NCBI GenBank assembly: GCA_011033025.1
Contig: WFMF01000062.1
Span: 619,366-683,365, forward strand
From: Beroe forskalii
Taxonomy: Eukaryota > Ctenophora > Nuda > Beroida > Beroidae
DNA length: 64,000 nt
Reading direction: 5' to 3'
Positions within the stretch are counted from its first letter, which is position 1. Each line of letters opens with the position of its first letter. Shown here piece after piece: positions 1 through 64,000 of the stretch. The notes beneath the pieces are model-generated. The model made no database searches, had not been told where the DNA came from, and worked only from the letters and a program-made list of their open reading frames with translations. The position numbers and the translations under genes are program-made.

Positions 1-2149
1 TCCAGACTTGTATAAATTGGGAAAAATTTGTGACAATTGGCAATCCAAACTTATCCAACTGTAAACAGGTATCGCTTCGATTGAGAAAAATGAAGTTTGC
101 TGACAGTGAAACAATTTAAACATATCATTAATATCGTCAATAACCCAACATTTATCGGCGAAGACCTCTCAAAATCAAGCTCTCCTGAAAGGCGGTACCC
201 GCTCAAATCCTGTCCAAAAGAGCATAGAATGTGAGCTTGTGAGTAAAACCTGTCACAGGGTCACAAACTTGTCGAAAACGTGTCCCCAACCGGCCGCAAA
301 GTTAGTTTTGAAATGTGGAAACTGGAAAATCCGTCCAAAACCTGTCACAGAGTTGGTAAAAAAGATGAAAATTCTTTTCGAAATCTTCTAAACCTGTTTA
401 GAGCTTGTCAACAAAAAGTGGACGGGGTACCGCCTGTCAGGAAGTCAGGAGGCCTAAATGTGGCCACTAGTTTTCAAGAAGCCTTGCACAGTTTCGAGAC
501 TGGTACATCACAGGCTGATTAGTGATTAAAGGGTTAAAGCTTTTAAGTTTTAAGAATAAGAATAACACATAAAAGTAATTTCTGTCCAGCGAAAGGAAAC
601 TTTCTGTTGATCGAATTCGAGATTCCGATATATAGGTTATTAAATCTATCCCAAGCTCATTTAAGCGACCATTTAAGTTGCGGTATACGGTCAGCGGTCA
701 CCAGTGGTCCACCGGGGATGAAATTTTGTATATATAGGCCAGGGCAGAAATCAACCAGCAGAGTCTTAGGTGAGCTGAAAATGACACTTCAAGTTGAATG
801 ACAAAGAATTTTTAGGAAACATAGGGATGAAATGCCCAAAATCTGGGGCAGGGATTGTGATTCATCAAACGGGGCCGGGGCCAAATTTTAAAAGCAAATT
901 AATCGAGGCTGGGGAGAAAATGCGAATGCTAGCCGTCACTGTATCCCAGTCGACCACTGATGGTCGCCAAGAAATTTTATTAAAAATGGCTCAAATGAAA
1001 TTTTGTAAATGAGTACACAGTTGACTCAGGCGAGGGTCGTCAGATCAGAATGGAAGAAAATACTGTAGTTGGTCGGAGCGAATTGGTTCTTGCTATTTCT
1101 GGTTGGGGTATAATCCGGTTCGATGATCTAAGCTGTGACCGTATACCTATGGTATAAAATGAAATAAATCAATGAACTCGGTGCGCCCCGTCCATATCCC
1201 AACTGAGACAGTCTCGGCCTCGCCTCGACCGTGTAGGTTGTGGTATACGGTCACCACTTCGACAATTAACCGCTGGGGGGGGGGGGGGCAACGTATTTTT
1301 TTTTAAATTTTCTACATTACTTTTTTACTAACGTACATATTTTTTGTCCACTTTCAGATTCCCTGGGTAAAAATGTTCAAAACCTATCACGGCACCAGGA
1401 AAGTGGTACAGACTTTTCAACTTAAAATATTTACAATGATCATTTTTATACTTTTATATACGACTTAGATACATGAGTTATGAACATGGAATTGAATTTT
1501 TCGTGTTCGCGCGACCTATCCTGCAATATCAAAACTTTAAAAAAAAGTCTAGACTTGGACCTTGTTGACAATGAAAATACCTAAACCTACAGGGTGGGTA
1601 AAAAGTCTGGACCCCCCTCTCCGGCCAAAACAGTAAAAGATACGGACTTGTCCTTTTGAACATAAATTTTAGTACTATCAATTGTGAGTAGAAAAAATTA
1701 TAGGTAAGTATAGGTACCGGGTTTGTACATTTTTGTACATTTTTGTAGGTACATACTTTTTTGTACATATTCAGTTTTACCGGGTAAAATGTACAAAAAA
1801 TGTACAAAAATTACGTTGCCTCCCCCCCTAACATAGTTATACTGATACTGTACACCTTTTTCACATACCAATCGTTTCTAAAGTAAGAAAGTTTCATGTG
1901 CTTGAGTGCCTCAAAACTTGATACGGTGCTATAAATACTGTACCTAAGTCCTAAACTAACTGAGTTTTTTGTCCGAATCCATTTTCAGAGTCCAATAGAA
2001 TTATAATAATATGATAAGGGCCGAGTACTCCGGAACCTATAATAGTACAGTTACTACGCGGGGGAAAGGACATTTTACCTACCTCACGACATTTTACCAC
2101 ACGACACTACCACATGATATTCCAACTATAATAGGCAATATTTCCGAAT

Positions 2150-2260
2150 GGTTAGGGTATGGGTTAGGGTTATTGGTAATGGTTAGGGTCAGTGTCACGC
2201 GGGTTTGGCTAAGGTTAGGGATAATGTTATATGATTAGGGTCAGGGAAGAGAGATATCGC
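2150..2260 (+). repeat. Degenerate GGTTAGGG-rich stretch
   Basis: Several GGTTAGGG and GGTTAGGGTT motifs occur here with irregular spacing, ending in a segment with AGAGAGATATCGCGCC. The complement lies at 37905-38010 in the other arm, and a related but shorter stretch is at 19515-19570. The motifs are spaced irregularly inside a unique-looking context, so this is a dispersed repeat family and not a telomere tract. Confidence 0.6.
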
Positions 2261-2367
2261 GCCGTTTGGTAAAATATCGGGGGTAAGAACCGCTCGCCTT
2301 GGATCGATGAAGTGTGGATATTAGCTACTTGAGGTCTAAGACATCGGCTTCATTCCCACAAGATACT

Positions 2368-2853
2368 TCAGAGGTCCGCAATCCTCAAATAGCCCACATG
2401 TTCTGGAACCTCCGGAAAGGAACGGCACTTGTTGCCATCTATACAGTCAATCAGCTGTGCCGTGCATTGTGCAAGGAGCCTGCGCAGAGGTGCCTGATCC
2501 ATCTCCACTACAAGGCGTACAGTGGTTATTTCCTGAAAAGAAGAAATTTCATGTTTCAGCAATGTAAATGAATTGCCGACGTTCTATTGTTGTGTCTATT
2601 ATGTAATTTGAAAAAGAAATCGAATATATAAATCATACTGTAAATTAGTATGATATTTAGAATTTGAATATATGAGATTCAACAAAAACCTATCGTATGA
2701 TACCTAGATATGTAAATGAATTAAGCAAACCTGTGTGGTAGTGGTACACTTCACAGGGAAAGCTATTTCATGTAGTGACATGCACTGTGAGAGCCCCAAA
2801 ACTGGATTACTGATGCGGTGTTCTCGCGACTTTAGAACTACAGAGTCATGTGC
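2368..2853 (-). CDS. Two coding-like exons of an unidentified protein (left-arm copy, frame open)
   Basis: I do not recognise this protein. Exon 1 is 2731-2853 (41 codons, preceded by CGCAG, followed by GTTTGC). Exon 2 is 2368-2532 (54 codons plus TGA, preceded by the good acceptor TTTCTTCTTTTCAG). Both exons are phase 0, so the joined frame is open for 95 residues. It has a helical, charged middle containing VRLVVEMDQAPLRRLLAQC and ends in VGYLRIADL. The 198-base intron is AT-rich. Upstream exons, if any, would lie beyond 2853, where a left-arm-specific insertion begins at about 3086. The second copy in the right arm has a 2-base frameshift. It may be the 3' end of a captured host gene or part of an element's own gene. 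The exon calls are my inference from splice signals and open frame. Confidence 0.35.
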
Positions 2854-3085
2854 CTGCGTCCAGTGAAAGTAGGTACATGAAAATCACTTCTAATCCCACC
2901 TGAAACGAACAACTTTAAATAAAAGATCTGATATTGAATTTGAAAGTATATCATAGGTGCCCACCAGCCACAGATTGCAGAGCACACCAAATTGCAACTA
3001 CAGAAACAGAGACAGTATCACAGTCTGTATTTTATCAACAAACCACAGCACAGAAATGCTGTACTTTAATCAATCCATGTCTCAA

Positions 3086-6000
3086 ACGTAATCATGGCCA
3101 AACCCCTCTTTTCGGAAAATATTACGTAATCATGGCCCAACCCCCCCCCCTCCCTCCTTCAGTTTTTTTGACGTCACCAAAAACTATATTAACTGACAAA
3201 AATTAGAACAGTATCGTGTGTTTCAATTCAATCATCAACATCATCGACTTGAAGATGACATTCAAAGCTTCATTTAGTTTTTCCTATGGAAATCTCGCCT
3301 ACGACAACTCCTCTAACAATGAGATTGACACCTCCTCCTCTTTCTCTTCCTCCAACGCATCCTCATCTGCTCATAATCCTCCTTTACCTCCAACAGATCA
3401 TCCTCCTCCTCCTCCCTCCAACGCATCCTCATCTGCTCATCATCCTCCTTTACCTCCAACAGATCATCCTCCTCCTCCTCTACACCTGAGGCCCCCAGTT
3501 CCACTAAAGAGCCAGAAGTCAACGTCTTGGTCCCACCTCAACCTCCTTCAAAACCGATGGAACCAAAGTTTAGTATCCGTGTCCTGTCATCTGCCACCAA
3601 AGCCGACAGAACCCAAGGTCCAGAGCAGCCCTAGCCCCTAATTGCCAGATCAGAGTCCAGCAACTTCACAGACAACTGCAGCTTCCTACACCTTCATCAA
3701 AAAGATTGATTCCTGGATAATGGAGCTGTGGATGTACGCCAAGACCTGCTCTGGCATCAACTCTAGAGCTCTAGGGAAAGAAAGGCCTCCGAACCTCTGA
3801 TCAAGCACAGAGCAGCAAACCTTATATACAAAGAGGCACTGAAGTGGTTCGGAAGAGTTCAACAAATGGAGTACATCCCTCCTACAAGTCCTCTACGGGC
3901 AGCACTAAAGGAACTGTACATTCTGAACCATATTGAGTTAGAGTAGATCATGTTTTAATCATAATTATGAAATTTTGACAATTTTTTCTGCAAATGGTTA
4001 ATTTTTTCCCTCCCCATTGGCCTTTTTGTGAATACAAAAAGGCAAATGAGAGGGTTGGCAGAGATCGTGGTTTTGGAAGGTGAGAAATAGGATATGTGTA
4101 TATGGGGTTCAGATTTACAATACAACTACTGTAATTTCTGGAAAGTGCCCGGATTGCTCCTTTATAATATCAGTCGCGGAAATGTCCCTCCCTCCGTCCC
4201 TCCGTCCCTCCGTCCCTCCGTCCCTCCGTCCCCATGTCACATAAATCTTCAAAATAACGAATTTCTTCACTCATGGAGCTGTCGGTTGTCAAAAGTATAA
4301 ATCTTATAGGTTGATCTGGCCCATCCGTGCCGCATACTCCTACATTATGATAAGTTCTAGATTTAATTAGGCTGTTGAAGAATCTGTTCCTTAAAAAGTT
4401 AAAATCTTAGGTGTGAGTTGGGTGGTTGATTGGAGGAAAAGGCTTCGGTTTTGCACTAGGTTTAGTACCAAACTGCATAACTATTAGACTTTCTGCTGGA
4501 TTCGACTAAGTTTGAGAGATACTATTCGCTGTGAAAGACGAATATTGTTTTCTGGAACAAGAGACAGCATTGAAACAGAAAACAAAAACACGAAATTTGA
4601 AAATCAGATACTCAGATAAAAAGTGATATCAACTAAGTGTAAACATCCAAGAAAATGCATCGCGTGAATAAACGGTGACAAAATTTGATGCGAAACGTAA
4701 ACCAATTCAACAAAATGGCGCGAAATCTACAACGAACTGAGTACAACAACGAACGCGCGCGCAAGAATTTTAGAAGAAATGGCACGTGCCAATTTGTGTT
4801 CTCGGTGGTCGCATGCAGCACACACCTCGGAACAATATTTATACTCTTATTACTTTATAACGACTGCGTTTCGTATTATCTTATTATGATGCTAAGGTTA
4901 CATCAAGCACCGCGGGGAGGGAAATTAAGCGCCTGCACACGGCCTACGGGAACAACAATAATTGTGTCGGTGCAGGCGCAATTCTTGTTGGTAATAAAAA
5001 TTCGGATATCTTTTAAATTTTCATAAAAAATTCTTGAAATTTCATGAAAATTCGTGAAATTTTTATGAAAATTCTTGAAATTTTCATGAAAATTCGTGAA
5101 ATTTTCATAAAAATCCTTGAAATTTTCATGAAAATTTAGATATTTTGATTACGTAATCATTGGCCACTTAAAGGGGTAGTACACTCTAGAAAAAGTGCCA
5201 CTTTTTATGTTCTAATTTATCTACCATTACTGCAAACATATGTTTAGTGAAATCCCTGTGTTTCTAAGTTACTCTGATCGCGAGAAATCGCACCTTTATG
5301 TTATGGCGCGATGACGTCACGTGGGCACATCACCGCAACAAACGCTATCAGATACGCTACTGTATGTGAAAGGTAATAAATGTGTTTTCCTGCCGGAAGT
5401 TTCGTGTATTTTGGATTACTTTTTTGTTTTCATTATTGATATTAAACTTTCTCTCGGCCCATGATGTAATGTAGGTACTTATTTAGACAAGCAATAGCGA
5501 GGTATAACACGATTCAGGGTGGAAAAAAAGGCACGTGAATATATGTCACAACTCACAATAATGAATCATATTATGTATTTTACATCCTGTATTGCTCGTA
5601 TGATCATGATTCATATTAATTTTTAAATAAATATCTGTGGACACAGTGAATGTGTAAATGTAGATCACAGGAATGATAGTAAAATACCACTCACGCTTAG
5701 TAATTCAGCTTTCACAACACCCACAAATGTATCTGACAGCAATTTATGGTACTTTAATAAAGTTTATACAAAACACCACAACACAACTATGAACAAACTG
5801 TGATGATGACCGATAAGGTATTGAAAGTAAGCAGGTATAATAGTATAATGATTTCGGAAAGCTGTGACGGTTACTCCCTTTCAAGCTGCTCAGAAGGAGA
5901 TAAACCCTACAACTTTACAAGATTCAAATGGCTCAAATATTTGAGCAGGAAGTGAGTTTGAAGACGGGACATTCTAAACTTCAAAAAGCAAGGAAAACGG

Positions 6001-6962
6001 CAGTACTAACTACTGGTTGCAACGACAATAATTATTAAATTCTAGTCTCAACCAAGGGCAAGACAACAGGATATGAGTGATCAAGCTGCTGACAAAGAGC
6101 CAACCTCGGTTGTTCAGTTGGATATGAACGTTAACACGACAGTTCAGAGAATAAGGTGACTATAACACTGGTGTAAGAAACAGTAAAGATGATCTTCCGA
6201 CGATCTTCCACAGACTTGAAGATGGCTACTGTTGTCGTGCCAGTGATTCTTTCCACAGTTTCATGGGTAAGAATCCTATAACAGAGACTAAGCTTTATTT
6301 AGACGTGGTAGAAAAACAGGGCAATTTGATAGTACTACGATTCTCACAGTAAAGGTAGTGCACATACATGACCAAAGGGCAGAGATGGACATTGGACAAT
6401 AAAGGTATTTATATGCAATCAAATTTTTGCTTCTCTGATAAATTGTCATTTTACACGGCTATGTACTGTTGGATGAAAATTTATCAGAAAAACAAAACAT
6501 CGTTGAATGATGAATCAACGGTACATATGACTCGATAGGTAGGTACAGTCTACACAAATCATGATTCAAGAACTAGAAGTATACTTTTTTATAGCGTGTA
6601 ATCATTTTGCAACTAAATATGTGTCATCATAATGTTTGGTAAATATTACTCTTTTCTTGCATACATCTACTTGAAATTTATAGTATCATACAATTGCAAA
6701 CAGTAAAGAAAACAAAATTTTAAACGATCAACTGAAATTCCGACAGTTGTACCCAATTTAACACCTCTATACATAGATTTCACACGTATTGTAACGCTGC
6801 GCGGCAACCTGTTGTGCCCACGTGACGTCATCGCGCTTAAATCTATAAACCGCAATAACTCGCGACTTAATTGAGATAGAGGCATGGGGATTTCACCATT
6901 GTATAACATGCAACGTGAAGTGATAAAATCATAACCATTTTAATTTTCTTAAAAGTCAATTG
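3086..6962. mobile_element. Left-arm-specific insertion block
   Basis: This block is absent from the right arm, where the flanks are separated only by an unrelated 270 bases (36797-37065). It holds a Ser/Pro-rich repeat stretch (two copies of a roughly 60-base unit near 3350-3480), a (TCCCTCCG)n run at 4185-4230, a decayed A/T stretch with repeats of GAAATTTTCATGAAAATTC (5030-5130), and at about 5165-6960 an imperfect inverted pair. The pair contains GCGATGACGTCACGTGGGCAC at 5307-5327 and its complement near 6818-6838, about 1.5 kb apart. I see no convincing protein. It is probably two or more nested non-autonomous elements. Confidence 0.5.
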
Positions 6963-8999
6963 TGTACAGTTGCACAAATGTTCATGCTTAGAAAGTTAGC
7001 TAAAAATATCTAATGATTCGATTTTAAACACCAAAACCTTTTGTTTGGAAAATTTTGTATACGATGTCAATTAATATTAAAGCTTACCAGTGTGGTTCAA
7101 CTCCATGGCTCCTTGCTGGATATCTTCTGGGTTCTGACATGTCGGCGTTCTTTGATGTCGATAGCTTTCTCCCGTTCTCGGACAGACATAGCAATAGCTA
7201 AAACTGAGCGAGATTTCATGTTAGACTTCGGTAAATAATGAGTGGAGTGCCACTGCCCCAATTGTGATCCCGTCCCAATTTACTTCTGGGACTGGTTCTT
7301 GGGACAATTGGGGCAACTTTTACATTTCGGACAATTGGGACAAACATAAAGTCGAAAAAATCAGGCAATTATCATTTTTCACATTGATCCAAGTTATATT
7401 CATACTACTATACTAAAGAACATTTGATTGTGTTTGTTTGCAGTGCCGCTATGTAACAGGCTGTTAGACAAAAAACACTCGGTTAACTGCTGCTCAGAAA
7501 CACAATAATTTTAGCCCCAGTTGTCTCTGTCACTTTTTGTCCCAATTTTCCCCAAATGTTCCATTTTTTCCCTGTCCCAATTCACTTTTTAGAGTCCCAT
7601 TCTTCTCTGTCTCATTTGTCCCAATTGTCCCAGTCTGCATTCACTTTTTGAGCCCCATTTGTTCCATTTTCTGTATATATTTTTATTCCCTTAAGTGCTT
7701 AAGTGGGTGGCCTTGGCCTTGCCAACAGTCTTCATGATTGACTAAGTGCTGTCCCTTAGCACAACCAAGACGGTTCTTCATATATGAAAATGTTTTAAAT
7801 ATATATTGACATTGTGATTGTGCTGTGAAATATATTCCCAATTCCAATTCCACTTCACACTTTTTCGTTAGGTAATAGGTACTTAGGTATGTGTAAATTC
7901 ACACTTATATTCGCTATGTGACTCGATATTACAAGATTACATAGTACATACCGACACTGTCACAAAATGAAAGGGTTAGCATAAACAAAGTAAAATTCCA
8001 CAATACAGACTGTGTGTAGGTATATTATGTGTAGGTAAGTTAGGAGGTTTATTTATAAAGGTTGTAATTTGGAGATTTTTCATAAAAATCCCCATTCTTT
8101 CAAACACCATGGCATTTCAAATGACGTCATTATCATAATATGTTAACAAGAGTAATGATTGAGAAAATCCCCATATTTTTATCCCATATAAATACACCTC
8201 CTAAGGTAGATAATGTTTGTGTAGGTACCAGGATATTTAGAGCTTAATGAAAGCAACATCTCATATAAGTGAAGTTTAGATCTTGAGCTCCAGAAGCGGA
8301 GCTCAAGACCAAAAAAACAGTTTTTGGTCATGAAAAAAAGTTTTTGGTCATAAAAAAACAAAAAACGATAACTTTAAAAGCTCGAAAATGAAAGTTTTTC
8401 TTGGTCCGTTTTACTATACCTTATTGGCCTTTATTTAGCCGGCCTTTTTTAACCGGCCCTATAGACAAAAATTGAATCATTTTTGAACCGTTTTAGCCGG
8501 CCCCTTGGACAAATTTTTCATAGTGGTCACCAGATCAAGGATTTTATGCTCTAAAATGGTCATTAAAACCCATTTATGTAATAAATTGCGCCAAAAGACC
8601 CAAATCCCGGTCTGATATGATGCTTTAGGTGTTACATAATGCCATTCAAGACAATTTAACACTGTATAAGGCAAGTCATAAAAGTTTCATTTGACCTAAA
8701 TTAACTGGCCTTTAATTTGACCGGCCCCACTTTAACCGGCCTTTTTTAACTGGCCCTTTGGACAAAAACTCAAAGTCATTTTTTGTCCTTAAGGGCTGGT
8801 TAAATAAAAAGCCAAAAGGGTAATATTTTAGACGCTCAACCTCACTGCAGAAATGATTTAAGTGCTCAGCTTCGCCTCGCACGATGAATCATTTAATATC
8901 TCAAGCTGCGCTGTCGCATGGCGTGATATTTTCGGCAAGTTCGTTTGACGCACACCAACACCAAATGATAAAAAGGACAAAACTGTTGAGTGTTAACTG

Positions 9000-11032
9000 A
9001 AAGTCAGGGGTTGAATTAATCCCAGCTACTCGTACAAATATGGCATGGTAAAATGATAGCTCGATTATTGATATATTGATGGTAGATAGGTAAGAAAAGA
9101 GCAAACTGATATGGATATCTATCGCAATATGATCACATAAAGCAATTCAATGTAAAAACATGGCTCGAGTGTGATATTTTGGATAAAGGTATGTACAGTA
9201 GTATGTACAAAATATCACGAAATAATGCTATCGAGTCAAAACTATCGAGTGAAAGTCAGGGTACAATTATTAATCCTAGCTACTAAGACATGGCAGATAA
9301 AATCATACACGAATGATGGTTTGTAAGGAAAGAGCAAACTGACATTGATTACATAGAAACTTAGAACACGTTATCCATCACAATATCACATTAGTAGTAC
9401 AATGTTTAAATGTTTAAACATGACTCGACAGACGCAAAGTAATAATTTGGGTTACGCATATAATGGCATCAAGAAATAACACCTTCACAACAATAAAATT
9501 ATCCAATGAAACTGAAAGGAGGAGTTGGATTAATCCCAATTTCCAGCTACCCACAGGGGCATGATAAAATCATATCTCGATTGATTGACGATTGTTGGTA
9601 TAAAGGAAGAGCAAACTGCTAATTTATATATTCATTCATATATTTTATATGATAAAAATTATATGAGTAGGTATATAATGGATAGTATGAAAACGATATT
9701 TATCACAATATCACAAAGCAATGGCTCTGACAGAGGAAGTGCAAAAGAGGGTCATGCATATCGACAAGTACAAGGCATCAAGAAAGAATACAGTACCTAC
9801 AGCAATAAAATTATCCGATCAAAGAAAAGAGTTGTGTCAATCCCAGACCCGTTATAACAATTAGGGTTATATGACAAAATATCTCGATTGATGGTATAGG
9901 AGAGAAAACTGATATGTTAGCAAGCTGCATGAAAACACTAATTCATCTGTCTAAATATAACAGAGCAATTTAATGTTTAAAGCATAATTTTGGGTCAAAA
10001 AATATCACAAATGCCTATAAAAAATTATAGGCTAAAAACAGAATAAAATAGTTGAATGAAATTCATGAGGTTGAATTAATCCCAGCTACTCACACATGGC
10101 AGATAAAATTACATCTCGAAGAGCAAACTGATATTGATAGCATGAAAAACAAGTTATTACTTATTCATCACAATACAAAAAGCAATTAAATGTTTAAAAG
10201 TTTTAACATAGCTCGACAGAGGAAGTGTTATAATTTGGTTATGCATACAAGGCATCAAGAAATAATGAAAGTGGAAAAGAAATGGTTGAATTAATCTTAG
10301 TTGCCCACAAGGCATATAAAATGATATCTGATCGATAGATGGATGGATGGTAAAGAAAAGAGCAAACTGTTATTGATATGGATATGAATGCAATACGTAT
10401 TTATCACATAACAATATGAATATCACAAAGCAATGGCTCGACAGGGAAGTGAAATAGAGTAATAATCAATTGAGTTATGCCTACAAGGCATCAAGAAATA
10501 ACAAACAGTTGAGTTAATCCCAGCTTGAGCTACTCACAATCACATTAAGGCATGATAAAATGATATCTCAATTGATGGTGGGAGAGGGCAAACTAATATG
10601 CATATTAGCAAGCAGCAAGAAAACATGTTACTTATCACAATATAACTTAGTAACAGAGCAATTTAACAGAGCAATTTAACAGAGCAATTTAACAGAGCAA
10701 TTTAACAGAGCAATTTATTGTTTAAACATTTGGGTTGGTGCATGTAAGATATCAACTGCTACCTTTTATTCTTTTTATTTTTAGTCTGTTTTCTATGATA
10801 TGTATCGCTGTCTTTTTTTTCCTTTCGAAGCACCGGGCGTTACCTTTTAAATTTTTAGCCCTGGCCAGGACTATAGATCCGGTGTCTTTTTGAACAGAAT
10901 AGGTACATATGATGCCACCAAAATTCCGTTGGGGTGTGGTGGAATCACGGCGCAGGCGATTGCTTGACATAGAAAAGCCTTCAGCCATCGACTGTGCCGG
11001 GGTTCCGTACACCACACTGTTTGGCCGCAATG

Positions 11033-11079
<47 letters not shown>

Positions 11080-11800
11080 TATCACAAATAATAACAGGAT
11101 AAAACAGTTGAATGAAAGTCATGAGGGTTGAATTAATCAAAGCTACTCATAAAGTCATAACTCACACATGGCAGATAAAATTACATCTCGAATGATGGTA
11201 GGTAAGAAAAGAGTAAACTGATATTGATAGCATGAAACACATTAATGCAATTTAATGTTTAAAATGTGTAATAATGTGGGTTATACATAGAAGGCATCAA
11301 GAAATGTTACACATATCACAGCAATAAAACTGCCCGATGGCAATGAAAGTTAGGGTAAACTTCGCTGCCAGTTAGCTGATCATGAAACGATGATGTCTCG
11401 ATTGATGGTAAGGTACAAAGGAAAGAGCAAGCTGATATTGATAGCATGAAAACATGAACTATTTATCATAAAGTCACAATAGGAATATCACAAAGCAATT
11501 TAATGTTTTAAGTTGAATATTAAAACACTGTAAATATGGCTCGACAAGGAAGCATTATAATTTGGGTTAGGCATCAACATACAAGATATAATATCACAAT
11601 TAATAATTGCAGGATAGAACTGTCGAATGAAAGTAAGAGTTGAATTAATCCGAGCTACTCGACCACTCATAAATGACATGATCAAATGATATCTCGATTG
11701 ATGACAGGTAAAGAAGTAAGGAAAGAGCAAACTGATATTGATATGATGAAAACATGCTTTTCACAAAGCAATTTAATGTTTAAACATGGCTGGATAGCAG
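9000..11800 (+). repeat. Degenerate tandem repeat, unit about 220-300 bp
   Basis: About ten diverged units each carry, in order, GAGCAAACTGATATTGAT, ATCACAATATCACAAAGCAA, a TTTAATGTTTAAACATGGCT block, CTCGACAGAGGAAGTG, CAAGGCATCAAGAAATAA, and GTTGAATTAATCCCAGCTAC. The GAGCAAACTG-type box recurs near 9101, 9333, 9608, 9905, 10125, 10362, 10583, 11205, 11427 and 11725. The same array is present in complement at 21250-23600 and 24080-26050, and single units flank other insertions (27860, 33011-33300). No long frame is conserved across units, so I read it as non-coding satellite-like DNA of the giant repeat. Confidence 0.8.
10755..11075 (+). mobile_element. Poly(A)-tailed retro-insertion with target-site duplication
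   Basis: About 280 bases of unique sequence are followed by roughly 45 A's, bounded by direct repeats AAGATATCA at 10746-10754 and 11076-11084. The two right-arm copies have the single uninterrupted site (complement, 21945-21953 and 24835-24843). This is the signature of target-primed reverse transcription of a polyadenylated RNA. The body contains a short open stretch starting MMPPKFRWGVVESRRRR that runs into the A tail. I do not recognise it. It could be a SINE, a LINE 3' end, or a 5'-truncated processed gene copy. Confidence 0.85.
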
Positions 11801-11973
11801 ACAGAGGGACTGGGAGCAATACCAAATACACTGCACAATACACTGCACAATACACAGCACAATACACTGCACAATACATAACATTAGTTTACACTCAAGC
11901 TTATCCAGTGCCGAAGAATTGGCGGTTTCGCAGGGTTTTTTTTACTGAATCGGACTCGCAATTGCGCAGTTTC

Positions 11974-12011
11974 GGACATTTGGCACCAGTCTGAACTGGT
12001 GCCAAATGTCC
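11974..12011. repeat. 38-bp hairpin, left arm
   Basis: GGACATTTGGCACCAGT and its complement flank a short centre. The right-arm copies at 21027-21064 and 23892-23929 are perfect 38-bp palindromes centred on TCTAGA. This copy has a changed centre (TCTGAA). The hairpin sits at the border between the satellite-like array and the GC-rich inner end. Confidence 0.9.
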
Positions 12012-12019
12012 TAACTGTT

Positions 12020-12330
12020 CGCCAGAAATAGAGCCCTGGTTTGGAGCAAGGCGCGGCGCGCGCGTAAAACTAGGGATCTGGTTAGAGCAAGGAAGCGCGC
12101 GCCGCGCGGCGTACACCTTGACCTATGCGGGCAGGCGGGCTTGATTTGCTTGACATCTTGAGTCGTGGCGCGCACGAGGGGTCAACCACAAACCTTTATA
12201 ACCAACGCCTTCCCCTAACCAGGGGCGTCGCGAAACGACTGGTTTAGCGCTTGCCGCGCCGCGCACTCCGTGCGCGTAACCAAGGTCCTGGTTAGGGCAA
12301 ACCAACGCCTGACATGACAGTAACAAGGCT
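12020..12330. repeat. GC-rich inner end of left arm
   Basis: The stretch is rich in GCGCGC and GGTTAGG / CCTGGTTAGGG motifs. It matches the complement of 20880-21026 over its first roughly 110 bases and then diverges. Related pieces lie at 23810-23890 and, outside the arms, at 40640-41210 (shared motif TAAGCCCGCATAGGTGTG and its variants). No gene is visible. Confidence 0.7.
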
Positions 12331-13168
12331 TGATCTGTGACGTCACTCAGAGCTAGAGCCAATTATATGGCCGAGTTACAGTCCGAGTTACAGTCCATTT
12401 ACTCAAATTTACACATACATGAATTTAAAACTTTCAAAGAAGCAAAGATGAAATATACATCGACAATTATAAATCACACTTCTGCAATGTTATAGCTAAA
12501 CTTGTTACTTATCTATGAATTTAGGTATAAATTGTAATCGCTCAATAGCATTTATAATCGAATTTAAAGGAATGATATTAAGTTGAAACCCCGAAGATAC
12601 AATTTTGTACATGACGTATGAACTAGACTGTAATATACATAAAATAATTTTAACTAAGTCTAACGCTTTACGATTACCTTTCCTTTTAGTTTTAAAATAG
12701 AAAACGAAACAAGCTAACTTTCTTTGATTTGAATCTGATCGGGTCTTTTAAATTATTCCCACTTGCTCACCCACAATATTTTAATGATTTTTTGAATTCT
12801 TATTTTGTTATAAATCATCACCAATATTTCAAGAAAGTTTAATAAGAGTTTATTAAAACTAAAGTGTAAAGATTTTAGATATAATGGATAAAAGTTTGTA
12901 AATAAATCCGTATAACGAATCTCGCTGAACAACGTTCGAGATTTACTCCTCCAGGATTTCTGTCAATCATGTTTTAACTAACTTTTCATCATTTCATGCA
13001 GCTCAAAATCCTACTCATAAACCCATGCCGTAGTATATAAAACAGGTTGCATACATCAACAGTAACTTACGATTATTATTATTATTATTAGTGATATAAA
13101 TATACTAAAACAATCTCTTGAAATCCTCGTAATATTATAGCAACTATATGGGAGTGTCTGATGACAGG
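12331..13168. other. AT-rich stretch without genes, 3' flank of the CCDC81-like gene
   Basis: No open frame or repeat of note is present apart from a short ATT microsatellite at about 13074-13090. It lies immediately downstream (minus strand) of the CCDC81-like stop codon, so its upper part is probably 3' UTR. Confidence 0.6.
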
Positions 13169-16100
13169 CTAGATCATGAGCCGGGCTCCTGCCGTGTACC
13201 TGCTTTCTTTCCACAGGTTGGAGGCCCCCACGTTGTCACAGCACTTCTTGCACTGTTCACACCGCTTGTACTTGTCACACTGGTCAAGCAGCAGCAGGCC
13301 TGGGAATAGAGGGAGTTAAATGGGGAGCAGGCCTGGGAATAGAGGGAGTTAGACCTGGGAATAGAGGGAGTTAAATGGGGAGCAGGCCTGGGAATAGAGG
13401 GAGTTAGACCTGGGAATAGAGGGAGTTAGACCTGGGAATAGAGGGAGTTAAATGGGGAGCAGGCCTGGGAATAGAGGGAGTTAAATGGGGAGCAGCCCTG
13501 GGAAAGTACAGCTTTATTATTCATTGTATAAGTAAAGTTTAGAAATATTCAAGCGTTGATCAATTTTAACTGGAACTGGAAGTGAGGTTCAAGTAGCACG
13601 AGCACTCCAATCCATGCTGATAAATGACTTTGACTCTTGGAGTTTCATGATAATCAATAACAACCATGACAATAATCTTACCTGATTGCATTCTGTGTCT
13701 CAATTCATCTGCAACTCTAGATTTCTTGGTTTTGTGTTGGCTCTTCCAGGTCTTTTCAAGGTCTGTTCTGATGGCCCTTCGCATCTGGAACTTCTTGTAG
13801 CTTTCGTCAAGCGCTCTGAAATAGGAGAATGTCCGTAAAATCACCCGAATAATAGTATAATGGGTTGGCTTCTTTATATTGAGGAAGACCAATTGCCCAT
13901 TTCACATTTAGTTGCTAGATACTGTAGAACGGTGAGTGTGACTAGTCACGTCGTCACACTCAAAAGCAGTTTTGAGAATTTTACAGCCTCTCACAGTAAA
14001 GTTAAAACCTTCGGATTTTCGGCAGGAAGTGAATCTATTAGATCACCAGTCATTCGGTGTAATATTACGCTCATATCTGGCAATATCATTATTTAAACTT
14101 TGATTTGAGTAAAGAAAACAAAGGGTTTTTCTCGGTGCATTGTGGGAATATGAAATTATATTTTGATTTTTGATGCATTGAAAAGCCTTCCTATTATTTA
14201 AAGTTTCTATTTGGTTTTTTGAATTTTCCTTTTAATATCTTTGAAATGATCATTTTTCCAAGTCTTCATTTTCTATTACCCTAAAGAGCTAAAGCTGCAA
14301 TGATAATCAAGGAAGTCATCATGAACGATACACAACTGGAAGGCTCAGATAAAGTAGTAAAAAGATTCGAGAACTTCGACACTTTCTACGAATCTCTGAG
14401 CAGCACGCACACCACTACAGACAGCACTGCAGACACATATCTAGGCAGTATTCTGATAGTGTGCATGGTGGTCGGTATCCCTGGTAACCTGGTATCCCTG
14501 GTATACTTCGCTAAACAAGCCCGAAGTGGGAGTAGGACTGTGTATGACCTACTGTACTCTCTGACAAGCTCTACAGACCTCTGCACCCTCATCACAGCCT
14601 TGGGACCAGTCTCCGTGCTGCTCGGACAGACTGACAGAGCTCCAGGGGTGTTCAGCTCCCCTGCCTTCTGCAGTGCATGGACTGTTGCTTTCTACTTCGT
14701 TACAAGGTTCTCTCTCTTCGTAGTCATGGTGATCAGCGTGTGTCGGACAGTGGCTATAAGATCCCCATTCCATGTCATCAACAAGGTGGCTGTCCTGTGT
14801 TCCTGCATTGGGTATGCGGCCTGGATCCTCGCAAAGGATGCTTTCTTCATCGGAATGGGGGCTGTCTCGATAATGAGCCACAGTGATTGGGCCTCCTGCA
14901 TCTTCACGTACAAGCCAGGACTGGGCGTGGCCTATGTTGGTTTTGTGGCGGTGGAGCTGATTGTGGTCACCCTGATCATCCTGGCTAACTTCCTCCTGTG
15001 CTGCTACTCCCTGCTGACCACGCCCACCCAGTCTACAGCCCTCGCAGAGAGGTTCAGGAGGGTCTCCCGAACCATCGCCATCTTCACGAGTCTCTGTCTG
15101 GCCTGTGCCCTACCAGTGGTCCTCCTGCTCATTCTCACTCTGGAGCGAGTTGACATGAGCCATGAGGTGCTCAAGTATTTCAGATTCCTGAGCTATGTGT
15201 TCCTTGTCATTCTAAACGCAGCCCTGAATCCTGTTGTATACATGATGCTCATGCCTTCCTACAGACAATGGATGAGGAATCATGCTAAGAGATGTGCTGG
15301 GAGGTCTGACGGAGAAATAGGAGGCAATCAGAAGGAGCGTGACGAAATAGCCATGAAGGAGAAAACTGACCAAGTCCAGTTGTGAGCTGCAGTGATAAAC
15401 ATCGTATCAACAGTTAATTAGTTGATTCGGAAGATCGTTTAATCTTATATAGTTATATTGGAGGAGAGGAAGTTTATCCTTGTTTATTTTTACATATTTT
15501 GATATTTGCCATTATTCTACACTCTCGTCTTTTGCAGATTGATTTGATTATTTTGAATTTTGATTTGATTATTTTATTTTTTCTTCCTATATTTTCTAGT
15601 ATCACTATCAACCAGCATGATTATTTCAAATTAAATACGATTTCAATACATAAAAAGGAGCGAAAACCTGCCAGAAATCCCCCAAATGACTCACTCTGTC
15701 TTGGCCCTTGCCATGACGTCTGTGTCGAACTTGACAGCCTCACTCCTCTCCCTCTCCAGAGCACTCCTCCTCTCATCCACCGTCCTGAGCTGATGCTGCA
15801 TGATCTCCTTGTATCGCTGTCTCATCTCCTTCATCTTCCCCGGGTTCACGTCGAACTTCCCGAATATCGGACCGTCGGAGTCCGACACCGCCGGGGGCAG
15901 GCGGTACGGCGTGTCGGAGAGCTGGGCGTCTAGCGCCGCCTGGTAGGTCTTGACGCCCACCGCCTTCTCCGCCAGCTCCCGCTGCCGGGTCCGGGCAATG
16001 TCCTCCCGCAGGTACTTCTGCTCGTTCTTCTCCAGAGTCTCCGTCTCCAGACGCTCCTTCTCCTCTCGGTCTGTCTTCAGCTTCACCTGGCCGTCCAGGA

Positions 16101-17603
16101 TACTGCTGTACTGCTGCTGACTCAGGAACATCTTGGGGAGAGGTACTGCAGGGCGCCGCGCAAACAGGAACGATTCCTGGAGAGGGGAGGGGGTTAGTGA
16201 TGTGTTAGGAACATCTTGGGGAGAGGTACTGCAGGGCGCCGCGCAAACAGGAATGATTCCTGGAGAGGGTGGGGGGGTTAGTGATGTGTAAGGAACATCT
16301 TGGGCAGGGGTACTGCAGGGCGCCGCGCAAACAGGAACGATTCCTGGAAGGGGAGGGGGGTTAGTGACAAAACAAATTATAGTAACTCTAAGAAACGAAA
16401 GGGGCCGGATGTAAAGGAGTTAAGGGGTCACTGGTCAATTTAGGTGAATAACACTCCTGGTTCAGCCCAAACAATCATTATGTAAGGCGAAGTGCGTCGA
16501 TAAAGTCTAAATTCAATAGCTGCAGTAGTTGAGCTGAGTCAAACTAACGTGGAAGGTCTTGTCTGGTTTTCTGTCTTGACGGACTTTCTCCGCCAGTTCT
16601 AGGTTGGTATCTGCCACTTCCTTACTGAGTTCTTTGTCTCTTAGAGCGTACCTCTGTAACGAGGGTGAGTGAATGGAGTAAATTGAGTAATTATACAACT
16701 TTGTAAGTTTGCTTATCGTTATTTCACTGTTAAAAAGCAGCTCCTCACTGCAACGAATGCACTATAAGTTTAAAAGTAAAAACTCTCACTGCTTATACTA
16801 AAAAACTAATAAACTAGTTAAGAACCCTCACCGCTTCCTGCTCGTAGTACTCGTTATCCTTGTGGATCTGGTACTGACACAGAGGTCTTCTCTAACTCCA
16901 GCTCAGCTCGCTGCTTCTCCACTTCGTACGAGATTGGGATGTTCCGGCGGGCTCGCTGATGGCACGGGTAACACAACTCCTGACCTCCCGTGTGGTGGCA
17001 ATCTGACGTTCTGAAACATGGCCTTGGTCGTTCGGTTAGGTCACGGGTAACACATAGAAACTTGTAGAAGAATATAGCACGAAACATAACCCCGGAAACA
17101 GAATGATTTCTGGGCTTCACAGAAAAGGCGAAAAGCATAGAACCAGGAATATTCCAACATTTCCCATGTTCTACTCACAGTTCCGGCAAAGAAGTGGACT
17201 TGTCATCCCCCTCTCCAGCCGCTTCCTTTGCTGCAGCTGCTGGTGCTGTGGGAAGGGGTTTTATCTCCTCAGTAACCAGATCAGCTACTCCGTCTGTTTC
17301 ACACACTACTGCCGGCTTCAGATCTGATGCGACGGGTAAGATAAATATTTTAACACGTTTACTCGTACAAAGGTAGAAGACGAGAAATATCTAAATTTGG
17401 CGGAAAAGATATATTTGTTGACAATTTGATATAACATTGCAACGATTTCTTCCATCTCGATATCCGATCTGATATTCCTGAGTAATGTTCCACATTCCTC
17501 CTCTAATTCACCTGTTTTGCTGATCTTGGTGATGTCCTCATCCTTGAGCCGCTCCAACTCCATCCCACCATCGTATGCCAGGACATCGTTAGTCCAGGTG
17601 GTC
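13169..17603 (-). CDS. CCDC81: CCDC81-like coiled-coil protein, seven 3' exons
   Basis: Exons are 17512-17603, 17179-17323, 16832-17010, 16549-16653, 15695-16176, 13682-13815 and 13169-13299 (stop TAG). All have GT/AG borders and phases that match across every junction. The predicted part has an acidic Ala-rich linker; a cysteine motif HHTGGQELCYPCHQRARRNI; long charged coiled coil (for example ERERSEAVKFDTDV); and a C terminus with CEQCKKCC followed by ESRYTAGARLMI. This cysteine motif, coil and ESRY..G.RLM ending are what I recall of CCDC81, a protein reported at centrosomes; that assignment is from memory. The N-terminal HU-like half is not found. The third exon listed is 179 bases, one too many for its phases, so the frame shifts near 16870-16900: a mutation or a sequencing error. 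The 1.9-kb intron between the fifth and sixth exons contains a GPCR gene on the other strand. Confidence 0.65.
13300..13505 (-). repeat. Tandem copies of the final-exon splice acceptor
   Basis: Units of GCCTGGGAATAGAGGGAGTT, some followed by AAATGGGGAGCA, are repeated about eight times. Read on the minus strand, each unit ends in TCTATTCCCAG followed by a G, the same sequence as the true acceptor of the last exon at 13299/13300. The array therefore presents a series of near-identical candidate 3' splice sites. Confidence 0.85.
14300..15385 (+). CDS. Intronless rhodopsin-family (class A) GPCR, orphan
   Basis: It is a 361-residue seven-helix receptor in a single exon. TM1 carries GIPGNLVSLVYF (the GN signature), TM2 has an Asp in SSTDLCTL, and a Cys sits before TM3 (AFCSAW) with another in the second extracellular loop (WASCIF) for the usual disulphide. 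TM6 has the family proline (CALPVV) and TM7 ends NPVVY, the NPxxY motif. At the end of TM3 the usual DRY is CRT (SVCRTVAI). The tail is short, charged and rich in Lys/Glu. Start: the first ATG gives MIIKEVIMNDT; the second Met, seven codons on, is also possible, and NDT is an N-glycosylation sequon. Ligand unknown. It lies inside an intron of the CCDC81-like gene on the opposite strand. Lack of introns fits either a retrogene or the common single-exon GPCR expansions of invertebrates. Confidence 0.9.
   Translation: MIIKEVIMNDTQLEGSDKVVKRFENFDTFYESLSSTHTTTDSTADTYLGSILIVCMVVGIPGNLVSLVYFAKQARSGSRTVYDLLYSLTSSTDLCTLITALGPVSVLLGQTDRAPGVFSSPAFCSAWTVAFYFVTRFSLFVVMVISVCRTVAIRSPFHVINKVAVLCSCIGYAAWILAKDAFFIGMGAVSIMSHSDWASCIFTYKPGLGVAYVGFVAVELIVVTLIILANFLLCCYSLLTTPTQSTALAERFRRVSRTIAIFTSLCLACALPVVLLLILTLERVDMSHEVLKYFRFLSYVFLVILNAALNPVVYMMLMPSYRQWMRNHAKRCAGRSDGEIGGNQKERDEIAMKEKTDQVQL
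16141..16360 (-). repeat. Three tandem copies of the acceptor and 5' end of a CCDC81-like exon
   Basis: The segment GAGAGGTACTGCAGGGCGCC, CGCGCAAACAGGAA, CGATTCCTGGA is present three times (about 16138-16190, 16215-16270 and 16300-16355) with small differences. Read on the minus strand, each copy contains the end of the intron (CTCTCCAG or a variant) and the first roughly 15 codons of the exon (GAATCGTTCC...). Only the lowest-coordinate copy is continuous with the long exon 15695-16176. Confidence 0.85.
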
Positions 17604-17619
17604 CTGAGACTGCTGGGCG

Positions 17620-18230
17620 GAGGGGAGAGTGGGGAGATGGGGGAGTTGGTGGTACACTTCCCGGGCATCTTGATCTGAGGAGTGGTAGGGGGTGTTAGGT
17701 AGAGGAGAGGTGGGGTAGGGAGGGGAGATTGGGGGAGAGGTGAGGTAGGGAGGGATGTTAGGGAGAGGAGATGGGGAGGGGAGAGAGTGGGGAGTTGGTT
17801 GCACACTTCCCGGGAATCTTGATCTGTGGAATTGTAGAAGTCACTAGAAGTGTTGTAAACTGGGAGGGGAGGGGAGAGTGGAGTGTTGTAAACTGTGAAG
17901 GGAGTGGTGTGTTGTAAACTGGGTGAGGAGAGGTGCTGAGGTGGGGGGGAGAGAGGTGTTGTAAACTGGGAATAGAGAGGTAAGGTTGGGGACGAAAGTG
18001 GTAGGGGTGTTGTAAAGTGGGAGGTGCCGAACCCCACTTCCATTCCCTCTGAACCCCCATGCCCCTCTTAACCCTTTTAACCCTACGTTCCTCTAAACTT
18101 TCACTCCCCTCCAAACTCCCACTCCCTTCCATACCCTCCCTCCCTTCCCCACTCACCTCCTCCAATGTCTCCCATCCCAAACCAGGAATAAAACCTTTTA
18201 TCTTTCTAAAAAAACTTGGCCCTTGGCCAG
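17620..18230 (-). repeat. C/T-rich minisatellite-like stretch with a duplicated exon-start-like segment
   Basis: Read on the minus strand, the stretch is C/T-rich with repeated TTTACAACACTCC and CCCTCCCCTCTC motifs, giving spurious long Pro/Ser/Leu frames. Two copies of ATCAAGATTCCCGGGAAGTG-like sequence (17637-17665 and 17797-17827) each follow a CAG, so they may be relics of a further exon start. I cannot place them in the CCDC81-like protein. This stretch lies where the two host genes meet. Confidence 0.6.
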
Positions 18231-18237
18231 TCAGTTA

Positions 18238-20859
<2,622 letters not shown>

Positions 20860-21026
20860 GATGCCCTAACCTCCCCAAGCCCGCATAGGTGTGTGTACGC
20901 GCCGCGCGCTTCCCTACGGGTAAGCGCGCCGCGCGAGCCAAACAGGGTTGCGCTAACCAGATCCCTAGTTTTACGCGCGCGCCGCGCCTTGCTCCAAACC
21001 AGGGCTCTATTTCTGGCGAACAGTTA

Positions 21027-21064
21027 GGACATTTGGCACCAGTCTAGACTGGTGCCAAATGTCC
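21027..21064. repeat. Perfect 38-bp palindrome, right arm copy 1
   Basis: GGACATTTGGCACCAGTC followed by its exact complement, centred on TCTAGA. It is the equivalent of 11974-12011 and 23892-23929. Confidence 0.95.
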
Positions 21065-23891
21065 GAAACGCCGCGCACTGCGAGTCCGATTCAGTAAAAA
21101 ACCCTGCAAAACCGCCAATTCTTCGGCACTGGATAAGCTTGAGTGTAAACTAATGTTGTGTATTGTGCAGTGTATTGTGCAGTGTATTGTGCTGTGTATT
21201 GTGCAGTGTATTGCTCCCAGTCCCTCTGTCTGCTGTCGAGCCATGTTTAAAAGCTAAACAGTTTGCTCTTTCCTTACTTCCTTACCTGTCATCAATCGAG
21301 ATATCATTTTATCATGTCATTTATGGGTGGTCGAGTAGCTGGGATTAATTCAACTCTTACTTTCATTCGACAGTTCTATCCTGCAATTATTACATAATTG
21401 TGATATATCTTGTATGTATGTTGATGCCTAACCCAAATTATAATGCTTCCTTGTCGAGCCATATTTACAGTGTTTTAATATTCAACTTAAAGCATTAAAT
21501 TGCTTTGTGATATTCCTATTGTGACTTATTGTGATAAATAGTTCATGTTTTCATGCTATCAATATCAGCTTGCTCTTTCCTTATTAATACCTGTCATCAA
21601 TCGAGATATCATCGTTTTATGATCAGCTAACTGGCATGAAGTCAACCCTTACTTTCATTGCCATCTGGCAGTTTTATTGCTGTGATATGTGTAACATTTC
21701 TTGAAGTCTTGATGCCTTCTATGTAGGTACTTCCCAAATTATTACACTTCCTCTGTCGAGCCATGTTCAAACTTTTAAACATTAAATTGCATTAATGTGT
21801 TTCATGCTATCAATATCAGTTTACTCTTTTCTTACCTACCATCATTTGAGATTTAATTTTATCTGCCATGTGTGAGTTATGAGTAGCTTTGATTAATTCA
21901 ACCCTCATGACTTTCATTCAACTGTTTTATCCTGTTATTATTTGTGATATCTTACATGCACCAACCCAAATGTTTAAACAATAAATTGCTCTGTTAAATA
22001 GTTACCTACTAAGTTATATTGTGATAAGTAACATGTTTTCTTGCTGCTTGCTAATATGCATATTAGTTTGCCCTCTCCCACCATCAATTGAGATATATCA
22101 CTTTATCATGCCTTAATGTGATTGTGAGTAGCTGGGGTTAACTCAACTGTTTGTTATTTCTTGATGCCTTGTAGGCATAACTCAATTGATTATTACTCTA
22201 TTTCACCTCCTCTGTCGAGCCATTGCTTTGTGATATTGTTATAAAGTAATGTGCATTCATGCTATCCATATCAATATCAGTTTGCTCTTTCTTTACCAAC
22301 CATCAATCGAGATATCATTTTATATGCCTTTTGGGCAACTAAGATTAATTCAACCCTTTCTTCCAGTTTCATTATTTCTTGATGCCTATGCATAACCCAA
22401 ATTATAACACTTCCTCTGTCGAGCTATGTTTAAACTTTTAAACATTTAAATGCTTTGTATTGTGATGAATAACTTGTTTTCATGCTATCAATATCAGTTT
22501 GCTCTTCGAGATGTAATTTTATCTGCCATGTTTGAGTAGCTGGGATTAATTCAACCCTCATGAATTTCATTCAACTGTTTTATTCTGTTTTAGCCTATAA
22601 TTTTTTTATAGGCATTTGTGATATTTTGCTTGCACGACCCAAATTATGTTTAAACATTAAATTGCTCTGTTATATTGTGATGAATTAGTGTTTTAATGCA
22701 GCTTTCTAACATATCAGTTTTCTCTCTCCTATACCATCAATCGAGATATTTTATCATATAACCTAATTGTTATAACGGGTCTGGGATTGACACAACTCTT
22801 TCTTTGATCGGATAATTTTATTGCTGTAGGTACTGTATTCTTTCTTGATGCCTTGTACTTGTAGATATGCATGGCCCTCTTTTGCACTTCTTCTGTCGAG
22901 CCATTGCTTTGTGATATTGTGATAAATATCGTTTTCATACTATCCATTATATACCTACTCATATAATTTTAGCATACACAATGATACAACACTTTAGTGA
23001 CGAACAATTTGTTTCATGTTTGCAATCTTTCATCTAAAGCATCATAACTATTTGTAACCAATTTTCGCAAAAAAAACACCGATTACTCCTTTAGAAAATG
23101 TGAAAATAATACCTTTCTTTAAAAATAAATTAACGGAAAATTAACGAAAAATTATTGATATTTCGTCGTAAATTTATGAAATTTTACGAAAAAATGGTTA
23201 AAATTGGTGAAAATGGAAAAAATATATACTGGAAAATTGAAATAGTCCCTGAAAAATTCGTAAAATTGTGAAAAATTTAAAAATATAAAATATATAAATA
23301 AATATATAAATTAGCAGTTTGCTCTTTCCTTTATACCAACAATCGTCAATCAATCGAGATATCATTTTATCATGCCCTCATGTGGGTAGCTGGAAATTGG
23401 GATTAATCCAACTCCTTTCAGTTTCATTGGATAATTTTATTGTTGTGAAGGTGTTATTTCTTGATGCCATTATATGCATAATCCAAATTATTACTTTTCG
23501 TCTGTCGAGCCATGTTTAAACATTACACTACTAATGTGATATTGTGATGGATAACGTGTTCTAAGTTTTTATGTAATCAATGTCAGTTTGCTCTTTCCTT
23601 ATTGGGCATACAGACACCTATGCAGGCTTATTTCTGTGGAGAGGTTTCTGTGGAGAGGTTTCTGTGGAGATGATAAATAAATCAATCACAGAGACAATAA
23701 CACTTGTTATGCGCTAATTTTAAGCAGCCCAATTTCCGTTTCCTACATGATCATGACCCCTCATTTCTTAATCTTCTGACGTCGCCAGATCGAGAAGGTC
23801 GAACAACGCCTTTTGCTCTAACCAGATCCCTAGTTTTACGCGCGCGCCGCGCCTTGCTCCAAACCAGGGCTCTATTTCTGGCGAACAGTTA

Positions 23892-23929
23892 GGACATTTG
23901 GCACCAGTCTAGACTGGTGCCAAATGTCC
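23892..23929. repeat. Perfect 38-bp palindrome, right arm copy 2
   Basis: Same sequence as 21027-21064, at the inner end of the second duplicate of the inner right arm. Confidence 0.95.
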
Positions 23930-26043
23930 GAAACGCCGCGCACTGCGAGTTCGATTCAGTAAAAACCCCTGCGAAACCGCCAATTCTTCGGCACTGGATA
24001 AGCTTGAGTGTAAACTAATGTTATGTATTGTGCTGTGTATTGTGCAGTGTATTGCTCCCAGTCCCTCTGTCTGCTGTCGAGCCATGTTTAAACATTAAAT
24101 TGCTTTGTGAAAAACATGTTCCTATCAATATCAGTTTGCTCTTTCCTTACTTCCTTACCTGTCATCAATCGAGATATCATTTTATCATGCCATTTATGAG
24201 GCCTCGAGTAGCTGGGATTTAATTCAACTCTTACTTTCATTCGACAGTTTTATCCTGCAATTATTAATTGTGATACCTATATCTATTATCTTGCATGTTG
24301 ATGCCTAACCCAAATTATAATGCTTCCAGTTCCTTGTCGAGCCGTATTTACAGTGTTTTAATATTCAACTTAAAACATTAAATTGCTTTGTGATATTCCT
24401 ATTGTGACTTTGTGATAAATAGTTCGTGTTTTCATCCTATCAATATCAGCTTGCTCTTTCCTTATACCTGTCATCAATCGAGATATCATCGTTTTATGAT
24501 CAGCTAACTGGCATTAAGTCAACCCTTAATTTCATTGCCATCGGGCAGTTTATTTGCTGACGCTGTGATATGTGTAACATTTCTTGATGCCTTCTATGCA
24601 TAATCCAAATTATTACACTTCCTCTGTCGAGCCATGTTTAAACTTTTAAACGTTAAATTGCATTAATGTGATAATGTGATGAATAACGTGTTTCATGCTA
24701 TCAATATCAGTTTGCTCTTTTCTTACCTACCATCATTCGAGATGTAATTTTTATCTGCCATGTGTGAGTTATGAGTAGCTTGATTAATTCAACCCTCATG
24801 ACTTTCATTCAACTGTTTTATCCTGTTATTATCTTTGATATCTTGCATGCACCAACCCAAATGTTTAAACAATAAATTGCTCTGTTAAATAGTTACTAAG
24901 TTATAATTTATATTGTGATTAATAACACAATATGCATATTGCATATTAGTTTGCCCTCTCCCACCATCAATTGAGATATCATTTTATCATGCCTTAATGT
25001 GATTGTGAGTAGCTGTGAGTAACTGTTTGTTATTTCTTGATGCCTTGTAGGCATAACTCAATTGATTATTACTCTATTTCACTTCCTCTGTCGAGCCATT
25101 GCTTTGTGATATTCATATTGTTATGTGATAAATAATGTGCATCCATGCTATCCATATCAATAACAGTTTGCTCTTTCTTTACCATCCATCCATCAATCGA
25201 TCAGATATCATTTTATATGCCTTGTGGGCAACTAAGATTAATTCAACCCTTTCTTCCAGTTTCATTAAGTCATTATTTCTTGATGCCTTGTATGCATAAC
25301 CCAAATTATAACACTTCCTCTGTCGAGCTATGTTTAAACTTTTAAACATTTTATTGCTTTGTATTGTGATGAATAACTTGTTTTCATGCTATCAATATCA
25401 GTTTGCTCTTCGAGATGTAATTTTATCTGCCATGTGTGAGTAGCTGGGATTAATTCAACCCTCATGAATTTCATTCAACTGTTTTATTCCTGTTTTAGCC
25501 TATAATTTTTATAGGCATTTGTGATATTTTGCTTGCACGACCCAAATTATGTGTAAACATTAAATTGCTCTGTTATATTGTGATGAATTAGTGTTTTCAT
25601 GCAGCTTGCTAACATATCAGTTTTCTCTCCTATACCATCAATCGAGATATTTTTGTCATATAACCTAATTGTTATAACGGGTCTGGGATTGACACAACTC
25701 TTTCTTTGATCGGATAATTTTATTGCTGTAGGTACTGTATTCTTTCTTGATGCCTTGTACTTGTAGATATGCATGGCCCTCTTTTGCACTTCCTCTGTCG
25801 AGCCATTGCTTTGTGATATTGTGATAAATATCGTTTTCATACCTACTCATATAATTTTAGCATATAAAATATATAAATAAATATATAAATTAGCAGTTTG
25901 CTGTTTCCTTTATACCAACAATCGTCAATCAATCGAGATATCATTTTATCATGCCCTGTGGGTAGCTGGAAATTTCAGTTTCATTGGATAATTTTATTGT
26001 TGTGAAGGTGTTATTTCTTGAAGTCTTGATGCCATTATATGCA

Positions 26044-26725
26044 CTAGTCGGTTCCCGTCCTACGGACGGCGAATGATGGCAGCCGCATGAGCTAATGGCC
26101 ACATGTCCCTTACAGTGATTTGACCAAAGAGTTTGAGGGGAAATTCGAAACTTTAATTTCTGAAAAAAGCTTCCCACGCCCCCAACGGTGACCAATATTG
26201 CCGACAATATTCTCAAAACCTTTACTCATCATAAGCAACTCCATAGAGAAGGAATTTTGAAAAAATTCGAAACTTTGATTTTTTATCGAAAAAAGGGCGT
26301 GGCCTCCCACGCCCCTCAGGGTGACCCAATAATTCGGACAAAATTCTCAAAATTAGTATTCATCATAAGGAACTCGATGGCGAAGGAATTTTGAAAAAAT
26401 TCGAAAGTTTAATTTTTGCGAAAAAAGGGCGTGGCCTACCACTCCCCTCAGGGGTGACCCAATAATTCGGACAAAATTCTCAAAATTTTTATTCATCATA
26501 AGCAACTCGATGGCGAAGGAATTTTGAAAAAATTCGAAAGTTTAATTTTTGCGAAAAAAGGGCGTGGCCTCCCACGCCCCTCAGGGTGGCCGAAAAAATT
26601 TCTCATTATTTTTCTGATTTATTATAAAGTTTTTGCAACACGACTAAAAAATAATTTCGTTGCCTACTTGAATTTGCTAACGCCTGCCAACCACATATAT
26701 ATATTAACAACACGCATTATATATA
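26044..26725. mobile_element. Insertion with about 3.5 tandem copies of a 133-bp unit
   Basis: It interrupts the right-arm sequence that runs uninterrupted at 23450-23500 (GCCATTATATGCATAATCC). ATTATAT occurs at both edges and may be the target duplication. Units each contain GAAGGAATTTTGAAAAAATTC, then GGGCGTGGCCTCCCACGCCC, then CAATAATTCGGACAAAATTC. The left edge has CCGTCCTACGGACGG, a small hairpin. No protein is encoded. Confidence 0.7.
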
Positions 26726-26769
26726 GTAAGATAACCCAAATTATTACTTTTCGTCTGTCGAGCCATTAG

Positions 26770-27860
26770 TAGTCTTAGTAAAACGGCCAAGGTCGGTTTA
26801 ATCAACCAGGCCAGTGCAGCCATGCTGAGCATAGAGACTATCCCTAATACACTAGGCTAAGGGTGTGAACTCCTGGGTGGTTTTTAGGCCACCCGACTGC
26901 GGGTTATATCCTGGGCTGAGAGCAGAATCCAGTCCTGGACCACACAGGTCTGGGATTCCATCAACGCCCCTGGCTTCAAACGGACTGCAAAGCAAGTCAA
27001 TGCTTGCCTGCAGATTAGGTCAGCTATCAGCCGAAGGTGGCTATGTACCACCTCCCTTCGTCTAGTGGATCACAGGGTGGTCTGACCCAGCCAGACTGTG
27101 TAAATCATATTCCCATCGATTGGGATTTAACTGGGCTCAATGGGCAAAGCCCAGTTCCAGGATACTGCCTGGAACAGAAGACAAAAAACTGTTGAAAATG
27201 TTGTTAATGTTGCCGTTGTTGTCCTTATATCTGTTGTTGTTGCTGTTGATGTTGTTTTGAGCAGAGCATGGGTCCTTTGGCTATCCTTTGACGTTTCCTT
27301 TGATCGGCTTGCGCCTGATCGGCTCGGGCTAAGCAAAAGTATATAACATGGTTAAATTATATTCTTGTGTTTAAGAAAAGAAATCTTAAATGACGTTGTC
27401 AAGCTAACATAGAGGCGAAAATATCGAAAAATTATGAACATATAACGTTTTAAGTCATTTTATAGCTGTAAAAGCAAAGCATTGATTGGAGGCAGTCTAC
27501 TAGCTGTGTGTTAAATGGGACAAGAGCTACATTACAAGTTACACGCATGAAAATACTCGCAGCATTATCATAAATTACAAAACCGTTATCAGTGTAATAC
27601 CAACTATAAAGGCTGAGTGTGATACACAAATTACACGCAGGTGATTCAGAATTGAAATAGACACACTAAATCTTTTAGGAATAAGATAAGCCGTAAAAAA
27701 CTTGTCATAATATTATGTTAGTGTATAGAGATAATTGAATTAACAGTGGTTTGAGAGATGAATGGTTGGTTTGATAATGTTTAGTTTGTTTTCAAATGCT
27801 CGCAAGGAGCGGGCGGTCAGCCTGGCGGTTCTGACATGTGTACCAGAATGTGTGAATGAC
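26770..27860. other. Right-arm-specific stretch, origin unknown
   Basis: This is absent from the left arm. The first 570 bases are less AT-rich than their surroundings, with no long frame and a GTT-rich tail (27180-27260). It may be the remains of a retroelement, but I recognise no motif. The rest is AT-rich. Confidence 0.4.
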
Positions 27861-28359
27861 AGTGCCCTGTCGAGCCATGTTTAAACATTTAAACATTGCA
27901 CTACTAATGTGATATTGTGATGGATAACGTGTTCTAAGTTTCTATGTAATCAATGGCCCGAATGCAGAAGTTAATGATTTCCCTTATCTTTAAGGAAAAG
28001 CCTTAAATTTAAGGGTTTCCTTCAAAAAATGACCTTTTCCCTTGAAACCAGTGGCAAATCTTGGAGAATTTAGGGCGTTTGAACTCGAAATTATGGTTTT
28101 CCGGAACTAGGGCACCCATGCTGGTGTGAACAAGCCATCTCGAGTTCGGAAATATGCATGCAGTACCAAAGTAGAGCGTCAAGAAGAGGTTCACTAAATC
28201 GTAGTGTATTTTTAAGGAAATTGCTTTAAAAATGAGGGAATCCCTTATAATCGAAAGGGAAACCCTTAAAAATTGAGGGGATCCCTCAGCAAATCCACTA
28301 ATTTTTAAGGGATTCCCCTATGCTTTCCCTTAAGATTTAAGATACACTTCGGGTTAAGA

Positions 28360-28475
28360 GGGTAACTTAGGGGTGTGATAGGCTTACTTAGGAGTGTGAT
28401 AGGCTTACTTAGGAGTGTGATAGACTTACTTAGGAGTGTGATAGGCTTACTTAGGAGTGGGATAGATGATTGAAA
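28360..28475 (+). repeat. 21-bp minisatellite, CTTAGGAGTGTGATAGGCTTA, first block
   Basis: About five copies of the unit. The array resumes at 29770, so the ORF1 remnant between them looks inserted into one original array. Confidence 0.85.
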
Positions 28476-28748
28476 CCCACGGTGGGGTACCACTAAGGGC
28501 TTTGAAAGAAAGAAATTATGACAATAATAAATAGATAAAATCCCTCTCTAGGGCACTCCACAAACTGAATGTAAAGTTAAATGTGACACGTCACAGAACT
28601 TGATAAAAAATATCACCCAGAAGTTCGTTTTGCGAGATCTAATAAGACCTGTATGCGCGACGGACGTCTAGTACACTTGACAGTAGCGCGGACGGCGTGA
28701 CACCAAAACTTCGCACTCCTACACAGTAATGCTCCATGCACCATGAGT

Positions 28749-29664
28749 TCAAGCGTTAGTTCGCCCTGGTCTCTCAACACTGTTCACACATCCGTTTCGA
28801 ATAAAGTGTCTCTTGTCGGGTTCTGCGACTTTCTTCTTCTTCAGATCTGCTACGAGACTCCTGTACTCAGCTCTCTGATCGTACGATCTGTCATGAGACA
28901 GGAATACAGACTTGTACGCATCGTTCCCGCTTAGTCGACGTGCCTTGGAAATGATCTGAGAAACGATCAACGAGCTGGTTAAGGTGACTTTAACAGGCCG
29001 CGATCTACCTTCCTTAACCTTACCCAGTCGACACACCTCCATAGTCCATCTTCGGCTTCTCTCCGATGACCTGCATGATGTTGACGATCTTCGCGTTAAG
29101 GTCCTCGTCGTCATCATCGGCAAGACCAAACACCATGACATTTCGGATTCTGTCTTCCTCCTCCACAACTTTTTTGACAACTGACACGATACTAGCTGGC
29201 GTGACAGGTGTCTGGTCTTGCTGTCCTGACTTCACGACGGAGCTATAGCTCCTGAACTCCTCCTTAACAGTTTCCTGAACTGAGGACTTAACACTTGAAG
29301 TTACTGCACGCAGCTGTTCGTCCTTGCATTGAAGTAACTCCTTCTGTAGCTGAACCACCGTCTCTTGGGAGTCCAGAAGCTTCTGCTGTAACACCAAAGT
29401 CCCACTGCTCGCTTGACTGAGATTTACTGAGGCGTCCAAAGACTCATCAAGCTTTTCTTGCAACTCCTCTGACTCTTCAGTTAACCTTCTGGTGTTAGTA
29501 ATCAACTGCGAAATGATCGACAACGCTCCATGCAGTGACGAGGCGAGTTCCTCCTTGACAGGTGCTTTACATTTGCTGAGGGTCAGATCCTTTACACTCG
29601 AGCAACCAAGCATCTTCAGCTTCGAGTTGAGCCATTTTTCTGATTGTATTGTACATCCCATCAC
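28749..29664 (-). pseudogene. LINE ORF1-like remnant (coiled coil plus RRM-like), frameshifted
   Basis: Minus-strand frame 29664-29020 starts with a long heptad-rich coil (ELQEKLDESLDASVNLSQ, LQKELLQCKDEQ) and enters an RRM-like segment at RNVMVFGLADDDDED. A one-base shift near 29035 moves the reading to the next frame, which continues VCRLGKVKEGRSRPVKVTL, then KKKKVAEPDKRHFIRNG near 28830-28780. This order (coil, RNVMVFGL, KPxKV, C-terminal basic domain) is that of ORF1 RNA-binding proteins of CR1/L1-type LINEs, which coat the element RNA and aid target priming. No reverse transcriptase adjoins it. Confidence 0.65.
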
Positions 29665-29769
29665 AAAGCAGTGTATTGCTACAAGCTGCTATAATGCACA
29701 ATCAGTTGTAGAGATAACAGACGAGCAACGTATGATAAGTGCAATATATGAACTGAGTGCAATATATGA

Positions 29770-30618
29770 ACTTAGGAGTGTGATAGGCTACCTTAAGAGT
29801 GTGATAGGCTTACTTAGGAGTGTGATAGGCTTACTTAGGAGTGTGATAGGCTTACTTAGGAGTGTGATAGACTTACTTAGGAGTGTGATAGACTTACTTA
29901 GGGGTGTGATAGACTTACTTAGGAGTGTGATAGGCTTACTTAGGAGTGTGATAGGCTTACTTAGGAGTGTGATAGGCTTACTTAGGAGTGTGATAGGCTT
30001 ACTTAGGAGTGTGATAGGCTTACTTAGGAGTGTGATAGGCTTACTTAGGAGTGTGATAAGCTTACTTAGGAGTGTGATAGGCTTACTTAGGAGTGCAATA
30101 GGCTCACTTAGGAGTGCAATAGGCTCACTTAGGAGTGTGATAGGCTAACTTAGGAGTGTGATAGGCTTACTTAGGAGTGTGATAGGCTTACTTAGGAGTG
30201 TGATAGGCTTACTCAGGAGTGTGATAGGCTTACTCAGGAGTGTGATAGGCTTATTTAGGGGGTGTGATAGGCTTATTCAGGGGGTGTGATAGGCTAGCTT
30301 AAGAGTGTGATAGGCTTACTTAGGAGTACAATAGGCTTACTCAAGAGTGTGATGGCTTACTCAGAAGTGCGATAGGCTTACTTAGGAGTGTGATAGGCTT
30401 ACTAAGGAGTGTGATAGGCTTATAGGGGTGTGATAGACTTACTTAGGAGTGTGATAGGCTTACTTAGGAGTGTGATAGGCTTACTTAGGGTGTGATAGAC
30501 TTACTTAGGGAGTGTGATAGGCTCACTTAGGAGTGGGATAAACACTTAGGAGTGTGATAGGCTTACTTAGGAGTGGGATAGGCTTACTTAGGAGTGTGAT
30601 AGGCTTACTTAGGAGTGG
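29770..30618 (+). repeat. 21-bp minisatellite, CTTAGGAGTGTGATAGGCTTA, main block
   Basis: About 40 copies with scattered substitutions and a few 1-2-base indels towards the right end. The unit is a multiple of three and free of stops in the plus frame, so the first half reads as a repeated heptapeptide LRSVIGL. At about 30600 the unit passes into the GGGTTATGAGTGGA family. Confidence 0.95.
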
Positions 30619-31020
30619 ATTGGGGTGGGTTATGAGTCGATTGGGATGGGTTATGGGTGGAAGGGGTGGGTTATGAGCATTGGGGTGGGTTATGAGTGGA
30701 TTGGGATTTGAGGTGGGTTATGAGTTGATTGGGATGGGTTATGAGTGGAAAGGGGTGGGTCATGAGTGGAGAGGGGTGGGTTATGAGTGGAAAGGGGTGT
30801 GTTATGAGGGGAAAGGGGTGGATTATGAGTGGATTGGGCTGGGTTATGAATGGAAAGGGGTGGGTCATGAGTGGAGAGGGGTGGGTTATGAGTGGAAAGG
30901 GGTGGGTTATGAGGGGAAAGGGGTGGGTTATGAGTGGATTGGGGTGGGTTATGAGTTGATTGGGGTGGGTTATGAGTGGATTGGGCTGGGTTATGAGTGG
31001 AAAGGGGTGGGTTATGAGAG
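30619..31020 (+). repeat. 21-bp minisatellite GGGTGGGTTATGAGTGGAAAG, forward block
   Basis: About 19 copies, with variants of the last bases (ATTG, GAGAG). The complement of the same unit forms the longer array at 31550-32885, so the two blocks can pair across a 530-base spacer. Confidence 0.95.
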
Positions 31021-31549
31021 GGCGGGGCTTAGTCACTTCCCATAAAATAAATAGGGAGTTTGTAACAAAAGGGTCAAAAAATCAGCCTTTTTCGGCCCTC
31101 AGGAGGCCCAATTTCAAAGGCCCGTGGAGTCCAGGTGCGACCACTAAACAACGATATTTCATACTACATCAATAGCCAGTCGACCATACTACAGTCACTT
31201 CAAAACCGACGGCAACCTCATCCAGGCCTTGGTGTCCAACCCAAAATGCTAAGAATGACGTAAAATCGATATTTTGAAATTTTTGGGGCCGAAAAATCGA
31301 CCGAAAAATCGAGTTTTCATTAATTGTTTCTAGACTGAAATTTCACGAAACACAGAGTAATGAAAGATATTTTTGATGTAGCTCAACGGGCAGTGCTCAA
31401 AAAATGACTGATTTTTCCGCCAAAATCGACCGAAAATGGAATTCACCCAAAACTTGGTAGGTATAAATGTGCACCTGGCGTGCCCAAGGTCGCGCCAAAA
31501 ACGAACCTCGAAATGCCCAAAATTTTGATAAACACAAATTAAGGTGGCC

Positions 31550-32885
31550 CCATCAACTCATAACCCGCCCCTTGCCACTCATAACCCACCACAATCAACT
31601 CATAATCCACCCCATTCCACTCATAACCCAGCCCTTTCCCCTCATAACCCACCCCATTCCACTCATAACCCACCCCTTTCAACTCAAAACCCACCCCTTT
31701 CCACTCAAAACCCACCCCATTCCACTCATAACCCACCCCTTTCAACTCATAACCCACCCCTTTCCACTCAAAACCCACCCCATTCCACTCATAACCCACC
31801 CCATTCCACTCAAAACCCACCCCTTTCCATTCAAAACTCACCCCTTTCCACTCATAACCCAGCCCTTTCCCCTCATAACCCACCCCTTTCCCCTCATAAC
31901 CCACCCCATTCCACTCATAACCCACCCCTTTCCACTCTTAACCCACCCCTTTCCACTCATAACCCTCCCATTTCCCCTCAAAACCCACCCCATTCCACTC
32001 ATAACCCACCCCTTTCAACTCAAAACCCACCCCTTTCCACTCAAAACCCACCCCATTCCACTCATAACCCACCCCTTTCCACTCATAACCCACCCCTTTC
32101 CACTCAAAACCCACCCCATTCCACTCATAACCCACCCCATTCCACTCAAAACCCACCCCTTTCCATTCAAAACCCACCCCTTTCCACTCATGACCCAGCC
32201 CTTTCCCCTCATAACCCACCCCATTCCACTCATAACCCACCCCTTTCAACTCAAAACCCACCCCTTTCACTCCAAAACCCACCCCATTCCACTCATAACC
32301 CACCCCTTTCCACTCATAACCCACCCTTTCCACTCAAAACCCACCCATTCCACTCATAACCCACCCCATTCCACTCAAAACCCACCCCTTTCCATTCAAA
32401 ACCCACCCCTTTCCACTCATAACCCAGCCCTTTCCCCTCATAACCCACCCCATTCCACTCATAACCCACCCCTTTCAACTCAAAACCCACCCCTTTCCAC
32501 TCAAAACCCAACCCTTTCCACTCAAAACCCACCCCATTCCACTCATAACCCACCCCATTCCACTCATAACCCACCCCTTTCCACTCATAACCCACCCCTT
32601 TCCACTCAAAACCCACCCCATTCCACTCATAACCCACCCCATTCCACTCAAAACCAACCCCATTCCACTCAAAACCCAGCCCTTTCCACTCATAACCCAG
32701 CCCTTTCCCCTCATAACCCACCCCATTCCACTCATAACCCACCCCTTTCAACTCAAAACCCACCCCTTTCCACTCAAAACCCACCCCTTTCCACTCATAA
32801 CCCACCCCTTTCCCCTCATAACCCACCCCATTCCACTCATAACCCACCCCTTTCCACTCAAAACCCACCCCTTTCCACTCAAAAC
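31550..32885 (-). repeat. 21-bp minisatellite, complement of the 30.6-kb block
   Basis: About 63 copies of CCACTCATAACCCACCCCTTT-type units (variants AAAA for ATAA, CATT for CTTT). Higher-order runs of about 270 bases recur. Because the unit is 21 bp and lacks stops, several frames on both strands are open for more than 100 codons. I regard these as unselected, not as genes. Confidence 0.95.
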
Positions 32886-33499
32886 GGACCCTATGCTCCT
32901 CAAGCGACCTTTTCTTTCACTTTTGGAGCATTTCCCTTATTTTTAAGCATTTCCCTTATTTTTAAGCATTTCTCAATTTTAAGGGGATCCCTCATTTCTG
33001 CATACGGGCCAATGTCAGTTTGCTCTTTCCTTACAAACCATCATTCGTGTATAATTTTATCTGCCATGTCTTAGTAGCTAGGATTAATTGTACCCTGACT
33101 TTCACTCGATAGTTTTGACTCAATAGCATTATTTCGTGATATTTTGTACATACTATTGTACATACCTTTACCCAAAATATCACACTTGAGCCATGTTTTA
33201 CATTGAATTGCTTTATGTGATCATATTGCGATAGATATCCATATCAGTTTGCTCTTTCTTACCTATCTACCATCAATATATCAATAATCGAGCTATCATT
33301 TTACCATGCCATATTGTACGAGTAGCTTGGATTAATTCAACCCTGACTTTCAGTTAACACTCAACAGTTTTGTCCTTTTTATCATTTGGTGTTATGGTGT
33401 GCGTCAAACGAACTTGCCGAAAATATCACGCCATGCGACAGCGCAGCTTGAGACATTTAAATAGTTCATCGTGCGAGGCGAAGCTGAGCACTCTAAATC

Positions 33500-33970
33500 A
33501 TTTGTGCAGTGAGGTTGAGCGTCTAAAATATTACCCTTTTGGCTTTTATTTAACCGGCCCTTAAGGACAAAAAAGACTTTGAGTTTTTTGTCCAAAGGGC
33601 CGGTTAAAAAAGGCCGGTTAAAGTGGGGCCGGTCAAATTAAAGGCCAATTAATTTAGGTCAAATGAAACTTTTATGACTTGCCTTATACAGTGTTAAATT
33701 GTCTTGAATGGCATTATGTAACACCTAAAGCATCATATCAGACCGGGATTTGGGTCTTTTGGCGCAATTTATTAATTATAAATGGGTTTTAATGACCATT
33801 TTAGAGCATAAAATCCTTGATCTGGTGACCACTATGAAAAATTTGTCCAAGGGGCCGCGGCTAAAACGGTTCAAAAATGATTCAATTTTTGTCTATAGGG
33901 CCGGTTAAAAAAGGGCCGGTTAAAAAAAGGCCGGCTAAATAAAGGCCAATAAGGTATAGTAAAACGGACC
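33500..33970 (-). repeat. GGCCGGTTAAA repeat block (right arm)
   Basis: Multiple copies of GGCCGGTTAAAAAAGG and its complement, matched in complement at 8400-8830 in the left arm. A related block lies at 63310-63420 inside a small element in the DRC11 gene. No coding capacity is evident. Confidence 0.8.
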
Positions 33971-34942
33971 AAGAAAAACTTTTATTTTCGAGCTTTTAAA
34001 GTTATCGTTTTTTGTTTTTTATGACCAAAGACTTTTTTAAGACCAAAAACTGTCATTTTGGTCATTACTCCGCTTCTGGAGCTCAAGATCTAAACTTCAC
34101 TTATATGAGATGTTGCTTTCATTAAGCTCTAAATATCCTGGTACCTACACAAACATTATCTACCTTAGAAGGTGTATATTTTATATGGGATAAAAATATG
34201 GGGATTTTCTCAATCATTAGGTACTCTTGTAAACATATGATAATGACGTCATTTGAAATGCCATGGTGTTTGAAAGAATGGGGATTTTTATGAAAAAATC
34301 TCCAAATTACAACCTTTATAAATCAACCTCCTAAGTTACCTACACATAATATACCTACACACAGTCTGTATTGTGGAATTTTAGTTGTTTATGCTATTAC
34401 CCTTTCATTTTGTGACGGTGTCGGTATGTACTATGTAATCTTGTAATATCGAGTCACATAGCGAATATAAGTGTGAATTTACACATACGAAAAAGTGTGA
34501 AGTGGAATTGGAATTGGGAATATATTTCACAGCACAATCACAATGTCAATATATATTTTAAACATTTTCATATATGAAGAACCGTCTTGGTTGTGCTAAG
34601 GGACAGCACTTAGTCAATCATGAAGATTGTTGGTAAGGCCAAGGCCACCCACTTAAGCACTTAAGGGAATAAAAATATATACAGAAAATGGAACAAATGG
34701 GGCTCAAAAAGTGAATGCAGACTGGGAAAATTGGGACAAATGAGACAGAGAAGAATGGGACTCTAAAAGTGAATTGGGACAGGGAAAAATGGAACATTTG
34801 GGAAAATTAGGACAAAAGTGACAACTGAGGCTAAAATTATTGAGTTTCTGAGCAGCATTTAACCGAGTGTTTTTTGTCTAACAGCCTGTTACATAGCGGC
34901 ACTGCAAACAAACAATCAAATGTACTTTAGTATAGTAGTATT

Positions 34943-35192
34943 TTCCAAAAACCAAAATGGATTTGGTTGTGTTGGGCGCGGCGTTTTTTCTGCTGAAAAA
35001 CCAATGATATGAGAAAAAGCGACCGTTTAAACGGCTACAACTCACTTCGAAGTGCTTTTTGTTGCTTTAAAATAAAACTGGGCACTTGAAGTGACGTTGC
35101 GGCCGTTTAAACGGTCGCTTTTTCTCATATCATTGGTTTTTCAGCAAAAAACGCCGCGCCCAACACAACCAAATCCATTTTGGTTTTTGGAA
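34943..35192. mobile_element. 250-bp foldback MITE
   Basis: Arms of about 90 bases (34943-35032 and 35102-35192) are near-perfect complements, from TTCCAAAAACCAAAATGG to GCGACCGTTTAAACGG. The central loop is about 70 bases. It lies at the left edge of a 1.4-kb insertion that is absent from the left arm (7400-7430 is the empty site). Confidence 0.9.
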
Positions 35193-36357
35193 AAAATATC
35201 ACCCTTTTTCAGTGCTTATTTGAAGCACTCAAACTCAAATGAATGCTAAGTCTAGCTTAACAAATACAAAGAAAGCAGCTGTTGTAACGTATGTAAATTT
35301 TTGATAACCGCATACCACTGATGACGTCATAACCACGTCATAATATTGTAGCAACCACATGCGAGACCCATTTTACGGCAAACTTGGGACTATGACCGAC
35401 AACATATCTAAAGATGAAGACCAGGGATGGCCCCGTTCTCTCACACTAAGCTCTACCGTTTTGGCTATTTTTTCGCGATTTTTTGCGTCACCATGGCTTA
35501 AACAATCGCAAATATCTCAATGATGCTTGTGAGCCCGGAAATTTTTAAGCACAGCTTTGGAAACTAAATTAAATTTCCTTCCGGAGCTAGAGGGAACATT
35601 TTTTCCTATCTTGAAAGCTTCATATCGAAAAAACGCGCTGAAAAACGGCCATTTTTCGGAAATTGAAGTTTGAAAATCTTGATTTTGTGACGTCATAATG
35701 ACGTCATAAACATCGCGTTAGACACTTTTTAAGGGCACTATTTGTAAGTTCTATTATTCTTCTTTCCAACGCTGGGTCGATGAGCCATGTATCTTGTATG
35801 GTTCTCGAGATATACCTGTTTAAAGAGGGTACACTTTTCGCCTAAAAATGTTCTCTATTGGTATGTATATACATATGTATATACCTATATATGTATATAC
35901 CTATGTATATATATGGTCGTAACCCATTTTAACAAGAACACCCTCGACTTTGACAATATTCAAGTTGAGATAACTCGGCCATTTTTAATCCAATCGATCT
36001 GAAATTTTGACAGTTGCACCTTTGACCTCTAAACATGCGATGTTCAAATTTTGGTGCGATTTCGGCAACGGGAACTTCCTCAAAGTTTAACGTGAAATAT
36101 GGCCAATCCATGAAAACATATAGTTGGGGGCTGGCAAGCAAAGTTGTGAAAACTTGTCCTCATGTCCTTCGGACACTCAGTCGCAAAATTATTGTTTCCG
36201 AGGCCCCTTCGGGCCCTCGGAGGCTCGTTTAACGTTTGGACTGCCGTATAACGAGCTCGCCCTCGGACCCTTCGGGTCCTCGGGCTCGCGCTCGGGCCTT
36301 CGGCCCGAGCAAAGTTGGTTCTCCGAAAAAACGCCGCGGGGGCTTGCCAGCCCCCTG
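35193..36357. other. Remainder of right-arm-specific insertion, with hairpin cluster
   Basis: AT-rich sequence with two TGACGTCATAA boxes (around 35320 and 35690-35710) and TATATAC repeats (35870-35910) is followed by a GC-rich segment at 36126-36355. That segment is closed by GGGGGCTGGCAAGC and its complement and contains four short hairpins with a CTTCG centre. No supported protein. Confidence 0.6.
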
Positions 36358-37295
36358 ATGAATATAACTTGGATCAATGTGAAAAATGATAATTGATTGA
36401 TTTTTTCGACTTTATGTTTGTCCCAATTGTCCGAGTTGTCCCAAATGTCCAAGTTGCCCCAATTGTCCCAAGAACCAGTCCCAGAAGTAAATTGGGACGG
36501 GATCACAATTGGGGCAGTGGCACTCCCCTCATTATTTACCGAAGTCTAACATGAAATCTCGCTCAGTTTTAGCTATTGCTATGTCTGTCCGAGAACGGGA
36601 GAAAGCTATCGACATGTCAGAAAACAGAAGATATCCAGCAAAGAGCCATGGAGTTGAACCACACTGGTAAGCTTTAATATTAATTGACATCGTATACAAA
36701 ATTTTCCAAACAAAAGGTTTCGGTGTTTAAAATCGAACCTTTAGATATTTTCAGCTAACTTTCTAAGCATGAACATTTGTGCAACTGTACATAATAATCT
36801 TCATGGGTCTTCCAAAAATTTAGCGAATTTTGAATTTTTTTAAAAATTTTTTCAATTACGCTTAGGTTTATATGTAATGAAGCCCTTGGGCCTCACTCAA
36901 AAAGGATATAATTTCATTTAGCTTAATGACATGTAGGCAACTTACAGAAATTACACGTTCGCTAAAACGAGCCTGGGATGGGTATACCTAATGTACATTA
37001 TAGGTACATGCATTGATTCATTAGTTTTTTAGTTCAGAGAACTTGTCCCTTTTTTCTACTAACTATAGAGACATGGATTGATTCAAGTACAGCATTTCTG
37101 TGCTGTGGTTTGTTGATAAAATACAGACTGTGATACTGTCTCTGTTTCTGTAGTTGCAATTTGGTGTGCTCTGCAGTCTGTGGCTGGTGGGCACCTATGA
37201 TATACTTTCAAATTCAATATCATCTTTTAATTAAAGTTGTTCGTTTCAGGTGGGATTAGAAGTGATTTTCATGTACCTACTTTCACTGGACGCAG

Positions 37296-37783
37296 GCACA
37301 TGACTCTGTAGTTCTAAAGTCGCGAGAACACCGCATCAGTAATCCAGTTTTGGGGCTCTCACAGTGCATGTCACTACATGAAATAGCTTTCCCTGTGAAG
37401 TGTACCACTACCACACAGGTTTGCTTTATTCATTTACATATCTAGGTATCATACGATAGGTTTTTGTTGAATCTCATATATTCAAATTCTAAATATCATA
37501 CTTATTTACAGTATAATTTATATATTCGATTTCTTTTTCAAATTACATAATTGACACAACAATAGAACGTCGGCAATTCATTTACATTGCTGAAACATGA
37601 AATTTCTTCTTTTCAGGAAATAACCACTGTACGCCTTGTAGTGGAGATGGATCAGGCACCTCTGCGCAGGCTCCTTGCACAATGCACACGGCACAGCTGA
37701 TTGACTGTATAGATGGCAACAAGTGCCGTTCCTTTCCGGAGGTTCCAGAACATGTGGGCTATTTGAGGATTGCGGACCTCTGA
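37296..37783 (+). pseudogene. Right-arm copy of the unidentified two-exon segment, frameshifted
   Basis: Exon 1 (37296-37418) is the same as the left-arm copy at 2731-2853. Exon 2 (37617-37783) is 167 bases against 165 on the left. An extra CA near 37684-37690 breaks the frame after the LAQC motif, so the C-terminal part is lost in this copy. The splice signals are kept. If the segment is coding, only the left-arm copy can make the full C terminus. Confidence 0.4.
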
Positions 37784-38011
37784 AGTATCTTGTGGGAATG
37801 AAGCCGATGTCTTAGACCTCAAGTAGCTAATATCCACACTTCATCGATCCAAGGCGAGCGGTTCTTACCCCCGATATTTTACCAAACGGCGCGATATCTC
37901 TCTTCCCTGACCCCAATCATATAACATTATCCCTAACCTTAGCCAAACCCGCGTGACACTGACCCTAACCATTACCAATAACCCTAACCCATACCCTAAC
38001 CATTCGGAAAT

Positions 38012-38335
38012 ATTGCCTATTATAGTTGGAATATCATGTGGTAGTGTCGTGTGGTAAAATGTCGTGAGGTAGGTAAAATGTCCTTTCCCCCGCGTAGTAA
38101 CTGTACTATTAATTGCCTATTATAGTTGGAATATCATGTGGTAGTGTCGTGTGGTAAAATGTCGTGAGGTAGGTAAAATGTCCTTTCCCCCGCGTAGTAA
38201 CTGTACTATTATACCCTAACCATTCGGAAATATTGCCTATTATAGTTGGAATATCATGTGGTAGTGTCGTGTGGTAAAATGTCGTGAGGTAGGTAAAATG
38301 TCCTTTCCCCCGCGTAGTAACTGTACTATTATAGG
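38012..38335 (-). repeat. Three tandem copies of a 100-120-bp segment
   Basis: Copies start at 38012, 38112 and 38232 with ATTGCCTATTATAGTTGGAA. The second joins the first without the CATTCGGAAAT linker. The left arm has one copy (2040-2150), so the expansion occurred after the arms separated. Confidence 0.9.
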
Positions 38336-40639
38336 TTCCGAAATTCTCGGCCCTTATCATATTATTATAGTTCTATTGGACTCTGAAAATGGATTCGGAC
38401 CTAAAACTCAGTTAGTTTAGGACTTAGGTACAGTATTAATAACAATGTACCTTTCTTACTTTAGAAACGATTGGTATGTGAAAAAGGTGTACAGTATCAG
38501 TATAACTATGTTAGGGGGGAGGCAACGTAATTTTTGTACATTTTTTGTACATTTTTTGTACATTTTTACCCAGTAAAACTGAATATGTACAAAAATGTAC
38601 AAACCCGGTACCTATACTTACCTATACCTTTTTCTACTCACAATTGATAGTACTAATTATGTTCAAAAGGACAAGTCCGTATCTTTTACTGTTTTGGCCG
38701 GAGAGGGGGGTCCAGACTTTTTACCTACCCTGTAGGTTTAGGTATTTTGATTTTCAACAAGGTCCAAGTCTAGACTTTTTTGAAGTTTTGATATTCCAGG
38801 ATAGGTCTCGAGAACACGAAAAATTCAATTCCATGTTCATAACTCATGTATCTAAGTCGTATATAAAAGTATAACAATGATCATTGTAAACATTTTAAGT
38901 TGAAAAGTCTGTACCACTTTCCTGGTGCCGTCATAGGTTTTGAACATTTTTACCCAGGGAATCTGAAAGTGGACAAAAACTATGTACGTTAGTACAAAAT
39001 GTAATGTAGAAAATTTAAAAAAAATTACGTTGCCCCCCAGCGGTTAATTGTCGAAGTGGTGACCGTATACCACAACCTACACGGTCGAGGCGAGGCCGAG
39101 ACTGTCTCAGTTGGGCTATGGACAGGGCGCACCGAGTTCATTGATTTATTTCATTTATACCAAAGGTATACGGTCACAGCTTAGATCTTTAGATCATCGA
39201 ACCGGATTATACCCCAACCAGAAATAGCAAGAACCAATTTGCTCCGACCAACTACAGTATTTTCTTCCATTCTGCTCTGACGACCCTCGCCTGAGTCAAC
39301 GCCTTTAGGCCTTTATAGATTTTTTGTGTACTCATTTACAAAATTCCATTTGAGCCATTTTTAATAAAATTTCTTGGCGACCGTCAGCGGTCGACTGGGA
39401 TCCTGGCCCCGGATACAGTCACGGCTAGCATTCACATTTTCTCACCAGCTTCGATTAATTTGCTTTTAATTTGGCCCCGGCCCCGTTTGATGAATCACAA
39501 TCCCTGCCCCAGATTTTGGGCATTTCATCCTAGCTGTATGTTTCCTAAAAATTCTGTGTCATTGAACTTGAAGTGTCATTTTCAGCTCACCTAAGACTGA
39601 TCTGCTGGTTGATTTCTGCCCTGGCCTATATATACAAAATTTCATCCCCGGTGGACCACTGGTGACCGCTGACCGTATACCGCAACTTAAATGGTCGCTT
39701 AAATGAGCTTGGGATAGATTTAATATATCGGAATCTCGAATTCGATCAACAGAAAGTTTCCTTTCGCTGGACAGAAATTACTTTTATGTGTTATTCTTAT
39801 TCTTAAAACTTAAAAGCTTTAACCCTTTAATCACTAATCAGCCTGTGATGTACCAGTCTCGAAACTGTGCAAGGCTTCTTGAAAACTAGTGGCCACATTT
39901 AGGCTTCCTGACAGGCGGTACCCCGTCCACTTTTTGTTGACAAGCTCTAAACAGGTTTAAGACGGGTTAAGTGAAGATTTCGAAAAGAATTTGCATCTTT
40001 TTTACCAACTCTGTGACAGGTTTTGGACGGATTTTCCAGTTTCCACATTTCAAAACTAACTAAAACTTTGCGGCCGGTTGGGGACACGTGTTTTCGACAA
40101 GTTTGTGACCCTGTGACACTGACAGGTTTTACTCACATTCTATGCTCTTTTGGACAGGATTTGAGCGGGTACCGCCTTTCAGGAGAGCTTGATTTTGAAA
40201 GGTCTTCGCCGATAAATGTTGGGTTATTGACGATATTAATGATATGTTTAAATTGTTTCACTGGCAAACTTCATTTTTCCCAATCGAAGCGATACCTGTT
40301 TACAGTTGGATAAGTTTGGATTGCCAATTGTCACAAATTTTTCCCAATTTATACAAGTCTGGAAAGCGCCATGAAAATAACCTTGAATAAAGCACATTAT
40401 TTTAGCAGTTAAGAAGAAGACCTAAGCTATTTTAAGCAACAGCCTTGCAGGTGCAGTATTTGCTACCGACCTCGATCCGACCGATGAGCTTCTAAGTGTT
40501 TTAAATTCAGTTGAAACTATTTTTCTGTACGAGTATAAATCGAATTGATTGTACATTTGATCATTCAAACAAATTGTTGAATTACACTGATTTGGTTGTA
40601 TACATTTAGTTCTTCATATTAACATATAAATGCGATGAC

Positions 40640-41560
40640 GTAATGCAATCACGTAGCAGGAAACCGCGCTACCTAAAAAACTGTGTCGTTCGCGCGGAAA
40701 TGGTCGCGAGCGCACGTACAGTAAAAAGCTTCGCCAGAAATAGGGGTGTCGTTTCGCGACACCCCTGGTTAGGGGAACAACGCCTTATAATCAATTCTTT
40801 TGTCATTATGCTAAATGGATTTCACCCATTCCTAGCGCGCAACACTCGGAAATTTGGAGGGTTGTGTTCCCAGCGGAAAAGAATGGCGCGCGCGCGGCGG
40901 AGGGTATGTTCAAGATTGCTAAACACGTATACCCCTGTTTTGCCCTAACCAGGACCCTGGTTAAACGCACGGAGTGCGCCGCGCCCCTGGTTAGTTTCCT
41001 AAGCCCGCATAGGTGTGCGTACGCGCGCCGCGCTACCCGAGAAAGTGCGCCGCGCAACGCAGACAGGGATATACGTGTTTAGCAACTGGTTAGGGGAATC
41101 GCGCGGCGCGCGCGTAAAACTAGGATTACTCCATGTTACGGAGCCTTATTATGCGCGCGCAAGCGCGAAAAGCGCGCGCGAGCGAAAGCAAACAGGGACA
41201 CGTAACAGGAACTAGCCAAAACTCCAAAACAAGTAGGCAGAGAGAAACAAAATTTTAGAGAAACAAAATTTATTTTTTATCAACATTTTCAATACATAAT
41301 AAAAATCAAATCAAATCAATTCCTTTCCTTATCCCAATAAATCACCCAATTTTTTAAACATAGCCCAGGTGCGCCGACCTCCCAGGCTCCGCGCGCCCGG
41401 ATGATGATGCTCTCCCGCGGTGCGCGGCATCCTGCAGGCACTTTTGACGCAGCAATGCAGCGCGCACGGCCCGAAAAGAGCACCAACCCAGGCGGCGCGC
41501 GCAGCAGAAGACGCCGCGCCGCGCGCCCCCGAGAGGCCGATGCAACAGGGTAACACTACT
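40640..41560. other. GC-rich segment related to the inner arm ends
   Basis: Many GCGCGC runs and CCTGGTTAGG motifs. TAAGCCCGCATAGGTGTG at about 40998-41016 is also at 20876-20894. TTCGCCAGAAATAGGGGTGT recalls the TTCGCCAGAAATAGAG of the inner ends. The open frames here are short and use GC-rich codons by chance. I see no gene. Confidence 0.55.
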
Positions 41561-44500
41561 CAAAAATTTTAAAAATTCACGTTTTGAGCTTAGATTTAAG
41601 TTCAAAATAAGATTAAATCAAAATAGCCAAAACATCGAACTTGTATTTTTAAAATCATTAAATTGAATAGTTATAAAACTAAAGAAGCAAGGACTGGATC
41701 AGGCCGATCAGAATTTTTCCGTGTGCGTGCGCCTTTTTTGCATAGACAAGCGCACGCTTGGAGCATGCACAATGTTAATTTTTGTTGATCTGGCAGCTGT
41801 ATGGACACCCGTGCACAGCAACGACCTGTTTTGCCGTATATACGGTCGCATGCACGGCCGGGCCTGCGGGCCTGGCAGAACAGATCCCCGCTCACCACGT
41901 ATATCGAGACTGATCCGTGCACTTTACGTGACTAATACGTTCTCTGTATACCTGTGACACATGTTTGCAAAATGCAAATAACACCATTAAATAATAAATT
42001 TGAAACTCAATCTTAAAAATGCCAACGCAGTCTTGTATTTAGATGCGCCTATATTTTCATTCCAGGGCGTTTTTATAATCTATTAATCTAAATCATATAA
42101 ATCTTAAATTTAAAATAATAAAATATAGAATACTCGTAATAATTTAACGCATAATTCTTGATCAATAGTTATACATCTATAGTTGATATAGTTATACAGC
42201 TATAGTTCTAAACACGCATTTAAGTCGTCCAAACGTACGCATTTTTAAATAAAATAATTTTTAAATAATTTTTAAATGAAATAAATTCAAATACGGCATT
42301 GATTTTTAACCTTAAATGGTCATAGAATTAAAATATTAAGTTTAAAACATACAGCGTTTAGTCAAACGTACGCATTTTTAATTCAAATACTCAAATACGC
42401 ATAAATTCTAAGTATAAAAACACGCATTTTATTTTTATATATTACAGTTATCCTCTAAACACATGTGTTTTAGTTTTAACAGTATTCATTTTTAGAAATA
42501 GTTAATTGTCTTAGTATTTCTAGTAATAGTTGGTATTTTTAGCAATAGTTAGCGTAGTTTAAAATCAGTTCAGTATAGGTGTATCGCTTTTCTCGCTATT
42601 TTCCTTGATAAAGATTAGATGCTTGATCATCTAATTAAGTTGAAACTTAAAATGTTACAGGCCTTGAACCGCTGGTATGGAGAATTTTTCTTCATGGTGA
42701 CAATGTTAACTCAGTACCTATGTGTGTCGAGTGACGACTTCGTCTTCACTTTCAATTCAAGAGATTAAATTTGTAGGTATAAAACTGTGTAAAACTGGGG
42801 TTCGTCGCTAGCTCGTGATGACACCCAGGAAGTAGCGGCATCCCGCCCCTATCGCACAATGGCTGCTGAAAGGAAGCTCATTTGCCTTAGCAGCTTCTAT
42901 GAGCACCGGGGGACCATGAGCGATACTGACGGAATCGCACCGCCCGGAGCCCTCACGGGTAGCAGAGGAATCCTAAATAATTTACTGTCACTTTAGACTA
43001 AATGTTATTAATATTTAAAGCCCGTTCGTTTTGGCTTTTGAAAATTTCATTTTTGCTCGTTCATAAGTTCAGATAAATGTAATCTTTTTAACAATGTAAC
43101 AAATTATCGTGCTCTATGTAAATGTTTTCTAGCCACCTCGTGATGGAAGTAATTACTAATTGTGTTCGCTAATTTTGATGCTCAGACCGTTAATTGAAGA
43201 GTGAGGAAGGATGGGTTGTTTTTAACATTTCACTGATAATGCTATAATATTAGTGCTTTAATATAACATTGACAGACAGTTTCTATTTCTTGTAACAGAA
43301 CGGGGGGGAGGAGAGGGAGGGGAGACGGGGACAGCAGCAGAGTAAACCGTTCATTCATTCGAAATATAATCTATTGATAGGTTACGTGATTCAAATTGCA
43401 ATAAATATGCCTTCACCGTCGGGGAGCTTCAACAGTATTGTATAATACACGGGAGTTTCCTGAACAGCGTCCAGACGCGCCATCGCAGCAGCAACATGCT
43501 GCGCGCGCGATTTGAAAGTTTACTGGCTGCAAAATTTAAGCTTTTCTTCATTGATAATGTGCTTCGCGCGTTTACCTAAACATTTATTGTGTGACCGTGT
43601 CTCACATATCTGGCGGGATTACGTCATGTACCGAGTCACACACAGAATAAAGATAGAGAAAGCAAGCATTGTATCCAGCCCTAATGTAAGATAAGCGGGA
43701 ATGTGTTGGAAGTGAGTGAGTAACTAGATGGTAATGTATGACGATGTGCTATCATGGTGCTATGATGGTAATGTATGTTCGTGTGTATACAACCCAAAAC
43801 CACCCCAAACCAACCTAAAATTCTTCCGAATTGAGCCAAAATGTCTGAAACATTGCAAAACAAGCAGATAAACCCAAAACAATTGAATCAATTACCCAAA
43901 ACAAGCAAATCAACCTTGGCCCTTCTCTAACCTTAACCTGGTTGATTTGCTTGTTTTGGCCTTGGGTTGTTTTGCTTGTTTCTGTTTGTTTCAGGTTGAT
44001 TTGCTTGTTTCAGCTAGTTTCTGCTTGTAGTATCGATGTACAAAAATGCCAATTTAATTAACATATGTTGAGCACAAAGAGGTAGAGCAATGACATTGGG
44101 CCTCCAAGTACGAAAGAAGATTGTCAACCTTTCCTACATGTGCAGAAGTCATACTTTTGTGTCCTTTGGGTCTTTTTTGGGTCTTTTGTGTCATTTATGG
44201 AACAGAAAGGCCATTTTGGGCCAAAATTTGATGTTTATAAGAGGCAATATATCTTGAAATTGGCCACAATTAAAATGAAAACAAAGAGTTTATGAAAACA
44301 AAGAGTTTATTTTAATCTCCATAAGTACAAATCACATTTCAAACACGCACACACACACAAATGATTTTTGACGTTAGAAGCAAGATACTTATTATTTGAT
44401 CTAAGATCATTAATTACTATTCATTATATTTTATTATCTGCATTGAATATACCTAGTGATAGCAAAATCAAAATCATTATACAATTATAGTTATCACTTA

Positions 44501-45078
44501 TACTTATATAAAATTTACTTTATCTACCCTATCCAACACCTCAAAACTGTCCATCCTAGTGAATCTTACACAGTAGCCACTTAGAATCAACTCCTCACCT
44601 TGCTTAACATATAACTATTGGCTTGACTTAGTCTTACATTCTCTGTTTCGGTTCACAATAGCCCCAGCAAGTGTGGATTCCTATGCCCCAGACTTTGTAA
44701 TAATTGGCTACATGTAAGATTACACTATGGGGATAATTGTTGACCATTACATAATAGTCTATAAACCTTGCCCAGAAAAACCATATATTAACCACCTTTA
44801 AGGCAGCAATTAATTAATTATTCCATCCCATATTTGCTCTGATATTGAATTATTCAATGTTTTTGTTAAATGGCATGAAATTTCAATTTTTGTTTTATTC
44901 AAAATTTTTTGTTTTATTCAGACCATTTTAGTTCGCAGGAATATAACCATATACTCATATAGTACACTTTGCTGCCAATTTTTGCAGGAAAATAGATTTT
45001 ACCTATCATTTATTGTGTACAGTAGTGGTCTCATTAAATTTAGAGTAGTTCATAACATCAAAAGTAATCATTTGTTGA
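41561..45078. other. AT-rich intergenic stretch
   Basis: No gene is supported. It contains repeated ACGCATTT and TTTAAATAA motifs (42050-42450), a structured GC-rich island (42790-42970, listed separately), an inverted pair built from CAAACAAGC / GCTTGTTT (43855-44025) and a short AC run (44346-44362). Confidence 0.5.
42790..42975 (+). ncRNA. Candidate structured RNA or SINE head
   Basis: A 180-base island clearly richer in GC than its AT-rich surroundings has no frame of note. Three short inverted repeats lie in a row: GCTGCT/AGCAGC (42862-42867 with 42889-42894), GCGAT/ATCGC (42920-42924 with 42934-42938) and CCCG/CGGG (42943-42946 with 42956-42959). I do not recognise a tRNA, snRNA or known ribozyme core. 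It may equally be the head of a SINE. Confidence 0.3.
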
Positions 45079-46554
45079 CCCATGTATGGTGGCTCAAACC
45101 CGCCACCAGAAAAAAATGAAATTTTTTTTTCAAATTTAAAAAAAATTTGAAAAAATTATTTAAAAAAATAATTTTTTTAATTTTAAATTTTGTTTTTAAA
45201 AAATTTTTAAAAAATTTAATTTAAAAAATTTTGAAAAAAATTTTAAAAATTTTAAATTAGAACATGGTTAAACTGCCACGAAAAATTGTGGGTCCCGAAA
45301 ATGAAATGTTAAATACGCAGCGCCAAAATCCTTTACTATTTGAAGAACGCCATCTTCGAAAACATCATGAATGCCATACAGCAAACAAAAAAAATGTTGT
45401 TAGAAAATGATAGGAGCAGCAGCCAAATTCAAGTCCCAACGGCAAAGTTTCGACCAGTCCATCAACCTTTCCTAGTCGATGTTACCCCTTTATTCCCACT
45501 GGGCCAGAGCTGGGCTATCTGTAATCCGTCAGTGTCATTCTTCTCAATGGGCGGGGCTGTTGCAGTCACCTTATTTCTCAATATGCATCACAGGACAGAG
45601 CCGCCTGTTGTTACCCATATGGAGACGCCTGCCATTCTCCTCAATTATGTAGAATTGAGTAGAATGACAGGCGATTAGCAGGCGGCCCAGCCCATTGACT
45701 CATTGAATAGAATGACAGGGGATCCATCCCTCTGAGAATGATGTCATGCTACACCAGCCATTGAGGGGAATTTACTAGGGCTCCATTCCATTTGAGGAAT
45801 GATGAGCCCCGCCCATTGAGAAGAATAAGAGGACAATAAAACTGTTTAAGAGTTTAGTACCTTCAATGGATAGGGCCATCAGTCATTCTTATCAATGGGC
45901 GGGGATGCCTGTCATCCTTCTCAATGGGTGGGCTGCCTGTCATTGATTTACTAAAAATCCTAAGCAGGCAGATTCGTCTCTTATTCTTCTCAATGGGCGG
46001 GGCCGCTTCACGACATCTTCAAATGGGCCGCCTGTTATTCCTCTCAATAATGGGTAGATCCCTCGTTATTCTATTCAATGGGCTGGGGTGCCTGCTGATT
46101 GCCTGTCATCTACAAGTACATAATTGAGTAGAAAGGTTGATGGACTGGTCGAGAGCTTTGCCGTTGGGACTTGAATTTGGCTGCTGCTCATATCATTTTG
46201 CTAACAACATTATGAACTTAACGTAACGCGCGAACGCCAAACATGTTTTTCATGATGTTTCAAGATGAAGCGATTTCGTTTTTCAAATTAATTTTAAAAG
46301 TTTTTGCGAAGCACAAAAAGTTCACGTGATTTGAATAAAAACGATTTTCATTTTCATTTTTAGTTTTGTATGGGTTTGGAGCGATTTTTAATTTTAAATT
46401 TTTTTTAATTTTTTTTCAAAATTTTTTTAAAATTAAAAAAAAATTTTTAAACAAAATTTAAAATTAAAAAATAATTTTTAAATTATTTTTAAATTTTTTT
46501 AATTTGAAAAATTTTCATTTTTTTCTGGTATGGGTTTGAGCCACCATACCCATG
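45079..46554. mobile_element. Foldback element with AT-rich arms
   Basis: The ends are TATGGTGGCTCAAACCC (left, from 45085) and its complement (right, to 46549), each followed inwards by CCAGAAAAAAATGAAA and 100-200 bases of A/T-only runs. The interior has many copies of TTCTCAATGGGCGGGGC and related GAATGACAGGC motifs, with AAATTCAAGTCCCAACGGCAAAG at 45426 repeated in complement at 46160. No transposase. Confidence 0.8.
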
Positions 46555-47430
46555 TTACTGGGTCAGAAAACAAGCCAAAAAAACAAATGGTTAGACCCTC
46601 TTAGCAGTTGTGGAGCTATGAGGCATAAATGTTACCATTAATACCATCATTTCAGCATACTGAGTGAGTATCATACAGTATGAGTTACATGTTTGTGAGT
46701 TTTCTATGTAGTTTGGAGCCATATGCGAGGCAATTCAGGCCTTTGTGAAACTGACTAGTAACTCTAGCATTCTTTTGCTGCATCTGTTTAATGTCTTAAT
46801 GGTACCTACATTATTACCTGCAGAGCTAGTCAGTTTCAAACACAGATGCACCCTGAGTGGCAGGCCAGTTATCGTGGCTGGAGAAAGGATGCAGTGGCTT
46901 TTGCTTCATAGCACCCCTTGGGACCACCTGGCCCACCACTTGGGGTCAAATATTACTCGAAAAAAATAATATGAAGGCAAATACCAACAACATATAGAAT
47001 TGTAAGTATGACATGATAATTTACTATCATCACTTGAAATCAATGGTCTGAGGATTTATTGCCATACAACGGTTTAAGGAGCTGGGACTAAGGCCTGATG
47101 CATCACGCATAGACTTACATTAGAACATGAAAGTCAGTGACATCCAAAAACGTCGCCAAACAAAATTGGTTTGTCGCATATTGTATTATGTACAAGACGA
47201 GTTTTGTCACTTACTTAACAACCTACTTGATAGATCTCGGCTCAAGGATGTCTTAGAGATTGACTGACTGAGATGGACAAACAGACAAACGAACAAAATA
47301 TGAACATTGAACACACTCACAACCCGAGTCGTGGTTAACCGTTTTTATTTCCATAATTTTCATCTTTTAATAATGGGATAAGTTCCCATCAGTAGTGTGA
47401 ACACAACCGTCGGTCTGGTCATTACTTTCC
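46555..47430. other. Spacer without a supported gene
   Basis: An open stretch near 46820-46900 (QMHPEWQASYRGWRK) ends in a stop and follows a CAG. It could be a relic exon, but nothing supports it. The upper part may be the 3' UTR of the LINE. Confidence 0.35.
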
Positions 47431-50205
47431 ACTGCATATCTCATAATGGCTCCACCATGAGAAATTCTGTAAAATTGCTATTAAGCCAGTTTTCTGAACC
47501 TGACTTTTGTGTTTCTAGGAGACATTTCTTAAGGACAGATTTTATCAAGTTTTTTCATCACTATCAAAGCCGAAATTCTCAAGTCTAGAATTTTTCTAAA
47601 ACAGTTCCAGAGCCATGGTGCCCTATATGAAAAGTAATTTGATGGCTCTGGTGTGAGGAACCTGTTGCCACTACGCTTTGATATATTGAGGGTCTGATAG
47701 ATAGGCTTGGGCTCCTTAGACTGAACTATTTTTACTAGTTCCATGATACTTCTTAATCGATATAAATTTTGTACTGTTAATAAATTTTCATGGGTGAAAA
47801 GAGGCTTGGACGATTCTCTACAGAAAAATTCTTTGCCAAGTTTTTGCTTATCAATTGGACGAGCTCTTACACAGGTGCGAAATTTCTCTAGAAATGAGTT
47901 AGTATCACCGAACATTATTCTTATGCATTTCTTTTGGGTACGGAAAACAGGGTCTAAGTTACTTAAAGCAACCCCACCCCATACAGAGATAGCATAACTA
48001 AGATGTGATTCGAAGAGTGAATGATAAATTTGTTTATGCAGCTTTGCTGGTAGACAGTTCACAATCCGGTATAGTCTGCCACATGCACTTTTAGTGTCTT
48101 GTTAAGCTTTGCAATGTGAGGTTTCCATGACAAATCTTTATCTAGTAACACTCCTAGGAATTTAGCCTCACTAACTTTATTAATTATTTTCCATAAACAG
48201 ATATTTGAAGGTGGTCAGGAATGGAAGTACACAAATTTTTCTTACTGGGGCTTAAAAAAGCATGTAACAGCATTTCTTAGTATTGATAAGTAAAAGGTTA
48301 GATTCCATATACTCTGATACCCTTGACAGAACTAAGTTAGCATTTGAATAAGCCTCTTCTACGTTATTTCCAGTAACAAATATGTTAGTATCATCAGCAA
48401 ATAAAATAAATTTGCCATTTTCAGAACAGTTACAAATGTCATTAATGTAGTATAAAAAGTAGTGGACCCAGTACTGAGCCCTGAGGCACCCCAAATTGCA
48501 CGTCGAGAGTTTCAGAATTTTCTTCTAGTACATTAACTAGTTGGCTTCTACCAGAAAGGTAGCTTCTAATTAGGCTCAGTGCCTTTCCACAGACTCCATA
48601 GTTATTCAACTTACAGGCCAGTATTTCGTGATCTATAGTATCAAATGCTTTACTCAGGTCAATAAAGATCCCCAGAGTATACTTTTTTGACTTAATTTGC
48701 TCTTCTATATAGGATACTGAGTAGTTTAAAGCATGGTTTGTTGAGTGTCCTTTCTGAAACCGTACTGGTTATCATAGATAATTTCATTGTCCTCAAAAAA
48801 TTGATACATTCTGTTGAAGATTACCTTCTCAAAAAATTTTCCCGAAAATTGGTAAGGTAGAAACAGGTCTATAGTTTTCAAGCAGTTCTTCATTTTTCTT
48901 TTTTGTAGATCGGTGTAATTCTGCCTGTTTTAAGTTCAGCTGGAAAGTATCCTTCAACCATACATTTGTTGTACAAGATTGATAGAATTGGTGCAGTTAT
49001 TTTAGCAGTTAATTTAATCACATGGATTGGTATATCGCTAGATTTTCCTAGTTTAAGTTCGTCAATTATATTCTCTATTTCCTCTTCAGTACACTCCCTA
49101 AGGTTAAGTTTATCAGTGATTTTATGATGTAGGAAGTCTTTATAATTTAATAGATTATTTATTCTAATGCCATCATCGTCAATATAAGCTTTATTTAATG
49201 AGGGAGCTAATGAAACGAAGTATTTATTGAATTCATTAGCAATTACTCTTCTATCTGTAATGCGTTTATTGTTTATAAGAAAGTTTGCCTTAACATGAGA
49301 TTTATCTTTACCTCGCACACTGTTAATAATTTTCCACAGCTTCCGACTATCTCCTGCACATTCATCTACTTTGGAGCCCAAATATGTGGCTTTTCGTTGA
49401 CTAATTAAGAACTTTAGCTTCTTTCTGTATTCAGTAAATTTAGTATGTTTTGCATTTGTATCTGCACAATTATAACAGACACAGTTTTTACGATCAGTCT
49501 TCTTGATAAATCTGTTAACACAAACTTTCTTCTTTGCAGATTCCCATAAATTGAATAATTTGTCTTTGTTTCTTATAGAAGCAACTAATCCTGGTGTAAT
49601 CCATGGATTGTTAACTATGGTGCGCTTAGATTGCTTAGGTTTATCAAGTTTACATGATTGGTCTAATTTGGTTTGGAAGATATGAGCAAATTCGGTGAAA
49701 TTATTCGGTGCTTTGTTATTTAGTTCATCTTTCAGTTCGTTTCCAAATTTCTCTACGTTAGAAGTACAGTAATCATAATATTGCACGTGTGTACATTTTG
49801 GCATACTATGTGGTAGTATCCCTTCACAGATTTGAAACAGTGCCAAGTGGTGAGAGATATGAAGTCTAAGAGTACCTGATAATGTAGTATGTTCGGGACT
49901 ATTGGTGAAGATATTGTCAATACATGATTTCCTACAGCCAGGTTTTTCATGGGTGTATGTAGATATAAGAGGATACATTCCTAAGGCAAGGGTGCAGTCC
50001 TCAAGAAGTTGAGCTTCTCTCGAGTTGTCCCTGTGCAAATCTATGTTGAAATCACCAATAATATGTACTGACTTTTTGGGCAATTGTGCTATTATTTCAT
50101 TTAGTTCACTTATAGCTTCACTTAGAACACCACTAGGGGGACGGTAAACTACACCAACTGTGGACAGCTCATTACCCTTGTTTATGGTTACAAAAAGAGT
50201 TTCAA
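47431..50205 (-). mobile_element. Decayed non-LTR retrotransposon (LINE), 5'-truncated, CR1/L2/Jockey-like
   Basis: Reading the minus strand from 50205: the C-terminal part of the apurinic endonuclease (VGVVYRPPSG, then IIGDFNIDL), then a reverse transcriptase with NQYGFRKGHST, IFIDLSKAFDTIDHEIL, GVPQGSVLGPLLF and the catalytic FADDTNIF, then a C-terminal region with PWLWNCF. Frameshifts break it near 48890, near 48740, at the base lost just after GPLLFIL (about 48455) and near 47530. The start of the endonuclease and ORF1 are missing. The FADDT and GVPQGS boxes are shared by CR1, L2 and Jockey-like LINEs; I cannot place it more finely. It is dead as sequenced. Confidence 0.9.
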
Positions 50206-51305
50206 GGTAGAATTTTCTTAGTTAGATCAAACTGTAACAGCATGCAAATTTTTTCCAGGAAACTAGTAAAAAATTCCTCACGGGGACCACATGGTCATCC
50301 TCAATAGAATCAGAAATTCTCTGGCATGACCCGTAATGTTGTGTAGAATAGGGATTTCTTCATCAATTTTTCAGAAATAGGACAAGTTGAGTGGTCATGA
50401 ATATCTTCAATTGTAACAATTAAAACCTCATGTTCTTGTGATACCTTAACCTCTGAAAATATAGTTGTCATACATTCATTATAGTCATACATTCTGAGAA
50501 GTTTATTGTTATAGAATAATAGAACATACAACTGACACACAACATGTCATATCACTTTGTCCTTATCTGAACTAAATCAATAAATTAATTAATTAAAAAT
50601 CACTAAATTAATTAATCAGAAAATGCACTGAATCTATAATAGGTACGACAATCTACTGTCTGCTATTATGTGAAATACAATATACAATATACACAGCAAA
50701 TGGCAATGTAAAGGCACAAGCACTGCACACAGTGACTGTATGTGAGCTAGTAACACCATACTTATAGGGAGAAAGTGACGGTTCCTGCTCAGACTGTTGT
50801 GCAATGTTGTGCTCAACTCATCCTATTTCTGATTAAATTGATTTTGACCCAACTAATACATCAAGTGGGCTAACACTTTGCTTTGGCTAGTCTTGGAGCC
50901 ATCACAACGACCAAGATATGCACCAAGACTGCACATAGCAAACTGCAATTTCTGCCTTGCACAGAGCCAAATATGAATGTTTTCGTGAAACCATGTGTAC
51001 CTTGGGCATACAAATAAGCTATCACACAAAATGAGTTTTAGGAGTTTTTCTCTATCATAATTATTATTATGATCAACACACATTAATTAGATAATTGACT
51101 GTTTTTCTCTAGGGTTATATCATTAGCTTTATTTGTAATGATCATTTATCCTAGCTCTAAGAAAAATGACAATCTGAAATATCCCGGGCTGCTGCTATGT
51201 CACACAGGTTAGTTCTTATTAAGGAAGAGATGAAAATTTTCTATTTTGTAAGGTATAATACTTAGGTGCAAATGCCATATTATGTTTCGCTGATGAAGTG
51301 GTATG
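50206..51305. other. AT-rich spacer between the LINE and the GGAGGCT element
   Basis: Only short open frames are present, none with recognisable motifs. Minus-strand frames 50310-50540 and 50853-51083 are open for about 75 codons but have no splice or family support. Confidence 0.4.
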
Positions 51306-54224
51306 GGCACAATCCCACTTGTGCAAACCGCTGATTCAGCGCTGATCAGTGCCGATCAGTGCCAAATCAGTGCCTATAAGTTTTTTTGGCAAAATGGTAC
51401 CACAGGAACACGAAAAAAATTAGCCTCCATTAGCCTCCATTAGCCTCCATGGAGGCTGAGTGGAGGCTGAGTGGAGCCTGAGTGGAGGCTAAGTGGAGGC
51501 TAATTTAAAAATTAGCCTCCACGGAGGCTAGTGGAGGCATGAGGCTAATTTTCGAAAAATAGCCTTCCACTATGGGAGGCCACTAGCCCACCCAGCCTCC
51601 ACTAGGCTCCACTAGCCTCCACTCAGCCTCCACTCAGCCTCCACTCAGCCTCCACTCAGCCTCCATGGAGGCTAAATTTTTGGTTTAGCCTCCACTAGCC
51701 TCCACTAGCCTCCACTCAAGATTTAGCCTCCATTAGCCTCCACGGAAATTTAAAAAGTCATTTTTTGGATTCTATGGAAGCTATTTTGACAGTGCTAGTG
51801 GAGGCTATAGCCTCCAAAATGGAGGCTAAAATCATGAAAACACAGATAATATGCTAGCCTCCACAAAATCAAATTTATGTCATGTTTTTACAAAAAGAGT
51901 ACATTTTGTAACATAGACCAAAGTCTAGTATTAGGCACCACTAGGCCTCCACTAGAATCCATTCAGCCTCCACTAGGCTCCACTAGGCTTCACTCAGCCT
52001 CCACTAGGCTCCACTAGCCTCCACTCAGCCTCCACTCAGCTTCCACTCAGCCTCCATGGAGGCTAAATTTTTGGTTTAGCCTCCACTAGCCTCCACTAGC
52101 CTCCACTCAAGATTTAGCCTCCATTAGCCTCCACGGAAATTTAAAAAGTCATTTTTGGATTCTATGGAAGCTATTTTGACAGTGTTAGTGGAGGCTATAG
52201 CCTCCAAACGGAGGCTAAAATCACGAAAAAACAGAAAATATGCTAGCCTCCAAAAAATTAAATTTATGTCATGTTTGTACAAAAAGAGCACATTTTGTAA
52301 CATAGACCAAAGTCTAGTATTAGGCACCACTAGGCCTCCACTAGAATTATTCAGCCTCCACCAGGGCTCCACTAGGCTTCACTCAGCCTCCACCAGGCTC
52401 CACCAGCCTCCACTAGGCTCCACTCAGCCTCCACTCAGCCTCATTCAGCCTCCACTAGCCTCCACGCAGCCCTCCACAGCCTCCCTCCTCCAGCCTCCAC
52501 TCAGCCTCCACTCACCCTCCACTCAGCCTCCACCAGCCTCCACTAGCCCAGTGGAGCCAAGCCTGGGAGGCAGTGGAGGCTGAGTGGAGCCTAGTGGAGG
52601 CTGAGTGGAGCCTAGTGGAGGCTGAATGGAGCCTAGTGGAGGCTGAGTGGAGCCTAGTGGAGGCTGAGTGGAGTCTAGTGGAGGCTGAGCGGAGCCTAGT
52701 GGAGGCTGAGAGGAGCCTAGTGGAGGCTAGTGGGAGCCTATTGATCCTAGTGGAGGCTAGTGGAGCCTAGTGGTGGCCAGCGGAGCCTAGTGCTCTAGTG
52801 GAGGCTGAGTGGAGGCTAGTGGAGGCTAGTGGGGCCTGAGTGGAGCCTAGTGGAGGCTGAGTGGAGGCTAAGTGGAGGCTAGTGGAGGCTAAGTGGAGCC
52901 TAGTGGAGGCTTAGTGGAGGCTGAATGGATCCTAGTGGAGGCTAGTGGAGCCTATTGGATCCTAGTGGAGGCTAGTGGAGCCTAGTGGTGGCCAGTGGAG
53001 CCTAGTGGAGGCTGAGTGGAGCCTAGTGGAGGCTAGTGGGGCCTAGTGGAGGCTGAGTGGAGCCTAGTGGAGGCTAAGTGGAGGCTGAGTGGAGCCTAGT
53101 GGAGGCTGAGTGGAGCCTAGTGGAGGCTGAGTGGAGCCTAGTGGAGGCTGAGTGGAGCCTAGTGGAGGCTGAGTGGAGCCTAGTGGAGGCTGAGTGTAGG
53201 ACAGTTGGAGCTGTCAGAAAGTTTGAAGCTATAAATTTTTATTCACATTAGTACACATAAATCACCATTTTCAGCAAGAAATTTTGTGTTTTGTAGGCTC
53301 ATTGATTTAGGCTCCACTCAGCCTCCACTTAGCCTCCACTCAGCCTCCATTAGCCTCCATATTATGGAGGCTTTAGCCTCCACAAAAATGACTTTTTAAA
53401 TTTCTGTGGAGGCTAATGGAGGCTAATTCTTGAGTGGAGGCTAGTGGAGGCTAAACCAAAAATTTAGCCTCCATGGAGGCTGAGTGGAGGCTGAGTGGAG
53501 GCTGAGTGGAGGCTGAGTGGAGGCTGAGTGGAGGCTGAGTGGAGGCTAGTGGAGACTAATGGAGGCTAGTGGAGGCTAATATAGCCTCCATAGTGGAGGC
53601 TATTTTTCAAAAATTAGCCTCATGCCTCCACTAGCCTCCGTGGAGGCTAATTTTTGAAATTAGCCTCCACTTAGGCTCCACTCAGGCTCCACTCAGGCTC
53701 CACTCAGCCTCCACTCAGCCTCCATGGAGGCTAATGGAGGCTAATGGAGGCTAATGGAGGCTAATTTTTGTCGTGTTCCTGTGGTACCATTTTGCCGTTT
53801 TTTTGGCGCCGATTCGGCACCTATAGGCAGTACCGCTTTTAAGCGCCTATAGGCACGGAAAATTGACATTTTCCATTTTCCGGCGGTCATGGGCACCTAT
53901 AGGCGCCGATAAGCGCCTATGCACCACCTATAGGACATCGCTGGAACAAAAACCAGTATCGGGCCTATAGGTGGTTGAAAATATAGGCGCCGATAAGCGG
54001 TTGAAAAGCGCTGACGGCACCAACAGGTGGTGCATAGGTGCTTATCAGCGCCTATAGCCATAGGCGCCGATGAACGCCAAAAAATGGAAAATGTCAATTT
54101 TCGTCGCCTATAGGCGCCTAAAAGCGGTATGGCCTATAGGCGCCGAATTGGCGCCAAAAAACTTAAAGGTGCCAATTTGGCACTGATCAGCGCCGAATTG
54201 GTGATTCACAAGTGGGATTGTGCC
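51306..54224. mobile_element. 2.9-kb TIR element filled with GGAGGCT repeats
   Basis: The ends are GGCACAATCCCACTTGTG and its exact complement, followed inwards by TGATCAGTGCC and TTTTTTTGGC blocks. The flanks are GTGGTATG and GTGGCAGC, an imperfect 8-base match that would suit a hAT-type duplication but is not proof. Next inwards is AAAATGGTACCACAGGAACACG on the left and its complement on the right (about 53765-53795). The core, 51420-53765, is made of GTGGAGGCTGA and GTGGAGCCTA units that switch orientation several times. A 390-base block (from about 51655) is repeated from about 52047. The right half has an extra array of GGCGCCTATAGG palindromes (53800-54150). No protein. Confidence 0.9.
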
Positions 54225-54877
54225 GTGGCAGCTATAGTTGCTGGGATTGTTCAACTGTAGAAATTTATTGGAGCTGATTGACCACGTGACCATTAATGTA
54301 CTTTGTTTGTCCTTGGTAGCACCCCATTTGTCCATGTTCTTCTGAACTTGCAAACTTAGCTTAATCAGACTCTGCATGAAAGTGAGTGACATGCAAAATT
54401 GTCATCCCAAAACAATGCGAGATGTATGCCCACTTTTCTGTTTCCTTTTCTCCATGTATAACCCAGGTGTCTCGACCTTTTTCAGGCGCCATGTATTATG
54501 CCGCGCCTGGGTGTTTTTTTGCTGCTTGGGACAGCCCACTTAGTATTTTCAATACAACACACATTAAAAAACACCCAAGCACGGCGTATTAAGCTGCTGC
54601 TCATAGAGTGGAGACACCGCAGTTATGTGGTCATGCAGCACTGAGTGCTCACCAATTCATACTCACCTATTTTGCTGCAAAGTATCAGTTTGTATGAAGT
54701 GTACCTATTAGTGGACATTTGAGTTTTTAACTGTAAAGCTCAGCTGACTGGTAACATAATATGAACTTGCAGCAGTTCTTGCTTAAACGTTTTTAAATTA
54801 CATTCAATAACATAACTAACATTTCAGTGCTCAATTGAAAGGTTATTATATTTTAATAACATTTAAATAAATTTCAG
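54225..54877. other. Upstream region of the DRC11 gene
   Basis: No gene is supported. A first exon holding the start codon of DRC11 is expected here or within an intron. Because the exon at 54878 needs two bases to complete its first codon, a tiny exon ending in ATGAG would give M-S before TYNLQW, but I could not fix its position. Confidence 0.4.
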
Positions 54878-57800
54878 TACATATAACCTCCAATGGAATG
54901 AAGCACAGAGCCAAATCAAAGAACTCTTGGAGTATGAGACAACTCCTGAAGGGCAGAAGCCTGAGACTGTGAGTGAGACTAGCAAGGATTAGTACTTTAT
55001 AGTTCTATATCTTCTGATACTGTGCTTAATAATTGATATCATTTCTTGTTCCAATAAATCGAATTAAAGGGATCCTGAAGTTTTTGGCGAGTTTCAAAAA
55101 ATATCCATTTTATTATCTAAATCAAATCTCAAAACATAAACAAAAAGGTTGTTGAAAATCTGGCATTTCTATCACCTTCCAGTGTGCTAATATAGAGGTG
55201 CGAAGTTTCGTTGTGGTCGAGGGCGCTACGTCATCACGAGGCATGGTCAGAGTAGACTGCACACAGTAGTGTGAAAATACTGTGTTAAATACCTATCTCT
55301 ACTATAACAGTAGGGACGTGTCAGTACCATACTACCATGCTTTTCATGCTTTTTGCATCATGATTGCTAAAATTACGAATGCTATCATATTTTTTGATAA
55401 TTCAGGATATATTATGATCAGCAGGGCAAAAACATACATCAGCTTGGCATAGGTAAGTTTAGCTATGTATGGCTCGATTTCCTCATCTTCCATCATCTTA
55501 TCATCTTCCCCTTTGTTTCAGAAAACGCTTGTTCATTTATTATCTCGTTTGACATTTCAACGTGTCGCTTGATTCTGAGCTCTAACCAAAGGATTCAAGT
55601 TACAAATGACATAAAACTAGGACGTAGGAACTAGGTATTAATAAGTTGATGGAAAATTAAGAACCTAAAAACTGCCAATTTACCTACTGTGCTTGATATG
55701 ACAACTGATCAGTGATCATCCATTGCTTTCGGATTTCGTCTTCAACCTACCATTGCGAGAAATTTGACGGTTGATTAGATACCGTCGGCTTCCTAACGGA
55801 CTGGCAGCTCTACTCTGCCTGATGAACCTGGGTCCTGGGGAGTGAACGGGACTTGTTCTCATCCGCTGGGTTTCGGCCCATCCCCCTCTAAGAAGAAGAT
55901 ACTGTCGTTCGTCATACCGAGAATCGTTGAATCCTCGATATTCCACATAAAATTTAACACCAAGTTCTAACTATCTAAATAGAATGCACTTCTCTTTCAA
56001 ATAGACTGGAACTTGAGATTTAGCATTTAAATCCAATTATAATACCGAAATCTTCCGTATCGTACGATATAGAAGTATATAAGCATAGAGAATCTCTATT
56101 ATACTTCCGCAGTATCTCTATTATAGAAACTGCAAAAGGTTATATTAAAAAAGAGTAGAGTAAAGCTAGAAGAAAGCTAGAAGAGGAGGGCATGAGTTAT
56201 TGCAATAGCTTCGAATCAATCAAGAGTAAAGAGTTTGACGACACAATATGATTGTAATGGGACTCGGTCGGTCTTGACTGCTGATATCCAAAATGCATTT
56301 CAAGTCCCTTTCAAGTTTTTGTATTTTGATTACAGCTGTCGGAATTATTTACTAAGTAGCAGTCCAACCTCCTCGCGCTCTGTTATTTACCACTCTAACC
56401 ACAAGATACCTTTTAGTAAGGGAACAGTGCACCACTTTAAAGCGTGATAATGATGCCACCTTGAAACGCCTATTCTCCATGCACAACCTATCTACTGCGG
56501 TTTGAGCGATCCCATGCCTCTTGATGACGTAGCAGCCATTTTACACCTCGTTGCGAATATGCTGTATATGCGCTATATTTACCAATTCAACGATCGGGAT
56601 GTGTTTGTATTGGTAAAACTAAAGGTTTGCCGGGCAAATCATGGAAAAACAAAATTTTCGATTTTTAAACTTCAGTGCCCCTTTAAACACCTCAAATTTA
56701 TCCCAGGACCGAGTATCAGCCTTCCAGACAGTAGCTGTCCTTTACATCAAGTACATCCAAGTGTTCAGGAAGCTAGAGGAATGTTTCTACCAGATTGTCC
56801 ATCCTCAGAAGAGGATAGTGTTGCGGCATGTATTGGATGGTACCATGGGAAGGTGTGTTTGTCTGAGTAGAATATTAATGAAAGTCATAAAATTTATAGA
56901 TTTACCAAGCCATTTTGGGCAGTTTTGAGGGGTGCTGACAAGGTGAAAATCTTCAGCACTCAACCACATTGTTATCTATAAAACAATCTCGAAATCAATC
57001 ATTAGGTATCACACAAGTATTTTCCATAAATAAATTAATGGGGTCTAGTATGTTAGTATATTTATCTGCTATACAGATAAATATACTAAAACACTTAAAT
57101 AGCTCACAATAAAAGAGAGATGTGTGTACTAAACACCTATATCATTGACATGATGTGTTATTTCTGGCACTCTGCCAGGCTCCTTGAGCTGAAGAACGAG
57201 ATGGTGAACCTAGAGTTCTCAGAGTACCACTTCTTTGATGACGTGCTCTCTGACATGAAGCTAACTCCCGCAGACATTGAAATCCCCGTTCCCAGATACT
57301 TTACCCAGGTACTGCTGTTTTCTGAGTTTTAGCACAACTCTTCAGGAGTTGATCACCAATATCTCGCTTAAAATCAATCCAACTATCCATATAAGGGCGT
57401 TTACACCTCATGATAAAATGATTAATATCGGATATCATGCACCCTATTTTTGCAGATTTCTAGCCACTTCCCCCCTCTGCAATCTGTTGTAAGTTGTTGC
57501 ATTTTTATCTACTAACCACTGTACAGAATTGCTGTTTGTGATGATCTAACCATGTGGTAACGTGTTGCGTGATCCATACTTTCAATATGTTCATCCCCAG
57601 GATAATGAAAAGGACATCAAAGATCGCATGAAACTCATGGCAGAAACACTTGCGAAATACAGACTGGACGAAACAACCGATAAGAAGGAGGAAATAAAGA
57701 TGAGCCTCGAAGAAGCAATCAAAATCATCCAGGTTGGTGTGATCGTTGGAAAATAGTATCTGAGAATTAGCCCGAGATTTTAATCGTGTTTAATATCTTA

Positions 57801-60800
57801 AGTTCTTAAATTCTACTCTCTGCCATCCCTGTACATTTCTTTTAACCCCTTTTAACCTCTGGTTTTCCAGATAGTCTCCACATTAAGGAACTTACGTTAT
57901 TTTCCGCATTTGATAAGTTAATAATACACCAGCCTGCTGGTTATTGGGGGCATTGAAAATTAGATAATTTGTCAATATCATAGTGCATCTGTGTTCTGTA
58001 AGCTATTAAAAGTTTCGATTACCAGTCCCACGTCCCAGGTGCACGAGCGAGCGAGGCAAGGGTGTCTGCGGGCTAAGTTCATGCGGGAGATCCGGGCTCA
58101 GGAGGAGCGAGAGAAGATGCTCTCCCTCCAAGGGGCGTCCACAATGGACCCTGACGTGGCGTCAACCTACATCCAGAAGGTGTGGAAAGGCTACTCCCAG
58201 AGGAACAAGACCTCAAAGCTTAGGGAGGAGGAACTGATCTTTATTGGCATGCAGCCAAACTCAGATACGCCGTCCAAACACAAGGATTCCCCGCTAAACA
58301 AAGTGGCGCGCAGAGAGGTAAAATCATTATATTGTAGTAGTTCAGTAATTACACTTCAGATAACATCATCTCACTTTGAGAGCGGAAAGCTTGAAAATCT
58401 ATCTTCCATTGTTAGCTGCTTGCAGAAGTACTTTGTTAACTGTAATTAGTGTTGTAATTAGTGTTGTTATTGCAAGTTGTTTATTTCCACCCTTTACGCC
58501 ATGTCCAGTGTCCATTAACACCCCTGTAACCAGGAGGAGCGTGTCTTGATACGCCCCTTTTACACTCCTGTTACACCCCTGTTACACCCCTGTAACACCC
58601 CTGTAACACCCCTATAACACCTCTGTTACACCCCCGTAACACTCCTATAACCAGGAGGAGCGTGTCTTGATACAGTCCCAACATGAACGGGAGTACCAGG
58701 ATGCCTTGGTGAACATCAAGGAGAAGATCAGAGAAGCAGAAGGTCCGGATATCAAGGAAAACATGCAGGACCAGATCAGACAGTGGTTCATCGAAACTAG
58801 GTAGCAAGAAATGTTCAGATCTGACTGTTATCAGTTTTAATTTGAAATAGCCAAAAGAAGTTCATGTAGATGTTGTTTTACTGTAATTTCATTGTTTCAA
58901 TGTTCATTAGATAAGTATCTTTAATGTTAATTGGTGAGAACCGTTTCTTCTTCTTCAGTCTACTCAGAAAAAAAACTAATAATTTTGAAGTATATCAGTC
59001 ATAGAATGAGACTCAAAAACAGTTCAATACTGCTGCAATTATTGTTGATTGGCCACGTGATCAAAGTACCTACTCCAGTACTAATTAACTTTTCCAGGGA
59101 TGCGACAGGCAAGTTCCCTGACTACCCGTCAGATGACGAGGGTGGCTCTGCAGCCATCTTCAAAACCAAGGAAGAAGGTGGTGAGGAAGGTGGAAATGGC
59201 GAGGGAGGCAAGAAGAAGGGGAAGAAGGGAAAGAAGAAGAAGGGGGAGAAGAAGAAGAAAGGTGAGAAGAGTTTTAAACTTTACAATACTACAAATTTGA
59301 GATTATGAACTAAGTATGCCAAGCTTAAAATGTGCTGATGAGTAAAGAAATCAATTCACCATTTGATGGGGCACACTCCATTGGTTTTCGTGGCACGTTT
59401 TATTTATAAAAAAAGAAAAAAAAAGAAAAAAAAAATCTATTCACCATTTTTTAATTAAAACTTTTTTCTCACTGCACTGAGCTAGTAATAAGAGCTATGA
59501 ATAAGAGTTTTTCCTTATCCTTATCAATTTGAAGGAAAGAAGAAGGGAGGTAAGAAGGGGGAGGCTCCGGCGGGTGATGATGAGGAAGGCTTCAGAATGG
59601 CTCCCTCCTGTTTCATGCCTGGAATGGACGAAGCAACCCAAACTTATGAGGAAATCTGGAAATACCGGGACGAAAATGAGAACTTCCAGCAGAAATACGA
59701 CGCAGAACTCATCAAGGAGCTGAAGAGGTGCGTTTCAACTGATTTCTTAGTGTTTCTCAGTTATCAATTGAAAATGTTTCCTTTCTCTAGAACGCTCGTT
59801 CCGTTGATTAAAAGTGGGCTTATACGTTTTCTCGCTTTGTAGGGGCGAAGTAGAATCTGAAATCAGAGTTCAAGTTGATGATTTGATGAGGCAGGAACTG
59901 AAAAACTTGAAAGCTGTACGTATATCGCCATACATGATCGACACTAATTCTCGTTTCATTTATCGCATCATCTCATGCACATGCTTCCATCCCTCACCAA
60001 ATTATCAAACTTCATTTCATTGATATCTTTCATCCTATCAATTTCATCCTATCAATATTGCCATGCATGATCGACACTGATTTTCCTTTCATCTATCACT
60101 AAATTCACGTCATTACGATGTTTAAGTTTCCATACCTCACCAAATCATCAAACTTCATATCATGTCGAAATCTTTAATCCTTATCACTCTGTTTTCCAAA
60201 TCATTCAACTCCTCCAATTCGCCAAATTATCTAGCTTTCCATATAACATAACTTCATAAGCACTGCACCATTACATTTCATAAAGGATCGAAGTGGAAAA
60301 CGAAGTGAGGCTTCTCGTTGATGCTCAAATGAGAGATGAACTCAAACTTCTGAAAGAAGTAATTAATAATTATCATTTTCACATTCTTACATTCACTCAA
60401 AATGGGGGGGATGAAGCCCAAAAAAAACCAAGCCCCACCCTACTTTTCCGATTCTTGGGCTAGGTTTTTTTTGGTTTTTTTTGGGTTACATTTTATTAAT
60501 TTCTAGCACCTTTCCAAACGATTTTTAGGTTAAAATTCGATTGTTTTATGATGTCTACCATATGACTGTAGATTCACAGGAGCTTGGTATGTAGCCTAAA
60601 CGACCTTTAATTGTGTAAGTTACTGAATATAATTGAATATTTTCACTCATCTGTCATCTAATCATTCTGAAATTGGTCTCTAACTCCTTACACTGGAGTC
60701 TGGTGGGTACTTTTTCCAGGTCAGGTCCAATCGAGCTTAGCCTACGGGGTCATATTACTGGTCTAGGACCTAAATGTTTATCAAAAGCTGTTTGAACATG

Positions 60801-63800
60801 GTCCTTTTTATAGAGTTATGAACTTATATGAGCTTCTTGTCAATTGTATTTTACGTACTTACTTAGGCTGATCCTCAGCTTTATTGCTCCTGCTTTATTG
60901 AGTCCTGGAAGACCTTTTTTGGACCTAACATTCCTCCCTGCTGAACCAAGGCCAATCATATCCTAATGCTACCTGACTGAGTGACCCTAACCCCTGGGGA
61001 TACTTTACAGAACCTTTTCGGGCCATTAATTTTGAGCATATTACAACTAGAGGCATATACATCGCAACATTATTACCAGAAGGTGCAGCGCTAGCCCTGT
61101 ATGGAGCCCTACGGTTTTCAGTTCCTTGTTTAATGAGCCATGCAGCTAGGACATCCACCACATTCAGCCAGGCAAGAGTCTTGCCTGGCTGAATGTGGTG
61201 GATGTCCTAACTACATAACTATAAACTATGTAGGTTCTCTCCACTCCAGCATGGACATAAGTTGCATATTATATACCGCCAGCACACAGGAAATATTTCT
61301 TTTTGCTTTGGAGGGTAGGTGAATCAAGGGCGAAACCCTTACCAACCCCAGAGAAAATTTGACTGACCTTTTTCTGATACCTATTTGACATTTCACTTAC
61401 CCCTAGCAAGAAGTTAAAACCTGAGTGACCTTTTTGCCTCTTCTGACTGCAATAGTGGTCCCTTTATGACCATTGGCGACTTCCTGCTGACCCTTGGCTG
61501 TCCCTTAATAACAACTGAATGAGTGATTATCTAATGTCTTGATTGTCCTCACTCAACTTCTTCCCTCACAAGCCTTTTGATCCCATAGTAGCATGGCTAC
61601 CTGTTGCTTAACCTTGTCTAACTCCTGGCTCCTTCTGACCATTACAGTGATATTGGACAATCATAAGTGACTGTCTCCCTGGCGACCCTTGGCTATCCTT
61701 TGAAATGGTGACTTTTCCAGTGCAAAACACCTTGTTGATCTCAGATGACACTAGTCTGAGCCATGAGCAAACCAGTGAGCCCTAAGAAACCCCCTGGTTC
61801 ACTAGCACTTGGCAGTTTGCAGGGCACCCATGTCCTTATTTCAGCACTGAGTGGCCTCCTGGCCTGGTGATTCAAGTCTGACCACTACTAACCCCCTGCT
61901 GATCATGCTGGCTGACCCTCGGCAACTCTTGAGCAGTGCTTTGCTGATAGTTCACCAAAACAATGCCTTAATGTACTGATTATGTCATATAAAACACCAC
62001 AAATCACCCAAAACATCGATAAAACTAACGAATATTGTTTGAAACTATAGTAATATCAATAACAACACATTAATAGCATCAACAATCCATATTGGCATGA
62101 AAAAGTCCAATTTTTTGAAAAAAAAAACCTAACCCAAAAAAAACCAAAAAATACCAAAAAAAACCAAAAAATACCAAAAAAAACCAAAAAATAAAAAACC
62201 AAAAAAAACCAAGGCCCACCCTACTTTTCCGATTCTTGGGCTAGGTTTTTTTTGGTTTTTTTTGGTTTTTTTTGGGCTTCATCCCCCCCCAAAATTCAAC
62301 AGTCAACATTATCATTTGTTCCATAATTTTCATTTCAGAATTTTTATGTATAAGTACATTAGCACAGCTTCAAAATTGAATTTTGTTTCGATTTATTTTA
62401 AAAAATTGTAGACTTTGTATTCCTTTGTTAAATGAAAAAACTCAGGCCATAGAACGTGACAAGGGTAAGAAAGGAAAGAAAGGCAAGAAATCTGGAAAGA
62501 AAAAGGTATATTTCTATTTCCTTTTTATCTAATTTTACGTTTTATGCAGGCATTGCAAAAAGATATGGGTAAAAAGGGCGGCAAGGGTTCCGCTAAAAAG
62601 AAGGTATTCCTTCCGTGAAATGTGAAGCAAGCTTTTCTAATATCTCATCTTTTTTATTTTGAATTTATTTAAACAAAAGGGGCTTCCACGGCTTGCACTT
62701 TATATCGCAAAGTGGAAAATCTTTGTTCGTTACTCTCAATGTAGGTGTGAGACTTATTACTTAAAGTCTTACACAGTAATTATAGTGATTAAATGCACGA
62801 GTCAGAAATGATAGGTAGACCTTTTAACGTTATGTCTGTGAACTCCCCTTTTCTGTTTAAGTTTGGTATGTATAGTATAGGAAAGGTCAGTGGACTGCTA
62901 CTTTGCACTGGTATTCTACCATCATTATATATATTTCGTTCAAGTTTAGGCTCTCTTAACCTACATGTAGGTTAATTTGCGATTAACTACTGAAGGGGGC
63001 TGGGGGGGGGTCTAAGGTCGATTTTCGGTTTTTTGTTGTTTCTGATAGATCTGAGCGCCAGCTACCAGTAGGTTTCACCGCATCAAAAAATATTGAGCCG
63101 AAGTTATGAATTTTTCAAATCGCGATTTCGCCTGTATTTAACAGATTAGTAAAAAATTAGTAAACTGTGAACGGCTTCTCCTCGTGAAATTAGTGCACTT
63201 ATCAAACTCGGCTTCGCCTCGTGTGATTAGTGCTGTTATTAGCACTCTTCGTAAAATGCTTCGTAAAATTACAGCGACAATACCCCTACAGGTCGTTAGA
63301 TTAGCGTGCCTTATTGGCCCTTTTTTAACCGGCCTTAAGGAAAAAAACGACTTTGAGATTTTCGTCCAAAGGGCCGGTTAAAAAAGGCCGGTTAATGTGA
63401 GGTCAATAAAATTAATAAAGGTCAGATGAAACTTTTATTACTTGGCTTATGTGCAGTAAAATTCATTTTGCCATCATTATATATAGCTTATTAGCTTTCG
63501 TTCTCCTCTATCAGAAACAAAAAAGGGAAATCGACCTCAGACCCCCCCCGGCCCGCTTAATTGGTGTTCTATCATTGGTTTTATCATTATAACGTCTAGG
63601 GTGGAAAGGGTAAAAAAGGTAAAAAGAGTGGCAAAAAAGGAAAAGACTTAACGGCTGATCGGTAAGCGCGCATGGAAATGTCACATTCTGACATCTGCTA
63701 AACCTCTCAATAAGAGGACGCATTATTGAATGATTCTCTGATTTGCATGCTCAATAATCAGTATTTAGGGCGGGAAGAAGAAGGATAAGAAAGCCGGTAA

Positions 63801-63836
63801 AAAGGGGAAGAAGGAGAAAGATTTGACTCCAGACAG
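54878..63836 (+). CDS. IQCA1: IQCA1/DRC11, 5' half of gene, running off the window
   Basis: DRC11 is an AAA-family subunit of the nexin-dynein regulatory complex on doublet microtubules of motile cilia. Exons, with matching GT/AG borders and phases: 54878-54968, 56707-56852, 57179-57308, 57601-57732, 58039-58317, 58655-58800, 59098-59261, 59535-59727, then alternative pairs 59843-59915 or 60286-60358, 62446-62505 and/or 62550-62603, 63600-63661 or 63769-63836. The protein runs [55 protein letters not shown], an IQ motif ([13 protein letters not shown], calmodulin-binding type), [10 protein letters not shown], a Lys/Gly-rich insert, an EELKR-like helix and KEKDLTPDR, all as I recall for IQCA1. 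The AAA ATPase domain should follow beyond 64000. Donor GTAGCA after 58800 is weak but in phase. Confidence 0.93.
55078..56692. mobile_element. PiggyBac-like non-autonomous element in a DRC11 intron
   Basis: TTAA flanks both ends (55074-55077 and 56693-56696). The termini are AGGGATCCTGAAGTTT and the complement of AGGGGCACTGAAGTTT. TTAA duplication with a short AGGG/CCCT-ended TIR is typical of piggyBac-derived MITEs. No transposase frame. It ends 14 bases before exon 56707, so the polypyrimidine/branch region of that exon partly comes from the element. Confidence 0.8.
58530..58654 (+). repeat. Partial duplication of an exon start plus ACACCCCTGTA minisatellite
   Basis: AACCAGGAGGAGCGTGTCTT, GATAC at 58528-58552 is an exact copy of the acceptor and first codons of exon 58655-58800. 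The two are separated by about nine units of ACACCCCTGTA-type sequence. The upstream copy breaks off after GATAC. Confidence 0.9.
59843..60358 (+). other. Duplicated exon pair A of DRC11
   Basis: Exons 59843-59915 and 60286-60358 are both 73 nt, both enter in phase 2 and leave in phase 0. Their 24-residue products align without gaps, sharing 14 residues (EVE.E.R..VD..MR.EL..LK pattern). Skipping or including both changes the frame, so one of the two must be used. Confidence 0.9.
60414..62290. mobile_element. 1.9-kb TIR element in a DRC11 intron
   Basis: The ends are GGGGGGGATGAAGCCCAAAA and its complement, with AAAAT on both sides (60409-60413 and 62291-62295). Both ends also contain CCCACCCTACTTTTCCGATT in the same orientation followed by CTTGGGCTAGG. 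The right end has a (CCAAAAAATA)n run. No transposase frame is visible. Confidence 0.85.
61147..61209. repeat. 63-bp perfect hairpin
   Basis: TAGGACATCCACCACATTCA, GCCAGGCAAGA and its exact complement flank a single G. It lies inside the 60414-62290 element. The outer bases (TAGGACAT...ATGTCCTAA) resemble those of the 38-bp palindromes in the arms. Confidence 0.95.
62446..62603 (+). other. Duplicated exon pair B of DRC11
   Basis: Exons 62446-62505 (20 codons, [12 protein letters not shown]...) and 62550-62603 (18 codons, [12 protein letters not shown]...) are both phase 0 at each end, so either or both can be used in frame. The intron between them is only 44 nt, close to the lower limit for spliceosomal introns. 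Confidence 0.85.
62990..63560. mobile_element. About 560-bp MITE in a DRC11 intron
   Basis: Inverted ends of GGGGGGGTCTAAGGTCGATTT with GTTTCTGATAGA lie at 63002-63050, and their near-complement at 63508-63550. The interior carries the GGCCGGTTAAAAAAGG block also found in the giant-repeat arms. Confidence 0.8.
63600..63836 (+). other. Duplicated exon pair C of DRC11
   Basis: Exons 63600-63661 (62 nt, ends GKDLTADR) and 63769-63836 (68 nt, ends EKDLTPDR) both enter in phase 0 and leave in phase 2. The downstream copy keeps the KEKDLTPDR sequence I recall from vertebrate IQCA1. Using both shifts the frame. Confidence 0.88.
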
Positions 63837-64000
63837 GTAAAAGTTTAGTAACGGGAGGGGGAGACCTAATTAACTCCAGAGGACCTAATGTTGTTCTTTG
63901 GCCAGTCACAATGTAGGGGATGGGTTTTCAAGGTTTATCTATCGGAATTTGCTATTCTTACAGCTGAGAAATGATTTAACCATTATGAAAGCTCAAAGCG

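Follow-up and report, generated by a model that had tools for sequence, protein, structure and literature searches.

Does a single ctenophore DRC11 gene encode alternative versions of the lysine-rich segment that lies just before its AAA domain? The question is raised by a 64,000-nucleotide stretch of the Beroe forskalii genome (hereafter the window), for which a preliminary description had named the gene DRC11 and had pointed out three consecutive duplicated exon pairs. In our reading, this single gene probably has six exons in three tandem pairs whose members exclude one another, so that each mRNA would take A or A', next B or B', and next C or C'. The choice would swap the segment before a lysine-rich loop and most of the loop itself, which precedes the AAA domain. 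We infer exclusive splicing, along with the means of exclusion and the function proposed below. The constitutive exons upstream of the pairs are as follows.

56707 to 56852, + strand: DRC11 constitutive exon e_a, protein identical in contig C528
57179 to 57308, + strand: DRC11 constitutive exon e_b
57601 to 57732, + strand: DRC11 constitutive exon e_c
58039 to 58317, + strand: DRC11 constitutive exon e_d, with indels in the C528 copy
58655 to 58800, + strand: DRC11 constitutive exon e_e
59098 to 59261, + strand: DRC11 constitutive exon e_f, first lysine-rich stretch
59535 to 59727, + strand: DRC11 constitutive exon P, end phase 2

Joined to A, B and C, exons e_a to P yield a 462-aa open frame (the ABC model). 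Over residues 2–462 it matches two DRC11 chains of axoneme structures: 9fqr_Ok (E = 6.7e-133) and 8j07_11, which is named Dynein regulatory complex protein 11 and which we take to be the human protein (E = 4.8e-132). It also matches 8glv_Ea, presumably from Chlamydomonas (E = 3.3e-86). The other sequences among the six matched at E up to 0.001 were 8th8_L, 9e5c_1p and 9y6s_8J, and a Pfam search with the ABC model returned no family at E up to 0.01. The window stops at the end of its contig (C714), before the AAA exons, and the end of the gene is visible only on contig C528, which we take as the other haplotype of the region. Here, two joined exons downstream of the lysine-rich loop match the AAA domain (PF00004, E = 5.5e-9). 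Judged by its protein matches, the gene carrying the six exons is DRC11 (IQCA1), and the earlier identification is borne out. A protein-level search of the whole genome with DRC11 (E up to 1) yielded 10 matches: seven come from the two haplotypes, and three are weak, at E = 0.05 to 0.7. This search brought up no second DRC11 locus. Lysine-rich sequence occurs twice in the gene, first in e_f/P and again in B–C, and it is the second stretch that the exon pairs affect. Their layout is given below.

59843 to 59915, + strand: exon A, 73 nt, phase 2 to 0, AG/GT borders
60286 to 60358, + strand: exon A', alternative to A, 73 nt, phase 2 to 0, AG/GT borders
62446 to 62505, + strand: exon B, 60 nt, phase 0-0, AG/GT borders
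62506 to 62549, + strand: B–B' intron, 44 nt, with four yUnAy branch-point candidates
62550 to 62603, + strand: exon B', alternative to B, 54 nt, phase 0-0, AG/GT borders
63600 to 63661, + strand: exon C, 62 nt, phase 0 to 2, AG/GT borders
63769 to 63836, + strand: exon C', alternative to C, 68 nt, phase 0 to 2, AG/GT borders

Inside DRC11 the pairs A/A', B/B' and C/C' come one after another behind exon P, uninterrupted by any constitutive exon. The arrangement, matching phases and GT/AG borders that had been described proved exact in their coordinates and recur on C528. All six exon frames are open. Double inclusion of A/A' or C/C' had been predicted to shift the frame; indeed, joining A to A' or C to C' brings a TGA stop into the second copy, and all six exons in series also contain stops. 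B and B', both multiples of three, can be joined with the frame kept. With the two copies of each exon standing side by side, the exon order rules out duplication of a whole block (ABC to ABCABC).

Within each pair, the neighbouring exons are alike, equal in phase and similar in length (73/73, 60/54 and 62/68 nt). None of 20000 residue shuffles reached the observed global protein alignment score for the A, B or C pair (z = 7.8 for A/A', 5.2 for B/B' and 6.1 for C/C'), and at the DNA level the observed score was reached by 0, 41 and 6 of 5000 codon shuffles, respectively. This likeness beyond shuffles, taken with the phases and lengths, upholds the description of the pairs as tandem duplicates; on sequence grounds, B/B' is the least certain of them. 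Seventeen peptides (13 from the window and 4 downstream, running from position 56707 to d4) were compared by tblastn at E up to 0.5. The peptides of A and A' matched one another (E = 1e-4 to 4e-4). No mutual match was returned in this comparison for B/B' or C/C', and the pairing of these exons therefore rests on shuffles, phases and position. Beyond these, e_a had a single non-self match (E = 0.47) and d2 had six (E = 0.27 to 0.46); we took them as chance, and no further convincing duplicated exon emerged among the 17 peptides.

The copies are strongly diverged. Members of a pair differ at about 35–45% of aligned columns. Third-position differences amount to 11/24 for A/A', 12/18 for B/B' and 15/19 for C/C', against 15/48, 8/36 and 4/38 at first and second positions, although the third-position bias in the B and C pairs is partly a composition effect of Lys/Gly codons. 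For A/A', dS was 1.8 (NG86) or 0.87 (LWL85) and dN 0.35 (NG86) or 0.32 (LWL85); NG86 gave no finite dS for B/B' or C/C'.

Divergence of this order bears on the idea that the pairs are an assembly artefact, in which alleles were placed side by side. Two haplotypes of the DRC11 region are present in the assembly, as such an artefact would need, but they differ by only a few percent, far less than the exon copies do, and the six exons stand in the same arrangement on two contigs; we regard this explanation as highly improbable. C528 is colinear with the window and differs from it by 4.4% on average across the four aligned blocks that entered the comparison; the exon copies are far older than the haplotypes.

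All six exons occur on C528 in the same order and with identical proteins, so that both members of each pair are intact in the two haplotypes. In P and the six exons, all nine haplotype differences are third-position and synonymous (seven in P and one each in C and C'), and the 304 nt made up of A, A', B, B' and the B–B' intron are free of differences. In intron sequence lying between exons P and C', 55 of 1672 aligned bases are mismatched (3.3%). Compared with this intron rate, the single change in 195 nt of primed exons has P of about 0.011, a value of little power since it comes from two sequences; the unprimed exons A, B and C likewise carry one change in 195 nt. In five other DRC11 exons, 10 of 10 haplotype differences are synonymous, e_d being omitted from the count for its several indels on C528. 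The haplotypes also differ by one stretch whose breakpoints lie at window 60403, aligned to C528 13634, and window 62292, aligned to C528 13631.

60404 to 62291, no strand assigned: insertion-like stretch between A' and B, missing from C528

Another insertion-like stretch, present on C528 only, lies between B' and C. The 216 Mb assembly could perhaps consist largely of two haplotypes of about 100 Mb; the genome of Beroe ovata has been estimated at 94.3 Mb (PMC11184263). The DRC4 domain was found on one contig only, so the assembly does not hold every gene in two copies. Some side observations concern the same assembly: the Hormiphora spliced-leader pattern gave one match with two mismatches, as many as the reversed control, and ARAGORN reported no tRNAs on the mitochondrial contig, which is weak evidence as the run used the bacterial code. 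Translated with genetic code 4, the code also used in PMC6991124, COX1 has Arg at conserved positions. A glutamate receptor of this genome scores best against full-length kainate receptors (up to 240.8 bits); among the 60 of 272 matches listed, the ligand-binding-domain chains are three of ML032222a, from Mnemiopsis (215 to 216 bits over 256 aa).

How do the two versions compare with DRC11 of other species? Human DRC11 residues 431–493 span the segment that corresponds to the 65 aa of A-B-C, with one copy of each. The A-B-C peptide matched 9fqr_Ok (E = 2.9e-13), 8j07_11 (E = 3e-13) and 8glv_Ea (E = 2.6e-7). The A'-B'-C' peptide alone found the same segment less strongly (E = 2.9e-7, 8.2e-4 and 7e-4, respectively), and A' deviates at two sites that are invariant in 8j07, 9fqr and 8glv (Q to L in QVD and N to L in NLK). 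As in the Beroe gene, an A-like segment is followed in these chains by a lysine-rich loop and then by the AAA domain. These alignments and the PF00004 match in the downstream C528 exons agree with the earlier placement of the variable part in the lysine-rich segment just before the AAA domain. The axoneme chains seen have a single version of the segment, whereas the Beroe gene encodes two; Tetrahymena reaches two forms by another route, through the paralogues DRC11A and DRC11B (PMC10504270).

The weaker match of the primed exons could indicate that they are relics, old unused duplicates in a gene whose mRNA holds A, B and C only: against human DRC11, ABC scores 52.9 bits and A'B'C' 23.1 bits. 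However, open frames and splice sites have been kept despite many third-position changes, and the haplotypes show no amino-acid change in the pairs. We consider the relic explanation quite improbable, and from the predicted products both members of each pair have retained DRC11-like protein. The same property bears on a role of the extra copies as poison exons, by which inclusion of A' after A or of C' after C would create a stop and lower DRC11 through nonsense-mediated decay. While the TGA codons in A+A' and C+C' fit such a role, poison exons need no protein-like frame, yet the primed exons, each read in its proper frame, match DRC11 from other species, and the B pair causes no frame shift at all. 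We give the poison-exon explanation a low probability.

If the pairs are instead mutually exclusive, as we favor, what would prevent joint inclusion? For B/B' the obstacle would be the 44-nt intron, presumably too short for splicing. By comparison, the minimum among 47 myosin introns of the same genome is 117 nt. Forty-one of these were estimated from neighbouring myosin-head matches and are all at least 129 nt (from 78 matches, leaving out pairs whose overlap exceeded 12 profile positions), and six were read directly in or beside five over-long matches (117, 123, 138, 153, 174 and 183 nt). In DRC11 itself, the six introns upstream of P measure 273–337 nt, the P–A intron 115 nt, the A–A' intron 370 nt and the C–C' intron 107 nt, slightly below the shortest of the others. 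The distances from the donor to the yUnAy candidates in the B–B' intron are 22, 27, 32 and 39 nt. In human, according to PMC5740500, a distance from donor to branch point below 50 has been classed as potential steric interference, which applies to 57 clusters (9%), while 377 clusters (60%) have lengths not divisible by three. The preliminary description gave no reason why B and B', which share a frame, should not be joined; the shortness of their intron is a likely one.

The intron length also weighs on the possibility that B and B' are both constitutive, with the 44-nt intron spliced and the loop longer, only A/A' and C/C' being exclusive. B and B' would join in frame, their lengths being multiples of three, and lysine-rich linkers might be expected to tolerate a change in length; on the other hand, the intron is well under half as long as the shortest of the myosin introns, B and B' align as copies, and the human and 8glv segments accommodate one copy of B. 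We therefore consider joint use of B and B' unlikely. With introns of 370 and 107 nt, the exclusion of A/A' and C/C' would rest on frame or other factors. Transcripts joining A to A' or C to C' would shift frame, meet the stop codon and be removed by nonsense-mediated decay; alternatively, regulators may block the joining.

Competing intron RNA pairing is one of several means of exclusion and is optional for a cluster. No docking signal beyond shuffles was found in four intron pairs, for which 81, 141, 169 and 180 of 200 shuffles were equal or better. Incompatibility of splice types was considered as well and left no sign, all six donors being GT and all six acceptors AG.

Provided that the pairs are used, we lean towards free or mostly free combination, giving eight forms, over two fixed sets (ABC and A'B'C'). 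B/B' and C/C' encode most of the second lysine-rich loop, and A/A' alter the segment before it. Across the combinations, the loop has 15 to 20 lysines and a net charge of +13 to +16, the charge step coming from B/B'; in the human loop segment, 16 of the 41 residues are lysine. An electrostatic idea of the nexin link, in which lysine-rich segments of this sort face the neighbouring doublet, is set out in PMC10266980, where the DRC11 loop concerned is not further specified. Of the two lysine-rich stretches, the B–C loop may be a contact to the doublet, and its small changes might be linked to ciliary type. Exchange of the loop would alter, from one kind of cilium to another, how firmly the nexin link grips the polyglutamylated doublet next to it. 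It is possible, though we put it forward tentatively, that up to eight DRC11 forms exist and that cilia of different kinds (comb plates, macrocilia, balancers, gut and sperm) rely on different ones to tune this grip, which would make axoneme identity a matter of splicing and not of paralogues. The distinctness of mammalian sperm cilia has been put down for the most part to additional proteins and a small number of paralogues (PMC11779644).

Cilia within one animal vary in beat and build, and if the proposal is true, one DRC11 gene would let the animal build different cilia. The electrostatic idea (PMC10266980) would become testable in one animal with several kinds of giant and ordinary cilia. 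It would also place combinatorial exclusive splicing in the ctenophores, which PMC11184263 describes as the sister group of all remaining animals. The preliminary description knew of no precedent for DRC11, and a full-text search of the open-licence literature likewise found no report of mutually exclusive exons in DRC11, nor any that combined the dynein regulatory complex with alternative splicing and exon duplication. The exclusive-exon phenomenon is well known and has already been predicted for a ctenophore myosin; it is DRC11 as the gene that was not found reported.

Nor did two other N-DRC domains in this genome show duplicated exons. PF13851 gave six matches, five of which tile one gene (on C381) and one of which is weak and lies elsewhere, and PF14772 gave three; each domain is on one contig set only.

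In insects, the clusters of Mhc and Dscam are separated by constitutive exons. Several mutually exclusive clusters in one gene are known from human CUX1, TTN and CAMK2D (PMC5740500) and from insect Dscam1 (PMC8042237), and like those proposed for DRC11 they are multiple per gene and combinable. The three DRC11 clusters stand back-to-back without a constitutive exon between them, and the CUX1 clusters are interleaved (PMC5740500). The closest relation within the phylum is muscle myosin Mhc2 of Mnemiopsis leidyi, for which a mutually exclusive exon cluster (cluster-0) has been predicted (PMC3912159). Both are ctenophore tandem pairs, but Mhc2 differs from DRC11 in being another gene, with a single pair that encodes a motor-domain loop; the Mhc2 cluster, like those of DRC11, is a prediction. 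The Beroe genome holds a counterpart to cluster-0 (PMC3912159) in a myosin gene (G000:C225), where a tandem exon pair of 196 and 226 nt, 58 nt apart, follows the P-loop. Both lengths are 1 modulo 3, and double inclusion leads to a stop, as it does for A/A'.

The constitutive DRC11 exon e_d (58039-58317, plus strand) differs in the second haplotype, where its copy (L004:728-997, corresponding to C528:10728-10997 on the contig taken as that haplotype) carries indels of -7, +2 and -4, a net change of -9. Together, these scramble about 20-25 residues, and the difference stems either from an error in the consensus or from an allele that has itself changed. At the next constitutive exon, e_e (58655-58800), the first 19 nt and 7 nt of the acceptor recur 121 nt upstream (58534 vs 58655; window 58527-58673). 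This upstream repeat, which adjoins a short tandem repeat, is a possible decoy splice site.

Between exons A' and B, the haplotype-specific stretch at 60404-62291 has near-identical ends with many AAAAACC/GGTTTTT repeats in them, and a long inverted repeat, judged by eye, at ~61150-61210. Elsewhere in the window, long tandem arrays at 30671-33074, with THNPPLSTQNPP-like repeats readable on either strand, are probably satellite. Open frames on the minus strand at 47529-50221, likewise judged by eye, look like a non-LTR retrotransposon with endonuclease and reverse transcriptase parts.

Other contigs of the same genome carry duplicated or possibly duplicated myosin exons. Two tandem myosin exons of 226 and 196 nt, separated by a 58-nt intron, lie past the P-loop at G000:C225:1041625-1042104 (L019); the pair resembles the predicted cluster of exclusive exons in Mnemiopsis Mhc2. 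The myosin-head profile matched the same stretch twice on one strand both at G000:C847:459219-470807 (profile positions 2-40 and 39-87) and at G000:C173:214337-226949 (positions 29 to 206). This double coverage may represent further duplicated exons or tandem genes.
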